Shown piece after piece: positions 1 to 64,000 of a stretch of DNA of 64,000 nt (its first letter is position 1; every line of letters begins with the position of its first letter). Position numbers and translations under genes: made by a program. Below the pieces are notes generated by a model. The model searched no databases. It was not told where the DNA came from and saw only the letters and a list, made by a program, of their open reading frames with translations. Source of the DNA: Parvibaculaceae bacterium (GTDB lineage Bacteria; Pseudomonadota; Alphaproteobacteria; Parvibaculales; Parvibaculaceae); contig JAPWJY010000004.1 of the NCBI GenBank assembly GCA_028283765.1, forward strand, positions 1 through 64,000. Direction: 5' to 3'.

Positions 1-1
1 C

Positions 2-2470
2 GGCAACCAGTTCGTCAACCTGCGCGGCGATACGGATGTGGCCACCGGCAACTTCGGCAGCCTCGTTTCGACCAGTTTCGGCTATCAGAGCTACGACCCC
101 AGGCCGCTCGATACGCTTGTGCCTTATGGAATGACAACGGTTGCTGGCGGGTCTTTCGCGCCAGGCGACGGCGTGGTTGACGTGCGAACACGTGGCGATC
201 TCGCCATGGGCGTCGTGCTCGATCCGGGCCGCGTCGGGCTCGAGCAAATGACGGACGCCAGCTCGGCTGCGAATGCCGGGCAGGGGGCATCCTGGTTTAC
301 GCTCTGGACCGGCACCACGGCACTCGATCTGTTTGCCGCCGGAGGCAATCTCTCACCCCTTTCCGCCAACCAGGGTTCGATGTCCGGCGGGGTGGCTGGA
401 ACCGTCATCCTGCCGCCCATCCTCCGGGCGACGGCGGCAGATGGCAGCCTCTATCTCACGGCTGGCCAATATGGCGCCAGCCTGATGCTGCCATCGCCGG
501 ATGGTGAGCTTGAGTTGCTCGCTGGCGATACAATCATCGAGCAGATCTCCCTCGCCTTCGGACCTCTTTCGGCATCCATGTCGAGCCTTGCGACCCCGTT
601 CAATCCCGGCTGGGAGTTGCTTCATATCTCGGCAACATCGTCGGATGTGCTCGACTCCAATTATTGGGGAAATCCCGATAGCCCCGCCGATAGCATTAGC
701 TGGAAGGCATACGACTATATTTATGATCCGAGCTATGGCCATTCCGGCAGCGGTGGCAATCCGTTTGTTTTCGGACCGCTTAGCGTTACGGACAACAGTG
801 CCGCGGCAGAAAATGGTATCATCTCGCGTGTTTACGCGCGTGATGGCGACATCGTCAATCTGGTCTACGGCGAGACATTCTCCCACAACGTATATGTCGA
901 TGGACATTACGTCTCCACGGACTATTACCGCGCGGCGAAGCCTGTGCAGGTGATGGCTGGCGGAGATATCGTTGGCCTGTCCGGGCTGATCCTGCAGGAC
1001 GATCCGGCTGACGTGTCGACGGTCTCGGCAGGCGGCAGCATCATCTACGCCAATGTCGATGTCGCAGGCCCGGGCACGCTGGAACTGACGGCAGGCAAGA
1101 ACATCTATCAGGGCTCGACGGCGAGTGTGGAGAGCATCGGTGCTCTGGTGTCGGGCGATACCCGTCCGGGGGCCAGCGTGGTGATGCAGGCCGGTGTCGG
1201 CGCAGGTGCGCCGGGTGAAGGACAGGTGGACTGGACGGATTTCGCCAAGCTCTATCTCGATCCGGCCAATCTTGCAGGTGACGGTCCCCTAGCCGATCAG
1301 CCCGGCAAGGTCGCCAGAACCTATAATGATGAACTCTACCAGTGGCTCAGGGATCGCTTCGACTATGCAGGCGATCGGGCCGGGGCTCTGGCCTACTTCC
1401 TTGCGCTACCAGCCGAGCAGCAGCGGGTCTTTCTGCGGCAGGTCTATTATGCCGAACTGACGGCGGGCGGGCGCGAATACAATGATCCGTCGAGCTCCCG
1501 CTATGGCTCCTACCTGCGTGGCCGCAACGCCATAGCGGCGCTGTTCCCGAACCAAGACGCCTATCAGGGCGACATCACCATGTTCTCGGCCTCGTCCGGA
1601 AGCGGAGCCAATGCCACGATCAACAGCGGCTATGTCCACACCGACTTCGGCGGGGATATCCAGTTCCTTGCCCCGGGCGGCGGCGTCACCGTCGGCACCG
1701 AAGGGCTGGCGCCGGGAGCCGATGCCGGTCTCATCACCCAGGGCGAGGGCAATATCCAGATCTATTCGCAGGACAGCCTGCTGCTTGGCCTGTCGCGCAT
1801 CATGACGACGTTCGGGGGCGATATCCTCGCCTGGTCGGCGGAAGGCGATATCAATGCCGGTCGGGGCAGCAAGACGACGGTGATCTATACCCCGCCCAAA
1901 CGCACCTATGACATCTACGGCAATGTTGCGCTCGCGCCGCAGGTGCCCTCGACGGGTGCGGGCATCGCGACCCTCAACCCGATCCCGGACGTGCCCCCGG
2001 GAGACATCGACCTGATCGCGCCGCTTGGCACGGTGGATGCGGGCGAGGCGGGCATCCGGGTCAGCGGCAACATCAACATTGCCGCGCTCCATGTCGTCAA
2101 TGCGGCCAACATCAAGGTGCAGGGGACGTCGGCGGGCATTCCGACGGCGGCGGTTCCCAACATCGGGGCGCTGACCACGGCGTCGAACGCGGCCGGTGCC
2201 GCGGCGGCGACGGCGGGCAATGCCGGGCGTCAGGCCAACACCGGACAGGACCTCCCCTCCATCATCACCGTCGAGGTCATCGGATATGGCGGTGGAGACG
2301 ATGCGCAGCCGCAGAAACGGAACCGTCAGAGCCAGAATGAGGGTACCTATGACTCCAGCAGCATGTTCCGCGTGCTGGGCAATGGCAATCTGACCCGGGA
2401 GCAGACCAGGGCCCTGACGGACGAGGAGAGAAACCGTCTGAAACAGACAGCCTCGGCAAAACCTCTATAA
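2..2470 (+). CDS. Filamentous-haemagglutinin-type adhesin, C-terminal part (5' end outside window)
   Basis: The frame is open from the left edge, so this is the C-terminal 822 residues of a larger protein. It is rich in Gly, Asn, Asp and Ser with many short beta-strand-like repeats (GGDI, GDIN, AGG), as expected for the beta-helix shaft of a secreted adhesin. The second half, from about position 1400, has the conserved block of filamentous-haemagglutinin proteins with the DUF3739-type C-terminal region: REYNDP, YLRGRNAI, VHTDFGGDIQ, RGSKTTV and PPGDIDLIAP. Such proteins are normally exported by a TpsB-type partner, which is not in the window. The last 80 residues are polar and charged, so they are probably the cell-proximal tail. 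Family assignment is firm; the adhesive role is inferred from the family. Confidence 0.85.
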   Translation, partial: GNQFVNLRGDTDVATGNFGSLVSTSFGYQSYDPRPLDTLVPYGMTTVAGGSFAPGDGVVDVRTRGDLAMGVVLDPGRVGLEQMTDASSAANAGQGASWFTLWTGTTALDLFAAGGNLSPLSANQGSMSGGVAGTVILPPILRATAADGSLYLTAGQYGASLMLPSPDGELELLAGDTIIEQISLAFGPLSASMSSLATPFNPGWELLHISATSSDVLDSNYWGNPDSPADSISWKAYDYIYDPSYGHSGSGGNPFVFGPLSVTDNSAAAENGIISRVYARDGDIVNLVYGETFSHNVYVDGHYVSTDYYRAAKPVQVMAGGDIVGLSGLILQDDPADVSTVSAGGSIIYANVDVAGPGTLELTAGKNIYQGSTASVESIGALVSGDTRPGASVVMQAGVGAGAPGEGQVDWTDFAKLYLDPANLAGDGPLADQPGKVARTYNDELYQWLRDRFDYAGDRAGALAYFLALPAEQQRVFLRQVYYAELTAGGREYNDPSSSRYGSYLRGRNAIAALFPNQDAYQGDITMFSASSGSGANATINSGYVHTDFGGDIQFLAPGGGVTVGTEGLAPGADAGLITQGEGNIQIYSQDSLLLGLSRIMTTFGGDILAWSAEGDINAGRGSKTTVIYTPPKRTYDIYGNVALAPQVPSTGAGIATLNPIPDVPPGDIDLIAPLGTVDAGEAGIRVSGNINIAALHVVNAANIKVQGTSAGIPTAAVPNIGALTTASNAAGAAAATAGNAGRQANTGQDLPSIITVEVIGYGGGDDAQPQKRNRQSQNEGTYDSSSMFRVLGNGNLTREQTRALTDEERNRLKQTASAKPL

Positions 2471-2563
2471 GTTGCCGGCCGGGATACCATGTTTAAGTGA
2501 ACGGATGCTATGGAGGCCGGTGCGGTTCGTGATAAAAGCGGGCGCATCATCCGGAGGTTTTCC

Positions 2564-2986
2564 ATGTCGTCCAGTTCACTGCTCCTCTACACCACGGTGG
2601 GCGTTTCCGATTTCGCCCGGTCGGTCGCTTTCTACGATGCGGTTTTCGCCACGCTCGGTTATCCCCGGTCGCCGGAAACCTCCGATGGCGAGGGCTGGGC
2701 AGGTTGGGGACCGGATTATGATGGCGGGGTCAGCTTCTGGATCTGCCCGCCGTTCAATGGCAGGCCGGTTACGTCGGGCAACGGCACCATGATCGCGCTC
2801 AGGGCCGCCAGTGAAGCGCAGGTGGATGCCTTCCATGCCGAGGCTCTTGCCCATGGCGGCGCCAGCGAAGGGGCTCCCGGCGTCCGCGAGAGATACGGGC
2901 CGGATTTTTACGCCGCCTATGTCCGCGATCCCGATGGCAACAAGCTGGCCTGCGTTTTCCATCATCATGTTCCGGGCGCAGTCTGA
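2564..2986 (+). CDS. VOC (glyoxalase/bleomycin-resistance) family protein
   Basis: 140 residues, a single vicinal-oxygen-chelate module. The N-terminal TVGVSDFARSVAFYDAVF strand-helix and the C-terminal YAAYVRDPDGNKLACVFH strand are both present, and the second ends in the usual DPDGN turn. The start at 2564 is chosen because GGAGG lies eight bases upstream; an upstream in-frame ATG at 2510 has no ribosome-binding site. This subgroup resembles uncharacterised lactoylglutathione-lyase-like proteins. Metal ligands cannot be assigned without alignment. It stands alone between the adhesin and a small gene on the same strand, so context says little about substrate. Confidence 0.8.
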   Translation: MSSSSLLLYTTVGVSDFARSVAFYDAVFATLGYPRSPETSDGEGWAGWGPDYDGGVSFWICPPFNGRPVTSGNGTMIALRAASEAQVDAFHAEALAHGGASEGAPGVRERYGPDFYAAYVRDPDGNKLACVFHHHVPGAV

Positions 2987-3073
2987 GAAGCTGACGGGGT
3001 CTTGCAACCGGATCGGACGTGGCGTGTTATCCTTTTGGGACGTTGTTATCAGCGTGTCACGGGAGGAAAGATC

Positions 3074-3259
3074 ATGACCAAGGCCAGGAAGGCGGTCCAG
3101 ACCCCCGCCGGGCGCAAGAAACAGGAAGCGGAACTGGATCAGGCGATCGGGGATTCCTTCCCTGCCAGCGATCCTATTTCCTTTGTTTCCAGCGAAACGA
3201 CGGCAGGCGCGCCGGGCGAGAAGCACCCATCGGCTGCGAAAACGCCGAAGAAGCGCTGA
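3074..3259 (+). CDS. Small conserved protein with DSFPASDP motif
   Basis: 61 residues, hydrophilic and Lys-rich, with no signal peptide or membrane segment. The start follows a strong GGAGG (3062-3066). The central AIGDSFPASDPIS motif (about residues 25-37) recurs in many short proteobacterial hypothetical proteins; I know no function for it. The N-terminal half is basic (KARKAVQT, GRKKQEAE) and the C-terminal tail is low-complexity and ends in KTPKKR. The stop codon lies only six bases from the convergent tenA stop, so no terminator fits between them. The good ribosome-binding site and the motif make it a real gene. Confidence 0.7.
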   Translation: MTKARKAVQTPAGRKKQEAELDQAIGDSFPASDPISFVSSETTAGAPGEKHPSAAKTPKKR

Positions 3260-3265
3260 AGGGCC

Positions 3266-3964
3266 TTACCGGCGCGTAGCGTCAAGCCCCATCTGCCAGA
3301 AAGCGCCTTCGAGGCGCGTGGCGGCCGCGAACGTGTGCGCGAGGGACTCGAAGCGCGCCTCGCCGCCCCGCCTTGCCGCCATGATGTTGATCTTGTCGAT
3401 GGTGGTGCGGGCAAGGGCCTCGTAGCTGGCGCAGGCATAATTATCGAGCCATGCCCTGTAGGGATTGCCGTCGAGCCGGGTGGATGGCTTCGCCATGAGC
3501 CGGGCGGCGATTTCCGCATAGCCAACGATGCAGGGAGCGAGGGCCACCTCCAGATCGAGCCGGTCGCCGCGCATGCCGACGTCGATCACATAGCGGGTGT
3601 AGGCTACCGTTTCCATCGCCTCGGGCAGGGCTGCCATGCCGGCTTCCGTCAGGCCCCAGTCCTTGCAGTAATCGACGTGAAGCTGCATTTCATGGTCGAT
3701 GATCGACATCATGCTGGAGCCCGCCTGGCGCATGTCGTCGAGCGCTTCGCTTTTATAGGCCGCCAGCGCATAGGCGCGGGCGAACTGGATCAGGAACAGA
3801 TAATCCTGCTCCAGATAATGCCGGAAGGCCGCTCCCGGCAGATCGCCACGCGCGAGCCCTTGCACGAAGGGATGGCTGACATAATTTGTCCAGTCATGTC
3901 CTGCCGCTTCCCGCAGGCGTCCGAAAAATCCCTTCTTCACGTCATCCAGAATGCTGTCCGTCAT
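3266..3964 (-). CDS. tenA: Aminopyrimidine aminohydrolase / thiaminase II (TenA family)
   Basis: 232 residues, the usual length for TenA. TenA hydrolyses 4-amino-5-aminomethyl-2-methylpyrimidine, a breakdown product of thiamine, to the HMP used in thiamine synthesis. Residues matching the known active site are visible: Asp54 in YLEQDY, Cys145 in LAPCIVGY and Glu219 in LEGAFW. The ATG at 3964 overlaps the thiY stop as ATGA, so the two are translationally coupled; an upstream extension of 71 residues is not protein-like. Gene order (last of thiZ-thiX-thiY-tenA) supports pyrimidine salvage rather than thiamine destruction. Confidence 0.93.
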   Translation of the reverse strand: MTDSILDDVKKGFFGRLREAAGHDWTNYVSHPFVQGLARGDLPGAAFRHYLEQDYLFLIQFARAYALAAYKSEALDDMRQAGSSMMSIIDHEMQLHVDYCKDWGLTEAGMAALPEAMETVAYTRYVIDVGMRGDRLDLEVALAPCIVGYAEIAARLMAKPSTRLDGNPYRAWLDNYACASYEALARTTIDKINIMAARRGGEARFESLAHTFAAATRLEGAFWQMGLDATRR

Positions 3965-4923
3965 TTGACTGCTCCGCTGCCGTCGATGGCGTAGCTGTCG
4001 AGAGCGGGGATTTTTTTGATCAGCTTTTCGTCGTACATGAATTTCGCGTAGGCCTCGTAGCGCGGCCCATCCAGATAGGCGGGGTTCTTGGCGAAGCGCG
4101 AGATCGTCTCGAACCAGGAGATCCTGTTGACGTTGTTGTCGAGGTCCGGATGGGCCTTGACGAACATCTGCCAGCATTCCTCGGGATGGTTGATCAGATA
4201 GGTCGTGGCCTTGCGCAGGGCGACGAGGAAACGGGGAATGCGCGGGTCATGCACATTGTCCCGGTTGGCGAGGATGACGAGTTCGTCGTAGTCCGGAATG
4301 CCATGCTCCTCGGGGAAGAACATCACGGCCTTGTGGCCATGTTCTTTCAGTTCGTTCGCCTCGAAGGTGCGGTAAGCGCCAACCACGCCATCGACCTGTT
4401 TCGACAGCAGGGCGCTGACAAGCTGGAAATTGACGTTGACCAGAGTGACGTCGGAAAGGGAGAGACCAGCGGATGCGAGCATGGAGGCGATCGTCGCTTC
4501 CTCCACGCCGCTGATGGAGTAGCCGATCTTCTTGCCCTTGAAATCCGAGAGTTTCGCGATGCCTGTGCCATCAAGCGCCATCACCGTGTTCAGCGGCGTG
4601 TCGATGAGCGTGCCGACGCGCACGAGCGGCAGGCCCTGGTCGGCCAGCAGATAGAGCTGCGGCTGATAGCTGATGGCAAGGTCTGCCTGTTTCGCCGCCA
4701 GCAGGCGCGGCGGCAGGTCCGGGTTGGCGGGGGGGATGAGGTCTACCTCCAGCCCCTCGGCCTTGTAGGCGCCGATATAGTCCGCGACGAACAGGGGCGC
4801 GTGATCGGGGTTGACGAACCAGTCGAGCAGCACCGTCAGCTTCTCCGCCGCCCGGGCGGGCGCGGCCATGGCGAGGCTGAGCAGCAGGGTCCCGAGAAGC
4901 ATGGCGGCGAGGCGGCGGATCAT
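3961..4923 (-). CDS. thiY: Pyrimidine-precursor ABC transporter, periplasmic binding protein (ThiY type)
   Basis: 320 residues with a Sec signal peptide (MIRRLAAM, hydrophobic core, cleavage near AAPARAA-EK at residue 26). The mature part begins TVLLDWFVNPDHAPLFVA, the hallmark of the NMT1/THI5-like family, which binds formylaminopyrimidine or HMP-like thiamine precursors. The GGGAG upstream of the ATG at 4923 sets the start; a longer frame to 5607 runs antisense-like through thiX. Coupled to tenA by a 4-base overlap and 56 bases downstream of thiX. By family knowledge it delivers salvaged pyrimidine to the ThiX/ThiZ importer for TenA to process. Confidence 0.9.
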   Translation of the reverse strand: MIRRLAAMLLGTLLLSLAMAAPARAAEKLTVLLDWFVNPDHAPLFVADYIGAYKAEGLEVDLIPPANPDLPPRLLAAKQADLAISYQPQLYLLADQGLPLVRVGTLIDTPLNTVMALDGTGIAKLSDFKGKKIGYSISGVEEATIASMLASAGLSLSDVTLVNVNFQLVSALLSKQVDGVVGAYRTFEANELKEHGHKAVMFFPEEHGIPDYDELVILANRDNVHDPRIPRFLVALRKATTYLINHPEECWQMFVKAHPDLDNNVNRISWFETISRFAKNPAYLDGPRYEAYAKFMYDEKLIKKIPALDSYAIDGSGAVK

Positions 4924-4979
4924 GGTGGGGTTCTCCCGAGGATGGTTGCGATGGTTAAAGATGAAAGAGCGGGATGCGG

Positions 4980-5744
4980 TCAACCCTGGCCGGTTTCCGG
5001 CGGCCAGAAGATCAGCCATTTCACGAGTCTGTCGACGATGGCCCAGAGCGCGACGGCGAGGAGCGCCAGCACGAAAAGGGCGGCGAATACCATGTCGGTC
5101 TGAAGCCGGGCATTGGCGTTCAGCATCACGAAGCCCAGCCCGCCGGCGGAGCCGACCCATTCGCCGATGATCGCGCCGATGGGGGCGACGGCGGCGGCGA
5201 CCCGGAGCCCGGAGCCGAAGGCGGGAAGCGCTGCGGGCAGGCGCACATGCCAGAGAATGCGGGTGGGCGAGGCGTTCATGGTGTCCGCCAGATCGAGCAG
5301 GCCGGCGCCGGTGCGGCGCAGCCCGTCGAAAAAAGTCGCCGTTACCGGGAAGTAGATGACGAGCATGGCCGCGATCACTTTCGAGGCCATGCCGAAGCCG
5401 AACCAGAGCACGAGCAACGGCGCGAGGGCGAAAATGGGAATGGCCTGCGAGACGATGAGCACCGGCATCAGCCAGCGGCGCAGGGGTTTCACCGCCGTCA
5501 TGGCGAGCGCGGTGGCGGCGCCGACCAACACGCCGAAGCCGAGGCCGAGCAGGATTTCGGCCAGCGTGACGAGCATGTTCGACCAGAGGCTGGCCCGCCC
5601 TGTCCACAGCGCGGCGGCGACGTCTGCCGGGCCGGGCAGCAGATAGGGCGGGATCGCGAAAAGGGAGATGGCGGCCTGCCAGAGCATGAGAAACCCGGCG
5701 AAGATCGCAAGGGAACGGGCGGCGATGAGAACAGCGTTTTTCAT
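4980..5744 (-). CDS. thiX: Pyrimidine-precursor ABC transporter, permease (ThiX type)
   Basis: 254 residues with about six hydrophobic segments. The BPD-transport signature loop that contacts the ATPase lies near residues 160-180 (ADTMNASPTRILWHVRLPAALP). It belongs to the SsuC/TauC/ThiX permease group; the neighbours thiY and tenA decide for the thiamine-precursor role. The ATG at 5744 overlaps the thiZ stop as ATGA, indicating coupled translation. Located in the inner membrane. Confidence 0.88.
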   Translation of the reverse strand: MKNAVLIAARSLAIFAGFLMLWQAAISLFAIPPYLLPGPADVAAALWTGRASLWSNMLVTLAEILLGLGFGVLVGAATALAMTAVKPLRRWLMPVLIVSQAIPIFALAPLLVLWFGFGMASKVIAAMLVIYFPVTATFFDGLRRTGAGLLDLADTMNASPTRILWHVRLPAALPAFGSGLRVAAAVAPIGAIIGEWVGSAGGLGFVMLNANARLQTDMVFAALFVLALLAVALWAIVDRLVKWLIFWPPETGQG

Positions 5745-6502
5745 GTCTCGCTCCCGGCCAGCAGGCGTTTCAGCAATTCCGCCTGAAGGTTCAGCAGCGC
5801 CGGATCGTCCGGCGCGCGCGGCGTGGCGCCCGGCACCTCGATGGGCTCGCCCAGCGTGGCCGGATAGCCGGTCATGACCCGCAACTGGTGGCTGAGGCGG
5901 CAGGCTTCCATCGGGTCGTGGGTGATGAGCAGGACGGTATGATTTCGCAGCAACTCTGCGGCGCGCTCCTGGAGGCGGGCGCGGGTGATGGCATCAAGCG
6001 CGGAAAACGGTTCGTCGAGCAGCAGAACCGGACGGTGCTCGTACAATGTGCGGGCCAGCGCCGCCCGCTGGCGCATGCCGCCGGACAGGGTGGCGGGCAG
6101 GGCGTCGGCGCGTTCTGCAAGACCGACCTCGGCGAGCAGGGCGCGGGCGCGGGCGCGGTCCGGCTTTTCGCCACGCAGGCGCGACCCCAGCATCACATTG
6201 TTCAGTACGCTGAGCCAGGGAAAGAGGAGATCCTGCTGGCCCATATAGGCGATGCGATGGGCAAGAGGAGCGCCGTCGCTCGCGCTTATGCATCCAGCCA
6301 CGGGCGGCGTCAGCCCGGCGATGGTTTTGAGCAGACTGGTCTTGCCTATACCGCTTGGACCGAGCAGGGCGACGAAGCTGCCGCCTTCGATTTCGAACGA
6401 AAGGTTCTCGAAAACGGTTTCATCGCCGAAGCGCAGAGTCAGGTTTTCAATCCGGATTCCCGGGGGCTGGGACCAGCTGGGGATGGAAGGCGGAGCGTTC
6501 AT
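5741..6502 (-). CDS. thiZ: Pyrimidine-precursor ABC transporter, ATP-binding protein (ThiZ type)
   Basis: 253 residues with all ABC motifs: Walker A GPSGIGKT (48-55), Q-loop near GQQDLLF, signature LSGGMRQR (139-146), Walker B LLLDEP (160-165) and switch His in LLITHD. First gene of the thiZ-thiX-thiY-tenA operon. The 288 bases upstream, shared with the divergent fpr gene, do not contain a recognisable TPP riboswitch (no CTGAGA box or GAACCTGA core), unlike many thi operons. Sequence alone would also allow a sulfonate or nitrate importer; the operon makes the thiamine role likely. Confidence 0.88.
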   Translation of the reverse strand: MNAPPSIPSWSQPPGIRIENLTLRFGDETVFENLSFEIEGGSFVALLGPSGIGKTSLLKTIAGLTPPVAGCISASDGAPLAHRIAYMGQQDLLFPWLSVLNNVMLGSRLRGEKPDRARARALLAEVGLAERADALPATLSGGMRQRAALARTLYEHRPVLLLDEPFSALDAITRARLQERAAELLRNHTVLLITHDPMEACRLSHQLRVMTGYPATLGEPIEVPGATPRAPDDPALLNLQAELLKRLLAGSET

Positions 6503-6751
6503 CCGACTCGTCAGCTCTGAAAGAGGTTCGATGGAGACAAGGGCAGGGTAGGGCGGCGGCTTGTTTGACGATGGTTCATATGGAATACCTGCTTGCGTGA
6601 TGACGGTTTGTCACGCCCCGCAAGGTTCTGCCAGACATTCCTTGTTTTTTTGCAAAGGCGTTGCTATTTCTCCACATGGCAGGCGTTCTTTTCACGAAAC
6701 AACATTTGCTTGCTGTTGAATAGTGCCCGTGTGCTTTGCCGGGCGTTGGTC

Positions 6752-6779
6752 CATAACCAGGGTGCCATAGCCAGGGTAC
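6752..6779 (+). repeat. Two tandem 14-bp repeats just upstream of fpr
   Basis: CATAACCAGGGTGC (6752-6765) is followed directly by CATAGCCAGGGTAC (6766-6779), 12 of 14 bases identical, ending 11 bases before the fpr start. The position would place it in the fpr leader or overlapping its promoter. It could be a regulator site or chance; no function is known to me. Confidence 0.4.
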
Positions 6780-6790
6780 AAGCATCTCCG

Positions 6791-7564
6791 ATGAGCAATT
6801 TCTATCACCAGACGATCCTGTCCGTTCATCACTGGACCGACACGCTTTTCAGCTTTACCGCGACCCGTGATCCGGGCTTCCGGTTTCTCAATGGACAGTT
6901 CGCCATGATCGGGCTTCAGGTCGACGGGCGGCCGTTGCTGCGCGCCTACAGCCTGGCCAGCGCCAATTATGAGGAAACGCTGGAATTTTTCAGCATCAAG
7001 GTACCCAACGGCCCGCTCACCTCGCGCCTTCAGCATATGAAGGTGGGCGATGAACTGCTGGTCGGCCGCAAGGCCACGGGCACGCTGATCACGGGCGATC
7101 TTCTGCCCGGCAAGCGCCTTTATCTGCTGGCTACGGGCACCGGCCTCGCGCCGTTCCTCAGCATCATCAAGGATCCCGAGGTTTACGATCTTTATGAAAA
7201 GGTCGTGCTGGTCCATGGCTGCCGCACCGTCAAGGAACTGGCCTATATGGACTGGATCACGAAGGAGTTGCCGAAGAACCCGTTCTTCGGGGAGCAGGCC
7301 GCTGAAAAGCTCCTCTATTACCCAACCGTCACCCGCGAGGCGTTCCACCATCAGGGGCGCATTACCGATCTGACGCGGAGCGGCAAGCTGTTCGACGATC
7401 TCGGCCTGCCCGCGCTCGACCCGGAAAATGACCGGGTCATGCTCTGCGGCAGCCCGGACATGCTGGAGGATTTCCGGGTCATTCTGGCCGAGCTTCACAT
7501 GTCGGAAGCCAGCCACACCACCCAGGGTCATTTCGCGATCGAAAAGGCGTTCGTGGAGCGGTGA
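6791..7564 (+). CDS. fpr: Ferredoxin/flavodoxin-NADP+ reductase
   Basis: 257 residues, the standard size for bacterial subclass-I FNR. FAD-binding RAYSLAS (about residues 56-62), the NADP-binding ATGTGLAPFLSI glycine-rich loop and the CGSPDML motif are all visible; the C-terminus ends in a short FVER tail, as in Rhodobacter-type enzymes. It exchanges electrons between NADPH and ferredoxin or flavodoxin in the cytoplasm and is often part of the oxidative-stress response. The start at 6791 (MSNFYHQ) matches the family; the frame extends 66 codons upstream without homologous sequence. The stop lies three bases from the convergent diguanylate cyclase gene. Confidence 0.92.
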   Translation: MSNFYHQTILSVHHWTDTLFSFTATRDPGFRFLNGQFAMIGLQVDGRPLLRAYSLASANYEETLEFFSIKVPNGPLTSRLQHMKVGDELLVGRKATGTLITGDLLPGKRLYLLATGTGLAPFLSIIKDPEVYDLYEKVVLVHGCRTVKELAYMDWITKELPKNPFFGEQAAEKLLYYPTVTREAFHHQGRITDLTRSGKLFDDLGLPALDPENDRVMLCGSPDMLEDFRVILAELHMSEASHTTQGHFAIEKAFVER

Positions 7565-7567
7565 ACC

Positions 7568-8752
7568 TCAGTCCGGGGTGTCGCCTGTCGTTCCCGCCCG
7601 GGGAATGGAGGCGACCCTGTTGCGGCCTGTCTGCTTGGCTGTATAAAGCCGGGCGTCCACCTCGTTGAGTACTTGCGTCATGTTGGCATCGGGCGCGATG
7701 GGCAGTACGCCGATGCTGACGGTCGGGGAAATCAGTGTGTCCCCGACCTGCCACCGGGAGGCCGAGATCTGCTGGCGGATACGTTCCGCGACGATGAGGG
7801 CTTCATCCTCGGTCCTGCCCTGCAGGAGGACGCAGAATTCGTCTCCGCCCAGACGCCCCAGAACGTCATCCTTGCGCAGGTTGCAGCTGATTTCCGTCGC
7901 CACGAGCTGAAGGATGTGATCCCCCGCGTCATGTCCATACTCGTCGTTGATCTGCTTGAGATGATCGAGGTCGATCAGCAGCAGGGTGAACGGCTCCTTC
8001 GCATCAAGAGGGTGGAAGGCATGGTTGAGCCGGTCCATCAGATGGCGGCGATTGGCGGTGCCTGTCAGGGGGTCGGTGTTGGCAAGCTCCTGCATCGTGA
8101 GGTGCGAAAGCTCCGAGATCAGCCCGATCAGCGAGAAATTCCAGACGAGATGGGCAACGCTTGTAGCGATCAGGGCGGCGGCGCCCAAAGGAGAGACTTC
8201 AAACAGCGTCCTGTCCTGCGCGCCATGGAAATAGGCGAGCAGGGTGCGGGAGATTTGGGCCAGGAAATCGGCGGTAAAGCCGCTGATCGTCAGCAATATC
8301 ATGGCCGAAAGGGGCCGTTTGCTCCATCGGTAGAGTTCAAGGCCGCAGAGGAAACACCCGAGTGCGGCGGCGAGGGACATAAGGATTATTCTTGGCTGCA
8401 ACGTGGACTCCGCCAGGAGCAGCCATGTCAGCGCGCTTTCCGCTGCAAAGAGAATGAGCCAGGTCAGCGGCCAGAGCACCGGGCGCCCATGGAGACGCCG
8501 GATACCGCCCCAGGTCAGGTAGAGCGCCAGAAGGTAGAAGCCGTTCCCGGCGATAATCCAGATATTCGCGCTGAGATATTGGCGGGCGCCGATCAGGGAC
8601 AGTCCGATGGAGCCTGCCAGAAGCGCAACGGCGATGAGCTTGACGCCCTGAATGTCGCTGGCCTGTCTGGACAGGCCATAGCAGATAATGCCAAGCGAAA
8701 GCTGGAAACATACCAGCGTGGCCAGAATGGTAGAGCTGTCGATTGAGATCAT
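7568..8752 (-). CDS. Membrane-bound diguanylate cyclase (GGDEF)
   Basis: 394 residues. The N-terminal 215 hold six to seven hydrophobic segments without a recognised sensor domain. A GGDEF domain follows from about 222, with TDPLTGTANRR, the metal-binding LLIDLDHLKQIND and the active-site GGDEF at 302-306. RKDD at 293-296 lies exactly five residues before it, the spacing of the product-inhibition I-site. It should make c-di-GMP from two GTP and be feedback-inhibited. No EAL domain is fused. It is transcribed alone, convergent with fpr. Confidence 0.92.
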   Translation of the reverse strand: MISIDSSTILATLVCFQLSLGIICYGLSRQASDIQGVKLIAVALLAGSIGLSLIGARQYLSANIWIIAGNGFYLLALYLTWGGIRRLHGRPVLWPLTWLILFAAESALTWLLLAESTLQPRIILMSLAAALGCFLCGLELYRWSKRPLSAMILLTISGFTADFLAQISRTLLAYFHGAQDRTLFEVSPLGAAALIATSVAHLVWNFSLIGLISELSHLTMQELANTDPLTGTANRRHLMDRLNHAFHPLDAKEPFTLLLIDLDHLKQINDEYGHDAGDHILQLVATEISCNLRKDDVLGRLGGDEFCVLLQGRTEDEALIVAERIRQQISASRWQVGDTLISPTVSIGVLPIAPDANMTQVLNEVDARLYTAKQTGRNRVASIPRAGTTGDTPD

Positions 8753-8935
8753 ATCGTTATCGTGTTTCGCCCCCGGTTATGCTCTCTTCTGGCGAACATG
8801 CCATGCGCAAATATGCGGCGAAATGAAACGGATGCTTCGATCCGCCCAAAAGTGAGCAATGCAGCATCAGGGTGAGGGATAACTTTTTTAAGTCGAGTCC
8901 TACATTTTATAGTACTGCCTAAAATGGAGCCTTTG

Positions 8936-9928
8936 ATGCGCATTTTTATATCGCTTTTGACGTTTTTTCTGGCAACCGTCTTGCTGCCTGCGTCTTCGGC
9001 AGTTGCGGCGGGGAACTGCGCGGACACCGCGAGCGCCCGGCCCGCGCTGGAGCGGATTGAAACGGTGATGGCGGCGGGGCGGTATATTTCCTATCAGCCG
9101 ACCTCCCTTCAGGTCATCAAGGGACAGCCTACCCAGGCGGATGAAAAGAGCATCGAGGCGGACCTCAAGGTTCTGCGTCCCCGGTTTGACGGCATCATCA
9201 CCTATGGCTCGCTCAACGGCGCGGAGAGGATTCCCGATGTCGCCGCGAAGCTGGGCTATCGCTCGGTGATCATGGGCGTCTGGGACGTCACGAATGCGCA
9301 GGAACGCAAAAATGTGATCGAGGCGGCGCGGCGTCAGCCGCAGATTGTCGATGGCGTCTCCATGGGCAATGAGGTCGTGTTCGGGAACAGGGCCTCCTAC
9401 AAGGATATCGCGGACGCCATGGCGTCCTTCCGGGCAGCGGCGCCCGGCCTTGCCGTCTCGACGACGGAGCCCTTTCACATGTTCCTGCAACCGGGCGCCG
9501 ATCTCATGTTCCCGCAGATGGATTTCCTGCTGGCGAACGTCCATCCGGTTTTCGAATCCTGGTTCCGGACCGCGCCGGACGCCAACGCGGCCGAATTCGT
9601 CACCAATGTCGTCGACAAGCTTGCCGGGGTTTATTGCGGCCCGGTTCTGGTGAAGGAGACGGGCGTGCCGACGGCCCCCGCCGGCGAAGGCTATGTGCCG
9701 CTGCGTCAGGCGAGCTTCTATGTCGCGCTGGCCCAGCGTTTCAAGCCGGAGCGGATGCGCGCTTTTGCCTATTTCTCCGCCTTCGATGCGCCATGGCGGG
9801 CGGAGGATTCCGGCCCGGTGCCGGGCTATCACCCCGAAGAGGCCCACTGGGGCCTCTATGATGCGGAGCGCTGGCCCAAGCTGGTCGTCAGCAAGATTCC
9901 GCTACTGCCGGAAGAGCCGGAAAAATAA
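8936..9928 (+). CDS. Exported glycoside hydrolase family 17-like protein (beta-1,3-glucanase type)
   Basis: 330 residues. A signal peptide (MRIFISLLTFFLATVL, cleavage near SSAVAA-G) leads to a TIM-barrel-like body. The two GH17 catalytic signatures are visible: acid/base Glu146 in VSMGNEVVF and nucleophile Glu241 in VKETGVP. Bacterial GH17 proteins act on beta-1,3-glucans or modify osmoregulated periplasmic glucans. ATG 8936 is preferred over 8924 because GGAG (8926-8929) sits six bases upstream of it. The gene ends 10 bases from the convergent glutathione transferase gene. Exact substrate unknown. Confidence 0.82.
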   Translation: MRIFISLLTFFLATVLLPASSAVAAGNCADTASARPALERIETVMAAGRYISYQPTSLQVIKGQPTQADEKSIEADLKVLRPRFDGIITYGSLNGAERIPDVAAKLGYRSVIMGVWDVTNAQERKNVIEAARRQPQIVDGVSMGNEVVFGNRASYKDIADAMASFRAAAPGLAVSTTEPFHMFLQPGADLMFPQMDFLLANVHPVFESWFRTAPDANAAEFVTNVVDKLAGVYCGPVLVKETGVPTAPAGEGYVPLRQASFYVALAQRFKPERMRAFAYFSAFDAPWRAEDSGPVPGYHPEEAHWGLYDAERWPKLVVSKIPLLPEEPEK

Positions 9929-9938
9929 GCAACCGACG

Positions 9939-10577
9939 TCAGCGTGAGGCCTGACTGTCCACGGGCACAGGCCTCGCGGCAAGCTGGAAGGCAGGACGGG
10001 CTTTCAGCCTGCCGTAATAGGCGACGGCATGGGGCCAGGGATCGAGCGGGATAAATCCCTGACCCAGATGGATGCTGTAGCCGACATTGGTGTCGATGGC
10101 GGAAAAGCCGGTTTCGAGCAGATAATCCCGGCCTGTCGCCGCCAGATGCCGGTCCACGACCTCGATGGCCTTGGCGAGGCGGCGCGATTCGAGATTCTGG
10201 ACCGCAGGGGAACGCTCTTCCCGGGCGATGAAGACTTTCTGCTGGACGAGGCTTGCCCCATGGACCGCCATGGTCTCGGCGTAATGCAGCCATTTGAGCC
10301 AGTCGATCCGCTCGGGATCGCCGGGGCCGCGCCCCAGCCCGGACGCCGGGTAGGTTTCGCACAAATATTGGGTGATCGCGCCCGACTCGAACACTTTCAC
10401 GTCCCCGTCCACAAGGCAGGGCACCCGGCCCAGCGGCGAGATCGACAGATATTCCGGCGTCCTGAGTGCGGCCATGCTGAAAGACAGTTCTTTCAGCTCG
10501 AAGGGCAGGTCCATTTCATGGAGAAGCCAGAGCGACCGCATGGAGCGCGCGCCGGCGCAGTGATAGAGGGTGAGCAT
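9939..10577 (-). CDS. Glutathione S-transferase family protein
   Basis: 212 residues. N-terminal thioredoxin-fold domain (LTLYHCAGARSMRSLWLLHE, then SPLGRVPCLVDGD and the glutathione-contacting FESGAITQYL near residues 63-72), followed by an alpha-helical C-terminal domain with the N-capping-box-like FSAIDTNVGY. Cytoplasmic; conjugates or reduces electrophiles using glutathione. No neighbour points to a specific substrate. Confidence 0.88.
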   Translation of the reverse strand: MLTLYHCAGARSMRSLWLLHEMDLPFELKELSFSMAALRTPEYLSISPLGRVPCLVDGDVKVFESGAITQYLCETYPASGLGRGPGDPERIDWLKWLHYAETMAVHGASLVQQKVFIAREERSPAVQNLESRRLAKAIEVVDRHLAATGRDYLLETGFSAIDTNVGYSIHLGQGFIPLDPWPHAVAYYGRLKARPAFQLAARPVPVDSQASR

Positions 10578-10666
10578 CCTTGGCCCTTTTCTTGTTTTTT
10601 ATGCCCCATTTGTATCAAGCCGCCGTCCGTCGGCAAGGGCAAGCCGCGGGTGTGGCGGTTCCGGCC

Positions 10667-11128
10667 CTACTGGCAGACGTCCACCCATTGTGCGCCCGTG
10701 ATCTCGGCCATGCGCAACGGACTGATCCTGAGAGCGGCGTTGGTCGCGCCGGCCGCCGGTATGACCTCGGCAAAGGCTCTGAGGCTTTCATCGCAGAAGA
10801 CGGGCAGGGGTGTCGGCAGGCCGAACGGACAGACGCCCCCGACCGGATGCCCCGTCACGGCCAGCACGTCCTCGACGGGAAGCATCTTCACCTTGCCGCC
10901 GAACACGGCCCGGGCCTTGCGATTGTCGAGCCGGGCCGTCCCGGCCGTCACAAGCAGAACGACACGATCGCCAATACGTATCGACAGGGTCTTGGCGATC
11001 TGGCCGGGCTCGACGCCATGGGCCGCCGCAGCCTCGGCCACCGTGGCCGTGCTTTCTCGCGTCACGATGATCGCAATATCGGGTGCCTTTTCATCCAGAA
11101 AAGCCTGCACCGATTCAAGACTCATCAC
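10667..11128 (-). CDS. YbaK/EbsC-type aminoacyl-tRNA deacylase
   Basis: 153 residues, one YbaK/ProRS-editing domain. Typical features are EPGQIAKTLSIR (lysine of the fold), the GxxRLDNRKAR region and the VGGVCPFGLP loop near residues 100-110. Members hydrolyse mischarged aminoacyl-tRNA (Cys- or Ala-tRNA-Pro). It begins MM; either ATG is possible. It lies just before tRNA-Thr on the same strand with a 116-base gap. Confidence 0.88.
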   Translation of the reverse strand: MMSLESVQAFLDEKAPDIAIIVTRESTATVAEAAAAHGVEPGQIAKTLSIRIGDRVVLLVTAGTARLDNRKARAVFGGKVKMLPVEDVLAVTGHPVGGVCPFGLPTPLPVFCDESLRAFAEVIPAAGATNAALRISPLRMAEITGAQWVDVCQ

Positions 11129-11244
11129 GCCATCTCCACACTCTCATGCTCCCCCGGATCATAGAGCTACGGCCACGCTGTTGCGTGGATTAATCTCCGG
11201 GTTTCGCGGGGATGATGTCTGGCATGAGGTGGCCGGGTTTTTGA

Positions 11245-11319
11245 TGGTGCTGCCGGACAGGATTGAACTGTCGACCTCTCCATTACCAATGGAGTGCTCT
11301 ACCACTGAGCTACGGCAGC
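11245..11319 (-). tRNA. tRNA-Thr (GGT)
   Basis: On the minus strand a cloverleaf folds with acceptor GCTGCCG/CGGCAGC, D-arm GCTC/GAGC, anticodon stem CTCCA/TGGAG around loop TTGGTAA (anticodon GGT), and a T-arm with TTCAATC. The discriminator is A and CCA is encoded (11245-11247). Confidence 0.96.
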
Positions 11320-11506
11320 GTTGGGCCGGAGGGCGAGGGGGGCCTCACCGGGCGGGCGGAAACTGCCACAGGGGCCGGTCCGGCGCAAGGCGTGATGTGG
11401 ACGGTGCGGCGGATTGGAAGCAGGAAACATTGACCGGAGGACCCCAACGCCGGATATGCTGGGGAATGCCGCCTGATTCAGCCCATTTCGCCTGTTCGGT
11501 AGTCCC

Positions 11507-11686
11507 ATGATGACAGACCAGCCCCCCGAAAATGACGGGAATCGCAACACCGGGGAGAGCGAGGCCGAGCGGCGCCGCGCCCGCAAGGAGCAGGAGCAGA
11601 AGGAGCGGCTGGCCCAGGCGCTCCGTCTCAATCTGCGCCGCCGCAAGGCCCAGGCCCGCAGCCGCCGCGAGGATACGGAGGGCTGA
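11507..11686 (+). CDS. Small basic protein conserved upstream of murA
   Basis: 59 residues, below many gene-calling cut-offs. It begins MMTDQPPEND and then becomes a highly charged helix: ERRRARKEQEQKERLAQALR followed by LNLRRRKAQARSRR. A short protein with this kind of RRRKAQAR tail is, as I recall, a regular neighbour of murA in Alphaproteobacteria, which argues it is real. Function unknown; the composition would fit nucleic-acid or ribosome binding, but that is inference. It precedes murA by 89 bases on the same strand. Confidence 0.65.
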   Translation: MMTDQPPENDGNRNTGESEAERRRARKEQEQKERLAQALRLNLRRRKAQARSRREDTEG

Positions 11687-11775
11687 GCCTGTGAAAAGGG
11701 CACGTAATGCGCCGAAAACGTGACTTATCCCCGGCCGGACCTTATAAGGCATGAGCCCCTCAATCTGGATTTCAA

Positions 11776-13047
11776 ATGGACACGATTCACATTCGCGGCG
11801 GTCGCCCGCTCAACGGCACGATCGAGATCAGCGGCGCGAAGAATGCGGCTCTGCCGCTTCTGACGGCGGCGCTTCTGACGGAAGGAACGCTGCGGCTCTC
11901 GAATGTGCCCAACCTGACCGATGTGCGCACCATGGGGCGGTTGCTGGCTGAACTGGGTGTCCGGATCGAGCGTGAACAGGGGCCGGATGGCGAGGTTCTG
12001 GCGCTGACCACACCAGAAATCACCTCCACGCTGGCTCCTTATGAGATCGTCTCCCAGATCCGGGCGACCTTCTGGGTGCTGGGGCCGCTGCTCGCGCGTG
12101 TCGGCCACGCCAAGGTTTCGCTGCCCGGCGGCTGCGCCATCGGCGCGCGCCCGGTCGACCTCTACCTCAAGGGTCTTGAGGCGATGGGCGCCGAAATCGA
12201 GCTTTCCGAAGGCTATGTCATCGCGTCGGCCCCCAACGGGCTCAAGGGAACGGTCATCCGTTCGCCCATGGTCTCGGTCGGGGCGACCCATGTGCTGCTG
12301 ATGGCCGCCACGCTGGCCGACGGCGTGACAGTGCTCGAAAACGCGGCGCGCGAGCCTGAAATCGGCGATGTCGCGCGCTGCCTCGTTGCCATGGGTGCGA
12401 AAATCGAGGGTATCGGCAGCTCGACGCTGACCATCACCGGCGTGAAGAAGCTCCATGGCGCGACCCATCGCGTCATTTCGGACCGCATCGAGGCTGGCAC
12501 CTATGCGATGGCCGCCGCCATGACCGGCGGCAATGTCCTGTTGTCGGGCGCGGAGGCCGACACCTTCGCCTCGGCGCTCGATCTGCTGGAAGAGGCGGGC
12601 GTGGGAGTCGAGGTCGTCAATGAAGGCGTCCGCATCACCCGCAATGGCCACCGGCTCAAGGCGACCAGCGTGGCCACGGAAGTCTATCCCGGCTTTCCGA
12701 CCGATCTTCAGGCGCAGTTCATGTCGCTGATGACGCTGGCGGACGGCGATTCCGAGATCACCGAGACGATTTTCGAGAACCGTTTCATGCATGTGCAGGA
12801 ACTGGCCCGGTTCGGCGCGGATATTTCGCTCCACGGCGACAAGGCCATGGTGCATGGGGTGGAGCGGCTGACGGGAGCCCCCGTCATGGCGAGCGACCTG
12901 CGGGCCTCCGCGGCGCTGATCATCGCGGGCCTTGCGTCCTCGGGCGAAACCGTGGTCAACCGGGTCTACCATCTCGATCGCGGCTTCGAGCGGATGGAAG
13001 TGAAGCTCAGCGCGTGCGGCGCCGACATCTGGCGCGAAAAGGCGTGA
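11776..13047 (+). CDS. murA: UDP-N-acetylglucosamine 1-carboxyvinyltransferase
   Basis: 423 residues, full length. MurA transfers enolpyruvate from PEP to UDP-GlcNAc, the first committed step of peptidoglycan synthesis, in the cytoplasm. N-terminal [11 protein letters not shown] includes the catalytic Lys22. The PEP-attacking Cys120 is present in [17 protein letters not shown], so fosfomycin sensitivity is expected at this residue (Cys rather than Asp). First large gene of a block continuing with the DUF2948 gene 22 bases downstream. Confidence 0.98.
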
Positions 13048-13069
13048 ACAGTTCAGGAATGAAGCGGGT

Positions 13070-13507
13070 ATGACCGGACTACGCCTCCTTGCGGAAGACA
13101 TGCAGGATCTGGAGATCATCTCGGCCCATCTTCAGGATGCGGTGGGGCGGACCGGCGATCTCGCCTATCTGCCGTCGAGGCGCCGGTTTGCCCTGATCGT
13201 GAACCGGTTTCGCTGGGAAATCGAAAAAGGCGGACGCCGCCATGGCCACCAGCGGGTGCGCACCGGGCTCCATTTCGACAATGTGCTCAGGGTCCGTTCG
13301 CGAAACATCGACCATGACCAGCCCAACCGGGTGCTGAGCCTGCTCGCCGTCCGTTTCGAGGAAACGGATGCGCCTTCGGGGCGGGTCATCCTCGTCTTTG
13401 CGGGCGGCGCCGAAATTCTGCTTGAGGTCGAGGCGCTGGATGTCCATCTGAGCGATATTGGCCAGAGCTGGGAAACCCCGAATGTCCCGGCCCACCCCCC
13501 CGAGTAA
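13070..13507 (+). CDS. DUF2948 family protein
   Basis: 145 residues, no signal peptide or membrane segment. It begins LRLLAEDMQDLEIISAHLQDAV, with FRWE and RVRTGLHFDNV in the middle and a C-terminal LEVEALDVHLSDIGQSW, the pattern of the alphaproteobacterial DUF2948 family. This family sits between murA and hisD in many members of the class. Function unknown. hisD starts within 20 bases, so they are probably cotranscribed. Confidence 0.85.
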   Translation: MTGLRLLAEDMQDLEIISAHLQDAVGRTGDLAYLPSRRRFALIVNRFRWEIEKGGRRHGHQRVRTGLHFDNVLRVRSRNIDHDQPNRVLSLLAVRFEETDAPSGRVILVFAGGAEILLEVEALDVHLSDIGQSWETPNVPAHPPE

Positions 13508-13522
13508 GGTCCGTTGATTGCC

Positions 13523-14809
13523 ATGGTTTACAAACTTGACGCCCGTACCCCCGATTTCGAGGCCCGGTTCACCGAACTGCTGGGCGCCAAGCGCGAGGCT
13601 TCCATCGATGTGGACGCCCGGGTGGCGGCGATTGTCGAGGATGTGCGCCTGAGGGGCGATGCGGCGCTGGTCGAATATACCAACCGGTTCGACCGGGTTT
13701 CGCTCACCGCCGCCGGACTGGCTGTGACGGCTGATGAAATCGACGCCGCCGAGGCGCAGTGCGCGCCCGAGCTGCTGGCGGCGCTCAGGGTCGCGGCGGA
13801 GCGGATCGAACTTTATCACCGCCGTCAGGTGCCGGACGATGTGCGCTTCGCCGACAGCGCGGGGGTGGAACTGGGCTATCGCTGGACGAGCGTGGCGGCG
13901 GCCGGGCTTTACGTGCCGGGCGGCACGGCGGCCTATCCCTCGTCCGTGCTCATGAACGCCATCCCGGCGCGGGTGGCGGGGGTTGAGCGCATCGTCATGG
14001 TGGTGCCCGCGCCCGATGGCATCCTCAACCCGCTGGTGCTGGCGGCCGCGAAGCTTGCCGGCGTGACGGAAATCTACAGGATCGGCGGTGCGCAGGCCGT
14101 GGCGGCGCTTGCCTATGGCACGGATACGATAAAGCCGGTGGACAAGATCGTCGGCCCGGGCAACGCCTATGTGGCGTCGGCCAAGCGTATGGTTTTCGGC
14201 ACGGTCGGCATCGACATGATCGCGGGCCCGTCCGAAATCCTCGTCGTCTCGGATGGCGAGAGCAACCCGGACTGGATCGCGGCGGACCTGCTCTCGCAGG
14301 CCGAGCATGACACCTCGTCCCAGAGCATCCTGATCACGGATGACGCCGCCTTCGCCGGGGCGGTCGAGCGCGCGGTCGAGAAGCATCTGCAAAGCCTGCC
14401 ACGCAGCGAGATCGCAGGCGCAAGCTGGCGCGATTATGGCGCGATCATCCTTGTCGATGAGCTTGTGGACGCCGTGCCGCTGGTCGACCGGGTCGCGCCC
14501 GAACATGTCGAGATCGCGACCGGCGAGCCTGATGTGCTGGCGTCGCGCATCCGCAACGCCGGAGCGATGTTCCTCGGGCGCTATACGCCGGAAGCGGTGG
14601 GCGACTATGTGGCGGGCACCAACCATGTCCTGCCCACGGCCCGCAGCGCGCGCTTTTCCTCCGGCCTGTCGGTGCTCGATTTCATGAAGCGGACCTCATG
14701 GGTGCGCTGCGACGCGGCCTCCCTTGCGGCCATAGGTCCGGCCGCGATCACGCTGGCGCAGGCGGAGGGGCTTGAAGCCCATGCCCGCTCGGTGTCCATC
14801 CGGCTTTGA
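13523..14809 (+). CDS. hisD: Histidinol dehydrogenase
   Basis: 428 residues, full length. It oxidises L-histidinol to L-histidine with two NAD+ and one zinc. Recognisable stretches are YVPGGTAAYPSSVLMNAIPA, VGPGNAYVASAKRMVFG, the zinc-site region LLSQAEHD and the catalytic VAPEHVEI. ATG 13523 gives the usual N-terminus (MVYKLDARTPDF); a TTG at 13514 is an alternative. Standing apart from other his genes and downstream of murA is usual in this class. Confidence 0.97.
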   Translation: MVYKLDARTPDFEARFTELLGAKREASIDVDARVAAIVEDVRLRGDAALVEYTNRFDRVSLTAAGLAVTADEIDAAEAQCAPELLAALRVAAERIELYHRRQVPDDVRFADSAGVELGYRWTSVAAAGLYVPGGTAAYPSSVLMNAIPARVAGVERIVMVVPAPDGILNPLVLAAAKLAGVTEIYRIGGAQAVAALAYGTDTIKPVDKIVGPGNAYVASAKRMVFGTVGIDMIAGPSEILVVSDGESNPDWIAADLLSQAEHDTSSQSILITDDAAFAGAVERAVEKHLQSLPRSEIAGASWRDYGAIILVDELVDAVPLVDRVAPEHVEIATGEPDVLASRIRNAGAMFLGRYTPEAVGDYVAGTNHVLPTARSARFSSGLSVLDFMKRTSWVRCDAASLAAIGPAAITLAQAEGLEAHARSVSIRL

Positions 14810-14899
14810 GCGGCCCCTCGCTTGAATAATGCCCTCTGAACAGGCGCACTCGAACAGGCGTCCCTCGATTTTATCGCGTGATTGGGATTAGATACCGTC

Positions 14900-15400
14900 A
14901 TGTCAGACCAGCCAGCGGCACCCTCCGGACCGTCGTCCTACCGCATCATCGATCTCAGGCTCGATGAGAAGACGGTCGTGCGGCGCAGCCCCGACGTCGA
15001 GCATGAGCGCAAGGTCGCGATCTTCGATCTGCTCGAGGATAATTCCTTCCAGCCGGTGGGAAGCGAGGGCGGACCTTATATCCTTCATCTCGCCATCGAG
15101 GAAAACCGCCTCGTTTTCGACATCCATACCGAGGCGGATGAACCCCATGGCAAGGTCATGATCTCGCTGACCCCGTTCCGCCGGATCATCAAGGATTATT
15201 TCCTGATCTGCGAAAGCTATTACGACGCGATCAAGACGGCGGCCCCGGCCCAGATCGAGGCCATCGACATGGGGCGGCGAGGCCTCCACAACGAGGGGTC
15301 GGGCCTGCTCAAGGAGCGGCTGGCGGGCAAGATCGAGGTTGATTTCAACACATCCAGGCGTCTGTTCACGCTTATCTGCGTTCTGCACATCAAGGGTTGA
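14900..15400 (+). CDS. UPF0262 family protein
   Basis: 166 residues, cytoplasmic, no known domain function. The conserved blocks [53 protein letters not shown] and the C-terminal [16 protein letters not shown] identify the family, which is restricted to Alphaproteobacteria and conserved downstream of hisD. ATG 14900 is chosen over an upstream TTG (14882). The next gene begins within ten bases of the stop, suggesting cotranscription. Confidence 0.9.
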
Positions 15401-15405
15401 GTTTG

Positions 15406-15843
15406 ATGGGCCCGGTCACGGACAAGTTGCCCTGCGCGGTTCTGTTTGCCTGCACGCTCAATGGCGTGCGCTCGCCGATGGCGGAATATCTGATGCGCGC
15501 CCGATTTGCCCGCCGCATCCATGTCGCCTCGGTCGGGGCGCGGGCGGGGGAAATCGACCCTTTCGCCGTCGCGGTCATGGGCGAGATCGGCATTGACATG
15601 TCCGGCCATTGCCCCCGGAGCTTCGAGGATCTGGAGGACAGTTCTTTCGATCTTGTCGTTTCCTTGACCGAAGAGGCCCATCTCGCGGCGGGCCGGTGGG
15701 CAAGCTCAAGCGCGACCGAGCTTGAATACTGGCCGATGCCGGACCCGACCCTGAGCACCGGCAGCCGCGAGCAGCGGCTGATGGCCTATCGCGAGGTCCG
15801 CGACCTGATCGACCGGCGGATACTGGCCCGCTTCGGCGACTGA
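15406..15843 (+). CDS. Low-molecular-weight phosphotyrosine phosphatase-like protein
   Basis: 145 residues with the P-loop C-X5-R: Cys16-TLNGV-Arg22 followed by Ser, and the C-terminal acid region MPDPTLS that supplies the general-acid Asp. It is the arsenate-reductase/LMW-PTP fold; P-loop composition differs from classical CxGNxCRS enzymes. In Alphaproteobacteria this gene regularly follows the UPF0262 gene. Substrate unknown; it could be a protein or small-molecule phosphatase. A TTG at 15397 overlapping the previous stop is an alternative start. Confidence 0.82.
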   Translation: MGPVTDKLPCAVLFACTLNGVRSPMAEYLMRARFARRIHVASVGARAGEIDPFAVAVMGEIGIDMSGHCPRSFEDLEDSSFDLVVSLTEEAHLAAGRWASSSATELEYWPMPDPTLSTGSREQRLMAYREVRDLIDRRILARFGD

Positions 15844-15913
15844 GGGCCGGATAGTCAGGCCTGGCCCTCCGGGTTATGGTGAAGGCGGGGATGGCAGAGA
15901 CGGAGGGGCAATC

Positions 15914-16648
15914 ATGCGGACGGTATCGACTTTCGGGTTGCTGTTGGCGGCGCTTTTCATGGCGCTGGGCATTGCGGCGGCGGGCTGGCTCGTCGGGGCA
16001 GGCGTGACCAGGGCGCGGCTCGGCGACCGCTATGTGACGGTGAAGGGCCTTGCCGAGCGCGATGTGGAGGCGGATCTGGCGCTCTGGCCGATCCGCTTCG
16101 TCGCCACCGGCAACGATCTGGCGACGGTGCAGGCGCAGGTGAAGCAGAACAGCGACGCGATCACGGCCTTCCTCAAGGGGCAGGGCTTCGGCGACGGCGA
16201 GATTTCGGTCGAAAGCCCGCAGGTCACGGACCTTTTTGCCCAGGCCTACCGTTCCGGCCCGGTCGAGAACCGGTTCATCATCTCAGGGCTGGTCATGCTG
16301 CGCACCTCCAACGTCGCCGGGGTCGCCAGGGCCAATCGCGAGGCGGCTTCGCTGATCACACAAGGGGTAGTGCTCTCAAGCGATCAGGGGCCGTCCCGGC
16401 CTTCCTATCTGTTCACGAAGATTGCCGAGGTGAAGCCCGCCATGATTGAGGAGGCGACCAGACGGGCGCGGGAATCGGCCCAGAAATTCGCCGAGGAGTC
16501 CGACAGCAGGCTGGCGGGCATCCGTTTCGCCAATCAGGGCCTGTTCGAGATACTGGCCCGCGACAGCGCGCCGGGCGTCAGCGAAAGCGAACAGGTCGCC
16601 AAGACCGTGCGGGTTGTGACCACGATTGATTATTTTCTGGCTGAATAG
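15914..16648 (+). CDS. SIMPL domain (DUF541) envelope protein
   Basis: 244 residues. One N-terminal hydrophobic segment (about residues 6-30, LLLAALFMALGIAAAGWLVG) acts as signal anchor. The SIMPL domain follows, with VTVKGLAERDVEADLALWPI and the C-terminal VRVVTTIDYFL strand. The start is supported by a GGAGGGG about seven bases upstream. SIMPL proteins are periplasmic and poorly understood. Independent gene between the phosphatase and infA. Confidence 0.85.
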   Translation: MRTVSTFGLLLAALFMALGIAAAGWLVGAGVTRARLGDRYVTVKGLAERDVEADLALWPIRFVATGNDLATVQAQVKQNSDAITAFLKGQGFGDGEISVESPQVTDLFAQAYRSGPVENRFIISGLVMLRTSNVAGVARANREAASLITQGVVLSSDQGPSRPSYLFTKIAEVKPAMIEEATRRARESAQKFAEESDSRLAGIRFANQGLFEILARDSAPGVSESEQVAKTVRVVTTIDYFLAE

Positions 16649-16862
16649 AGGGGCTTTGCCCGGCTTCGCCTGCCAATGCCCCTTGTTTTTGTCTGGATCG
16701 GTCACGATTTTTGCGGCACGCGGAGAGCGTTGCGGGGTGTACAACCCCGGAAAGCCGCCAAAACAGGCATGAACGGAGCGTCCAACCTTGGCTATTGCAA
16801 GCTGAGGCCTTGATTTCGCGGCGCAATCTGGCCATGCTCCGCGAAATTTTGGAAGGTAATTG

Positions 16863-17081
16863 ATGGCGAAGGAAGAACTTCTTGAGTTCCCCGCGGTCGT
16901 TTCGGAACTGCTCCCGAACGCGACTTTCCGGGTGAAACTCGAAAGCGGTCACGAGATCGTTGCGCACACGGCCGGAAAAATGCGTAAAAACCGGATTCGC
17001 GTGCTCGCAGGCGACAAGGTTCTGGTCGAAATGACCCCCTATGACCTGACCAAGGGTCGTATCACCTACCGTTTCAAATAG
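16863..17081 (+). CDS. infA: Translation initiation factor IF-1
   Basis: 72 residues, the exact family length, a single OB fold of the S1 type. [40 protein letters not shown] and [18 protein letters not shown] are near-canonical for Alphaproteobacteria. IF-1 binds the ribosomal A site during initiation. GGAAGG lies 7 bases upstream of ATG 16863. The 214 bases before it probably hold its promoter; I see no clear hairpin there. Confidence 0.98.
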
Positions 17082-17163
17082 GTGCTTTCGGCGGGTGCCG
17101 AACAGGCCGGTTCGCCCCATAATGGGAGGAGGCGGCCCTTGTGCATTGCTGCCCGGGGGATTG

Positions 17164-17763
17164 ATGTCCGAAAACCGACCCTTGTTCGTGCTCGCAAGCG
17201 CCTCACCGCGAAGGCTCGACCTTCTGCGGCAGATCGGGCTTGTGCCCGACGAGGTGCTGGCCGCCGGCCTTGATGAACGCCCCGGCAAGACCGAACAGCC
17301 CCGGCCCCATGCCGTGCGCCTTGCCCGGGAAAAAGCGCAGGCGGTAGCTGCCCTTCGCCCCGATGCCCTGGTGCTGGCGGCGGACACGGTGGTGGCCTGC
17401 GGACGGCGCATCCTGCCCAAGGCGGAAGATGAGGCAACGGCCAGAGCCTGCCTTGATCTGTTGGGCGGGCGCTCGCACCGGGTCTATACGGCGGTCTGCC
17501 TTGTGAACCGGGGCCGCGTCATGGAGCGGCTGTCTGAAACCCGGGTCGTCTTCAGGCGGCTGGAGCGCGCTGACGTGGATGCCTATATCGCGTCGGGCGA
17601 ATGGCGGGGCAAGGCGGGCGGTTACGCCATTCAGGGTTTTGCCGGCTCTTTTGTCCGCTTGCTGACGGGTTCCTACTCCGGCGTGGTCGGCCTGCCCCTT
17701 TTCGAGACGGCCAGCCTTTTGCGTGGAACCGGTTTCCCGCTCTATCCATCGGTGGCGGGTTAG
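17164..17763 (+). CDS. maf: Maf family nucleotide pyrophosphatase
   Basis: 199 residues. N-terminal LASASPRRLDLLRQIG with the substrate-gripping SxSPRR motif, central LVLAADTVVACGRRILPK with the catalytic Asp, and C-terminal GKAGGYAIQG. Maf proteins hydrolyse non-canonical or modified nucleoside triphosphates to monophosphates. The infA-maf-rng-yacG order is typical of Alphaproteobacteria. ATG 17164 matches the family start. Confidence 0.94.
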   Translation: MSENRPLFVLASASPRRLDLLRQIGLVPDEVLAAGLDERPGKTEQPRPHAVRLAREKAQAVAALRPDALVLAADTVVACGRRILPKAEDEATARACLDLLGGRSHRVYTAVCLVNRGRVMERLSETRVVFRRLERADVDAYIASGEWRGKAGGYAIQGFAGSFVRLLTGSYSGVVGLPLFETASLLRGTGFPLYPSVAG

Positions 17764-17838
17764 TCTAACCTTTCCAAGGGTTTGGCGAATGAGATGGCGG
17801 CTTCTTCAGGGAGGAGCCAGCCTCGGATAGCGGGTAGC

Positions 17839-19359
17839 ATGACGGAAGAGGTCCTTATCAATGTCGGTCCGGGGGAAACCCGGGTTGCGGTCGTTCAGGA
17901 TGGCCGCCCGGTCGAGGTGGTCCTTGAGCGGACGATGGAGGATGAATTTCAGCAGAAATCCGGCCGTGCCGGGCACTCCATTATCGGGAATATCTTTCTT
18001 GGCCGCGTGCAGCGCGTATTGCCGGGGATGCAGGCGGCTTTCGTCGATGTCGGTCTTGAGCGGGCGGGCTTTCTGGGCGCAAGGGAAGCCCGGTGCCTGT
18101 GCGAGTTGACCGGGCTCGATGAAGGCGTGCTGCCGCCGATCAGCGCCTGCGTGCGCGAGGGCGAGGCCATTCTGGCGCAGGTCGTCAAGGATCCGATCAG
18201 CGACAAGGGCGCGCGCCTTTCCGCCAACGTGACGCTCGCGGGCCGCCTGCTGGTGCTGGTGCCGAATCAGTCCGGCGTGGTGCTCTCGCGCCGGATCGAG
18301 GATGAGGCCGAGCGCGAGCGGCTGTTGGGCGTCGTCGGGGAAATGGCCGAGAAGCTGGCCGCGATGGGCGTTACCGGGGAACCGGCGGGCTATATCGTGC
18401 GCACGGCGGCCATCGGCGCGACGTACGAGGAGCTTGCCGCGGATGCGAGGGCGCTTGCCGCCGAATGGGCGCATGTGCGCGAGGTGGAGCGCCGCTCGCG
18501 TCCGCCTTCGCTGGTGTTTCACGATCTCGATCCGGTGGCCCGCACCCTGCGCGACCATGTGGGGATGGAAACGGCGCGCGTGCTGATCGACGATGCCGAA
18601 GCCTTTGCCGAGGCGCAGCGCTATTGCCGCCAGACCATGCCCCAGCTGATCGAGCGGCTGCACCTGTTCAACGGGCCGGGCGAACTCTTTTCCCTCTATG
18701 ACGTCGAGGGCCAGATCGAGAATGCGCTGGAGGCGCGGGTCGAACTCGACTCGGGTGGCTGGATCACGATCGAGGCGACCGAGGCGCTGACCGCCATCGA
18801 CGTCAATTCGGGCAAATACACCGCTTCGACCGGGCTTGAGGACACGAGCGTGCGGATCAATCTCGAAGCGGTCGAGGAGATCATCCATCAGGTCCGTCTG
18901 CGGGGCACCGGCGGGCTTATCGTCATTGACTTCATCCATATGAACGATCCGGCCAACAATGAAAAAGTGATCGAGGCGCTGAACCGGGGCTTCGAGCGCG
19001 ACCGGGTGCCGACCCAGATTTCGGGCATGTCGGAGTTCGGCATCGTCCAGATGACGCGCAAACGCGTGCGCGAGCCGCTCGACAAGCTGCTCACCGAGGC
19101 GGCCTATCCGCGCGGGCGGCCCCGGCGCAAGACCTGCGCGACCGTCGCCAACGATCTGCTGCGGCGCGTGGTGCGCGAGGCGCAGCTTTCCCCCGGCCGC
19201 CCGATCACGGCGCGCGCCGCCACCGAGGTGGTGGACTGGCTGGAACGGGGTAACCCCAATCTGCTGGAGCGGCTGCGCCGCCGGGTCGCGGGCCCCGTCA
19301 CGCTGGTTGCGGGCAGCGGCTTTGGCCGGGAACAACTGGATGTGGGAGCCGTGAATTGA
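17839..19359 (+). CDS. rng: Ribonuclease E/G family endoribonuclease
   Basis: 506 residues, RNase G size, without the long disordered tail of RNase E. An S1-like part near residues 40-125 (GNIFLGRVQRVLPGMQAAFVDVG) precedes the DNase-I-like catalytic domain, where the two metal-binding Asp lie in TAIDVNSGKYT and IVIDFIHM. It cleaves single-stranded AU-rich RNA in rRNA and mRNA processing. ATG 17839 (MTEEVLINVGPGETRVAV) fits homologues; in-frame starts at 17782 and 17794 would add a non-conserved tail. The C-terminus lacks the zinc-link CPxC, so tetramer formation as in E. coli RNase E is not obvious. Confidence 0.92.
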   Translation: MTEEVLINVGPGETRVAVVQDGRPVEVVLERTMEDEFQQKSGRAGHSIIGNIFLGRVQRVLPGMQAAFVDVGLERAGFLGAREARCLCELTGLDEGVLPPISACVREGEAILAQVVKDPISDKGARLSANVTLAGRLLVLVPNQSGVVLSRRIEDEAERERLLGVVGEMAEKLAAMGVTGEPAGYIVRTAAIGATYEELAADARALAAEWAHVREVERRSRPPSLVFHDLDPVARTLRDHVGMETARVLIDDAEAFAEAQRYCRQTMPQLIERLHLFNGPGELFSLYDVEGQIENALEARVELDSGGWITIEATEALTAIDVNSGKYTASTGLEDTSVRINLEAVEEIIHQVRLRGTGGLIVIDFIHMNDPANNEKVIEALNRGFERDRVPTQISGMSEFGIVQMTRKRVREPLDKLLTEAAYPRGRPRRKTCATVANDLLRRVVREAQLSPGRPITARAATEVVDWLERGNPNLLERLRRRVAGPVTLVAGSGFGREQLDVGAVN

Positions 19360-19619
19360 ACGCGGATGACGATGACCGGGAAAAGGATGCGGCTGGCGCG
19401 TCCTCGGGCGCCGAGATCATTCCGCTGCGCCGCACGCGGCCCTGCGCCATCTGCGGGCGGCCTTCGATCCGCGCTTTCCACCCTTTCTGCTCGCAGCGCT
19501 GCGCCGACCTCGACCTGAGCCGCTGGCTGAACGGAAGCTATGTCATTCCCGCGGCAGCGGAGCCCGAAGAGGCTGAATCCACTCAGCTTTCCGATGAGGA
19601 TGATGAGGCCGACTATTAG
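19356..19619 (+). CDS. yacG: DNA gyrase inhibitor YacG (zinc-binding)
   Basis: 87 residues. A treble-clef zinc site is visible: CAIC (C-x2-C) and CSQRC (C-x3-C) about 15 residues apart, followed by DLSRWLNGSYVIP, the family signature. YacG binds gyrase B and inhibits supercoiling in E. coli. No ATG is available; translation probably starts at TTG 19356, which overlaps the preceding stop as TTGA. The acidic tail (DEDDEADY) and extended N-terminus are longer than in the E. coli protein. Confidence 0.9.
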   Translation: MNADDDDREKDAAGASSGAEIIPLRRTRPCAICGRPSIRAFHPFCSQRCADLDLSRWLNGSYVIPAAAEPEEAESTQLSDEDDEADY

Positions 19620-19712
19620 CGGGCACGGCTATGGACAGGCCAGCGCCGATCCCCTATAAACCCGCCTCACGCGGCCCCTTTCAAAGACCGCCCGCCCCGC
19701 TTCGCGGCGCAC

Positions 19713-19788
19713 GCCCAGGTAGCTCAGTTGGTAGAGCATGCGACTGAAAATCGCAGTGTCGGTGGTTCGATTCCGCCCCTGGGCACCA
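19713..19788 (+). tRNA. tRNA-Phe (GAA)
   Basis: Acceptor stem GCCCAGG/CCTGGGC, D-arm GCTC/GAGC, anticodon stem TGCGA/TCGCA with loop CTGAAAA (anticodon GAA), T-arm with GGTTCGATTCC. Discriminator A with encoded CCA (19786-19788). Confidence 0.96.
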
Positions 19789-19820
19789 CCTCATTCCGTC
19801 GTTATTGATTCTTTTGGTCT

Positions 19821-20099
19821 CTACGCCACTGCCTTGGCCACGATGTCGGGGTGCTGGCCGATCACGCGGACATAGGCGACAGCAAAGCCGGACGCCATCG
19901 TCCGCGCCTGTTCCCAGTCCCGCAGGGTGCCGACCGGCACGTGAAATCGCGTGGCGAACTCGGTCTGAGACAGCCCCAGCCCCGTGCGGGTCTTGCGGAT
20001 CAGGCGTGCGCGCTGGCTCTGATCCGTTGCCTCGGGGGCTGCGTCGAAATCTTCCGGGTCCGCTGGATCAACAGGAAGAGCGATATGCTCTTTCTTCAC
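19821..20099 (-). CDS. HTH (XRE-type) antitoxin of a BrnT/BrnA-like module
   Basis: 92 residues. It probably begins with GTG 20099 (preceded by AAGGA), giving an N-terminal KKEHIALPVDPADPEDFDAAPEA linker and a helix-turn-helix (ARLIRKTRTGLGLSQTEFATRFHVPVGTLRDWEQ). It ends in AVAYVRVIGQHPDIV, as in antitoxins paired with BrnT. The start lies inside the 3' end of the toxin remnant, the usual overlapping arrangement. The antitoxin is intact while the toxin is broken, so it may persist as an autoregulator or an orphan. A longer open frame to 20192 reads through toxin-derived codons. Confidence 0.78.
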   Translation of the reverse strand: MKKEHIALPVDPADPEDFDAAPEATDQSQRARLIRKTRTGLGLSQTEFATRFHVPVGTLRDWEQARTMASGFAVAYVRVIGQHPDIVAKAVA

Positions 20100-20342
20100 C
20101 TTTGTTGTTCCTTCCCACTGAAATGAAGCGGGGCAGATCATCCCGCCAGACGAACCGCCGGTAAACAGCTTCTCGCCCACAAGACCCACCACCTTGAACC
20201 GCTCTTCGCCGTCTATGGGACGGATGGAAGGGGATGATCACAGATGGTTGTCGTCCTTGAAGAGGCTGTCGCCAAAGACCAGTGACAGATCGTGCTTGCG
20301 CTGGTTGGCGGCATCTTTCTCAAGGTCGAACCCGTCTTCCAT
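20068..20342 (-). pseudogene. Broken BrnT-type ribonuclease toxin
   Basis: Reading the minus strand from ATG 20342 gives a BrnT start (DLEKDAANQRKHDLSLVFGD), then an in-frame TGA at 20240-20238. Past it the same frame continues with BrnT-like DGEERFKVVGLVGEKLFTG. Near 20155 the homology jumps frame to FVWRDDLPRFISV-RNNKGEERAY, ending at TGA 20070-20068. The total of 275 bases is one short of 92 codons, consistent with a single-base deletion. So there are at least two lesions: a stop and a frameshift. BrnT is normally about 90 residues and cleaves RNA. A sequencing error could explain one lesion but hardly both. Confidence 0.75.
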
Positions 20343-20465
20343 GAGAGGAATACACGGAATTTCCGCAGTGAATGTAAGGTGGAAATACGGAAATCCCGTA
20401 TGCGCCCCTGACAATCTTGCCCAGTCGGAGGCCATAAGGCGGCTGCCCCTGGTCCGTTCATCCGT

Positions 20466-21446
20466 TCACAGCCGCTCCGCCTCCCAGCGATCAGGCATGG
20501 GTACCGCGGTGGCGATATCGCCCGCTTTCGATCGCGCCCATCTGGCGACGCCGAAGCCCTGGATGGGCGAGCCCTCGGCGATCAGCACCGGCTGCAAAGC
20601 CACGAACAGCCGACGATAGTTGTAAAAGGGCACGCTCGGCCAGAGATGGTGCATCAGGTGCAGGTTTTGCTGGAGCGTCACAAGAGTGCCGCCGAACCAC
20701 AGGCTGATGCGGGTATTGCCGTAGCGGTCGGTCCGGTCGAACGGGTAGTGCGGCAGCCACTGGAACAGGATGTTGAGCATGAGTGACGCGATCCGCAATG
20801 GCACGAACCACAGGAGCAGCCAGGCGAGGAAGTGCCCCGTGAAGAGGGACAGGGCCAGCAACGCCAGAGTGAAGACTGTGACGGCGGAGACCTGGGCGAC
20901 CTCGGAGGGCGTGAGGATTTTGCGGAGCCGCTTGTAGCGCGCCGGTGCGAAAGGTTTCAGCAGGGCCAGCGGTACAAGGTTCATGGACACGGCGATCACC
21001 CACTTGCCGATCAGTTGCAAGAATGTGCCCTTCACGAAAATGTCCGGGTCGCGCTCCGTGTTCGTGTGCGCGTGGTGGAGCACGTGTGTGCGCTGGAGCA
21101 CCGGCCAGCCGGTACCCAGGCCCAGCGCGCCGATCCAGCCGACCACCGTGTTGACCCAGTAGAGGCGCTTGGGCTTGCTGACGACGTTGCAGTGGATTGC
21201 CTCGTGCACCAGCGTGTAGTGGGCATAGGAGACGACGGCAAGGACGGGTGTGCATGCCCAGAGGGGCCATTGGCCGGACAGGCCCAGATAAATGACCGTG
21301 AGCAACGTGGCAGGCAGAATGACCGCCAGAGCAAGCGTCGGCCATGCGACATCGGGCGAGAGGGACAGGGCGATGCGCTTTTCTTCCTGCCGGGAGATTC
21401 CACCTCTGCTCCTGCCGGTCGCTTCCTGCTCGATGCAAGCCGTCAT
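20466..21446 (-). CDS. Membrane fatty-acid desaturase / hydroxylase-type protein
   Basis: 326 residues with four to six hydrophobic segments and the three di-iron histidine boxes: HEAIH (81-85), HVLHH followed by AHTN (121-128) and HLMHH (263-267). It belongs to the fatty-acid desaturase superfamily, which also holds beta-carotene hydroxylases and alkane-type hydroxylases; with no carotenoid genes nearby a lipid role is likelier. The start at 21446 follows GGAGG; a longer frame to 21566 lacks a ribosome-binding site. A 23-base inverted repeat lies about 140 bases upstream. LysR and thioesterase genes flank it. Confidence 0.85.
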   Translation of the reverse strand: MTACIEQEATGRSRGGISRQEEKRIALSLSPDVAWPTLALAVILPATLLTVIYLGLSGQWPLWACTPVLAVVSYAHYTLVHEAIHCNVVSKPKRLYWVNTVVGWIGALGLGTGWPVLQRTHVLHHAHTNTERDPDIFVKGTFLQLIGKWVIAVSMNLVPLALLKPFAPARYKRLRKILTPSEVAQVSAVTVFTLALLALSLFTGHFLAWLLLWFVPLRIASLMLNILFQWLPHYPFDRTDRYGNTRISLWFGGTLVTLQQNLHLMHHLWPSVPFYNYRRLFVALQPVLIAEGSPIQGFGVARWARSKAGDIATAVPMPDRWEAERL

Positions 21447-21586
21447 TCTGTCCCTCCGAATTTTTCTGCCTCGCGAGGCTGGTTCGGGCCGGAACAGCGG
21501 CGCGCCAGATTCATCGAGGGAAGTGGCCCCGGGGCGCACGATTCCTGCCAAGCTAGTGGATTCCAACTTGAGGTAATAGTGCGTTG

Positions 21587-21609
21587 ATTTGAGAGCTATC
21601 TTCTCAAAT
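21587..21609. repeat. Inverted repeat between the desaturase and LysR genes
   Basis: ATTTGAGA (21587-21594), a 7-base spacer, then TCTCAAAT (21602-21609): perfect 8-bp arms. It is AT-rich compared with its surroundings and followed by no T-run, so an operator upstream of the desaturase gene is more likely than a terminator of the LysR gene. The binding protein is unknown. Confidence 0.45.
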
Positions 21610-21653
21610 ATGGAAGGGACGGAATCGTGCGGGCGTCGAATTGCCCGAAGGGA

Positions 21654-22592
21654 TCAACTTGTTCGACGTCTGTCGCGGGTGTCTTGGGCATTCCTGTAAC
21701 CCAGACGCTCCCTCAGTCTTGGGATGGCGAAGTCCAGAAACACGCGGAGCTTCAGCGGCGTCTGGCGCTGGCTTGGATAGGTGATGCTCGCCGGAAGCGG
21801 GGCGGGCTCATAGTCTTCCAGCACCGGCGTCAGCGCGTGGGCGCGTACATGGTCGTCGATCAGGTAGGAAAGCACGCGGGCAATGCCGGCACCATCAAGG
21901 GCGGCGGCGACGGCGGCCTCCGCCAGGTTTACTGAAAGGCGGGATCTGACGGCAATTGTCTGCGTCGCGTTGCCGCCGAAGAACTGCCAGTGACGCGCGC
22001 CCGGGTAGCCTTCATGGATCACGCAGTCATGCTTCTCAAGGTCAGCCGGTTTCTTCGGCGTGCCCCGCCGCTCCAGATAGGCGGGGCTGGCGCACAGGAT
22101 GGCGCGGATCAACCCCACGCGCACGGCGATCAGGTTGCTGCTGTCCGCCAGCTCGCCGATGCGGACGGCGAGGTCGACATGCTCCTCCACGAAGTTCACA
22201 TGCCGGTCTGTCAGTTGCAGGCTGATATTGATGTCCGGATAGGCCTCCAGAAACTCCTCGACGATGGGCAGGACGTGGCTGCGGCCCATCACGGCAGGCG
22301 CGGTGATGATGAGTTCGCCCTGCGGTGTGCGGTATTCGCCCGACGCCGTGCGCTCCGCTTCCGTGATCTCTTCAAGGATCTGGCGGCACGAGGCGACATA
22401 GCTGCGCCCGGCCTCGGTCAGGACGATCCTGCGTTGACCGCGATGGAACAGCCGGACGTTCAGGTGCGCCTCCAGCTCGGATACGCGCCGGCTGGCCGTT
22501 GCAAGGGGAATCCTCAACTGGCGGCTCGCCGCCGAGAGGCTTCCCGTGTCGGCTGCCGCCACCAGGATGGTCATGGCTTCAAGTCGGTCCAT
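21654..22592 (-). CDS. LysR-family transcriptional regulator
   Basis: 312 residues. The N-terminal winged helix (MDRLEAMTILVAAADTGSLSAASRQLRIPLATASRRVSELE) is the classic LysR HTH; the rest is the periplasmic-binding-protein-like effector domain with the CrgA-type GELIITAPAVMGRSHVLPIV. ATG 22592 matches the family start. It is divergent from the thioesterase gene (129 bases between starts), which by the usual LysR layout is a candidate target together with the genes that follow it. Effector unknown. Confidence 0.92.
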   Translation of the reverse strand: MDRLEAMTILVAAADTGSLSAASRQLRIPLATASRRVSELEAHLNVRLFHRGQRRIVLTEAGRSYVASCRQILEEITEAERTASGEYRTPQGELIITAPAVMGRSHVLPIVEEFLEAYPDINISLQLTDRHVNFVEEHVDLAVRIGELADSSNLIAVRVGLIRAILCASPAYLERRGTPKKPADLEKHDCVIHEGYPGARHWQFFGGNATQTIAVRSRLSVNLAEAAVAAALDGAGIARVLSYLIDDHVRAHALTPVLEDYEPAPLPASITYPSQRQTPLKLRVFLDFAIPRLRERLGYRNAQDTRDRRRTS

Positions 22593-22720
22593 CAGCCTTC
22601 CATATCTGAGAGGGTTGTTCCTGAAAATAGGCGCTACTGTGCGGGAATGTAACCCCTTATCCCGTCTGGGCTCCCGCCCATGCCATATTGCGGGGACACT
22701 CAATCACAGGAGCAATTGCC

Positions 22721-23134
22721 ATGGGTACGTTTGAAGGCGATTTCCGGTCGAAACTGAGGGAGGTCTCCAGCGGGGCGGCCTTCAACAACTGGCTGGGTCT
22801 GGAGGTTGACGAGGCGCGCGAAGGAGAGGTTGAACTCAGTCTCCCGTGGCGAAGGGAATTCGGGCAGTACAATGGCTATCTCCACGCCAGCATCGTCTCG
22901 GGACTGATCGACACGGCCTGTGGCTTTGCCGCCTCGACCTTGTCTGGCCGGGTGCTGGCGTCACAACTGTCTGTCCGCTTTCTGAGGCCGGCTGTCGCCG
23001 AGGTCTTCATCGTCAGGGGCAGGGTGATCAAGCCCGGCCGTCAGCAAGTGTTCGCTTGCGGCGAAATCTTTGCGCGAGGTGCGCCTGAAAAGCTGCTGGC
23101 GGTGGGCGATGCGATCCTCGTCCCGATAGGTTGA
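22721..23134 (+). CDS. PaaI-type hot-dog thioesterase
   Basis: 137 residues, one hot-dog domain. N-terminal FNNWLGLEVDEAREGEVELSL, the central helix QYNGYLHASIVSGLIDTACGFA with the conserved H-G/A region, and FLRPAVAEVFIVRGRVIKPGRQ. Probable acyl-CoA (phenylacetyl-CoA-like) thioesterase. A GGAG seven bases upstream selects ATG 22721. Divergent from the LysR gene; followed 162 bases later by an oxidoreductase gene on the same strand. Confidence 0.85.
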   Translation: MGTFEGDFRSKLREVSSGAAFNNWLGLEVDEAREGEVELSLPWRREFGQYNGYLHASIVSGLIDTACGFAASTLSGRVLASQLSVRFLRPAVAEVFIVRGRVIKPGRQQVFACGEIFARGAPEKLLAVGDAILVPIG

Positions 23135-23182
23135 GCAGCTTCTATGGTGCCGTCCAATACACCACGGGTGTCTGGATCATCC

Positions 23183-23196
23183 TTCCAGATATGGAA
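23183..23196. repeat. Short inverted repeat upstream of the oxidoreductase gene
   Basis: TTCCA-GATA-TGGAA, perfect 5-bp arms, 100 bases before the quinone-oxidoreductase start. It is short enough to be chance; it could be a regulator half-site pair. Confidence 0.25.
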
Positions 23197-23296
23197 TGTC
23201 GCATCTCATCATTCAATACTACTGGCGTAATCTGGAAGACACTACGTTTCCGTCAGATGTGAGGCATAGCCACCCAGCAAACGGAAAGTCAAAATA

Positions 23297-24295
23297 ATGA
23301 AGGCCGTCCAATATCAGTCTTATGGCGACTACAGCGAAAATCGTCTGGTCGATCTGCCGCGTCCGGAACTCCGGGACGGCGAAGTGCTCGTTGAAATGCG
23401 CGCCGCCGGTATCAACCCGCTGGATAATACTTTCCGCTCGGGCCACATATTTTTCGCGCAGCCCCAGAACCTGCCGCGCGTCGGCGGTCAGTCCGGGGCG
23501 GGCGTGGTCGCGGAAAGCAGGAGCGATGCGTTCAAGGCCGGTGATCGCGTCTTCGTCGCGGCACCGGGCCTCGGTCTCATGATCGACGGCACCTGGCGCG
23601 AATTCGTGGCTGCGCCGGCGGCAAGCCTGTCGCCAATTCCCGAGGGCATCGATGACGACCATGCCGCGGCCTATCTCGCCGGGGCGGGCTATCTGACGGG
23701 CTATCTGTCGCTGACCGAACTTGCGAAGTTCGCGCCCGGACAGTCCGTGCTCGCGCCCGGGATCGGCGGGGCCGTCGGCATGGAGACCACGCAGGTCGCC
23801 CTGCGTCTTGGCGCTTCTCTGGCGATCTCGACGGCGGGCAGCACCGAAAAGGCCGAGCAGGCCCGGGCCGCCGGATATGAGCATGTCATCGATCTTTCCA
23901 GGGAGAGCCTGAAGGACGGGGTGATGCGCATCACCGAAGGCAAGGGCGTCGATGTCATCGTCGACGGGATCAGCGGGCAATTGACGGGTCAGGAACTGGC
24001 GTCCCTCGCCCCGGGCGGCACCCTCGTCATCGCGGGATATGCGGGCGGGCGCGATGCGCAGGTCAATGTCACGGACATCATCTGGAAGGCCGCGACGGTC
24101 CGCGGGTTCACCTTCAGGCTCTTCACGCCGCAGACGATCGCCGCGGCCAGCGCCACGCTTGCCGGTTTCCTGAAGGAAGGGGCATTGAAGCCCACGATCA
24201 GCAAGGCGTTCCCGATGTCGCAGGCATCCGAGGCTGTCCGCTTCCTCATCGAGGAGCGGCCCTTCGGCAGGGTGATCCTGAACCCCGGCCGCTAG
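23297..24295 (+). CDS. Quinone oxidoreductase-like medium-chain dehydrogenase
   Basis: 332 residues. GroES-like N-terminal domain (MKAVQYQSYGD, AGINPLDNTFRSG) and Rossmann domain with APGIGGAVGMETTQVALRLGA for NADPH. The zinc-ligand cysteine cluster of alcohol dehydrogenases is absent, as in the zinc-independent quinone oxidoreductase/enoyl reductase group. Probably reduces a conjugated carbonyl with NADPH. An enoyl-CoA hydratase follows 43 bases later, so the two are likely one transcript. Substrate unknown. Confidence 0.88.
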   Translation: MKAVQYQSYGDYSENRLVDLPRPELRDGEVLVEMRAAGINPLDNTFRSGHIFFAQPQNLPRVGGQSGAGVVAESRSDAFKAGDRVFVAAPGLGLMIDGTWREFVAAPAASLSPIPEGIDDDHAAAYLAGAGYLTGYLSLTELAKFAPGQSVLAPGIGGAVGMETTQVALRLGASLAISTAGSTEKAEQARAAGYEHVIDLSRESLKDGVMRITEGKGVDVIVDGISGQLTGQELASLAPGGTLVIAGYAGGRDAQVNVTDIIWKAATVRGFTFRLFTPQTIAAASATLAGFLKEGALKPTISKAFPMSQASEAVRFLIEERPFGRVILNPGR

Positions 24296-24338
24296 GCGCA
24301 TGCCGTCCATCCCATGAATCCAATGGAGGAATTTCATA

Positions 24339-25130
24339 TTGGCCAGATTCACTTTCTCGGTCGAGGAGGGCATCGCGACGCTGCTTCTCTCGAATCCGCC
24401 GCAGAACCGGCTCAACAGCGCAACCTCGGCGGACTTCCGCGCGGCGGTGGAGACCGTGCAGGCCGACCATACCATCCGCGCCCTCGTCATCCGCGCCGAG
24501 GGCGATAACTTCAGCTTTGGCGGCGATATCAGCAACTGGCTGGATGTGGACCCGGCAGCGATCGGCGCGGGCATCGGCGAGGGGCTCCAGCAGTTGCGCG
24601 CATTCGAAGAGCTTCGGGTGCCGGTGATTTCGGCGGTTCAGGGCATCTGCCTCGGCGGCGCGTTCGAGATCGTGCTGCGCACCGACATCATCGTCGCCGC
24701 GGAGGATGCGCGGTTCGGGCACTCCGAACAGACTCTGGGGCTCATCACGCTCATGGGCGGCGTCCAGCGCGTCGCCGAGCGCGCAGGCCGGGCGCGGGCC
24801 CTTCGCTGGGCCATGACCGCCGAGCGCGTGCCGGCGCGGGAAATGCTGGAGGCGGGCGTGATTACCGAGATCGTCCCGAACGGCCAGCTGGTGGAGGCGG
24901 CCTACAACTGGGCCCGGCGTCTGGGCAAGGGAGCGACACTCGCTCATGCCGCCCACAAGAAGATGATGAACGCCTGGTCCAACGGCGGCATTGCTGCGGC
25001 TGACGCCCTGATTCCGGAACTGGCCGAACAGCTCTGGCAGACAGAAGATGCGCACAAAGGGATCGCCTCCGCGCAGGACGCCCTTCGCCGTGGTGTCGAA
25101 CGTCCCATCCTTGAGTTCGACGGGCGCTGA
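24339..25130 (+). CDS. Enoyl-CoA hydratase/isomerase family protein
   Basis: 263 residues of the crotonase fold. The oxyanion-hole loop near EGDNFSFGGDISNWL is clear, and the second signature GICLGGAFEIVLRTDIIVAAEDARFGHSEQTLGL holds both glutamates at the positions of the catalytic pair. Translation starts at TTG 24339, with GGAGGA eight bases upstream; no suitable ATG exists. It acts on acyl-CoA thioesters; with the preceding reductase it could belong to a short fatty- or aromatic-acid route. Convergent with a TetR gene 31 bases on. Confidence 0.88.
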   Translation: MARFTFSVEEGIATLLLSNPPQNRLNSATSADFRAAVETVQADHTIRALVIRAEGDNFSFGGDISNWLDVDPAAIGAGIGEGLQQLRAFEELRVPVISAVQGICLGGAFEIVLRTDIIVAAEDARFGHSEQTLGLITLMGGVQRVAERAGRARALRWAMTAERVPAREMLEAGVITEIVPNGQLVEAAYNWARRLGKGATLAHAAHKKMMNAWSNGGIAAADALIPELAEQLWQTEDAHKGIASAQDALRRGVERPILEFDGR

Positions 25131-25150
25131 GGGCTTATGAATGGCTACGG

Positions 25151-25171
25151 CCGGGGATAATTTATTCCCGG
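25151..25171. terminator. Hairpin between convergent genes
   Basis: CCGGGGATAA-T-TTATTCCCGG can pair over about nine bases (one G-U) and sits between the enoyl-CoA hydratase stop and the TetR stop, overlapping the latter. There is no long T-run on either side, so intrinsic termination is possible but not certain. Confidence 0.45.
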
Positions 25172-25791
25172 TCCGCGGCGGCCGTCGCTATGGCCAGTTC
25201 CGTATCCCGGACCAGTTCGTCGATGATCTCCGCGACGCTGATCCTGCGAATCTTGGGCGGGAGCAATCCCTGCTCGGCCAGCATCACGATGCCATGCATC
25301 GACGTCCAGAACTTGAGGGCGAAGCGCCTGCGCGTCAGGTCGTCGAGCGCGGGATTCACCGATTCCAGTATCAGGTCGAAGCTCGCGTCGGCGGCCGTAT
25401 AAAGCTCGCTGCCGACGGGTGCGCGCTGCAAAAGACGCGAGGCATACATCAGCCGGTAGAGTTCGACATGGCGCAGACCGAAATCCAGATAGGCGTGCGC
25501 GATCTGTCCGAGTTTCGATGTCTCCGCGGTAGGGTCGATCATCTCGCGGAAGGCCGCGCCGAACGTCCGGAACGCCTTGGCCGCCACCGCCGCCAGTAAT
25601 TCCTCTCGATCCGCGAAGTGCCGGTAAGGGGCGGCCTGGGAGACGCCGAGACTTTTCGCCAGCGCGCTGAAGCCCACGGCTTCCGGCCCGCCGCGCTCGA
25701 CCTCGCCCATGGCGGTTTCGATCAGCGCCTCGCGGAGGCCGCCATGATGATAGGCGTTCGGCGCCTTTCGGGCAGGGGAGGATCCAGTCAT
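25162..25791 (-). CDS. TetR-family regulator with WHG-type C-terminal domain
   Basis: 209 residues. After YHHGGLREALIETAMGEVERGG, typical of the WHG subgroup, comes the HTH (VGFSALAKSLGVSQAAPYRHFADREELLAAVA). The C-terminal ligand domain has HVELYRLMYAS and ALKFWTSMHGIVMLAEQG. ATG 25791 is the start; a long upstream open frame is a shadow of the divergent gene. It is divergent from a VOC gene, and the 120-base gap holds two copies of TGTAATA-N6-AACATT, one touching this start codon, suggesting autoregulation and control of the neighbour. Confidence 0.9.
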   Translation of the reverse strand: MTGSSPARKAPNAYHHGGLREALIETAMGEVERGGPEAVGFSALAKSLGVSQAAPYRHFADREELLAAVAAKAFRTFGAAFREMIDPTAETSKLGQIAHAYLDFGLRHVELYRLMYASRLLQRAPVGSELYTAADASFDLILESVNPALDDLTRRRFALKFWTSMHGIVMLAEQGLLPPKIRRISVAEIIDELVRDTELAIATAAADRE

Positions 25792-25858
25792 GTAATACCC
25801 TATAACATTCGTCTTGACGGAAGAGAACGGGGCATGGAATGTAATAATATAAAACATT
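25791..25858. promoter_or_regulatory. Paired operator-like boxes TGTAATA-N6-AACATT
   Basis: Copy 1 at 25791-25809 and copy 2 at 25840-25858 share TGTAATA and AACATT exactly with the same 6-base spacer, 49 bases apart start to start. Both contain ATGT...ACAT arms. They lie in the divergent gap between the TetR gene and the VOC gene; copy 1 begins at the TetR start codon. The region is strikingly AT-rich for this genome. Best explained as TetR operators (inference). Confidence 0.6.
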
Positions 25859-25911
25859 GCGGGCGTCACCGGGTAAGCCCGGTGTGGAAGCCAGCGGGGG
25901 AGGAAGGTCGC

Positions 25912-26439
25912 ATGAGCCGGATTTTTGGTGCGGTCCGTCAGAACGGATATGTGGTGCGCGACATTCGTGCGGCCATGGACCATTGGGTCAATGTGCTCGG
26001 CGTCGGGCCATGGTTCTATGCCGACCGGGTCAAGACGGACTATTTCCGGCACCGTGGCGTGGATTCGCCGGTCGAGATGAGCATTGCGCTGGCGAATTCC
26101 GGCGATCTCCAGATCGAGTTGATCCAGCAAAGGAACGATGCGCCTTCCATGTACAAGGAGTTCCTCGACGCGGGTCACGAGGGCCTTCAGCACATGGCTT
26201 ACTGGACGAACGACTATCAGGCGCTTTACGACCGGGCGCTCTCCCTTGGCTACAAGGTGGGGCACGAAGGCCGGATCGGCGGCGAGCAGGGCCGCTTTTC
26301 CTATTTCGACACTGCGCTTCATCCCGGCACGGTGGTCGAGCTTTCAGATATCAGCGGCAACAAGGGACGGTTCTTCGAACATGTCCGGCAGGCCGCGAGC
26401 GGCTGGGATGGTTCCGAACCGGTCCGCACCGTTGGATAA
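25912..26439 (+). CDS. VOC family protein (methylmalonyl-CoA-epimerase/glyoxalase-like)
   Basis: 175 residues, start set by GGAGGAAGG just upstream of ATG 25912. The fold begins QNGYVVRDIRAAMDHWVNVLGVGPWF, then IELIQQRNDAPSMYKEFL and EGLQHMAYWT, ending GTVVELSDISG. The His in GLQHMAYW and the Glu in VVELS are candidate metal ligands. Related VOC proteins accompany acyl-CoA catabolic clusters, including, as I recall, the itaconate cluster of Pseudomonas aeruginosa. It heads the plus-strand pair that borders the catabolic island. Confidence 0.85.
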   Translation: MSRIFGAVRQNGYVVRDIRAAMDHWVNVLGVGPWFYADRVKTDYFRHRGVDSPVEMSIALANSGDLQIELIQQRNDAPSMYKEFLDAGHEGLQHMAYWTNDYQALYDRALSLGYKVGHEGRIGGEQGRFSYFDTALHPGTVVELSDISGNKGRFFEHVRQAASGWDGSEPVRTVG

Positions 26440-26484
26440 TGTGCGGCGCAGTCCGGCATCCGGGCGCATTTTCACTGACAGGAT

Positions 26485-26922
26485 ATGAACATGAATGACC
26501 TTGAAGAACGCCGCCTCAAGACGGTGCGGGATCATATGGCGCTGGAATGCGCCTGCGACTGGGATGCCGTCATCGCCACTTTCGAGCATCCCCGCTACGA
26601 GATGTATGGCCCGGGGACAGTGTTCGATGGCGAGACGGCGGTTCGCGGCTATTTTGCGGCCTCACGCACGCCCTTTCCCGATCAGGCGAACGAGATCATC
26701 GCCATCGCGCATGGCGGGAATACGGTGCTCGTCGAGTTCTGGCTGACCGGCACGCATCTGGGGCCGCTGAGACTTCCGGGCGGAGTGGTCGAGCCGACCG
26801 GTAAATCGTTTCGTGTCAGAATGACGGCGACGTTCGAGTTTCCCGATGGCGGAGACAGGATCATCTGTGAACGTCCCTATTTCGATCAGGGGGCGGTCTT
26901 GAGGGAACTTGGGCTTGTATAA
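26485..26922 (+). CDS. SnoaL/NTF2-like protein
   Basis: 145 residues, a small alpha+beta cone fold: RDHMALECACDWDAVIATF, YGPGTVFDGETAVRGYFAASRTPFPD, then VLVEFWLTGTHLG and a strand-rich end. This is the polyketide-cyclase/NTF2-like pattern of small-molecule isomerases or binding proteins. Two in-frame starts (26485, 26491) are equally plausible. It lies 45 bases after the VOC gene and is probably cotranscribed; it ends 25 bases from the convergent MmgE/PrpD gene. Confidence 0.78.
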   Translation: MNMNDLEERRLKTVRDHMALECACDWDAVIATFEHPRYEMYGPGTVFDGETAVRGYFAASRTPFPDQANEIIAIAHGGNTVLVEFWLTGTHLGPLRLPGGVVEPTGKSFRVRMTATFEFPDGGDRIICERPYFDQGAVLRELGLV

Positions 26923-26947
26923 GTAGAGGCGGATGGCGCAGCGACGT

Positions 26948-28291
26948 CTATTCAAGCTTCATCATTGAGTGAATGTTGTCGGCGCTCTCAAGGCTTTCGA
27001 TCCGTTGCCGCAGTCTTTCCGCCCGTTCGGGGCCAATGACGGGTCCGGTCAGGCTGCGGAACTTGCGAAGCAGACGCTCGCCCTGACGCTCGAGATTGCG
27101 GTCCGGAATGCCGACATCCGTTTCCGCGGTAAAGCTGCCGCCGGATCTGGTTTTGATCAGAATATCGGCACCCGTTCCAGCCCTGCGGTCGCCGTGAATG
27201 GTTGTCCGGTTACGGATAGCCACGAGAGCCGGGTCGAGGGCGATTTTGTCCGAGTAGCTTTCGGGAGCCGCCGTATCGATGCCGCTTGCGGCCAGGGCGG
27301 CGACATGGGCAAGGCTGAACTTCACTTCAAGTCCGGTGTGTGGAGCCGGGATGTTGCAGACCTTGAGGTGACCCGGCGCGACGTGAATATCGATGGAGGC
27401 GATGTCATCGGGAAGGAGCGCGCCATCCCGGCAGAGGCCGCCAACGGCCTCGATGCTCGAATGGGTGAGGTAGCAGGCGGCGTGAAACTTGAAGAGCGTG
27501 TCGGCGACCCTGTTGCCCGGAAATTCAGGCGGCGTTTCCGGCATTGTCCTGCGATCGCTTTGCGTGGCGATAAACCCTTGCGGGACGCCGAGCACATCGG
27601 GGTGAGCGGTGAAGCCGCGTCTGGCGAGGCGCGCGGCGAGAACGCCGTTCGATGCCGCCTTGCCTGCATGAAACGGCTTGGCCATGGTGCCGAACATCGA
27701 CTTCAGCCCGGCGGCCTGCGTGCCTGCAAGGCCCAGCGCCATCGCCATCTCTCCTTCATCGAGATCGAGCAGAAGACCGGCTGCCGCCGCTGCGCCGAAA
27801 GAGCCCAGGGTCGCGGTTGAGTGAAACCCGCGATCATAATGGGAAGGCATGGCAAGGGAACCGATGAAGGCCGCTGCTTCATAGCCCGCGATAAAAGCGC
27901 GAAGGACTTTTTCGCCGGACGCCTGTTCCGCTTCGGCGATGGCGAGCACCGCCGGGAGTATCGCGACCGTCGGATGACCGACGAGGGGGTGGACATCGTC
28001 ATAATCAAGCGCGTGGGATGCCGCGCCATTGATGAGCGCCGCGTCTGCGGGCGCGCATTTGCCGGTCGATCCGACGATTGTTGCCTCGCCTGTGGAGTGG
28101 CCCGCGATTTCTTCGCGCAACAGGCGCGCCACGGGCTCTTCAAGGCCCGCAAGCGTCACCCCGAACCAGTCGAGAATGCATTGTTTGGCGACCGTGACGG
28201 CGGCGGCGTCGGGCGCCGCATCTCTGCCCGCAACGATGCGGCGAGCCAGTTCCATTGTGACCGGCTCGCTATGTTCGATGTCTTCCGCCAT
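26948..28291 (-). CDS. MmgE/PrpD family protein (dehydratase or decarboxylase), copy 1
   Basis: 447 residues, full length. DWFGVTLAGLEEPVARLL, DYDDVHPLVGHPTVAILPAVLA and GLAGTQAAGLKSMFGTMAKPFHAGKAASNG are the family blocks. MmgE/PrpD includes 2-methylcitrate dehydratase and cis-aconitate decarboxylase; sequence inspection cannot choose between them. ATG 28291 follows GGGAGGA. It is the last gene of the minus-strand operon with SDR, acyl-CoA dehydrogenase, CitE, CaiB and MaoC genes, so a branched di- or tricarboxylate substrate is likely. Confidence 0.88.
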   Translation of the reverse strand: MAEDIEHSEPVTMELARRIVAGRDAAPDAAAVTVAKQCILDWFGVTLAGLEEPVARLLREEIAGHSTGEATIVGSTGKCAPADAALINGAASHALDYDDVHPLVGHPTVAILPAVLAIAEAEQASGEKVLRAFIAGYEAAAFIGSLAMPSHYDRGFHSTATLGSFGAAAAAGLLLDLDEGEMAMALGLAGTQAAGLKSMFGTMAKPFHAGKAASNGVLAARLARRGFTAHPDVLGVPQGFIATQSDRRTMPETPPEFPGNRVADTLFKFHAACYLTHSSIEAVGGLCRDGALLPDDIASIDIHVAPGHLKVCNIPAPHTGLEVKFSLAHVAALAASGIDTAAPESYSDKIALDPALVAIRNRTTIHGDRRAGTGADILIKTRSGGSFTAETDVGIPDRNLERQGERLLRKFRSLTGPVIGPERAERLRQRIESLESADNIHSMMKLE

Positions 28292-28356
28292 CCGTTCGGT
28301 CCTCCCTCTCATCCCCCCGTTTTACTGGGCGTTTGTTCGATCTGGTTGATGCGTGT

Positions 28357-29121
28357 TCAGAACATGAACTCTCCGCCGTTGACGTGGATGACCTGGCCGG
28401 TGACATATTTCCCGCTGTCGCCCGCGAGATAGAGACATGCCTCAGCTATGTCGTTCGCCTCGCCCGCGTGCTTGATGGCAAGGCGCGCCATGACATGCTC
28501 GACATTGACATGGGCATATTGTTTCGTGTCCCGCGCCGTGTTGATGGCGCCCGGCGCGACGGTGTTGCTGGTGACGCCATGAACGCCATATTCGCGCGCG
28601 ATGGCCTTGGTCAGGCCGTGCATCCCGGCCTTGGCGGTGACATTGTGCGCCCTCTGGTCCATGTGGCCGGTAAAGCCGTCATAGCCTGAGATATTGATGA
28701 TCCGTCCCCATCCGCGTTCGCGCATCTTGGGCAGAACGTAATGAGCGAGATAAAAGACGGAACCCAGATTGTGGTTGATGGTGTCGCGCCAGTCATCGAT
28801 CGTGATCTCCTCGAAATTCTGGCGAAGGCGGCGGCCGACATTGCTGACGGCGATGTCGACAGTGCCGAAGGCCGCCTCCGCTTCGTCGACGAGGCGCTTT
28901 ACCTGATCGGGATCCGAGACATCGGCCATGATGCCCGCCGCCCTGCCGCCAGCGGCGATAATCTCGCCGACCACAGCATCGACATTCGCCTTGCTCGAAT
29001 GGCCATTGACGATGACAGAAGCACCTTCGCTGGCAAAAAGAAGAGCAATCGCGCGGCCGATATTCTGGCCGGAGCCGGTGACAAGCGCTGTCCGGCCTGC
29101 CAAACGTCCATCCGTCATCAT
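28357..29121 (-). CDS. SDR-family protein lacking the catalytic Tyr
   Basis: 254 residues. The NAD(P) loop TGSGQNIGRAIAL (about residues 16-28) and VSNVGRR (the NNAG position) are present. In the active site the Ser region NISGYDG is followed by RAHNVTAKAG: the Lys of YxxxK is there but the Tyr is Asn. The C-terminal YVTGQVIHVNGGEF is canonical. The fold and cofactor site look intact, so either another residue serves as acid or the reaction differs. Third from the end of the catabolic operon. Confidence 0.85.
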   Translation of the reverse strand: MMTDGRLAGRTALVTGSGQNIGRAIALLFASEGASVIVNGHSSKANVDAVVGEIIAAGGRAAGIMADVSDPDQVKRLVDEAEAAFGTVDIAVSNVGRRLRQNFEEITIDDWRDTINHNLGSVFYLAHYVLPKMRERGWGRIINISGYDGFTGHMDQRAHNVTAKAGMHGLTKAIAREYGVHGVTSNTVAPGAINTARDTKQYAHVNVEHVMARLAIKHAGEANDIAEACLYLAGDSGKYVTGQVIHVNGGEFMF

Positions 29122-29162
29122 TTCATCCTCATGCTGTCCCGCGCATCATGTTGCGCTGGTAC

Positions 29163-30368
29163 TTATTTGTTACGCACAGGCTTCCCGAGCAGGCGGTCCG
29201 AGATGATCCGCTGCTGGATTTCCGAGGTGCCTTCAAAGATTTTGGTGAGCCGCGCGTCGCGCCAGTAGCGCTCCACAGGATGCAGGGTCGTGTAGCCAGC
29301 GCCGCCCAGAATTTGCAGCGCCTCGCTCGTCACCCGCTCCGACATTTCCGAAGCGAAATATTTCACCATCGAGGTCTGCATCGATACCGGGTTGCCGGCG
29401 TCGATCTCGTTGCAGGTGTAGTACATGAGCTGGCGTGCAGCCTCGATCTCGGTCGCCATGGTGGCGATCTTGAAGCGGATGGCCTGAAAGTTCGAAATCG
29501 GTTCGCCGAACTGAACGCGCTCTTTGGCGTAATCGATGGCGTGATCGAGAGCCGCCTGTGCAAGGCCGATCGAGCGCGCCGCCGTATGCGCGCGTGCTAT
29601 TTCAAGCCCGGCTGCCGCCGCCTGAAAGCCACGGCCTTCCGCGCCTCCGGTTTCCTTGCGGGCGGGGGCGCGCACTTCGTCGAAATGCAATTCCCATGTT
29701 TTCCAGCCGAAATAACCGATCTTTGGGATAGGCGATCCCGTCACGCCTTTTGGAAGCTCACCCTTCGGTTTCTCGACGATGACGCTGACCGTGCGCGGCC
29801 TGCCGGATTCAGGCAATGGTTCATCAATCCGGCAGAGGACGCTGATGAAGTCCGCGCCATCGGCAAAGGTGCACCAGTATTTGTTGCCGGTAACAACCCA
29901 TTCATCGCCATCCCGGCGCGCGCGGCAGGAGACGCTGGAGAGATCGGAACCTGTCTGCGGTTCCGAGAGGGCGGCAGCTCCCAGATAACGCCCACGCGCC
30001 ATGGCGGCGATCTTTTCACGCCGCTCCGCTTCAGTTCCCGAAATCGCGCGATAGAATCCGTTGCCCCGGGCGATGATGCTGGCGACGCTCATCCAGCCTC
30101 GCGCCAGTTCCTCCGCCACGAGACAATATTCAAAGGCACCAAGGCCAAGACCGCCAAGCTCCTCGGGAATGAGGATGCCGAAAAAGCCGAGGTCGCCCAT
30201 TTTCTCTATGAGCTCGCGCGGGATGTCGCCCTTCTCCGGGTCGAGCCTGTTGGCGACCGGCGTGACTTCATCGCGCGTGAAGTTGCGCGCGAGATCGCGC
30301 ATCATCAGGCGCTCTTCGGTCAGATAGCTCAGATTGGAGGCTGCTGACGCCGCTGTTTTTTCACTCAT
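29163..30368 (-). CDS. Acyl-CoA dehydrogenase
   Basis: 401 residues, full length. Flavin-contacting AALSEPQTGSDLSSV and WVVTGNKYWCTFAD, the ACAD signature QILGGAGYTTLHPVERYWRDARL, and the base Glu in KIFEGTSEIQQ near the C-terminus. It oxidises an acyl-CoA to the enoyl-CoA, passing electrons to ETF. ATG 30368 (MSEKTAAS) is preferred; the upstream extension is not conserved. In this operon methylsuccinyl-CoA or a similar branched dicarboxylyl-CoA is a plausible substrate (inference). Confidence 0.92.
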   Translation of the reverse strand: MSEKTAASAASNLSYLTEERLMMRDLARNFTRDEVTPVANRLDPEKGDIPRELIEKMGDLGFFGILIPEELGGLGLGAFEYCLVAEELARGWMSVASIIARGNGFYRAISGTEAERREKIAAMARGRYLGAAALSEPQTGSDLSSVSCRARRDGDEWVVTGNKYWCTFADGADFISVLCRIDEPLPESGRPRTVSVIVEKPKGELPKGVTGSPIPKIGYFGWKTWELHFDEVRAPARKETGGAEGRGFQAAAAGLEIARAHTAARSIGLAQAALDHAIDYAKERVQFGEPISNFQAIRFKIATMATEIEAARQLMYYTCNEIDAGNPVSMQTSMVKYFASEMSERVTSEALQILGGAGYTTLHPVERYWRDARLTKIFEGTSEIQQRIISDRLLGKPVRNK

Positions 30369-30390
30369 GTAGTCCGCCCTGATTTTCGTT

Positions 30391-31149
30391 TTACTTCTGG
30401 CCGAGATGCTCTCGCATCGCTTCAATGATTGTCTTGCGCCTCTGGTCGATGCGAGGCATCGGCCCGCCGATGCCGATGGCCAGAAGCGGGCTGTCGCCGT
30501 CATTCGGAGCCAGCATCGCGATGACGTTCGCGCCCGGCGCCATGCGGCCCCGGCTTTCGGCGTATCCGCGCTCACGGACAAGCTCGATCTCTTTCAGAAA
30601 TTCACTTTCCTTGACGCGCTGGCCTGCGCTGTCCGCATCGGCATTGTTGCGGCGCACGATGGCGCGGACCTGCGTATTCGTTTTCTGGCTGAGCAGAATT
30701 TGACCCGCGGCGGAAAGCGTCATGGGTCTCACGGTGCCGGCCGTGACGGTCAACTGCACGGCGTAGCTTGCCGCCAGTATGTGGACATATTGCATGTGCG
30801 GCCCACTTTGCAGGCCGAGCATGACGGTTTCGCCTGTTTCCCGGCGCAAGGCTTCCATGATTTCCGTGATCGCCTCGCTCTCATAGCGCGACGCCTGTAT
30901 CCAGTTGCCCAGCAGACTTACCCGGTAGGTTGGCAGGAAGCGCCGGGTGGTCGGCTTGTAGTCGAGGTAGTTGAGCGCAACGAGAGACTTGAGAAGCATG
31001 GACGTGCTCGATTGAGGCAGGCCGAGGGCGGCCGCGATTTCGCCCACCGTCGCCGGTTGCTGGTAGATGCGGAAATACTCAAAGACTTCCAGCGTGCGCC
31101 CGGCCGACTTGACGATGCTTCCCTGCGTTTCTCCGTTGGCTTTTGGCAC
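30391..31149 (-). CDS. IclR-family transcriptional regulator
   Basis: 252 residues. N-terminal winged HTH (RTLEVFEYFRIYQQPATVGEIAAALGLPQSSTSMLLKSLVALNYL) and C-terminal IclR effector domain (TGETVMLGLQSGPHMQYV, ending APNDGDSPLLAIGIGG). It starts at GTG 31149, only three bases after the CitE-type gene stop, so it is inside the catabolic operon. By family habit it probably responds to a pathway acid and controls this operon, perhaps through the palindrome at 34377-34390. Confidence 0.92.
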   Translation of the reverse strand: MPKANGETQGSIVKSAGRTLEVFEYFRIYQQPATVGEIAAALGLPQSSTSMLLKSLVALNYLDYKPTTRRFLPTYRVSLLGNWIQASRYESEAITEIMEALRRETGETVMLGLQSGPHMQYVHILAASYAVQLTVTAGTVRPMTLSAAGQILLSQKTNTQVRAIVRRNNADADSAGQRVKESEFLKEIELVRERGYAESRGRMAPGANVIAMLAPNDGDSPLLAIGIGGPMPRIDQRRKTIIEAMREHLGQK

Positions 31150-31152
31150 GGA

Positions 31153-32067
31153 CTACATACCGATCAGATCGGCCCTCCTGATGGTGTTCGACAAGAGGCG
31201 GATGGAGGCGGCATCGACCATGACGCCGCCGACATTGACCGATCCGATTCCCTCCGCGGTTGCCTTGGCATAGGCTTCCGCCATCTCCCGCGCGCGCGCC
31301 ACATCCTGCGGGCGGGGAGAATAAACATCGAGGGCCGCATCGATTTGCGCCGGGTGAATGGCCCATTTGCCGACGAAGCCGAGAGCGAGCCCGCGCTTGC
31401 ACTCGCGCCGGTAGCCTTCATCGTCCTTGAAATTGCCGAACGGACCATCGACGGGATCGACGCCGGCAGCCCGTGCCGCCATGGCGATCCTGAAGCGGGG
31501 ATAGTGGAAAATATCGCCCGGATAGCCGCTCTCGCCGCCGATCTCGCGGACGTCGATCTGCTGGGACGCCGAATAGTCGCCCATGCCGAAGATGATGGAT
31601 TCGATGCGCGGCGAGGCCTTGGCGATATCTTCGACGCACGCCAGCGCCTGGACTTCCTCGATCAGGATTTCAATGCCGATACGTTTTTTGATTTTGAGTT
31701 TGGCTTCAAGCTGCGAGAGCAGAAGATCGACGAAGCGCACATCCGACGGGCTCATCGGTTTCGGGAGCATGATCGTATCGAGATTGGCATGCGCCCCTTC
31801 GACGACCGTGATGATGTCTTCATGGCACCATTCCGTGCTGACATCGTTGATGCGGACGCAGCGGACTTTTTTGCCCCAGTCGAGCGAATTCAGGGCCTCG
31901 ACGATGGTGTGGCGGGCGGCTGGTTTGGCTGATGGCGCCACGGCGTCTTCAAGATCGCAAAAGACGTGATCCGCCGCCGACTGCGCCGCCTTGGTCAGCA
32001 TCTTTTCGCTGCTGCCGGGAACGGCGAGCTGCGAACGGCGAAGGCGCATGGGTTGTTTTTCAGTCAT
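31153..32067 (-). CDS. HpcH/HpaI-CitE family acyl-CoA lyase
   Basis: 304 residues, TIM barrel of the CitE/malyl-CoA lyase group: RSQLAVPGSSEKMLTKA with the CoA-contacting Arg, VFCDLEDAVAP, VRINDVSTEW, the metal-binding Glu in IGIEILIEEVQAL and FGMGDYSASQ, then KWAIHPAQID. Members split malyl-, methylmalyl- or citramalyl-CoA. With CaiB and MaoC genes directly upstream, citramalyl-CoA lyase activity (acetyl-CoA plus pyruvate) is the best guess. ATG 32067 has AGGA upstream; ATG 32085, adjacent to the CaiB stop, is the alternative. Confidence 0.88.
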   Translation of the reverse strand: MTEKQPMRLRRSQLAVPGSSEKMLTKAAQSAADHVFCDLEDAVAPSAKPAARHTIVEALNSLDWGKKVRCVRINDVSTEWCHEDIITVVEGAHANLDTIMLPKPMSPSDVRFVDLLLSQLEAKLKIKKRIGIEILIEEVQALACVEDIAKASPRIESIIFGMGDYSASQQIDVREIGGESGYPGDIFHYPRFRIAMAARAAGVDPVDGPFGNFKDDEGYRRECKRGLALGFVGKWAIHPAQIDAALDVYSPRPQDVARAREMAEAYAKATAEGIGSVNVGGVMVDAASIRLLSNTIRRADLIGM

Positions 32068-32085
32068 CTGATGTCCTGTCTTCAT

Positions 32086-33315
32086 TCACTTGACGATGCC
32101 GTCGTTACGCCATTGTTCGATGTCGCTCCGGGAGAACCCCGCGGCCAGCAACACTTCGTTCGTATGTTCGCCATGGCCGGGGCCACGGCGGACGACGCGG
32201 CCCGGCGTTTCGGAAAATTTCACCGGAACCCCGGCGATCTGCAGCTTTTCAGGAATATCCGGGAATTCGATTTCGGCCAGCATGTTCCGCGCCGCGAAAT
32301 GCGCATCGCCCGCGATCTCTTCCATGTTGTAAACGGGACCGAAGGGGACGCGGCCGCCAAGCCGCTCCGTCAGTTCGGTTTTCGAAAAGCGGGCGGTGCG
32401 CTCGCCGACCGCATCGATGACATGCTGCCGCCCGGCGCGGCGGCCCTCCATGGTGGCAAGCGAGGCATCGTCGAGGAGGTCTTCTGAATCAAGCGCGGCG
32501 CACATATCCCGGAAAAACCGGTCATTCGGACAGGCAATGGCGACATGGCCATCACGGGCAGGAAAAATGCCGAACGGAGCGATGAAGGGATGATGATTGC
32601 CTTCCGGTTTGGCGATGATCTTGCCGAAGGAGCGCTGATGCACGATGCGTTCGCTCACGGCAAGGACGGCATCAAGCATCGAAACGTCGACGAACTGCCC
32701 CTGTCCGGTTGCCCTGGCGCGCAGCACCGCGGCCAGAATGCCGATGGCAAGGTAGAGCGCCGGAATGGTGTCGCCGACACCGGGACCGACTTTCACCGGG
32801 TGCGACGCATCCTCGCCGGTGACGCCCATCATGCCGCCCATGGCCTGAGCCACGACATCGAAAGCCGGCCAGTCCACATAAGGGCTTGCGCCGCTGCGGG
32901 GGTCACCGAAACCGCGGACCGTGGCATAGACGAGGCGCGGGTTTACCTCGCGCAGCGTTTCGTAGGAAAGGCCGAGCTTGTCCATGACGCCGGTGCGGAA
33001 ATTTTCAACGACGACGTCGAAGCCGGGCAGCAACGACAGAATAATTTCCCGGCCGGCCGGATTCTTGAGATCGACGACGATGCTTTTCTTGTTGCGGTTG
33101 ATGCTGTGAAAGTAGCCGGATTGCTTGTGCTCCGCATCTGCTGCGTGGAAAGGCCCCGAGAACCGGGCCATGTCGCCACTTTCCGGCGGCTCGATCTTGA
33201 TAACGTCTGCGCCATGGTCGGCCAGTATCTGCGTGCAGAAGGGACCTGCGAGGGCTTGCGTCAGATCGAGGACGCGCAGGCCGGCCAGCGTGCCGAAAGG
33301 AATGGCGTCCGTCAT
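32086..33315 (-). CDS. CaiB/BaiF-type (class III) CoA transferase
   Basis: 409 residues. GLRVLDLTQALAGPFCTQILADHGADVIKIE at the start and NKKSIVVDLKNPAG, then the nucleophile Asp in PGVGDTIPALYLAIG. These enzymes move CoA between carboxylic acids via an aspartyl-CoA anhydride. The ATG at 33315 overlaps the MaoC stop as ATGA. In itaconate-degrading bacteria a CaiB-type enzyme activates itaconate from succinyl-CoA; the adjacent hydratase and lyase support an equivalent first step here. Confidence 0.92.
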   Translation of the reverse strand: MTDAIPFGTLAGLRVLDLTQALAGPFCTQILADHGADVIKIEPPESGDMARFSGPFHAADAEHKQSGYFHSINRNKKSIVVDLKNPAGREIILSLLPGFDVVVENFRTGVMDKLGLSYETLREVNPRLVYATVRGFGDPRSGASPYVDWPAFDVVAQAMGGMMGVTGEDASHPVKVGPGVGDTIPALYLAIGILAAVLRARATGQGQFVDVSMLDAVLAVSERIVHQRSFGKIIAKPEGNHHPFIAPFGIFPARDGHVAIACPNDRFFRDMCAALDSEDLLDDASLATMEGRRAGRQHVIDAVGERTARFSKTELTERLGGRVPFGPVYNMEEIAGDAHFAARNMLAEIEFPDIPEKLQIAGVPVKFSETPGRVVRRGPGHGEHTNEVLLAAGFSRSDIEQWRNDGIVK

Positions 33316-33797
33316 TTGCCGCCCCAATGGCTGCGCCGCTTGAGGAGAACGCGGCGGTCGCCCTGGAAAACCTGCTGGTCGCGCTGGTTGACGCCGTAAT
33401 GGCGGAAAATGACTTCGCCCGCGTCAGCCCGGTCCGAGTCCTTCACCTCGAGAACTTCGGAATAAGCATAGAGCGTGTCCCCGTGAACCACGGGTGTCAG
33501 AAGCCTGATATTGTCGAGGCCAAGTTCGGCAATGGCATTCTCGCCTGTATCCTGGCTCGCCAATCCCATGATGATCGAGAAATTGACTCCGCCATAAGAA
33601 ATACGCTGCTTGAAGGGCGAGGCCTGCATGGCATGTTCGTTGAAATGGCCTTGCGCCGTGTTCATCACGAGATTGGTGATCAGGACATTTTCGAGCGGCT
33701 CGACGGTTTTGCCGCGCGCATGGCGAAAGACCTGACCAGCCTTGAAGTCCTCGAAATAATTGTCCCGGCCGGTGAGAGAGGAGAGTTTCATGTTCAT
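33312..33797 (-). CDS. MaoC-like hydratase subunit (keeps catalytic-type His)
   Basis: 161 residues, one hot-dog domain. DNYFEDFKAGQVFRHARGKTVEP precedes the helix VLITNLVMNTAQGHFNEHAM, where a His sits at the hydratase-2 position; the usual Asp is Asn. ISYGGVNFSIIMGLASQD follows. Start and stop overlap the neighbours by four bases on both sides, giving tight coupling with the second MaoC gene and CaiB. I infer the two MaoC proteins form a heteromer that hydrates an enoyl-CoA such as itaconyl- or mesaconyl-CoA. Confidence 0.87.
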   Translation of the reverse strand: MNMKLSSLTGRDNYFEDFKAGQVFRHARGKTVEPLENVLITNLVMNTAQGHFNEHAMQASPFKQRISYGGVNFSIIMGLASQDTGENAIAELGLDNIRLLTPVVHGDTLYAYSEVLEVKDSDRADAGEVIFRHYGVNQRDQQVFQGDRRVLLKRRSHWGGK

Positions 33798-34294
33798 ACC
33801 GCCTTTCCACCCGGGTTGCGACGGCGAACCAGATTGGAGCGTTCGTAATCAATCACGCGCACATCGTCCTGATTGAAGCCTTCCGTATGCCAGGTCACGA
33901 TTCCGTTGACTGGATTGCTCTCGGATACCCGGCAGGCAATTGTCGTGCTGCGGGAGATCAGCGTGTCGCCGGGATAGACGGGCTCGTGATAGGTGAGTTT
34001 TCCGACGCCAACGAACGGACCGCCGATTTCGCTGCAATCTTCAACGCTCAAACCGAGCACGGTATTGAAGACAAGCAGCGGATTGACGACGATATCGCGA
34101 TGGCCGTGCGCCCTTGCGAACTCTCTGTTGGAATAGAGAGGGTTGAAGCTGAGGGTGAGCGTGGTGAAAAGCAGCGTATCGCTTTCCGCAATCGTCCGTC
34201 CCCAGTGATGGTTCATCACCTGGCCAACGCTGAAATCTTCGTAAAGATGTCCCTTGGGCCAGAGCACAGCTCTGGCGCGGAAGTCCTCAGGCAT
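33794..34294 (-). CDS. MaoC-like hydratase subunit (degenerate active site)
   Basis: 166 residues, first gene of the minus-strand operon, start set by GGGAGAG. LYEDFSVGQVMNHHWGRTIAES is typical, but in the helix LTLSFNPLYSNREFARAHG the Asp and His of the hydratase-2 motif are Ser and Tyr. VVNPLLVFNTVLGLSVEDCS and EPVYPGDTLIS complete the fold. In two-subunit MaoC hydratases one half often keeps the fold without catalysis; this looks like that half, partnered with the next gene. Its upstream gap holds a perfect 14-bp palindrome. Confidence 0.87.
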   Translation of the reverse strand: MPEDFRARAVLWPKGHLYEDFSVGQVMNHHWGRTIAESDTLLFTTLTLSFNPLYSNREFARAHGHRDIVVNPLLVFNTVLGLSVEDCSEIGGPFVGVGKLTYHEPVYPGDTLISRSTTIACRVSESNPVNGIVTWHTEGFNQDDVRVIDYERSNLVRRRNPGGKAV

Positions 34295-34376
34295 TTTCTC
34301 TCCCTGCTTCTTGTGCACACAGGGTCACGCCATGCACGTCCAGGCGCAATAGCTAGTTGGAGCTTTCGCGCATTAT

Positions 34377-34390
34377 ATCACATATGTGAT
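34377..34390. promoter_or_regulatory. 14-bp perfect palindrome, probable operator
   Basis: ATCACATATGTGAT lies 83 bases upstream of the MaoC start and 155-167 bases upstream of the divergent TetR start. Perfect symmetry and central placement suggest an operator; IclR (30391-31149) and TetR (34557-35150) are the local candidates. A shorter palindrome GAGATATCTC lies at 34463-34472. Confidence 0.6.
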
Positions 34391-34501
34391 TGATTGCCGG
34401 AAAGCTGAGATGCCGCCGCCATCGGTCTGTGCGTGGCGTTCTGGAAAGACTTCTGCGCACGGGAGATATCTCAGAGGGGTATGGCCGGGATATCGTTCAC
34501 C

Positions 34502-34544
34502 TTGACAAAACTAATATGATTAGGAAATATACTAAGATAATTAG
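34502..34544 (+). promoter_or_regulatory. Promoter and two 13-bp operator-like boxes before the TetR gene
   Basis: TTGACA at 34502-34507 is an ideal -35 box; a TATACT at 34528-34533 is spaced 20 bases, longer than usual. Overlapping these are CTAATATGATTAG (34511-34523, perfect 5-bp arms) and CTAAGATAATTAG (34532-34544, one arm mismatch), 11 of 13 bases identical and 21 bases, two helical turns, apart. The second box ends just before the ATG at 34545. The layout fits TetR autorepression. Confidence 0.6.
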
Positions 34545-34556
34545 ATGGATGGTTTC

Positions 34557-35150
34557 ATGAGAGTCAATCTCGAGCGCATTCTGGAAGAGGCCGGGGGACT
34601 GGCAAACCGCCGGGGACTGGACGGCTTGTCGATGAACGATCTCGCCCAGGCATTGAACATCCGTACGCCCTCTCTTTATTCCCATGTTGCGGGCATCGAG
34701 GCGGTGAAACGTCTTCTGGCCCTTCATGGTCTGGCGGAACTCGACGCCATGATGTCGAGGGTGACGATCGGCAAGTCCGGTCCTGATGCAGTCAGGGCGC
34801 TTCTCAATGCCTATCGCGGGTTTGCCCGGAAGAATCCGGGCATCTATGCCGCGACGATACCGACGCCGCCAAGATCGGACCGTGAATGGAGCAGTGCCGT
34901 GGATCGCCTCATGGATACGCTTCATGCTTCCCTTCAGGCTTATGGGTTGCAGGGAGCCGAAATCATTCATGCGCTCCGGGGCCTGCGGAGCCTTGTGCAT
35001 GGGTTTGTGTCGCTGGAGGCCTCCGGTGCGCTCAAGCATCCCGTCGATCGCGATGAGAGTTTTGACTGGCTGGTGGAGTCCTTTCTCGCTGCACTCGAAA
35101 AAATGGCTGCTCCGTTGCGGGCAAAACAAACAGGGAGAACACGCGCATGA
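34557..35150 (+). CDS. TetR-family regulator (WHG-type)
   Basis: 197 residues. HTH in GLDGLSMNDLAQALNIRTPSLYSHVAGIEAV; C-terminal domain with IIHALRGLRSLVHGFVSLEASGA, the WHG pattern. ATG 34557 is taken; ATG 34545 would start directly after an operator box. Its stop overlaps the next start (ATGA), so the regulator leads the plus-strand catabolic operon and probably represses it until a pathway intermediate is bound. Confidence 0.9.
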   Translation: MRVNLERILEEAGGLANRRGLDGLSMNDLAQALNIRTPSLYSHVAGIEAVKRLLALHGLAELDAMMSRVTIGKSGPDAVRALLNAYRGFARKNPGIYAATIPTPPRSDREWSSAVDRLMDTLHASLQAYGLQGAEIIHALRGLRSLVHGFVSLEASGALKHPVDRDESFDWLVESFLAALEKMAAPLRAKQTGRTRA

Positions 35151-36034
35151 AAACCACAACGCGCCTTCGGGAACTGTTGAGCAAGCCTGATATTATCGTC
35201 GCGCCGGGCGCCTATGACGGCATCACCGCGCGGCTTGCCGAGCAGGCAGGGTTTCCAGTGGTCTATATGACGGGTGCGGGCACGTCGATGGCGCGTGGGT
35301 TCCCGGATTTCGGTCTGCTGAGCATGAGTGAAATGGTCGAGAACGCGGGCGTGATGGCGCGTTCCATCAGCGTGCCTCTCATCTCCGATGCCGACACGGG
35401 CTATGGCAATGAACTCAATGTGACGCGCGCCGTGCGCGAATTCGAGACGCGGGGTGTCGCGGGCATCCACATCGAGGATCAGGTGTCGCCCAAGCGCTGC
35501 GGTCATCTTGACGGCAAGGTTGTCGTCTCTCATGAAGAGTTCATCTCGAAGATCAGGGCCGCCGTTGCAGCGCGGCGCGATCCCGATTTCCTGATTATCG
35601 CCCGCACGGATGCGCGCGCCGTCACCAGCTTCGAGGATGCGATCGGGCGCGCCAATGCTGCGCTGGGGATGGGGGCGGACATGGCCTTCGTGGAAGCGGT
35701 TCAGACGGCGGAGGAGTTGTCATCGGTGCCCCGGCTGGTGAAGGGCCCGTGCCTGCTCAATGTGGTGCCGGGCGGCAAGACGCCGCGCATCACGATGGAA
35801 GAGGCGCAGGCGCTTGGCTACCGGCTTGCCATCCACCCCGGCGTTCTGCTGGGCGCGGTGATCGTGGCCGCCGATCAGGCGCTCCAGAAACTCAGGGCAA
35901 CAGGAGAGCCGCCGAACATTCCACAGGGCGCGACCGTCATGGATACATTCCGCCGCTTCGGCGCGGATGAATGGAATGCGCTGCGCCGCCAGTTCGCAGA
36001 TGAGGAGCAGCAGCATGGCCAGAACGCTCTTTGA
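35147..36034 (+). CDS. Isocitrate lyase/PEP mutase family lyase (PrpB-like)
   Basis: 295 residues, the length of 2-methylisocitrate lyase. Metal-binding DADTGYG (81-87), the catalytic loop KRCGH (116-120) after HIEDQV, and LIIARTDARA are all present. The family cleaves C-C bonds of 2-methylisocitrate, 2,3-dimethylmalate or oxaloacetate, usually releasing pyruvate. No citrate/methylcitrate synthase (PrpC) is nearby, and the hydro-lyase next door is LeuC/LeuD-like, so a classical methylcitrate cycle is doubtful. It overlaps both neighbours (4 and 20 bases). Confidence 0.9.
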   Translation: MKTTTRLRELLSKPDIIVAPGAYDGITARLAEQAGFPVVYMTGAGTSMARGFPDFGLLSMSEMVENAGVMARSISVPLISDADTGYGNELNVTRAVREFETRGVAGIHIEDQVSPKRCGHLDGKVVVSHEEFISKIRAAVAARRDPDFLIIARTDARAVTSFEDAIGRANAALGMGADMAFVEAVQTAEELSSVPRLVKGPCLLNVVPGGKTPRITMEEAQALGYRLAIHPGVLLGAVIVAADQALQKLRATGEPPNIPQGATVMDTFRRFGADEWNALRRQFADEEQQHGQNAL

Positions 36035-37412
36035 AAAGATCTGGGACGCGCATGTAATCCGTGATCTCGGCGATGGCTGGGCGCTCCTCCATATCGACCG
36101 GCATCTGCTTCATGATCTTTCAGGCCCTCCGGCGCTCGACGAGATTGCCCGGCGTGGCCTCGCAGTGTGCAATCCCGGGCTTGTTTTCGCGACCCCCGAT
36201 CATGCCGTCTCAAGCAGGCCGGGGCGCGATGCCAAAAGCTTTGAGCTCGGGGGCTATCTCTATGACATGCTGAAAAGCCGGTCGCAGGCGGCACATATCC
36301 GCTTTTTCGATCTCGGCCAGGAAGGGCAGGGCATCGTTCATGTCATGGGGCCTGAGCTTGGCCTGGTGCTGCCGGGCGTCACGCTCATTTGCGGCGACAG
36401 CCACACATGCACCAATGGCGGCCTTGGGGCGCTGGCCTTCGGCGTTGGCCAGTCGGAAAGCGCTCATGCGCTTGCGACGCAGACGCTGCGCCAGAAAAAA
36501 CCGAAGCTGATGCGTGTGCGGTTTGAAGGTGCGATAGGGCAAGGGGTGACGCCGAAGGATCTGATCCTTCATCTCATCGGCAGTCTTGGTGCGGCGGCGG
36601 GCTCCGGCTATGCGATCGAGTATGCGGGCTCGGCCATACGCGCCATGCCGGTCGAGGGCCGCCTCACCATCTGCAATCTCTCGGTGGAACTCGGCGCGAA
36701 ATATGGGCTCGTCGCGCCCGACGAAAAGACCTTCGCCTTTCTCGAAGGCAGGCGTTTTACGCCACAGGGCGCCAGCTTCAATGAAGCCGTCGCCAGTTGG
36801 CGGGAGCTTTTCAGCGATGACGATGCCCGCTTCGACCGCGAGGAGGTGATTGATGTCGGCTCGATTTCACCCACGGTCACCTGGGGCACCAGTCCCGAAC
36901 AGGTGATCCCCATCGACGGGGTGGTGCCCGACCCGGCGGCGGCGTCCGATCCGGAGGAGAGAAAGACCCGCCAGGCGGCGCTCGATTATATGGGGCTCGA
37001 AGCGGGTCGTCCCATCGCAGGCACCAAAATCGACTGGGTTTTCATCGGCTCCTGCACGAATTCGCGGATCACCGATCTGCGCGAGGCGGCGGCGCTGGCG
37101 CGGGGTCATCATGTCGCCCGTGGCGTTACGGCCTGGGTGGTGCCGGGCTCTGAAACCGTCAAGCGCCAGGCGGAGGCGGAGGGGCTTGACCATATTTTCC
37201 GCTCTGCCGGTTTCGAGTGGCGGGAGCCGGGGTGCAGCCTTTGCGTCGCGGCGAATGGCGAAAGCGTGCCTTCCGGCGCGCGTGCCGTCTCGACCTCGAA
37301 CCGCAATTTCGTCGGAAGGCAGGGGTCCGGCGCGCGCACGCATCTGGCAAGCCCGGCCATGGCCGCCGCCGCCGCCATCATGGGCGAACTCACCGACGTG
37401 AGAAGGATATGA
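36015..37412 (+). CDS. Aconitase-family hydro-lyase, large subunit (LeuC-like)
   Basis: 465 residues. The 4Fe-4S cysteines lie in IGSCTNSRITD and EPGCSLCVAANGE; ICGDSHTCTNGGLGALAFGVG and GSETVKRQAEAEG are also conserved. It resembles 3-isopropylmalate dehydratase, but a biosynthetic role is unlikely between a lyase and a PrpD gene. Related two-subunit enzymes include dimethylmaleate hydratase, which works with a PrpB-type dimethylmalate lyase. ATG 36015 has GAGGAG upstream and overlaps the lyase gene by 20 bases. Confidence 0.9.
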   Translation: MARTLFEKIWDAHVIRDLGDGWALLHIDRHLLHDLSGPPALDEIARRGLAVCNPGLVFATPDHAVSSRPGRDAKSFELGGYLYDMLKSRSQAAHIRFFDLGQEGQGIVHVMGPELGLVLPGVTLICGDSHTCTNGGLGALAFGVGQSESAHALATQTLRQKKPKLMRVRFEGAIGQGVTPKDLILHLIGSLGAAAGSGYAIEYAGSAIRAMPVEGRLTICNLSVELGAKYGLVAPDEKTFAFLEGRRFTPQGASFNEAVASWRELFSDDDARFDREEVIDVGSISPTVTWGTSPEQVIPIDGVVPDPAAASDPEERKTRQAALDYMGLEAGRPIAGTKIDWVFIGSCTNSRITDLREAAALARGHHVARGVTAWVVPGSETVKRQAEAEGLDHIFRSAGFEWREPGCSLCVAANGESVPSGARAVSTSNRNFVGRQGSGARTHLASPAMAAAAAIMGELTDVRRI

Positions 37413-38020
37413 CCATGCAGGCATTCACATCGGTAAGCGGAGCCGCTGCCCCGCTGATGCTGTCCAATGTCGATACCGATGTCATCATCCGTATCGAACG
37501 GCTGACGAGTGGAGCAGACCTCGGGCATTTTGCTTTCGAGGCTCTGCGCTATCTGCCTGACGGGACACCCGATCCGGAATGCGTGCTCAACGAGCCGCGC
37601 TTTTCCGGCGCGCCGATCCTGCTTGCAGGGCGGAATTTCGGCTGCGGCTCTTCGCGTGAAGGCGCTGTCACCGCTCTGATGGGCATGGGGGTGCGCTGCG
37701 TCATCGCGCCGGGCTTCGGCGACATCTTCTTCGCCAACAGCTTCCGCAATGGCCTTCTGCCCGTGGTGCTGGCGGAAGAAATTGTGGAGCGGCTGGCGGC
37801 GCAATCCCGTGACGGAAATTTCACGGTCGATCTGCAAAGCCAGACTGTCGAAGCGCCGTCCGGCGAACAGGTGGCGTTTTCAGTCGACAAGCTTCAGCGC
37901 GACGGATTGCTGGAAGGGCTGGACGATATTGGCCTCACCTTGAAAAGCAGCGCCGACATCCATGCCTGGCAAATGGCTGACCGCGTGCATCGCCCGTGGG
38001 TCTGGCAAACAGAAAGATAA
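37409..38020 (+). CDS. Aconitase-family hydro-lyase, small subunit (LeuD-like)
   Basis: 203 residues, swivel domain: SNVDTDVIIRIERL at the start, GRNFGCGSSREGAVTAL with the substrate-binding Ser-Arg, and FGDIFFANSFRNGLLPV. It pairs with the LeuC-like subunit, whose stop overlaps its ATG (ATGA). The usual LeuD His after SSRE is Gly here, and the loop after IIRIERL differs from isopropylmalate enzymes, hinting at another hydroxy-diacid. Confidence 0.9.
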   Translation: MTMQAFTSVSGAAAPLMLSNVDTDVIIRIERLTSGADLGHFAFEALRYLPDGTPDPECVLNEPRFSGAPILLAGRNFGCGSSREGAVTALMGMGVRCVIAPGFGDIFFANSFRNGLLPVVLAEEIVERLAAQSRDGNFTVDLQSQTVEAPSGEQVAFSVDKLQRDGLLEGLDDIGLTLKSSADIHAWQMADRVHRPWVWQTER

Positions 38021-38028
38021 GGGCCGAT

Positions 38029-39459
38029 ATGATGGCAACTGCAAACCGTCCCACGACCGACCCTGAAGGAGTCACCGGGACTCTCTCCGCCTGGCTTGCG
38101 CAGCTTTCTCTGGATGATGTGCCGGAGGCCGTGCGTGAACGCGCCAAATATCTGCTGCTGGATGGCATTGGCTGCGCTTTCGTCGGAGCGAAGCTGCCAT
38201 GGTCGGCGCTTGCGGTCGAGGCGGTGACGCGATTTGAGGGCCGGGGCGAAAAGACCATTATCGGCTGGGGCCGCACGACGGCCGGGCCTGCCGCCGCCCT
38301 TCTCAACGGCACGTTCATTCAGGGTTTCGAGCTTGATGATTTTCATCCGCTTGGGCCGCTTCACAGCGCTTCATTGATTATTCCCTCGCTTCTGGCCTGT
38401 GCCGAGGAACTGGAGAATGTATCGGGCAGCGCCTTCCTGCTGGGTGCCATCAAGGCCTTCGAGGTGGGCCCCCGCGTGGGCATGGCGCTGCATGGTGCGG
38501 AGATGCTGTCGCGCGGCTGGCATTCGGGCGCCGTCTTCGGCACGCACGCGAGCGCCGTCGCCGCGGGGTCGCTGCTGGGGCTTGACCCTGCCGGATATGA
38601 AGATGCGCTGGGTCTTGCGGGCACCCAGTCCGCGGGATTGATGGCGGCGCAATATGAGGCCATGTGCAAGCGCATGCACCATGGCATGGCGTCCCGGAAT
38701 GGTCTTTATGCGGCGCATCTGGCAGCGGCGGGCTATACCGGCATCAAGCGGGTCTTCGAGCGTGAATATGGCGGCTTTCTGTCGGTCTTCGGCGAGGGGC
38801 ACGCCCCGGACTCAAGCCAGATCACCCGGGAGCTTGGGGAGAGCTGGGAGACGCAGCGCATCGTCGTCAAGCCATACGCCGCGATGGGCGCGCTCCATGC
38901 ACCTCTCGATGCGCTCTTCGAGATCGCCGCGCGGCGGCCTTTGCGCGCGGACGAGATCGTCAAGGTCGATGTCGATATGTCTCATGCGGCTTATCATCAT
39001 GGCTGGTGGAAGGTCGAGCGGCCTCTTGAACCCATCGGCGCGCAGATGAATGTGGCCTACGCGCTTGCCGTCGCCATTCTCGACGGCGCTGCGATGGTGG
39101 CGCAGTTCTCACCGCAGCGCATTGCCGAGGATGATGTATGGGCGCTTATTCCCAAAATCGAGGCGCATCATGATGCCGGATTCGACAAGGCGGGCGCAAC
39201 CAGCCGGGGTGCCACGCGCGTCAGGATTCGTTTCACTGACGGAACGACGGAAGAGTGCTTCACCGCCGTGTCGCGGGGCATCCTGTCGCCCATTCCCGGG
39301 GACGAGGTGCTCGCCAAGTTCCGCACCCTCACAAGGGACATCGTCGACTCCCGTCGCATCGGGCGGATTGAGGATTGCGTCCTCAACATCGAAAGACTGG
39401 GAGACCTGAAGGAACTGACCGGATTGCTCGCCGAACCGGTCGAGCCTGTATTTCGCTGA
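38029..39459 (+). CDS. MmgE/PrpD family protein, copy 2
   Basis: 476 residues. YLLLDGIGCAFVGAKLPWS, QGFELDDFHPLGPLHSASLIIPSLLA and GLAGTQSAGLMAAQYEAMCKRMHHGMASRNG are the family blocks. It differs clearly from copy 1 (26948-28291), so they are not a recent duplication. Last gene of the TetR-lyase-LeuCD-like operon, starting 8 bases after the small subunit. Likely dehydrates, isomerises or decarboxylates the acid handled by its neighbours. Confidence 0.88.
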   Translation: MMATANRPTTDPEGVTGTLSAWLAQLSLDDVPEAVRERAKYLLLDGIGCAFVGAKLPWSALAVEAVTRFEGRGEKTIIGWGRTTAGPAAALLNGTFIQGFELDDFHPLGPLHSASLIIPSLLACAEELENVSGSAFLLGAIKAFEVGPRVGMALHGAEMLSRGWHSGAVFGTHASAVAAGSLLGLDPAGYEDALGLAGTQSAGLMAAQYEAMCKRMHHGMASRNGLYAAHLAAAGYTGIKRVFEREYGGFLSVFGEGHAPDSSQITRELGESWETQRIVVKPYAAMGALHAPLDALFEIAARRPLRADEIVKVDVDMSHAAYHHGWWKVERPLEPIGAQMNVAYALAVAILDGAAMVAQFSPQRIAEDDVWALIPKIEAHHDAGFDKAGATSRGATRVRIRFTDGTTEECFTAVSRGILSPIPGDEVLAKFRTLTRDIVDSRRIGRIEDCVLNIERLGDLKELTGLLAEPVEPVFR

Positions 39460-39481
39460 CACCCCACCGAGGTAATCCGAC

Positions 39482-39796
39482 ATGAATTATATAGCGCTGT
39501 TTTTTGCGGGCGCCTTTTTCTGCAACTGCATTCCGCATCTCTGTGCCGGATTGCAGGGCATGCCGTTTCCGACACCGTTCGCAAAGCCGCGCGGTATCGG
39601 AAATTCGTCGCCCTTCGTCAACTTTATCTGGGGCGCATTCAATTTCGGAGTCGGACTCTTTATCCTCTCAAGGCATCCGGTGCTGACTGGTCTCAATCTG
39701 GATTGCCTCGCGCTGGCTGCGGGCGCGCTGGCGCTCGGCACGTATCTCTCGCGTCATTTCGGCAAGGTCAGATCCGGGGACAGGTTTTCCGCCTGA
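39482..39796 (+). CDS. Small hydrophobic membrane protein, function unknown
   Basis: 104 residues, about three hydrophobic segments (IALFFAGAFFCNCIPHL, FIWGAFNFGVGLFIL, CLALAAGALALGTYL). The stretch IPHLCAGLQGMPFPTPFAKPRGIGNSSPFVN resembles a recurring family of short proteobacterial membrane proteins of unknown role. It starts 22 bases after the PrpD-like stop and may be cotranscribed; a strong hairpin follows. Confidence 0.7.
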   Translation: MNYIALFFAGAFFCNCIPHLCAGLQGMPFPTPFAKPRGIGNSSPFVNFIWGAFNFGVGLFILSRHPVLTGLNLDCLALAAGALALGTYLSRHFGKVRSGDRFSA

Positions 39797-39807
39797 TTTG
39801 TAGAAAT

Positions 39808-39855
39808 CACAAGCATGTCACCGCCCGCTCTGAACGGGGTGGTGACATGCTTGTG
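39808..39855. terminator. Long perfect hairpin between convergent genes
   Basis: CACAAGCATGTCACC (39808-39822) is exactly complementary to GGTGACATGCTTGTG (39841-39855), a 15-bp stem with an 18-base GC-rich loop. It lies between the membrane protein stop (39796) and the convergent dehydrogenase stop (39864). No T-run follows, so it may protect 3' ends or act as a bidirectional terminator. Confidence 0.6.
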
Positions 39856-39863
39856 AGGCTTGA

Positions 39864-40973
<1,110 letters not shown>

Positions 40974-41030
40974 GGGGGACTCTCCGAAAAACTGGGATTT
41001 GGGGAAACTTAGCCTGACTCAGCACGGGCG

Positions 41031-41480
41031 TCACGCCCGCTTTTCCCAGCGTCCGGTGTCGTTCTGCTGCCAGTAGGTGGTGTCGTGGCCTTCCGCCTTG
41101 AGGCGTTTCCACTGTTCGCGGGCGTGCGCCAGCGCCTCGTCGTCGCGGCCGTCGAACATGAGGACGCAGCGCGTATATCCGGCGATGTCGCCTGCCTCTG
41201 CCCCGTCGACGAGGAAAAGCACGTCGGCATTGTTGGGGTTTTCCTCCCCGGCGGTCAGGAAAACCGGCTGCTGTTCGGGAGGGCCGTCCGCGCGGGTGCC
41301 ATGAGGCAGGAAGCTGCCCTCGCTGTAGGTCCACAGGCTGGTGTCGAGGGCCTCCACCCGTTCAGGATTGCCGGCCTGCACCACGGCCTTCCAGCCGCGC
41401 GCCAGCGAACGCTCGAGCAGGTCCGGCAGAACCTTCTCGAGCGTCGACTGTTGCAGGTGATAGAAAAGCACCTCGGTCAT
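41031..41480 (-). CDS. holC: DNA polymerase III chi subunit
   Basis: 149 residues. MTEVLFYHLQQSTLEKVLPDLLERSLARGWKAVVQ at the start, LWTYSEGSFLPHGT and PVFLTAGEENPNNADVLFLVDG in the middle are characteristic. Chi links the clamp loader to single-strand binding protein at the replication fork. It follows pepA by seven bases, a classic pair. Confidence 0.93.
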   Translation of the reverse strand: MTEVLFYHLQQSTLEKVLPDLLERSLARGWKAVVQAGNPERVEALDTSLWTYSEGSFLPHGTRADGPPEQQPVFLTAGEENPNNADVLFLVDGAEAGDIAGYTRCVLMFDGRDDEALAHAREQWKRLKAEGHDTTYWQQNDTGRWEKRA

Positions 41481-41487
41481 GCGGGGA

Positions 41488-42978
41488 TTACTTTTCGTAA
41501 TGTTCCGCCACCAGGCGATTGAGCAGGCGGATGCCCCAGCCCGAACCCCAGCTCGTGTTGGTTGCGGTCGAAGGCGAGGCCATGGCCGTGCCCGCGATGT
41601 CGAGATGGGCCCACGGCACATTGTTCACGAATTTTTCCAGGAACTGCGCCGCAGTGATCGACCCGCCGTCGCGCCCGCCCACATTCTTCATGTCGGCGAA
41701 CTTCGACTCGATCATCTTGGTGTAGGCGGGGCCCATCGGCATGCGCCAGACTTTCTCGCCCTCTGCGAGGCCGAGATCGTAGAGTTCGGCCGAGAGCTTG
41801 TCGCTGTTGGAGAAAAGGCCCGCATATTCCTTGCCGAGCGCCACCATGATCGCGCCGGTCAGCGTGGCCAGATCGACCATGAATTTCGGCTTGAAGCGGT
41901 TCTGCGTGTACCAGAGCGCGTCGGCAAGCACGAGGCGGCCTTCGGCGTCGGTGTTGATGACCTCGATGGTCTGCCCCGACATGGAGGTGACGATGTCGCC
42001 GGGGCGCTGGGCGTTGGCGTCGGGCATGTTCTCGACAAGTCCGATGACGCCGACGGCGTTGACCTTGGCCTTGCGCGCGCCGAGCGCATAAAGCAGGCCG
42101 GTGACGCAGGCGGCGCCGCCCATATCGCCCTTCATGTCTTCCATGCCGCCGGCGGGCTTGATCGAGATGCCGCCGGTGTCGAAGGTCACGCCCTTGCCGA
42201 CGAAGGCGACCGGGGCGTCGCCGGGCTTGCCGCCGGACCATGTCATGACGACGAGCTGGCTGTCGCGCACGCTGCCCTGGCCCACGCCCAGCAGCGAGCC
42301 CATGCCAAGCTTCAGCATCTGGGCTTCGGACAGCACCTCCACTTTCACGCCGACCTTGGTGAGCGTCCTGGCGCGGCGTGCGAATTCGGCCGGATAAAGG
42401 ATATTGGCGGGTTCGTTCACCAGATCGCGGGCGATATTGATGCCTTCCGCGATTTTTTCATGCACGGTGAAGGCGCGGCGTGCGGCGGCGGCGCCCGGCG
42501 TGAGAATGGTGAGCCTGCCCAGCCGGACAGCGTCCTCTTTGGACTTGCCGGTCTTGTATTTGTCGAATCTGTAGGCGCGCAGCGTAGCCCCGAAGGCGAC
42601 CCGGGCGGCAATGTCACCAGCGGGGAGGCTGCATCCCTTTACTTCATCGATTGCGATGCTGGCGGCGGTTTCCCTGGCTGATTCGAGCCTTCCAACGATT
42701 TCGCCGCCCGCTTTTTCAAAGGCGAGGGCGTCAAGGTCGCCGGCCTTGCCGAGGCCGACCAGACAGACGCGGGAAACGGCGACGCCTGCCGCGCCGAGGA
42801 CTTCAACCGAACTGCCTGCCTTGCCGGTAAAAGCTGAAGCCTTCGCCGCCCGGGAAACTGCGCCAGCCGTGGCCTTGTCCACCTCGGCGGCCCGCCCCGT
42901 CAGCGTCCTGCCTTCGGTGACGAGGAGGATGAGGGAGCCCGTTTTGGGCACAGAAAACTCGGCAAAACTGATGTTCAT
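41488..42978 (-). CDS. pepA: Leucyl aminopeptidase (M17)
   Basis: 496 residues. N-terminal macro-like domain, then the M17 catalytic domain with [26 protein letters not shown] (metal-binding Lys and Asp) and the signature [15 protein letters not shown] cytoplasmic hexameric dizinc or dimanganese exopeptidase; in some bacteria it also binds DNA. ATG 42978 (MNISFAEF) is the family start. Divergent from lptF across 226 bases, the usual arrangement. Confidence 0.96.
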
Positions 42979-43204
42979 GGTTTGGTCTTTCTTGTCCAGC
43001 AAGTAGGCGGTTATGGCGGTCCGGCCGCTTCTCAGCTCCGGCCGAGCTTTTTCATGCCGGAAAAATAGGATACCCATATGATCCGGGCTTGCTTGATCCT
43101 ACCGGAACTCTCTGACAGTAAAAGGCCCTGCGGGCCGATCCTGCTCCATATAGGGCGAAGGGCGAACAAATGCCCAAGCCGAAACCGCCCAGCCGGACGA
43201 CCCG

Positions 43205-44356
43205 ATGTTCAAAGCACTACCCCGTTACATCTTTTCGCAGACGACCGGGCCCTTCATCATTGTGACCCTCGTGCTGACTGGCATCATCTGGCTCACACAG
43301 ACACTGAAACTGCTCGATCTGATCGTGATCCAGGGCCAGAGCGTCGTCACATTCGGCGAGCTTTCGATGCTTGCGATGCCGAGCGTCCTCAATATTGTCC
43401 TGCCGATTTCGCTGTTCTGCGCGCTCATTTACTCCCTCAACCAGATGATCACGGACAGCGAGATGGTGGTCATGTTTGCGGCCGGCCTGAGCCGCTGGCG
43501 CATTGCCCAGCCTGTCCTGCTGCTGACCGGGCTCATCGTTCTGCTGGTGCTGGCGCTCAATCTCTATCTGATGCCCGCCGGGATGCGGGTTCTCAAGGAC
43601 AAGCTGTTCCAGATCAGGGGCGATGTGCTGGCCTCCACCATCCGGGAAGGGTCTTTTTCCAACCCGACTGCCGGGGTGACGGTGTATGTGCGGGACCGCA
43701 CCCCGAGCGGCGAGGTGCGCGGCATTCTGGTGCAGGATAACCGTGACGCGAACGAGGCCGTCACCTATATGGCGACCAACGGCAATCTGGTGCGCACCCC
43801 CGAAGGGCCGCGGCTGATTATGTATAATGGCAATATCCAGCGGGCGACAAAGGAGGGCGGGGAGCAATCCTTCACCTTCCTGCATTTCGATTCATACACC
43901 TATGACCTTTCCCAATATGCGCAGGGCGATGGCGAGGAATATTATGAATCCCGGGAACGCTTTCTCGGCGAGATGTTCAATCCGGACCCGAAGGACGCCT
44001 ACGCGAACATGTTCCGGAGCAGGTTGCGCGCGGAAGGGCACGACAGGCTGGTCGCCGCTCTCTACCCGGTGATGTTCGCGATGGTCGCTCTGGCCATTCT
44101 GTTGCCCGCTCCGTTCAGCCGCCGCGGCTACACCTCGCGAATCGCGATCGGCGTGAGCATTGCGGTGGTGGCGCGGATCATCGGCTTCGGACTCATCAAT
44201 GCTGCGGTCGAGAGTCCGTGGGTCATTCCACTCATCTATCTGATCCCGCTCCTGATATGTGTGGGAAGCGCCATGCATATCGGTGGATTTGGCGGCCCGT
44301 GGCTTGTCCGTTATTTCGGCGGCGGCGCGGCGACGCGGGAAGGCGGGCAGGACTAG
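43205..44356 (+). CDS. lptF: LPS export ABC transporter permease LptF
   Basis: 383 residues, six membrane segments in two groups of three flanking a periplasmic jellyroll-like domain (about residues 125-280). YIFSQTTGPFIIVTLVLTGIIWLTQ and SEMVVMFAAGLSRWRI (the coupling helix that contacts LptB) are typical. With LptG and LptB it extracts lipopolysaccharide from the inner membrane. lptG follows two bases after the stop. Confidence 0.95.
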   Translation: MFKALPRYIFSQTTGPFIIVTLVLTGIIWLTQTLKLLDLIVIQGQSVVTFGELSMLAMPSVLNIVLPISLFCALIYSLNQMITDSEMVVMFAAGLSRWRIAQPVLLLTGLIVLLVLALNLYLMPAGMRVLKDKLFQIRGDVLASTIREGSFSNPTAGVTVYVRDRTPSGEVRGILVQDNRDANEAVTYMATNGNLVRTPEGPRLIMYNGNIQRATKEGGEQSFTFLHFDSYTYDLSQYAQGDGEEYYESRERFLGEMFNPDPKDAYANMFRSRLRAEGHDRLVAALYPVMFAMVALAILLPAPFSRRGYTSRIAIGVSIAVVARIIGFGLINAAVESPWVIPLIYLIPLLICVGSAMHIGGFGGPWLVRYFGGGAATREGGQD

Positions 44357-44358
44357 TC

Positions 44359-45453
44359 ATGCATCTTTCCTGGACCCTGTCGCGCTATCTTGCCCGCCAG
44401 TTCATCGTGGCGATGATCATCACGCTTTGCGTGTTCATCTCGCTCATCTACATGATCGATCTCGTTGAAATGATGCGCCGGGCGGCGGGACACAGCGACA
44501 TATCATTCGGTCTGACGGCGCAGATGACCCTTCTGCGCCTGCCGACCATTGTGACCTCAACATTGCCCTTTTCCATGCTGTTCGGCAGCATGGCCGCCTT
44601 CATGCGCCTGACGCGCTCCAGCGAACTTGTCGTGGCGCGCGCTTCGGGCGTTTCCGTCTGGCAGTTCCTTGCGCCGGCCATCATGGTTGCGCTCGTCATC
44701 GGGATGATCTCGGTCATGATCATCAATCCTATCGCGGCAACGCTGGAATCCCGTTATGAGCAGCTTGAATCGCGATTTCTGAAAGGCCGTTCGAGCCTGC
44801 TCGCTGTGTCTGACAATGGCCTGTGGCTTCGGCAGGCGGACCCGGACGGCCAGTCCGTGGTTCATGCGCTGAAGGTCAATGACCATGGTATCAAGCTTGA
44901 GGACGTCATTTTTTTCCTGTACGGCCCAAACGACCAGTTTCTGGGCCGGATCGATGCCAAAACCGCCGATCTTGAGAATGGCTACTGGGCGCTGACCGAC
45001 CTCTGGTACTCCATGGTCAACAAGCCTTCGCGCCATTTTGACACGTTCCAGCAGCCGACCCTGCTCACGGCGGAGCAGGTGCAGGAAAGTTTCGCCAGCC
45101 CGGATACGATCTCATTCTGGGATTTGCCGCGCTTCATCCAGATGGCGGAAGCGGCGGGTTTTACCGCCCGGCAATACAGGCTGCACTGGCATTCGCTGAT
45201 GTCGCTCCCGTTCCTGCTTTGTACCATGGTGATGGTAGCGGCCACCTTTTCACTGCGCATTTCGCGGCTTGGCGGGCTGACGCAACTGGTGCTCGGGGCT
45301 GTGAGCACGGGCTTTCTGCTGTACTTTGCGACCGACCTTTCGCTGGCTCTGGGACTGACCGGTGTGGTGCCGCCCTTCCTCGCGGCGTGGGCGCCGGCTC
45401 TGGTGGCGATGCTGCTTGGACTAGCGGCTCTCTTCCACATGGAAGACGGTTAG
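44359..45453 (+). CDS. lptG: LPS export ABC transporter permease LptG
   Basis: 364 residues, same layout as LptF. LSRYLARQFIVAMIITLCVFISLIYMIDLVEMMRR opens the first helix and SSELVVARASGVSVWQFL is the coupling helix. Partner of LptF in the LptB2FG complex. ATG 44359 is the start; an upstream open frame overlapping lptF is a shadow. lptD follows 100 bases later, so the export machinery is grouped. Confidence 0.95.
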   Translation: MHLSWTLSRYLARQFIVAMIITLCVFISLIYMIDLVEMMRRAAGHSDISFGLTAQMTLLRLPTIVTSTLPFSMLFGSMAAFMRLTRSSELVVARASGVSVWQFLAPAIMVALVIGMISVMIINPIAATLESRYEQLESRFLKGRSSLLAVSDNGLWLRQADPDGQSVVHALKVNDHGIKLEDVIFFLYGPNDQFLGRIDAKTADLENGYWALTDLWYSMVNKPSRHFDTFQQPTLLTAEQVQESFASPDTISFWDLPRFIQMAEAAGFTARQYRLHWHSLMSLPFLLCTMVMVAATFSLRISRLGGLTQLVLGAVSTGFLLYFATDLSLALGLTGVVPPFLAAWAPALVAMLLGLAALFHMEDG

Positions 45454-45553
45454 GGTAAGGCTTGGGAAGACTTTTTCTTTTGCCGATGGGCCGGGATATT
45501 CCGGGGCGCCGGCGGTTCTCGGCGGCGGCGCGTTTTAGGGGAATTGACTGGCA

Positions 45554-47908
45554 ATGAGGCTGCTTGGAGTGCTGCTTGAAAAAGGCCTGGCCGGGCGCGC
45601 CGGACCGGTGGTGATTCGCCTCATGCTGCTTTCGGGCTTTCTTCTGGCGGGCCAGTCTGGCGCGGCTTTGGCTGCAAGGCCAGTGAACACAGTTTCCACC
45701 TCTGCTCCCTTCGCCAGGTCTGCGGCCGAAACTCCCGCATCCACAACAGCGCCCGCGCCATCCGCACCGTCGGTGGCCAGGAATGCCGCCGATCCCGACA
45801 AAAAGCCTTTCGAGGATTCAGGTCAGGTGCTGATGCAGGCTGACGATCTTAAATATGACCGTGACACGAAGATCGTGACGGCGACCGGGCATGTCGAGGT
45901 CGCCTATGGCCTTCGGGTGCTGACGGCCGACCACATGACCTATGATCAGAACACAGGCGTGGTTACCGCCGATGGCCATGTCGCGCTGCTCGATGACACG
46001 GGGGATGTCGCCTTCGGCAATCACATGGTGCTGCGCGATGAGTTGAAGGAAGGCGTTATCGATACGCTTTCTGTCCTCATGACCGATGATTCCAAGATGG
46101 CGGGCAATCGGGCGACCCGCCTCGATGGCAACATCACGGTTATCAACAAGGGCGTCTTCAGCCCCTGCAAGATCTGTAATGTAGTTGATGACAAGCAGCC
46201 GCTCTGGCAGATCAAGGCCTTCCGGGTTATCCATAACAAGGCGGAACAGCAGATCATCTATGAGGATGCCTATATGGAGTTCCTCGGGGTGCCTGTTCTC
46301 TATTTCCCGTTCTTCTCGCAGCCCGATCCCACGGTGAAGCGCCGTTCCGGCTTCCTGTCCCCGAGTTTCGGGGGGTCGACCGAGCTCGGGACGACGGTGA
46401 AGACGCCCTATTTCATCGATCTTGGTCCCAGTATGGACGCCACGGTGACGCCATGGTTCACATCCAAGCAGGGGCTGGTCTATCAGGGTGAGTTCCGTCA
46501 ACGTACGGAAACCGGGGCCTACAGTTTTGACGGCACCGCCAATTTTCCGCAGTCCCCCAGCTCGGATGGCCTGCCTGGGGACCGGAGTTTCCGTGGCAGC
46601 CTGTTTGGTCAGGGCGAATTCAAGCTGCCGGACAACTGGGACTATGGCTTTCAGGCCCAGATGACGACCGACGACACCTATATGCGTCAATATGACATCA
46701 ACTCGCTGACCAACCTGACGAACAATATTTACGTCAACAGATATGACGGTCCCGACGCCTTCACGGCCAATGCCTATTATTTCAGCAATCTTCTCCTGAA
46801 TCCTGACGGGTCCAAGTCCCGCAGTCCCTGGGTCGCTCCCATCATCCAGTATGATCACCGCATCCCCGGTGACTATGCGGGCGGAAAGCTGACATTGTCG
46901 GCGAATGCGACGGTGCTGGGATACCGTGAGACCAATGACGAACTGAGCCCGCAATCGCGGCGCTTGTCGACGACCCTGAGCTGGGATCGGGCGGGTACGA
47001 CGGCCGGAGGCGTTGTCTACGATCTTTTCGCGAATTTGCGCGGTGACGTCTATCAGGTCGAGAATGTGGAAGATGAGTATGTGAAGGGGGGGAGCCAGGA
47101 TGGCAGTCTGGCACGCGCTCTTCCCACACTGGGGGTTGATCTGCGCTACCCTCTGGTCAGTTCGCAAGGCAAGTACCGGCAGGTCGTCTCGCCGGTCGTT
47201 CAGCTCATTTACGCCCCGTATGCGAGCAATGATCCCCTCATTCCCAATGAGGATTCGCAGGGCTACACATTCGACGAAACCAACCTGTTTTCGACGGACC
47301 GTTTTCCCGGCCTCGACGAATGGGAAAGCGGTCCTCGCGCCAATGTCGGTATGGAATATTCCGTCTTTTCACCGGGAGAAGCCAAGGCGACGGCCATGGT
47401 CGGACAGGTCTATCGCTTGAAGCCGGACAGTTCCTTCACTGAGCGCAGCGGCCTGCGGGACAGGCAGTCGGATTATGTCGCAGGTCTTATGGTATCGCCG
47501 AGCAAGGATTACACCTTCGTTAGTCGCGTCCGCGTGGACCAGAATACCTACGATCTGCGCCAGAATGAGGTTGATCTTTACGCCCATCTCGATCCCGTGA
47601 CGGCGCAGGTGGGGTGGGGCTATTACAGTTCTGACCCGGAACTGGGACTGGACAGCCGCGATCAGGGAGTGTTCGGCCTTAATCTGAAGCTTTCGGACTA
47701 CTGGAGCATTTTTGGCACCACGCAGCGGAATTTCAAAACGGACAGCGCCATCTACAATCAGGCCGGTCTGGTCTATTCGGACGAATGCTTCGGCTTCACG
47801 CTGACCTTCGTCCAGAGCTTTACCCAGGATCGTGATATCGAGCCCTCGAACGGGGTGTTTTTGCGGTTCAATTTCAAATATCTGGGTGCCTTCGGCTTTG
47901 GCACATAG
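45554..47908 (+). CDS. lptD: LPS-assembly outer-membrane protein LptD
   Basis: 784 residues. A signal sequence ends near GAALAARP; a proline- and alanine-rich linker leads to the LptA-like domain (VLMQADDLKYDRDTKIVTATGHVEVAYG, about 93-190). The beta-barrel follows, with VLYFPFFSQPDPTVKRRSGFLSPSFGGS and a Phe/aromatic C-terminal region. Cysteine pairs CKIC (about residue 200) and the late DECFGF may form the disulfides known in LptD. With LptE it inserts LPS into the outer leaflet; surA, its chaperone, is next. Confidence 0.95.
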   Translation: MRLLGVLLEKGLAGRAGPVVIRLMLLSGFLLAGQSGAALAARPVNTVSTSAPFARSAAETPASTTAPAPSAPSVARNAADPDKKPFEDSGQVLMQADDLKYDRDTKIVTATGHVEVAYGLRVLTADHMTYDQNTGVVTADGHVALLDDTGDVAFGNHMVLRDELKEGVIDTLSVLMTDDSKMAGNRATRLDGNITVINKGVFSPCKICNVVDDKQPLWQIKAFRVIHNKAEQQIIYEDAYMEFLGVPVLYFPFFSQPDPTVKRRSGFLSPSFGGSTELGTTVKTPYFIDLGPSMDATVTPWFTSKQGLVYQGEFRQRTETGAYSFDGTANFPQSPSSDGLPGDRSFRGSLFGQGEFKLPDNWDYGFQAQMTTDDTYMRQYDINSLTNLTNNIYVNRYDGPDAFTANAYYFSNLLLNPDGSKSRSPWVAPIIQYDHRIPGDYAGGKLTLSANATVLGYRETNDELSPQSRRLSTTLSWDRAGTTAGGVVYDLFANLRGDVYQVENVEDEYVKGGSQDGSLARALPTLGVDLRYPLVSSQGKYRQVVSPVVQLIYAPYASNDPLIPNEDSQGYTFDETNLFSTDRFPGLDEWESGPRANVGMEYSVFSPGEAKATAMVGQVYRLKPDSSFTERSGLRDRQSDYVAGLMVSPSKDYTFVSRVRVDQNTYDLRQNEVDLYAHLDPVTAQVGWGYYSSDPELGLDSRDQGVFGLNLKLSDYWSIFGTTQRNFKTDSAIYNQAGLVYSDECFGFTLTFVQSFTQDRDIEPSNGVFLRFNFKYLGAFGFGT

Positions 47909-48023
47909 GCGGACGGGATGTCGGCGCTCCTCCGGTTGATCGGGTAGGTAAAAAGGTTATGCTGGCGGCCCCGGTTCTGAGGGCGGCGCACTAGGGAAGC
48001 GGGCGGAAGCCCAAGGGATGCTT

Positions 48024-49349
48024 ATGACGTTAAGGAAGCTTAGCTGCGTGTCAGAGCCTGTTTCAGATATGCTTGGCCGGTTCGTTTTTGCGCTGTTTGC
48101 GATCCTGGTTTTGTCGGTTTCAGCCGCGAGCCTTGAGGCGCGGGCCGCGGATGACGACAATTCGATGATCGGCATTGCGGCCATCGTCAATGACGAGGTC
48201 ATTTCGCAATATGACCTCGATCAGCGGACCCGGCTTGTGCTGGTGACGTCGGGCATCCCCCAGACGCCTGAAAACACCCAGCGGGTGCGCTCGCAGGTTC
48301 TGCGCAGCCTGATCGACGAAAAGCTGGAGATGCAGGAGGCCGATCGCCAGAAGGTCACCGTGCCTGAGGACCAGATAAACCAGGCCTATGCCAGCATCGC
48401 GGCGCGCGCCGAGATGACGCCCGACCAGATCGACCATTATCTTGAGCAGAACGGTATTTCCAAATCGTCGATGGTTAACCAGATCAAGGCGGAGATCGCC
48501 TGGAACCAGGTTGTCGGCCAGCAGTTCGGGTCGCTGATTTCAGTGGGAGACGACCAGGTCGATGAGGTCCTGCGCAAGCTCAAGGATGAATCGGGCGAAA
48601 CGCAATATCTCGTCGGCGAGATTCTGCTGACCTATGAAAATCCCCAGCAGGAGGCCGAGGTGTCGGCCGGCGCAGCCCAGCTTGTCCAGCAGATCAGGGC
48701 GGGCGCGCCCTTCCAGGCCGTCGCCAGCCAGTTCAGCCAGTCTCCGTCCGCTGCCTCCGGGGGCGACATAGGCTGGGTCCATGCCAGCCAGTTGCCTTCC
48801 GCTCTTGTCGATATCGTCCCGAATATGCAGCCGGGGCAGGTGTCGGACCCGATCCAGACGGTGAATGGCTATTACATCGTCCAGTTGCGCTCAAGACAGA
48901 CCGGTTTTGGCGCGGATGAGATGAAGAACCAGTTCACCCTCATGCATGTCGTGCTGCCGCTTTCGGCGACGGCGTCTCCGGCGCAGGTCGACAAGCGCGC
49001 CGCCGAAACGAAGGAACTGGCAGCGTCCTTCACCAACTGCAAGGATTTTGCGGTACAGGCCGCCAAATATGAAGGCGCGGATATTTCCAAGCCCAAGACC
49101 ATTTCCGTGGGCGGGATGGAACCCAACCTGCGAAAGGCCGTGGCCGACCTCCAGTCCGGTCAGGTCGCGCCGCCGATCCGCAGTGCCCGCGGCATGGAAA
49201 TTCTCGCCGTCTGCGACCGCGTGAATGATACAGGCGGCGCGCCGAGCCGCGAATCCATCGAAGATAACCTCTATTCCCAGCAGCTTTCCCTCATGGCGCG
49301 CCGTCATCTGCGGGATCTGCGCCGGGACGCCGTCATCGACGTCCGCTAA
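48024..49349 (+). CDS. surA: Periplasmic chaperone / peptidyl-prolyl isomerase SurA
   Basis: 441 residues. Signal peptide with core FVFALFAILVLSVSA; the SurA N-domain begins GIAAIVNDEVISQYDLDQRTRLVL. A first parvulin domain (LVGEILLTYENPQQEAE to GGDIGWVHASQLP) and a second, diverged one (LMHVVLPLSA onward) follow. It escorts outer-membrane proteins, LptD in particular. ATG 48024 has AAGGG six bases upstream; 48018 and 48069 are alternatives. Confidence 0.92.
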   Translation: MTLRKLSCVSEPVSDMLGRFVFALFAILVLSVSAASLEARAADDDNSMIGIAAIVNDEVISQYDLDQRTRLVLVTSGIPQTPENTQRVRSQVLRSLIDEKLEMQEADRQKVTVPEDQINQAYASIAARAEMTPDQIDHYLEQNGISKSSMVNQIKAEIAWNQVVGQQFGSLISVGDDQVDEVLRKLKDESGETQYLVGEILLTYENPQQEAEVSAGAAQLVQQIRAGAPFQAVASQFSQSPSAASGGDIGWVHASQLPSALVDIVPNMQPGQVSDPIQTVNGYYIVQLRSRQTGFGADEMKNQFTLMHVVLPLSATASPAQVDKRAAETKELAASFTNCKDFAVQAAKYEGADISKPKTISVGGMEPNLRKAVADLQSGQVAPPIRSARGMEILAVCDRVNDTGGAPSRESIEDNLYSQQLSLMARRHLRDLRRDAVIDVR

Positions 49350-49366
49350 CCGCGAGGGCAAGCCCC

Positions 49367-50398
49367 ATGCCTTCGAGCCATTCTTCCGGTTCCGCCGATC
49401 GTCCCCTCGTGGTGACGATGGGGGAACCTGCGGGCATCGGCGCTGAAATCACGATCAAGGCGTGGCGCGCGCGCAACGAGGCGGAAGGCGTGCCGCCGTT
49501 CCTCTTTCTGGGGGACGCGGGGCTTCTTCAGGAGCGGGCAGAGCTTGCCGGGCTTGAGGCGCTGTTCGCATTGGTCGAAACGCCCCGGCAGGCCATGGAT
49601 GCTTTTTCCGATGCCTTGCCGGTCATGAATCTGGCTCTGGCCCGGCCGAGCCGGCCCGGCGACCTCGACCCCGCCAATGCGAAAGCCGTGATCGGAGCCA
49701 TCGATCAGGCTTGCGCGCTGGCTCTGGCCGGGGAGGTGGCGGGCATCGTCACCAACCCCATCCACAAGCGCGCCCTTTACGATGCGGGCTTTTCCGCCCC
49801 CGGCCATACCGAATATCTGGCGGCCCTCACAGGCGCTCACCAGCCTGTCATGATGCTGTCCTGTCCGGGCCTGCGGGTGGTGCCGGTGACGGTTCACCTG
49901 CCGCTGGCGCGGGTGGCGGGCGCTCTCACCACGGAGGCGATCATCGGGCAGGGGCGCATTCTGGCGCATGGACTTATCCACGATTTCGGCATCGCCGTGC
50001 CGCGCATTGCCGTCGCTGCCCTCAATCCCCACGCGGGCGAGGAAGGGAAACTCGGCACCGAGGAGAGCACGATCATCACCCCCGCGATCCGGCAATTGCA
50101 GGCTGAGGGCATCCGGATCGACGGCCCCTGGCCTGCCGACACGCTGTTTCACGCCGAGGCTCGCGCGCGCTATGACGCGGTACTGTGCATGTATCATGAT
50201 CAGGCTCTGATCCCGTTGAAGACCATCGATTTCGAGCATGGGGTCAACACCACGCTCGGGCTTCCCATCGTGCGCACCTCGCCGGACCATGGCACCGCGC
50301 TCGACATCGCGGCGAAAGGCATCGCCCATCCCGGCAGCCTGATCGCAGCATTGCGGGAAGCGGCACTCATCGCGCGGCACAGATCGGCCCGGCCATGA
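49367..50398 (+). CDS. pdxA: 4-hydroxythreonine-4-phosphate dehydrogenase
   Basis: 343 residues. [16 protein letters not shown], the metal-ligand region [24 protein letters not shown], and [16 protein letters not shown] with [11 protein letters not shown]. It oxidises and decarboxylates 4-phosphohydroxy-threonine in pyridoxal phosphate synthesis. The surA-pdxA-rsmA order is conserved; its stop overlaps the rsmA start (ATGA). Confidence 0.96.
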
Positions 50399-51243
50399 GC
50401 GGACCGGACGATCTGCCGCCGCTACGCAGCGTGATCGAGCGATATGGGCTCGATGCGAAAAAGTCGCTTGGCCAGAATTTCCTGCTCGATCTCAATCTCA
50501 CAGGCCGCATCGCCCGGGCGGCGGGCCTTGTCGCGGGCGCCGAAATCATCGAGGTCGGACCGGGGCCGGGCGGGCTCACCCGGGCCTTGCTGGCGGAAGG
50601 GGCGGCGAAGGTCATCGCCATCGAGCGAGACCGCCGCGCCATCCCCGCGCTTGAGGAAATTTCAGCCGCCTACCCGGGCCGCCTCCAGATCATCGAGGAC
50701 GATGTGCTGGAGGTCGACATGCGCGCGCTCGCGGGCGGCCGCAAACCCAAGATCGTCGCGAACCTGCCCTACAATATCGCGACTGTTCTGCTGGTCAGAT
50801 GGTTGCAGAGCGAGCCCTGGCCACCCTATTTCTCCAGCCTTACCCTGATGTTCCAGAAAGAGGTGGGAGAGCGCATCGTCGCGAAGCCCTCGAGCAGCGC
50901 CTACGGGCGGCTGGCTGTGCTGGCGCAATGGCGCACGCAGGCGCGGATGCTGTTCGACATCGACCGGCGCGCCTTCACGCCGCCGCCTGCGGTTACCTCG
51001 ACGCTGGTTGAACTTATCCCCCGTCCCGTGCCGCTGGCCGAGGCCGACCCGCGCATTCTGGAGAAAGTCGTGGCGGCCGCCTTCGGCCAGCGCCGCAAGA
51101 TGCTGCGCTCGGCGCTGCGGGCGCTGACGCCCGATGCCGAGGCGTTGCTGGCGGCGGCGGGGATAGAGCCGACGCGGCGCGCGGAACAGCTTTCCGTAGA
51201 GGAATTCTGCCGTCTGGCGGAAGCCTTCCGCTTGGCGAGTTGA
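50395..51243 (+). CDS. rsmA: 16S rRNA (adenine1518-N6/adenine1519-N6)-dimethyltransferase (KsgA)
   Basis: 282 residues. [14 protein letters not shown] at the start, SAM-binding [14 protein letters not shown], and the catalytic [11 protein letters not shown] (the NLPY motif of N6-adenine methylases). It dimethylates two adenosines in helix 45 of 16S rRNA during 30S maturation. ATG overlaps the pdxA stop by four bases. Confidence 0.96.
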
Positions 51244-51315
51244 GGGGGCCGTGCGAAAGTGCGGTCAACTCAAGAAACCTAGCCGGTTCAGGCATTCAGG
51301 AAGGCACCGCGACCC

Positions 51316-52362
51316 ATGAAAGCTCAAGCGCTCGTTGAATATGGCCAGCCCCTCAAGGAAGTAACCAGCGACACCCCCGTCCCGACGGGAACCGAAGTGC
51401 TGCTCAAGATGCGCCACTGCGGGGTCTGCCATTCCGACGTCCATTTGCAGGACGGTCATTTCGACATGGGTGGCGGCAACCAGCTCGACGTGAGCGGCGG
51501 ACGCAAGCTGCCCTTCACGCTTGGCCATGAAATCGAGGGTGAGGTCATTGCCGCCGGCCCGGACGCCGAAGGCGTTTCGGTCGGTGATCTCCGCGTTGCC
51601 TTCCCGTGGATCGGCTGTGGCGAGTGTCCGACCTGCAAGCGGGGCGACGAGCATCTGTGCAACCGCCCGCGCAATCTGGGCATTCAGGTCGCAGGCGGTT
51701 ACGCCACCCATGTGATCGTGCCCCACCCGCGCTATCTGCTCGATTATACCGGCATCAAGGATGGCCTCGCCGCCACCTACATGTGCTCAGGCCTCACCGC
51801 CTTCAGCGCGATGAAGAAGCTCGATGTCAGCCCCGAGGAGCGGGTGCTGGTCGTCGGCCTCGGCGGCGTCGGCATGATGGGCCTGCAGTTCGCCAAGGCG
51901 CTGTTCGAGGCCGCCCCGCTTGCCGCCGATGTGGACGAGGGCAAGCTTCAGGCCGCCAAGGGCTCGGGGGCGCACGAAGTCTATAACCCCAGGGATCCGG
52001 CTGCGCTGAAAAAGCTGCTGGCCGATACCGGCGGCGGCGTTCCGGCTGCCGTCGATTTCGTGGGTTCGGAAGCCTCGCTCAAGTTCGCGCTGGGCTCGGT
52101 CCGCAAGGGTGGGCAGGTTGTTGTTGTCGGCCTCTTCGGCGGCGGCTTCTCGATGCCGATCCCGATGTTCCCGATGCGCGCCATTTCCATCGGCGGTTCC
52201 TACGTCGGCAATCTTCAGGAAACCATCGAGATGATGGCGCTGGTCAAGGAAGGCAAGGTCGACCCGATCCCGGTGACCGAGCGTCCGCTGGCGGAAGCCT
52301 CGAAGTCGCTTGATGATCTGCGCGCGGGCACGGTGATGGGCCGTGTGGTGCTGAAGCCGTAA
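51316..52362 (+). CDS. Zinc-dependent alcohol dehydrogenase
   Basis: 348 residues. Catalytic zinc ligands in HCGVCHSDVHL and LGHEIEGEV; structural zinc cysteines in CGECPTCKRGDEHLC; NAD loop VVGLGGVGMMGLQFAKAL. The pattern fits propanol-preferring or general alcohol dehydrogenases. Monocistronic: a strong terminator follows 23 bases after the stop. Confidence 0.93.
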   Translation: MKAQALVEYGQPLKEVTSDTPVPTGTEVLLKMRHCGVCHSDVHLQDGHFDMGGGNQLDVSGGRKLPFTLGHEIEGEVIAAGPDAEGVSVGDLRVAFPWIGCGECPTCKRGDEHLCNRPRNLGIQVAGGYATHVIVPHPRYLLDYTGIKDGLAATYMCSGLTAFSAMKKLDVSPEERVLVVGLGGVGMMGLQFAKALFEAAPLAADVDEGKLQAAKGSGAHEVYNPRDPAALKKLLADTGGGVPAAVDFVGSEASLKFALGSVRKGGQVVVVGLFGGGFSMPIPMFPMRAISIGGSYVGNLQETIEMMALVKEGKVDPIPVTERPLAEASKSLDDLRAGTVMGRVVLKP

Positions 52363-52385
52363 GCGGGGATAAGTTTCCACACTGA

Positions 52386-52420
52386 AAAACCCTCTGCCTT
52401 CTCCGGCAGAGGGTTTTTTT
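52386..52420. terminator. Bidirectional intrinsic terminator
   Basis: CCCTCTGCC and GGCAGAGGG form a perfect 9-bp stem with a TTCTCC loop, preceded by five A and followed by seven T. It serves the alcohol dehydrogenase gene (plus) and prmA (minus), whose stops lie on either side. Confidence 0.92.
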
Positions 52421-52430
52421 ATGGATAAAA

Positions 52431-53309
52431 CTACCGTGTGAACCTCAGCGTCACCCAGTCGTCGATGGGCTTGCGCGAGACGAGTTTCAGGCCCTGAGCC
52501 ACGCAGGCCGCCGTCACCATCGCGCCCTGTTTGCGCAGGATGCCCGAGAGCACCAGATCGCCGCCGGGGGCCAGCGCCACTGCGAAGGCGGGGGCCATCG
52601 CCACCAGCGGGCGGGCGAGGATATTGGCGACGATAAGGTCGTAGGGCGCTCTCGCGGTCAGCAGCGGATGGCCGAAGCCGGTCGCCGTCACGATGCGGAC
52701 GAGGTTCTTGACGCCATTGCCGGCGGCGTTCTCGCGCGCCACCCGGGTGGCGACCGGATCGATGTCGCTGGCCAGCACCGGATGATGGGTCAGTTTTGCG
52801 ATGCCGATGGCGAGCACGCCGGTGCCGGTGCCCAGATCGAGCGGATTGCTTGGCGTCCGCGCGGCGCAGATTTCCGAGATGTAGGCGAGGCATCCTTCCG
52901 TGGTGCCATGATGCCCGGTGCCGAATGCTTGCCCGGCCTCGATCAGCAGCGGGATGACGCCGGCCGGCACCTTGTGGGCGTCATGGCTGCCATAGACGAA
53001 AAACCGCCCGGCCTGCACGGGGGCGAGGCCTTCCAGCGATTTCTTCACCCAGTCTTCATCGGGCAGCGGCGCGAGGGTGAATTCACTTATCCCCGCTTCC
53101 GGCGTGGCACCGGCATTGGCGAGGAGGGCGAGGATTGCGTCCGCTTCCGGTTCCTCTTCATAGAGCGCGTCGATGCGCCATGTCACATGCTCCTCGACCT
53201 CGCTCGTCGAGACGGCCGACGCTTCCGGCGCGAAGGCCTCGCTCAGGGCTTCGGCGTATTTTTCAGCCTCGGCGATGGGCGCAAGAAAAGAGGCTTTCCA
53301 GATAGGCAT
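52431..53309 (-). CDS. prmA: Ribosomal protein L11 methyltransferase
   Basis: 292 residues. A short N-terminal substrate-binding domain (PIWKASFLAPIAEAEKYAEAL) precedes the SAM domain with PLDLGTGTGVLAIGIAKL, SDIDPVATRVARENAAGN and the NILARPLVAMAP motif. It methylates L11. Three bases after the helicase stop on the same strand, so probably cotranscribed. Confidence 0.93.
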   Translation of the reverse strand: MPIWKASFLAPIAEAEKYAEALSEAFAPEASAVSTSEVEEHVTWRIDALYEEEPEADAILALLANAGATPEAGISEFTLAPLPDEDWVKKSLEGLAPVQAGRFFVYGSHDAHKVPAGVIPLLIEAGQAFGTGHHGTTEGCLAYISEICAARTPSNPLDLGTGTGVLAIGIAKLTHHPVLASDIDPVATRVARENAAGNGVKNLVRIVTATGFGHPLLTARAPYDLIVANILARPLVAMAPAFAVALAPGGDLVLSGILRKQGAMVTAACVAQGLKLVSRKPIDDWVTLRFTR

Positions 53310-53312
53310 GGT

Positions 53313-55670
53313 TCAGACCCGCTCCACGAAACTGTCGATAACTTTTTTGCGGCCCGCCTTGTCGAAATCGATGGAGAGCTTGTTGCCATCGAGCATCACC
53401 ACATGTCCGTATCCGAACTTCTGGTGAAATACCCGTTCGCCGATGCGATAGCTCTCGGCCGAGGGATCGCTGGTGGCGACGAGATCGGCATGGCCTTCCA
53501 GATCGGGCGGGCGGCCCGAACGCTGGCCGGTTTTGGCGTTGCTCTGGGCGCGCCGCCAGCCGGGGCTTGAATAGTTGCTGCCGCCGCTGAAATCCTGCGC
53601 GAACCGGCTCGGCCCGAAGCTGCCGGGGGTGGAGCCGGTATAGCTGCTCGGGATCACTTCCACATGGCCGACAGGCAGCTCATCGATGAAACGCGAGGGC
53701 AGCGCCGTCTGCCAGAGCGCATGGATGCGCCGGTTGGCGGCAAAGGAAATATGCGCCCGCTCCTTCGCCCGGGTGAGGCCGACATAGGCCAGGCGCCGCT
53801 CTTCCTCAAGGCCCGCGAGGCCGTTCTCGTCCAGTGAGCGCTGGTGGGGGAACAGGCCTTCCTCCCAGCCGGGCAGGAACACGGTGTTGAATTCGAGTCC
53901 CTTGGAGCTGTGCAGCGTCATCAGGTTGACCTTGTCCTCGGTTTCAGCCTGCTCCACGTCCATGACCAGAGAAATATGCTCCAGATAGCCTGCGAGGTTT
54001 TCGAAATGCTCCATGGAGCGGACGAGTTCCCGCAGGTTTTCGAGTTTGCCCGGCGCGTCGGCGGATTTGTCGAGCTGCCACATTTCGGTATAGCCGCTTT
54101 CATCCAGGATGATTTCGGCAAGCTCCGTATGCGGCAGACCGGGGATAAGCGCGCGCCAGCGGTCTATGTTCTCCACGAATTCGCGGACCGAACGGCGCGC
54201 GGCAGCCTTGAGTTCCTCGGTATCGGTCAGCGCTCGTGCCGCCCGCATCAGCGAGACGCCTTCGGCGCGGGCAAGCTGGCGCAGGGTCTGGATCGCGACA
54301 TCGCCGATGCCGCGGCGTGGCCGGTTGATGATGCGCTCGAAGGCCAGATCGTCATCCGGCTGGGCGACAAGGCGCAGATAGGCATTGGCGTCGCGGATTT
54401 CGGCGCGCTCATAAAAGCGCGGGCCGCCGACGACACGGTAGGGAATGCCCAGATTGATGAAACGGTCCTCGAACTCGCGCATCTGGAAGCTCGCGCGCAC
54501 CAGAATGGCGATTTCGCTGAGCAGATGGCCCTTGCGGTGCAGGCTCTCGATTTCCTCGGCGACCGCGCGGGCTTCCTCCTCGCCATCCCAGTAGCTGGCG
54601 ACGGACACCTTGTCGCCGTCGTCGTTGAGGTCGGTCCAGAGCGTCTTGCCCAGCCTTTGCTCGTTGGCGGCGATCAATCCCGAGGCGGCGCCGAGAATAT
54701 GCGGCGTCGAGCGGTAGTTCCGCTCCAGCCGGATGACGGTCGCGCCGGGAAAATCCTTCTCGAAGCGCAGGATGTTGTCGACCTCGGCCCCGCGCCAGCC
54801 ATAGATCGACTGATCGTCGTCGCCGACGCAACAGATATTGCGGTGCTTCTGCGCCAGCAGCCTGAGCCAGAGATACTGGGCGACATTGGTGTCCTGATAT
54901 TCGTCCACCAGCATGTAGCGGAAGCGGTCCTGATAATCGGCGAGGATTTCAGGATTTTCCTGAAACAGGCGCAGACATTCGAGCAGCAGATCGCCGAAGT
55001 CGGCCGCGTTCAGCACCTTGAGGCGCGCCTGATAGGCCGCATAAAGTTCGCCGCCGCGTCCATGTGCGAAAGCGTCGGCCTCACCGGCGGGCACCTTGTC
55101 CGGCAACAATCCCCGGTTTTTCCAGCCGTCTATCAGATGGGCGAGCTGGCGGGCGGGCCAGCGCTTTTCGTCAATGTCCTCGGCCACGATCAGTTGCTTG
55201 AGCAGGCGGATCTGGTCGTCGGTGTCGAGGATGGTGAAATCGGAGCGCAGGCCCACCAGTTCGGCATGGCGGCGCAGGATTTTCGCGCCGATGGAATGGA
55301 AGGTGCCGAGCCATGGCATCCCCTCGACCGTGCCGCCGATCAGCCGCCCGATGCGGTGCTGCATCTCGCGCGCGGCCTTGTTGGTGAAGGTGACGGAGAG
55401 GATCTGGCTCGGCCAGGCCCGGCGCGTGGCGAGCAGGTGGGCGAGGCGCGTCGTCAGCACCCGGGTCTTGCCGGTGCCTGCGCCCGCGAGCACCAGCACG
55501 GGGCCGTCGAGCGCGAGCACGGCGGCGCGCTGCTCATCGTTCAGCCCTTCGAGATAGGGTTCGCCGCGCGCGGCCACCATGGCGTCGCGGGCGGCGTCGC
55601 TGGTGGAACGTACGGTTTCGGTCTCGGGAACCGCCCCAAGGTCGAAGGGATCGTCGGCATGTGGTGTCAT
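53313..55670 (-). CDS. uvrD: ATP-dependent DNA helicase UvrD/PcrA
   Basis: 785 residues, superfamily 1A. Walker A AGAGTGKT (62-69), the SVTFTNKAAREMQ motif Ia, MLVDEYQDTN (motif II), CCVGDDDQSIYGWRGA (motif III), LERNYRS, and MTLHSSKGLEF plus EEERRLAYVGLTRAKE (motifs V-VI). The C-terminus, GERVFHQKFGYGHVVMLDGN onward, is the Tudor-like domain of PcrA/UvrD that binds RNA polymerase. It acts in nucleotide excision and mismatch repair. Large antisense open frames inside it are composition artefacts. Confidence 0.95.
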   Translation of the reverse strand: MTPHADDPFDLGAVPETETVRSTSDAARDAMVAARGEPYLEGLNDEQRAAVLALDGPVLVLAGAGTGKTRVLTTRLAHLLATRRAWPSQILSVTFTNKAAREMQHRIGRLIGGTVEGMPWLGTFHSIGAKILRRHAELVGLRSDFTILDTDDQIRLLKQLIVAEDIDEKRWPARQLAHLIDGWKNRGLLPDKVPAGEADAFAHGRGGELYAAYQARLKVLNAADFGDLLLECLRLFQENPEILADYQDRFRYMLVDEYQDTNVAQYLWLRLLAQKHRNICCVGDDDQSIYGWRGAEVDNILRFEKDFPGATVIRLERNYRSTPHILGAASGLIAANEQRLGKTLWTDLNDDGDKVSVASYWDGEEEARAVAEEIESLHRKGHLLSEIAILVRASFQMREFEDRFINLGIPYRVVGGPRFYERAEIRDANAYLRLVAQPDDDLAFERIINRPRRGIGDVAIQTLRQLARAEGVSLMRAARALTDTEELKAAARRSVREFVENIDRWRALIPGLPHTELAEIILDESGYTEMWQLDKSADAPGKLENLRELVRSMEHFENLAGYLEHISLVMDVEQAETEDKVNLMTLHSSKGLEFNTVFLPGWEEGLFPHQRSLDENGLAGLEEERRLAYVGLTRAKERAHISFAANRRIHALWQTALPSRFIDELPVGHVEVIPSSYTGSTPGSFGPSRFAQDFSGGSNYSSPGWRRAQSNAKTGQRSGRPPDLEGHADLVATSDPSAESYRIGERVFHQKFGYGHVVMLDGNKLSIDFDKAGRKKVIDSFVERV

Positions 55671-55855
55671 GGGCTCTCAGGCTTGGCTGATTCCGGCGCA
55701 TCCTAGCACGGCTTATGAGAACAAATGTAGGCCGGGATGCCGGATTGATGGCTTTCGGCGGCAGGTTGCCTGTCTCCTGCCGGATTTTCATTGGCAATTA
55801 CCGATGATCCTTTAAACCGGGAGTCCGGGCGGAAAGCAGAAAGGGGACCGGAATC

Positions 55856-57214
55856 TTGGCTGACAATGAGAAACCGGCCTCGCGCCTGCCCGAGGCGCGC
55901 TATTACCTGATTTCAGCCATCATGGGCGCGTTGACGGGGCTTGCAGGCACGCTTTTCCATCTCGGGGTGGATGGGCTCCAGCACTGGCCGGAATGGGTTG
56001 CGTCCCTGTTCAGCGGCGCGCCCCGGCTCGTCCTGACGGTGACTGTGGCGATCTTCATGGTCGTCTATTCCCTTTATCTCGTGCGCCGCCATGCGCCGGA
56101 GGCGGGCGGCAGCGGCGTGCAGGAAATAGAGGGCGCGCTGGCCGGGCTAAGGCCGCTGCGCTGGGCGCGGGTGCTCGCGGTCAAGTTCGTCGCGGGCATT
56201 CTGGCGCTTTCCTCCGGCCTCGTGCTCGGGCGCGAGGGGCCGACGATCCATATCGGCGCGGCGATCGCAGGCGGCGTCGCCCAATATACGAAGCTCGACG
56301 CACTGGAGCGGCGCGGGCTGCTCGCGGCCGGGGCGGCGGCGGGGCTGGCGGCGGCCTTCAACGCGCCGCTGGCCGCGATCCTGTTCATCATCGAGGAAAC
56401 CCGCCAGCATTTCCCCTATACGCTGCGCACCTACATGGCGGTCATCATCGCCACCTGCGCCTCCACCATCGTCACGCAGAATATCGCGGGGCTTGGCGCG
56501 GTGCTGGTCATCCCGGCGGCCGAAACACCGCTGTGGATGCTGCCGGGCTTCCTGCTGCTGGGCATGACCCTTGGCGGTTTCGGCGTGGTCTTCAATTTCC
56601 TGCTGCTGCGCTCGCTCGATGGCGCGGCGTGGGTTTCGGACCGTATCCCCTATCTCCTGCCCGCCATCGTCGCGGCGGCGGCGGGATGGTGTCTGGTCCA
56701 TCTGCCGGAAATGACCGGAGGCAATGAAAAACTTATCCTCGCTCTCGTCCATGGCGGGTTGCCGGTCAGCGCTCTCATCGGGCTTGTGGGCCTGAGGCTC
56801 GTCGCCACCCTGTTCAGCTATTCGACCGGCGTGCCCGGCGGCATCTTCGCGCCGATCCTGACGCTTGCCACCTGCGTCGGCCTCGTCTTCGGCGTCGCCA
56901 TCAATGCGGTGCTGCCGGGGGCTGAAACCGCGCCCGCCGCCTTCGCCATCGCCGCCATGGGGGGCCTCTTCGCCGCGTCGGTGCGCGCGCCCATCGTGGC
57001 GACGGTGCTGGCGCTCGAACTCACCGGTTCCTACGGGCTGATGCTGCCTGTGCTGCTGACCTGCGCCACCGCCAACCTGATCGCCCAGTGGCTGAGGGGC
57101 GAGCCGGTCTATGAGCTGCTGCTGGCGCGCACGCTGCGCAGGGCCGGCATCGCGGTGCCGGCCGCGCCCGAGCGGACACCGCTGGAGCCGGGGCAGGAAC
57201 GGCTGGATGGCTGA
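55856..57214 (+). CDS. ClC-family chloride channel/transporter
   Basis: 452 residues with about ten hydrophobic segments. Anion-pathway motifs: GGSGVQEIEG (the GSGIP position), GREGPTIHIGAAIAGG with the gating Glu, and VPGGIFAPILT. No CBS domains. The proton glutamate of CLC-ec1 exchangers is not clearly identifiable, so channel versus exchanger is undecided. Starts at TTG 55856 with AAGGGG upstream; the first in-frame ATG would delete the N-terminal cytoplasmic part. Confidence 0.9.
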   Translation: MADNEKPASRLPEARYYLISAIMGALTGLAGTLFHLGVDGLQHWPEWVASLFSGAPRLVLTVTVAIFMVVYSLYLVRRHAPEAGGSGVQEIEGALAGLRPLRWARVLAVKFVAGILALSSGLVLGREGPTIHIGAAIAGGVAQYTKLDALERRGLLAAGAAAGLAAAFNAPLAAILFIIEETRQHFPYTLRTYMAVIIATCASTIVTQNIAGLGAVLVIPAAETPLWMLPGFLLLGMTLGGFGVVFNFLLLRSLDGAAWVSDRIPYLLPAIVAAAAGWCLVHLPEMTGGNEKLILALVHGGLPVSALIGLVGLRLVATLFSYSTGVPGGIFAPILTLATCVGLVFGVAINAVLPGAETAPAAFAIAAMGGLFAASVRAPIVATVLALELTGSYGLMLPVLLTCATANLIAQWLRGEPVYELLLARTLRRAGIAVPAAPERTPLEPGQERLDG

Positions 57215-57285
57215 CCCAATCTATATCCGTTGTGATGTTGCGTCGCATCTGGCGCGGCAGAGCCCCATCCTTTACAGTCGCGGCC

Positions 57286-58041
57286 ATGACAAGACCTGCC
57301 AATGAAGACCGGAAAACCCTGATCCTGACGGGCGCGAGCCGGGGAATCGGACATGCGACCGTCAAGCGCTTCTCCAGCGCGGGCTGGCGCGTGATCACCT
57401 GCTCACGCCAACCCTTTCCCGAGAACTGCCCCTGGGAAGCCGGGCCGGAAGACCATATTCAGGTCGATCTCGCGAACCCCGAAAACCTTGAGGAAGCCAT
57501 CGCCGAAATGCGTGTGCGTCTGCAGGCGCAGGGCGGGCGGCTCAATGCGCTGGTCAACAATGCGGCCATTTCACCCAAGGGCGCGGGCGGCGCGCGTCTT
57601 GGCGTGTTCGATACCGACATGGACATCTGGCGGCGGGTCTTTCAGGTGAATTTCTTTGCGCCCGTCATGCTGGCCCGCGGGCTCGTCAATGAGCTGAAGC
57701 TGGCCGAAGGCTCCATCGTCAATGTGACCTCGATCGCGGGGATGCGCGTGCACCCCTTCGCGGGCTCGGCCTACGGCACGTCCAAATCGGCGCTTGCGGG
57801 CCTGACCCGGGAAATGGCGGCGGATTTCGGACGCCTCGGCATTCGCGTGAACGCGATCGCGCCGGGTGAGATCGATACCGCGATCCTTTCGCCCGGCACC
57901 GACAAGATCGTCGCTGAAATTCCCATGCGCCGGCTCGGTACGCCCGAGGAAGTCGCCAAGACCATCTATTTCCTCTGCACTGACCAATCCGGCTACGTCA
58001 ACGGCGCTGAAATTCACATCAATGGCGGCCAGCACGTCTGA
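57286..58041 (+). CDS. Short-chain dehydrogenase/reductase
   Basis: 251 residues, canonical SDR: TGASRGIGHATV cofactor loop (about 15-26), NNAAIS, catalytic Ser in VTSIAG, YGTSK with Tyr and Lys, and the IAPGEIDT and GAEIHINGGQ ends. The Arg after TGAS and in CSRQ favours NADP(H). Starts at ATG 57286. Follows the ClC gene by 71 bases; substrate unknown. Confidence 0.92.
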   Translation: MTRPANEDRKTLILTGASRGIGHATVKRFSSAGWRVITCSRQPFPENCPWEAGPEDHIQVDLANPENLEEAIAEMRVRLQAQGGRLNALVNNAAISPKGAGGARLGVFDTDMDIWRRVFQVNFFAPVMLARGLVNELKLAEGSIVNVTSIAGMRVHPFAGSAYGTSKSALAGLTREMAADFGRLGIRVNAIAPGEIDTAILSPGTDKIVAEIPMRRLGTPEEVAKTIYFLCTDQSGYVNGAEIHINGGQHV

Positions 58042-58080
58042 CCGGACCAGAACGTATCGGACAGAAGCCGGGTTTTCCTG

Positions 58081-59247
58081 ATGCAGATCGATACGTCCAC
58101 GCTGATTACATATAGCACCGTGCTTATGGTGGTAACCGGTGGGCTGTTCGTTCTCTTCTGGTGGCGCGAGACGCGAACGAGGGCGGCCCTGTGGTTCGGA
58201 TTACCCTTCCTGATGGGGGCGGTGGGAGCCGCCTGTCTCATCGACACCCATGCCGGGCCCTCTAGTCCGAATCTGAAGATTGGCGCCTGGTTTGTTCTCA
58301 TGGCCTATGGCTTTGGCTGGCAGGCGGTGCGGGTTTTCTACGGGCGCAAGCCTTTGCCTGTCTATGTCATCGGCTCCACATTGCTGTGGCTGGTGCTGGC
58401 CATGACCGTCATTGACGAATGGCGTCTCTTTGTCCTCAGTGCGGTGATCAGGGGCGTTCTGGTTACCGCATTCAATGGTTTGTCGGCGTTCGAGTTCTGG
58501 CGAAACCGCGATGAGCAACTCCCGTCCCAGAAAATCCTCTTCTGGATATTCGCGGTCTATTGCGCCTTTGACACGGTGCGGACATTTCTGGTTTCGATCA
58601 TTCCATTGCCGCTTGGCGCTTTGCCGGCCGAGACCTGGGCTATCGTCATGTTCAATCTGATGGCCATGACACTGGCATTGAGCGTGACAGTTTTCATGAT
58701 CGCGCTCTCGCGGGAACGTGTATCCAAGGCCAACTATCAGTTGGCCTTGCGCGACGCCATGACGGGCGTATACAACCGCCGCGCCTATTTCGACCATATG
58801 GACAGATTAGGCCAGGTGCAGGACGGTGCTCAAACCGGCCATGCGCTGCTGGTGTTCGACATAGATCAGTTCAAATCGATCAATGACCGGTTCGGACATG
58901 AAACCGGGGATATGATCATCATTCGTGCCGCTGAGGCGGCGCAGTCCGTATTGCGCAAGAACGACAAGCTCTATCGCTTTGGTGGCGATGAATTCGTCTG
59001 CGTTCTCCCCGATACAAGCTTTGACGAGGCGTTTGCCGCAGCGGAGCGTATCCGTCGCACATTCAGGCAGCTTGCGCGGGACACAGGCCAGCAGGCACTT
59101 GACGTGACAATCAGTGCGGGCATCGCCATATCGCGGCATGCCGAGACGCCTGACCACACTTTCGCACGGGCCGACAAGGCCCTTTATGCCGCGAAACAAA
59201 CTGGGCGCAACCGGATCATCATGGCGCCTGAGACGATTCCCGCCTGA
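58081..59247 (+). CDS. Membrane-bound diguanylate cyclase (GGDEF), second copy
   Basis: 388 residues. Six to seven hydrophobic segments (residues 8-210), then the GGDEF domain: RDAMTGVYNRRAYF, VFDIDQFKSINDRFGH and GGDEF at 301-305. RKND at 292-295 gives an I-site with the correct five-residue spacing. Same architecture as the protein at 7568-8752 but with a different membrane part. Expected to make c-di-GMP under feedback control; the sensed signal is unknown. Confidence 0.92.
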   Translation: MQIDTSTLITYSTVLMVVTGGLFVLFWWRETRTRAALWFGLPFLMGAVGAACLIDTHAGPSSPNLKIGAWFVLMAYGFGWQAVRVFYGRKPLPVYVIGSTLLWLVLAMTVIDEWRLFVLSAVIRGVLVTAFNGLSAFEFWRNRDEQLPSQKILFWIFAVYCAFDTVRTFLVSIIPLPLGALPAETWAIVMFNLMAMTLALSVTVFMIALSRERVSKANYQLALRDAMTGVYNRRAYFDHMDRLGQVQDGAQTGHALLVFDIDQFKSINDRFGHETGDMIIIRAAEAAQSVLRKNDKLYRFGGDEFVCVLPDTSFDEAFAAAERIRRTFRQLARDTGQQALDVTISAGIAISRHAETPDHTFARADKALYAAKQTGRNRIIMAPETIPA

Positions 59248-59277
59248 AGGCATCGGCTCCGCCAGACGCAACAGAGA

Positions 59278-60513
59278 TCAGAAAACGCGCCCTTCCTTCA
59301 GATGGGTGGTCGTCTCATTGAGATAATAGTCGCCGATCACCCTCGCCTTGTGCAGAAGCGGGTTGTGGGTGAGGACGGTGCGGATATTTCTCCAGTGACG
59401 ATCGAAATTATATTTGCGCGACGTTGTCGAGCCGCCGCCGACCTCGAACAGGTTTTCCGCGGCCTTGAGCGCCAGCTTGCTGATGACGACCTGCGTCTTG
59501 GCGGTGGTGAGCGCGCTTTCCAGCACAAGCTCCTCGGCGTTCGTGGCCTTTGAGGTCAGCGCCTCGGCCGAGCGATCCAGCGCGCGGGCGCTTTCGGCGA
59601 TCAGCGCATCGATGGCGAAGGCGCTGGCGGCGATTTCACCGGTGATCTGCTGGACGAAATGATCGTCGGTGGCCTTTTCCGCGTGGCTGTGGCGCGTGGT
59701 GCGGGCCTGCCTGCGCACATATTCCTGCGCATCCGACAGGACATTGCGCACGACGCCGGCGCAGCAGGCGGCGAGATGCAATTGCCTCAGCGTCGAGGTG
59801 TGGCGGCCGACGAGGCCATCGAGCACCTGCTTGTTGATTTCATGCTCGAACACTTCGACGTCGACGAGATCGACGCCGCCGCTTGCGGTCAGCCTCTGCC
59901 CCATCCCGTCCCAGTCGTCGAGGATGTGGATGCCCTCGCGGGTGACGGGCAGGAGGACCGAGCGGAGGTTGCCTTCCTCGTCCACGGCGCCGAAGCCCGC
60001 ATAGTCGGCGAAGGCGGTGCCCGTGGCGTAATATTTCTTGCCGTTCAGGCGGTAGCTGTCGCCGTGGCGCAGGAGCGTCGCCGTGATGTCGCCGGGGCGT
60101 GCCGTGCCAAGCTCGGCGGAGGCGCCGCCGAAAATGGCGCCGCTCAATATCTTCGGCAGATAGGTGCCCGCTTTTTCCGTGCCCGGCGAAAGAACCAGCG
60201 CCTCGGTGAAGTTGAAATGTGTGCGCAGCGCATGGGCGACGTTGGAATCCGCGGCAGCCAGTGTGCATAGCGCTTCAACGAGGTCGGCGACAGTGCCGCC
60301 CGGTCCGCCCAGATTTTCCGGGATGCGAAGGGTCGTCAGCCCGGACTGGCGGATGAGCCTGAAAGCTTCGAACGGCAATACGCGATCGAGATCGCGCTGG
60401 GAGGCACCTTCGGCGATTTTGGCGGCGATTTCCGGCACGCGCCCCAGAATGGTTTCCCGGCTTGTCCGTGTCTGGAGGGCGGTATCGAGATGGGCAGAAC
60501 TGGGACTGGACAT
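59278..60513 (-). CDS. Acyl-CoA dehydrogenase-fold flavin monooxygenase (DszC/SfnB type)
   Basis: 411 residues. It has the ACAD fold (LRIPENLGGPGGTVADLVEALCTLAAADSNVAHALRTHF) but GAIFGGASAELGT and WDGMGQRLTASGGVDLVDVEV are typical of the DszC/SfnB sulfur-acquisition branch, and the dehydrogenase Glu base is replaced at the C-terminus by NFDRHWRNIRTVLTHNP. Such enzymes use reduced FMN and oxygen to oxidise organosulfur compounds. It is divergent from an SsuD-type monooxygenase, with an inverted repeat between them. Confidence 0.88.
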   Translation of the reverse strand: MSSPSSAHLDTALQTRTSRETILGRVPEIAAKIAEGASQRDLDRVLPFEAFRLIRQSGLTTLRIPENLGGPGGTVADLVEALCTLAAADSNVAHALRTHFNFTEALVLSPGTEKAGTYLPKILSGAIFGGASAELGTARPGDITATLLRHGDSYRLNGKKYYATGTAFADYAGFGAVDEEGNLRSVLLPVTREGIHILDDWDGMGQRLTASGGVDLVDVEVFEHEINKQVLDGLVGRHTSTLRQLHLAACCAGVVRNVLSDAQEYVRRQARTTRHSHAEKATDDHFVQQITGEIAASAFAIDALIAESARALDRSAEALTSKATNAEELVLESALTTAKTQVVISKLALKAAENLFEVGGGSTTSRKYNFDRHWRNIRTVLTHNPLLHKARVIGDYYLNETTTHLKEGRVF

Positions 60514-60528
60514 GACCGCTCCGGCATT

Positions 60529-60549
60529 AATTGACTATGTCTATCAATT
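60529..60549. promoter_or_regulatory. Inverted repeat in the divergent monooxygenase promoter region
   Basis: AATTGA (60529-60534), 9-base spacer, TCAATT (60544-60549). It sits 16 bases upstream of the DszC-type start on one side and about 87 bases before the SsuD-type start on the other. Probably an operator or overlapping promoters; the regulator is unknown. Confidence 0.45.
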
Positions 60550-60635
60550 TGGTTCATTATTAAACCCGAGGCAAGTTCTTTCGAGGCGCGGCCCGGGGAC
60601 AAGATGTCCCACGGGCAGGATCTGGAGTCATCACC

Positions 60636-61751
60636 ATGTCGGAATTCATCGGTCATACAGGCACGCAGGCTGGTTCGGATATCAGTCCGCCGTCTGGTCC
60701 CGCGATCGACACGGACTATGTTCTGAACCATGTGCGTGCGCTTGAAGCGGCGGGCATCGACCGTCTGCTGATGGGCGCTTTTTCAACGTGGCCGGACAAC
60801 AACCAGCTTGCCGCCTATGTTCTTGCCAACACCAGCCGCATAGGCTCGCTTCTGGCGCACCGGACCGGTTTTGTCGCGCCGACCGTTGCCGCGCGCCAGC
60901 TCGCCACACTCGACCATTTCGGCAAGGGGCGGCTCTGGGTTCATATCATTACCGGGGGCAGTGAAGAGGATCAGGCGCGCGATGGCGACTTCCTCACCCA
61001 TGACGAGCGCTATGAGCGCACCGATGAATATCTGACCGTTCTCAAAAAGGTATGGGAGAGCGATGCGCCCTTCGATCATGAGGGGCGTTTCTACAAGTTC
61101 AAGGGCGCTTTCTCGCAGGTCAAGCCGCTCCAGAAGCCGCGCATTCCCATCTCTTTCGGCGGGTCTTCCGATGCCGCCATCGCCGTTGCAGGCAAGCATG
61201 CCGATGTCTATGCGCTCTGGGGCGAACCGCTCGACAAGGCGAAGGAGACCATCGACAAGGTGCGCGCCGAGGGCGCGAAATATGGCCGGGCCGACGACAT
61301 CCGTTTCACGCTCGCGTTTCGCACCATTGTCGCGGATACGGAGGAAAAGGCCTGGGAGAACGCCGCGCGGATTCTCGAAATCGTGAAGAGCCGTTCGGCG
61401 GGTTTCAGCGCCCCTGCCGGCAAGCTGCCTTCCAATATCGGCTCGGTGCGCCTGCGCGAGGCTGCCGCCCGCGGCAAGGTTCTCGACAAGCGGCTCTGGA
61501 CCGAGGTTGCGGCCGCGAGCGGCGCTGGCGGCAACTCGACGGCCCTCGTGGGGACGCCGGAGCAGGTCGCCGACGCTATCCTCGATTATTACGACATCGG
61601 CATTTCCAACTTCCTCGTGCGCGGATTCTATCCGACGGAAGATACCGTCACCTATGGCCGCGACGTGGTGCCTCTGGTCAAGGCGGGTATCGCCGAACGC
61701 AAGGAACGTGCGGCGGCACCGCTTGCCGGGAAGGTCGCGGGGGCGCGGTAA
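60636..61751 (+). CDS. FMNH2-dependent alkanesulfonate monooxygenase-like (LLM class)
   Basis: 371 residues, bacterial luciferase-like TIM barrel. LLMGAFSTWPDNNQLAAYVLANT, FVAPTVAARQLATLDHFGKGRLWVHIITGG and DERYERTDEYLTVLKKVWES match the SsuD group, which releases sulfite from alkanesulfonates with reduced FMN and oxygen. The flavin reductase partner is not in the window. Grouped with a DszC-type enzyme and a DszB/SsuA-like protein, indicating sulfur scavenging. Confidence 0.9.
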   Translation: MSEFIGHTGTQAGSDISPPSGPAIDTDYVLNHVRALEAAGIDRLLMGAFSTWPDNNQLAAYVLANTSRIGSLLAHRTGFVAPTVAARQLATLDHFGKGRLWVHIITGGSEEDQARDGDFLTHDERYERTDEYLTVLKKVWESDAPFDHEGRFYKFKGAFSQVKPLQKPRIPISFGGSSDAAIAVAGKHADVYALWGEPLDKAKETIDKVRAEGAKYGRADDIRFTLAFRTIVADTEEKAWENAARILEIVKSRSAGFSAPAGKLPSNIGSVRLREAAARGKVLDKRLWTEVAAASGAGGNSTALVGTPEQVADAILDYYDIGISNFLVRGFYPTEDTVTYGRDVVPLVKAGIAERKERAAAPLAGKVAGAR

Positions 61752-61761
61752 CCGCGCCTCC

Positions 61762-62265
61762 CTACTTGTAAGCCGTGTCCTGGTGACACGAGCGGATCGT
61801 CCAGACCTGAAGGGCGAAGCCCACAATGAAGATGACGACCCACGCGAGTAGCGTGGAGCGCACCAATGGAGACTGCGGTCCGTCGGCCAATGGATGCGCT
61901 GGCGGCAGCCGCGTCAGGGTTTCGTTGATGGCGGGCACCAGCAGCAGGAAGAAGCTGAAAGAACGCCCGAACGTCGCGAGGTATGGCCGCAGCCGCCCCA
62001 GAAAGGACAAGCGGGGTGCGAGCAGGCTGCCAAAGGCGGCAAGAAGAGCCAGGATGCCCAGAGCGTGTCCGGGGTTGAAGCCGCCGGTACTGGATAATCC
62101 GAATGACGTGAACACCGATAGCGCCAGTCCGGCAAGGTAGACCTTGCCGGAACCAGTCGCGGGCTCGATCGTGCGGTAGCGGGCGAAGCCGTAAAGGCCG
62201 GCGGCGACAGGTACCAGACTGATGGCGGTGTGGGCGATGCCCAGAAGCGAGAGAGGATGAGCCAT
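61762..62265 (-). CDS. Four-helix membrane protein, function unknown
   Basis: 167 residues, four hydrophobic segments (about 8-26, 42-60, 66-86, 95-112) plus a C-terminal one (WVVIFIVGFALQVW). I do not recognise the family beyond similarity to small DUF-type membrane proteins. A 14-bp box shared with the nearby TetR gene lies 14 bases upstream of its start, so it is probably the TetR target. Convergent with the SsuD-type gene, 11 bases apart. Confidence 0.72.
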   Translation of the reverse strand: MAHPLSLLGIAHTAISLVPVAAGLYGFARYRTIEPATGSGKVYLAGLALSVFTSFGLSSTGGFNPGHALGILALLAAFGSLLAPRLSFLGRLRPYLATFGRSFSFFLLLVPAINETLTRLPPAHPLADGPQSPLVRSTLLAWVVIFIVGFALQVWTIRSCHQDTAYK

Positions 62266-62278
62266 GGATGTTGCCTAT

Positions 62279-62292
62279 CTATTAATTGGTAG
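62279..62292 (-). promoter_or_regulatory. Operator-like box upstream of the membrane protein gene
   Basis: On the minus strand it reads CTACCAATTAATAG, matching CTACCAACTAGTAG at 62945-62958 at 12 of 14 positions (CTACCAAYTARTAG). It lies 14 bases before the start of the membrane-protein gene. Confidence 0.6.
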
Positions 62293-62350
62293 GATGATTG
62301 GTCAAATAAAGAACGAAGAAGGCGCGGGCCGATGATTATCTACCTGTCGG

Positions 62351-62935
62351 CTATCGGGACGTCAGCCGGTGCATGAGCGGCTGAACGACCGTCGCGAAAA
62401 CCTCCGGGTCGCCATAGGCGCGGGCCGATAGCATCGCCCCGTGCACCGTCGCCATGAAGGCCATCGCCTCTGCCTCAGGGCTGGCTTGTAGAAAAAAGAC
62501 GCCCTGCGAGGCTCCCCCGGCCAGCACGGATGTGAGCCATGCGGCCAGATCCAGAAAATGGCCACGGACCTCATCCGCCACCGGGCCAGGGATTGCCGGC
62601 AGTTCTGCGGCCAGCATGGCGCAGATACAGAAGGGCGAACTGCCGCCCCGGATACACGCCGCCCAGTACCCTGTGTAGGCGTGAAGCTGTGCCACCGGGT
62701 CGAGAATCTGCTGTTCCATCGCCACCATGCCCGCCCGCGCTTCCTCGCGATACCGCGCGACGACTGTTCGTACCAGCTCAGCCTTGCTGGGGAAGTGGTG
62801 GTGAATACTGGCCTTGCTGATGCGCACTGTCCCGGAGATGTCGGCATAGCTGAAGCTGTTGTAGCCGCCGGCAACCAGAAGCGAACGGGCGCAAGCGACA
62901 ATCTCGGCGGCTTTGGGGGAAAGCTTGTTATCCAT
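62351..62935 (-). CDS. TetR-family regulator
   Basis: 194 residues. HTH in GYNSFSYADISGTVRISKASIHHHFPSKAELVRTVVARY, followed by an all-helical ligand domain (YWAACIRGGSSPFCICAMLAAELPAI), close to the C-terminal domain of TetR regulators such as AcuR or RutR-like proteins. A palindromic box lies 9 bases upstream of its start and a near-copy precedes the next gene, suggesting autorepression and control of the membrane protein. Confidence 0.9.
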   Translation of the reverse strand: MDNKLSPKAAEIVACARSLLVAGGYNSFSYADISGTVRISKASIHHHFPSKAELVRTVVARYREEARAGMVAMEQQILDPVAQLHAYTGYWAACIRGGSSPFCICAMLAAELPAIPGPVADEVRGHFLDLAAWLTSVLAGGASQGVFFLQASPEAEAMAFMATVHGAMLSARAYGDPEVFATVVQPLMHRLTSR

Positions 62936-62944
62936 ATCAGAAAT

Positions 62945-62958
62945 CTACCAACTAGTAG
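62945..62958 (+). promoter_or_regulatory. Operator-like box upstream of the TetR gene
   Basis: CTACCAACTAGTAG, with CTAC/GTAG arms, 9 bases before the TetR start. The matching box at 62279-62292 supports a two-site TetR regulon. Confidence 0.62.
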
Positions 62959-63046
62959 GACTGTGTCAAGTCTTTCTGCTGGCAGGTTGGGCGGTGAGGG
63001 CATATCCGGCTGGAAAGCAAGCTAACCAGCCGGACGGCCCAATCCG

Positions 63047-64000
63047 TTATTCGGCCACGGCCTTCCCGACCAGCGACTCGAGCGGGCCGTGTGCGACCCA
63101 GCCGGCTAGCGGGAAGTCATTCTTGATGATCTTCCATTCGACGAGGAGTTTCTTGTAGCGATCGAACGCTGCAAGTTCTGCCTCGTCGAGCCGCAGGGTG
63201 AGGTGAGCGCCAATGTCATCGCCGAGCGCGGCAAGGACGGCCTGTTCGCTCGCCTTGTGATCCAGCGCAAGAGCCCGCACCGCTTCGTCCTTGTGGCGGG
63301 TTGCCCATGGGCCGATGTCCGTAAGCGTGCGGACGAGAAGCTGCGCGAGATCGGGCCGCTTGTGCAGGAACTCTTCGCCAATCGTCAATGGCCGCGGATT
63401 GCCGGCGCCCAGACGAATCCACAGATCGGGATGGGAGCCGAACTCCGTGACCAGACTTGCGCCAATGGCATTCGCCAGCGCGACGCCTTCCACGCCCTTG
63501 ACATAGAAGGCGTCGATTTCACCCCGGAACAGAGCCGCAACCTGAGGGCCTGCGCCGAAGCCTCCAAGGCTGAACCGGCCGAGCCCATCCGAAGCGCCCT
63601 TGTTGAACACCGGGTTGGCGGGAACGAGAGGGAGATCGACAAGCTCGACGCCATCAATGTCGAGCCCTTCGGCGGCGCGGGCCGAGACGAGGCCCTTGAG
63701 CGCGAAAGGGGCCGTCAGATCGACGTCGATGCCGGGCGGAGAGAAGTGCGGCACACCGAAGCGGCGGCCCGTCAGTTCCTTCGCATTGGTAATCTTCGTC
63801 GAGGGAAGCGTGATGATTCCCTGAAACTCTTCATTCCAGCTCAGGCCGATCAGCCGTGAAGCTGCGCCGGTGGAGCGCGCCCAGAGGGCAGGGACATTGC
63901 CCCCCTGCCGGAACGACCATGCCAGATGATGGTTGAAATAGGCCCGGCGGATATTTTCGTCCGCATTTTCAGTGGTGGAGGAAAGCTCGATGCCCTGTTG
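63047..64000 (-). CDS. DszB/SsuA-like sulfur-compound protein (desulfinase or ABC substrate-binding), 5' end outside window
   Basis: 317 C-terminal residues; the frame is open to the right edge, so the N-terminus is missing. YFNHHLAWSFRQGGNVPALWARSTG, RLIGLSWNEEFQGIITLP and ELTGRRFGVP resemble 2'-hydroxybiphenyl-2-sulfinate desulfinase (DszB) and sulfonate-binding proteins. The RxGG motif of DszB (Arg70/Gly73) is kept as RQGG, but a His is not at the DszB His60 spacing; the HH pair is closer. The nucleophile Cys27 region is outside. An ABC binding role is therefore equally possible. The internal GTG at 63754 is not the start. Confidence 0.78.
   Translation of the reverse strand, partial: QQGIELSSTTENADENIRRAYFNHHLAWSFRQGGNVPALWARSTGAASRLIGLSWNEEFQGIITLPSTKITNAKELTGRRFGVPHFSPPGIDVDLTAPFALKGLVSARAAEGLDIDGVELVDLPLVPANPVFNKGASDGLGRFSLGGFGAGPQVAALFRGEIDAFYVKGVEGVALANAIGASLVTEFGSHPDLWIRLGAGNPRPLTIGEEFLHKRPDLAQLLVRTLTDIGPWATRHKDEAVRALALDHKASEQAVLAALGDDIGAHLTLRLDEAELAAFDRYKKLLVEWKIIKNDFPLAGWVAHGPLESLVGKAVAE

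Follow-up and report, generated by a model that had tools for sequence, protein, structure and literature searches.

A predicted operator pair between a TetR-family regulator gene and a VOC-SnoaL gene pair in Parvibaculaceae, and its counterpart in Bradyrhizobium-type loci

The 64,000-nucleotide stretch of Parvibaculaceae DNA analyzed here (hereafter the window) contains exactly two copies of the motif TGTAATA-N6-AACATT, at positions 25791-25809 and 25840-25858 of the + strand, between a gene for a TetR-family regulator and a gene for a VOC protein. This raises the question of whether the two copies are operators of the adjacent regulator and, if so, which genes are placed under its control. 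A first-pass annotation had drawn attention to the duplication, and both exact copies are indeed present at these places. It had further taken them to define a small regulon that may be linked to the enoyl-CoA hydratase side of the locus; in sequence comparisons the boxes behave as operators of this TetR, but the link to the hydratase side had to be abandoned.

Genes and palindromes at the locus

The tetR gene (25162..25791, minus strand) codes for a protein of 209 amino acids with the TetR_N and TetR_C_33 domains. Its N-terminal helix-turn-helix domain is recovered by PF00440 with 39.1 bits against a cut-off of 24, as expected of a TetR-family member, and its C-terminal part by PF13305, an all-helical ligand-binding and dimerization domain, with 49 bits against a cut-off of 26.8. 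We take PF13305 to be the former 'WHG' domain. The predicted model of the protein is all-helical (mean pLDDT 88.3) and its fold matches include many TetR-family regulators, the best being PDB 3on2 (E 3.5e-07, TM 0.72, 33% identity), a probable regulator from Rhodococcus RHA1. FasR and KstR likewise share the TetR fold, at 17-20% identity to the window protein in the fold matches. As the closest structure, 3on2, is titled as being of unknown function, the fold names no ligand. The protein scored 34.7 bits against a cut-off of 330 with the NCBIfam equivalog model for FasR, and the other eight TetR-type models listed for the protein all scored far below their cut-offs.

Divergent to tetR is the predicted target, a VOC (Glyoxalase_4) protein gene (25912..26439, plus strand). 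It is followed by a gene for a SnoaL-like protein (26485..26922, plus strand), with which gene order and conservation predict co-transcription. The VOC protein scored 21.5 bits against a cut-off of 114.95 with the NCBIfam equivalog model for methylmalonyl-CoA epimerase; in a PDB sequence search it resembles 3gm5 (E 8.2e-15), and the same type of search recovered no relative of the SnoaL protein at E<=0.001. The trio is bounded by an enoyl-CoA hydratase gene (24339-25130), convergent with tetR, and by an MmgE/PrpD gene (26948-28312), convergent with the SnoaL gene.

Both motif copies are parts of a 21-bp imperfect palindrome described by AATGTnATAnnnTATnACATT, and the two palindromes, neither of which is assigned to a strand, start 49 bp apart. 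The predicted operator box 1 (CATGTAATACCCTATAACATT) occupies 25789..25809 and box 2 (AATGTAATAATATAAAACATT) occupies 25838..25858. Since each box is palindromic, the 7- and 6-base ends of the motif can be understood as parts of the two half-sites of a single dimer operator. The boxes are located inside the 120-bp gap between the start codons of tetR and the VOC gene, or at its edge, and box 1 touches the start codon of tetR, as the first-pass annotation had also noticed: the box opens with 25789-25791, whose complement is the ATG. A TetR-type operator is expected to be a palindrome in the intergenic region next to its regulator gene, and the two conserved, imperfect palindromes agree with this. 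In each box 7 of 10 positions pair, and 407 of the 63,979 21-mers of the window pair equally well or better; as this is unremarkable by itself, the weight of the boxes comes from their repetition and conservation.

Within the window, seven matches to the motif were found at up to three mismatches, two of which are the boxes themselves read on the opposite strand; shuffled sequences gave a mean of 1.93 matches and none of 100 reached seven. Across the 3,236,079 bases of its own genome, the window pair represents the only exact occurrences of the motif, with eight further matches of two mismatches each, so that the scatter of unrelated exact copies that would have spoken against a specific site is not seen. 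A search with the 19-bp core of the palindrome likewise recovered only boxes 1 and 2 at zero or one mismatch, the next five sites having two. This search gave 36 near-matches per strand against 11 for a reversed-pattern control, and therefore weak matches in the own genome are uninformative. A wider regulon was considered on the basis of the five two-mismatch sites, none of which is convincing: three are inside ORFs, and the two outside long ORFs are situated between genes for a transport protein and a GGDEF protein, and between convergent ORFs lacking Pfam domains. The earlier suggestion of a small regulon thus agrees with both searches, which predict a regulon of one locus in this genome.

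Distribution in Parvibaculaceae and across the class

Orthologues of the TetR (E<=1e-40) were detected in seven of 40 family genomes, counting the source genome, and these span four genus groups. All seven are divergent to orthologues of the VOC and SnoaL genes (74-87% and 76-94% identity, respectively, in the six other loci), and every one of these loci has two boxes at up to three mismatches, which are 48, 49 or 50 bp apart. Sites with at most one mismatch occur in 6/7 TetR carriers as against 0/33 non-carriers, and sites with at most two in 7/7 as against 3/33; two carriers each have one extra two-mismatch site away from tetR (G010:C4 and G038:C33).

The genes outside the tetR-VOC-SnoaL trio vary between the scanned family loci: the neighbors are an ApeA-like HEPN gene and a zinc-ADH-domain gene in G001, an MPAB/Lcp oxygenase gene in G039, cysteinyl-tRNA synthetase and cytochrome P450 genes in G031, and SDR, sigma factor and DUF1329/DUF1302 genes in G010. 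The P450 gene of G031 (L135, 11432-12703) is located about 0.7 kb past the SnoaL gene, and its product shows 27% identity to the Bradyrhizobium P450 discussed below. As to the proposed connection to the enoyl-CoA hydratase side, the hydratase gene is convergent with tetR, and no third box is present in the window at up to four mismatches. Moreover, a search at E<=1e-8 around the other six family loci, two of them on short contigs (3.2 and 12.2 kb), recovered no homologue of the window hydratase, alcohol dehydrogenase or thioesterase. Because there is neither a third box in the window nor a match of this quality at the six loci, we reject the link to the hydratase, alcohol dehydrogenase and thioesterase genes. 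The zinc-ADH-domain gene just past the SnoaL gene in G001 has no match to the window alcohol dehydrogenase at E<=1e-8, and three family loci show weak matches to SDR and acyl-CoA dehydrogenase (24-32% identity).

The next issue is whether the boxes follow this regulator or the genes beside it. Among 30 VOC-orthologue loci from across the class, boxes were found in the two that are beside this TetR, and no box was detected at up to three mismatches in any of the other 28 (stretches of roughly 3 kb); one of the 28 box-less VOC genomes, G396, has this TetR elsewhere. Similarly, no box at up to three mismatches was detected beside any of the more distant TetR paralogues, of which 26 loci were compared. 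These observations bear on the alternative that the boxes are operators of another, unlinked regulator and are merely situated beside this TetR. Unlinked regulators can act in divergent gaps, and the operator role of the adjacent TetR rests on sequence comparison. Nevertheless, the sites with at most one mismatch track this TetR orthologue across the 40 family genomes and the boxes are absent both from the 28 VOC loci away from it and from the 26 paralogue loci, and we accordingly regard an unlinked regulator as quite improbable.

The region of the recognition helix, VSQ(A/P)APYRHF, is common to all 14 orthologues aligned, which come from both clades, whereas V(A/T)HxAPANHF stands at this place in three of the four box-less paralogues included in the alignment. 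L031, the remaining one, has VSQTAPYHHF and is thus close to the orthologues in this region, yet its locus is box-less.

A looser pattern, AAnGTnATAnnnTATnACATT, is found at one mismatch in 66 of 385 class genomes (with at most eight candidates scored per genome), namely in 3/3 detected carriers of the TetR orthologue versus 63/382 others. By visual inspection, 54 of the 66 genomes are under 3.0 Mb, and the 12 larger ones comprise the three carriers and nine non-carriers. Given its presence in 63 of 382 non-carriers, the motif has diagnostic value through its position and not by itself.

Several features of the class-wide VOC and SnoaL loci were recorded in their own right. In L140 (G220:C5), a VOC orthologue (78% identity, 1501-2022) is divergent to a different TetR, which has its own palindrome, CTTACGAACGATCGTTCGTTAG, at 2077-2098; a SnoaL orthologue is about 1.5 kb away on this contig, and similar enzymes thus occur beside a different regulator. 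Genes for carboxymuconolactone-decarboxylase-like proteins were found in 3 of the 6 VOC-orthologue loci scanned for them (ORFs being listed for 9 of the 28), directly adjoining the VOC orthologues in three class genomes (L144, L146 and L148), and are a possible hint at the function of the VOC protein. An attempt to derive this function from the neighbors of VOC orthologues found no consistent partner. An SDR gene directly adjoins the SnoaL orthologue in L136, L203 and L207.

Bradyrhizobium-type loci with ferredoxin and P450 genes

A scan of genome contigs for relatives of the TetR gave 311, of which the best 80 were retained; two of these are family contigs already counted. The remaining 78 (75 titled Bradyrhizobium; 49-56% identity to the window TetR), together with one class genome (L184), make up a set of 79 distant loci. 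In 67 of the 79 we found a box along with ferredoxin and P450 genes, the ferredoxin match starting no more than 250 bp from the box. The 12 remaining loci (L041, L050, L052, L054, L055, L060, L061, L081, L083, L087, L089 and L099) lack box, ferredoxin and P450 alike in the flanks covered, which extend to about 5 kb either way at most. A whole-genome search for the box covered 17 genomes, those of 11 of these 12 box-less tetR loci (all except L052) and six others. Each of them has exactly one site at up to two mismatches, 16 matching the clade pattern without mismatch, and in 17/17 this sole site precedes the ferredoxin-P450 genes; in the 11 genomes with box-less tetR loci there is no tetR in the 3 kb around it. 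The Bradyrhizobium regulator is in some cases not linked to its predicted target, and it seems to act on just one promoter in each genome.

This distribution leaves next to no room for the possibility that the boxes are relics, or repeats that arose by chance, in an intergenic gap rich in A and T. The motif itself has this composition, and its looser form does occur in the 63 class genomes without a detected orthologue; against this, sequence, number and spacing of the boxes are conserved in seven family genomes and a single box in 67 of the 79 distant loci.

It is box 2 of the window that has a counterpart in the Bradyrhizobium loci. By this comparison, the element common to both clades is the predicted target-promoter box with its CTTGAC, and box 1 looks like an addition of Parvibaculaceae. 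Three distant loci (L043, L044 and L068) have a weak second box with three mismatches, 47 bp from the main one and about 40 bp upstream of the TetR match, which recalls the two-box arrangement of the window's family. In three others (L076, L079 and L088) the main box ends in TATCACATT, lacks CTTGAC at the usual place and is 27 bp upstream of the TetR match versus the usual distance of about 75-95. A locus titled Frankia sp. RB7 (L104) has a Bradyrhizobium-like TetR, ferredoxin, P450 and operator, and is possibly mislabelled or contaminated.

The best PDB sequence match of the Bradyrhizobium P450 is P450cin, a weak hint at the ligand. Two published descriptions were considered as potential accounts of this system. 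The Bradyrhizobium TetR gene blr7984 is probably a different gene, because its neighbors in the excerpted account (PMC5017801) are genes for a glutathione transferase, a hypothetical protein and a dehydrogenase, and the main text mentions neither P450 nor ferredoxin. The other, PMC4070704, mentions neither palindrome, operator nor P450 in the portion of its text available. Among the matches listed from the open-licence PMC literature, titles and abstract openings held no description of the operator or of the VOC-SnoaL pair.

The putative promoter and the predicted switch

Between the two boxes lies the hexamer CTTGAC (25813..25818, plus strand), the putative -35 element of a VOC-SnoaL promoter, whose putative -10 element, TGTAAT (25840..25845, plus strand), is inside box 2, the spacer here being 20 bp. 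CTTGAC is found between the boxes in all seven Parvibaculaceae loci, where 19-20 bp, longer than the usual 16-18, separate the TTGACn hexamer from the TGTAAT (or its equivalent) of box 2. The Bradyrhizobium-type loci yielded 69 boxes, 66 main and three second ones. CTTGAC precedes 63 of the 66 main boxes at a spacing of 17-19 bp and is not at the expected place in the other three; its background in these loci is 2.4e-4 per base per strand, and the loci are related rather than independent. Such a nearly constant distance points to a box that covers the -10 region of its target promoter. Furthermore, in two Parvibaculaceae loci only 12 bp separate the end of box 2 from the VOC start codon, which fits a ribosome-binding site and is too short for a promoter. 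On these sequence grounds box 2 most likely covers the -10 region. A simple sigma-70 consensus scan, which allows spacers of 16-18, reported no promoter at the locus: the spacer here is longer, and position 2 of the second hexamer is not an A.

Based on these observations we propose that the boxes are, very probably, operators of the adjacent TetR, which would repress both itself and the VOC-SnoaL pair until a ligand appears. The genomes show directly the sites, the partial palindromy of each and the way they accompany the TetR orthologue group and CTTGAC; from this we infer binding, repression, promoter assignment, co-transcription and ligand response. A TetR dimer would bind each 21-bp palindrome. 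On box 2 it would block RNA polymerase at the VOC-SnoaL promoter, since this box covers the presumed -10 region (TGTAAT, with CTTGAC as -35), and on box 1 it would lower TetR synthesis by autoregulation, since that box covers the start region of tetR. A small-molecule ligand, probably one that the VOC/SnoaL enzymes act on or a compound related to such a substrate, would release TetR and thereby turn on both transcripts.

The geometry of the locus has precedents. Among nine TetR regulators of Streptomyces, the divergent neighbor was repressed in all five cases with gaps under 200 bp, the same arrangement as here, according to the excerpted text of PMC3511530. The same excerpt reports that with gaps over 200 bp one of four regulators activated its neighbor and three had no regulatory effect. 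Together with the long spacer of 19-20 bp, this lends some color to the view that the TetR is an activator, or that the boxes are purely autoregulatory and the VOC-SnoaL pair is uncontrolled. We consider this view unlikely: box 2 is over the presumed -10 of the VOC gene and not upstream of the -35, and in 11 of the 17 Bradyrhizobium-type genomes the sole box is before the ferredoxin-P450 genes and away from tetR, so that autoregulation alone cannot be the conserved role.

The proposed arrangement, in which TetR represses itself and a divergent target, is of the ordinary bacterial TetR type. Classical TetR also controls itself, and the target of the classical tetR-tetA system is an efflux pump, whereas here it would be the VOC/SnoaL pair. 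Like the present locus, the classical system has a divergent regulator and target with two palindromic sites (excerpts of PMC9736018 and PMC3511530); its two 15-bp tetO sites, however, are 11 bp apart (PMC9736018) compared to the 48-50 bp from start to start seen here, and the operator sequence differs. The TetR-type regulator PA3973 of Pseudomonas aeruginosa similarly has, at the -10 region of its own gene, two sites that are palindromic or pseudopalindromic, but its motif is SAAGRNMTGAACG and it has more than 300 ChIP sites, as opposed to the one predicted locus here (same excerpt of PMC9736018). The inference of operators from conserved inverted repeats is the approach of Snowprint, described in general terms in the part of PMC10858194 available. 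Both PMC3511530 and PMC10858194 include, in the parts available, binding or reporter tests, while the operators reported here are known from comparative evidence.

The less ordinary part, as judged from the genome comparisons, is that the regulator-operator pair appears to persist while the operon under its predicted control differs between the clades. As a possible scenario, which we put forward tentatively, two alphaproteobacterial groups would have retained the pair and exchanged the operon under it, this being VOC-SnoaL in one and ferredoxin-P450 in the other. If the sensed molecule is the same in both, the two enzyme sets would represent alternative ways of processing a single compound, and the ligand of the TetR could be deduced from the Bradyrhizobium P450. 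The regulator and its operators form a well-delimited pair whose predicted regulon is a single locus; pairs of this type are useful as biosensor parts. The cross-clade comparison of a similar operator with different targets could identify the ligand of an uncharacterized TetR, and could also reveal the role of the uncharacterized VOC/SnoaL pair.
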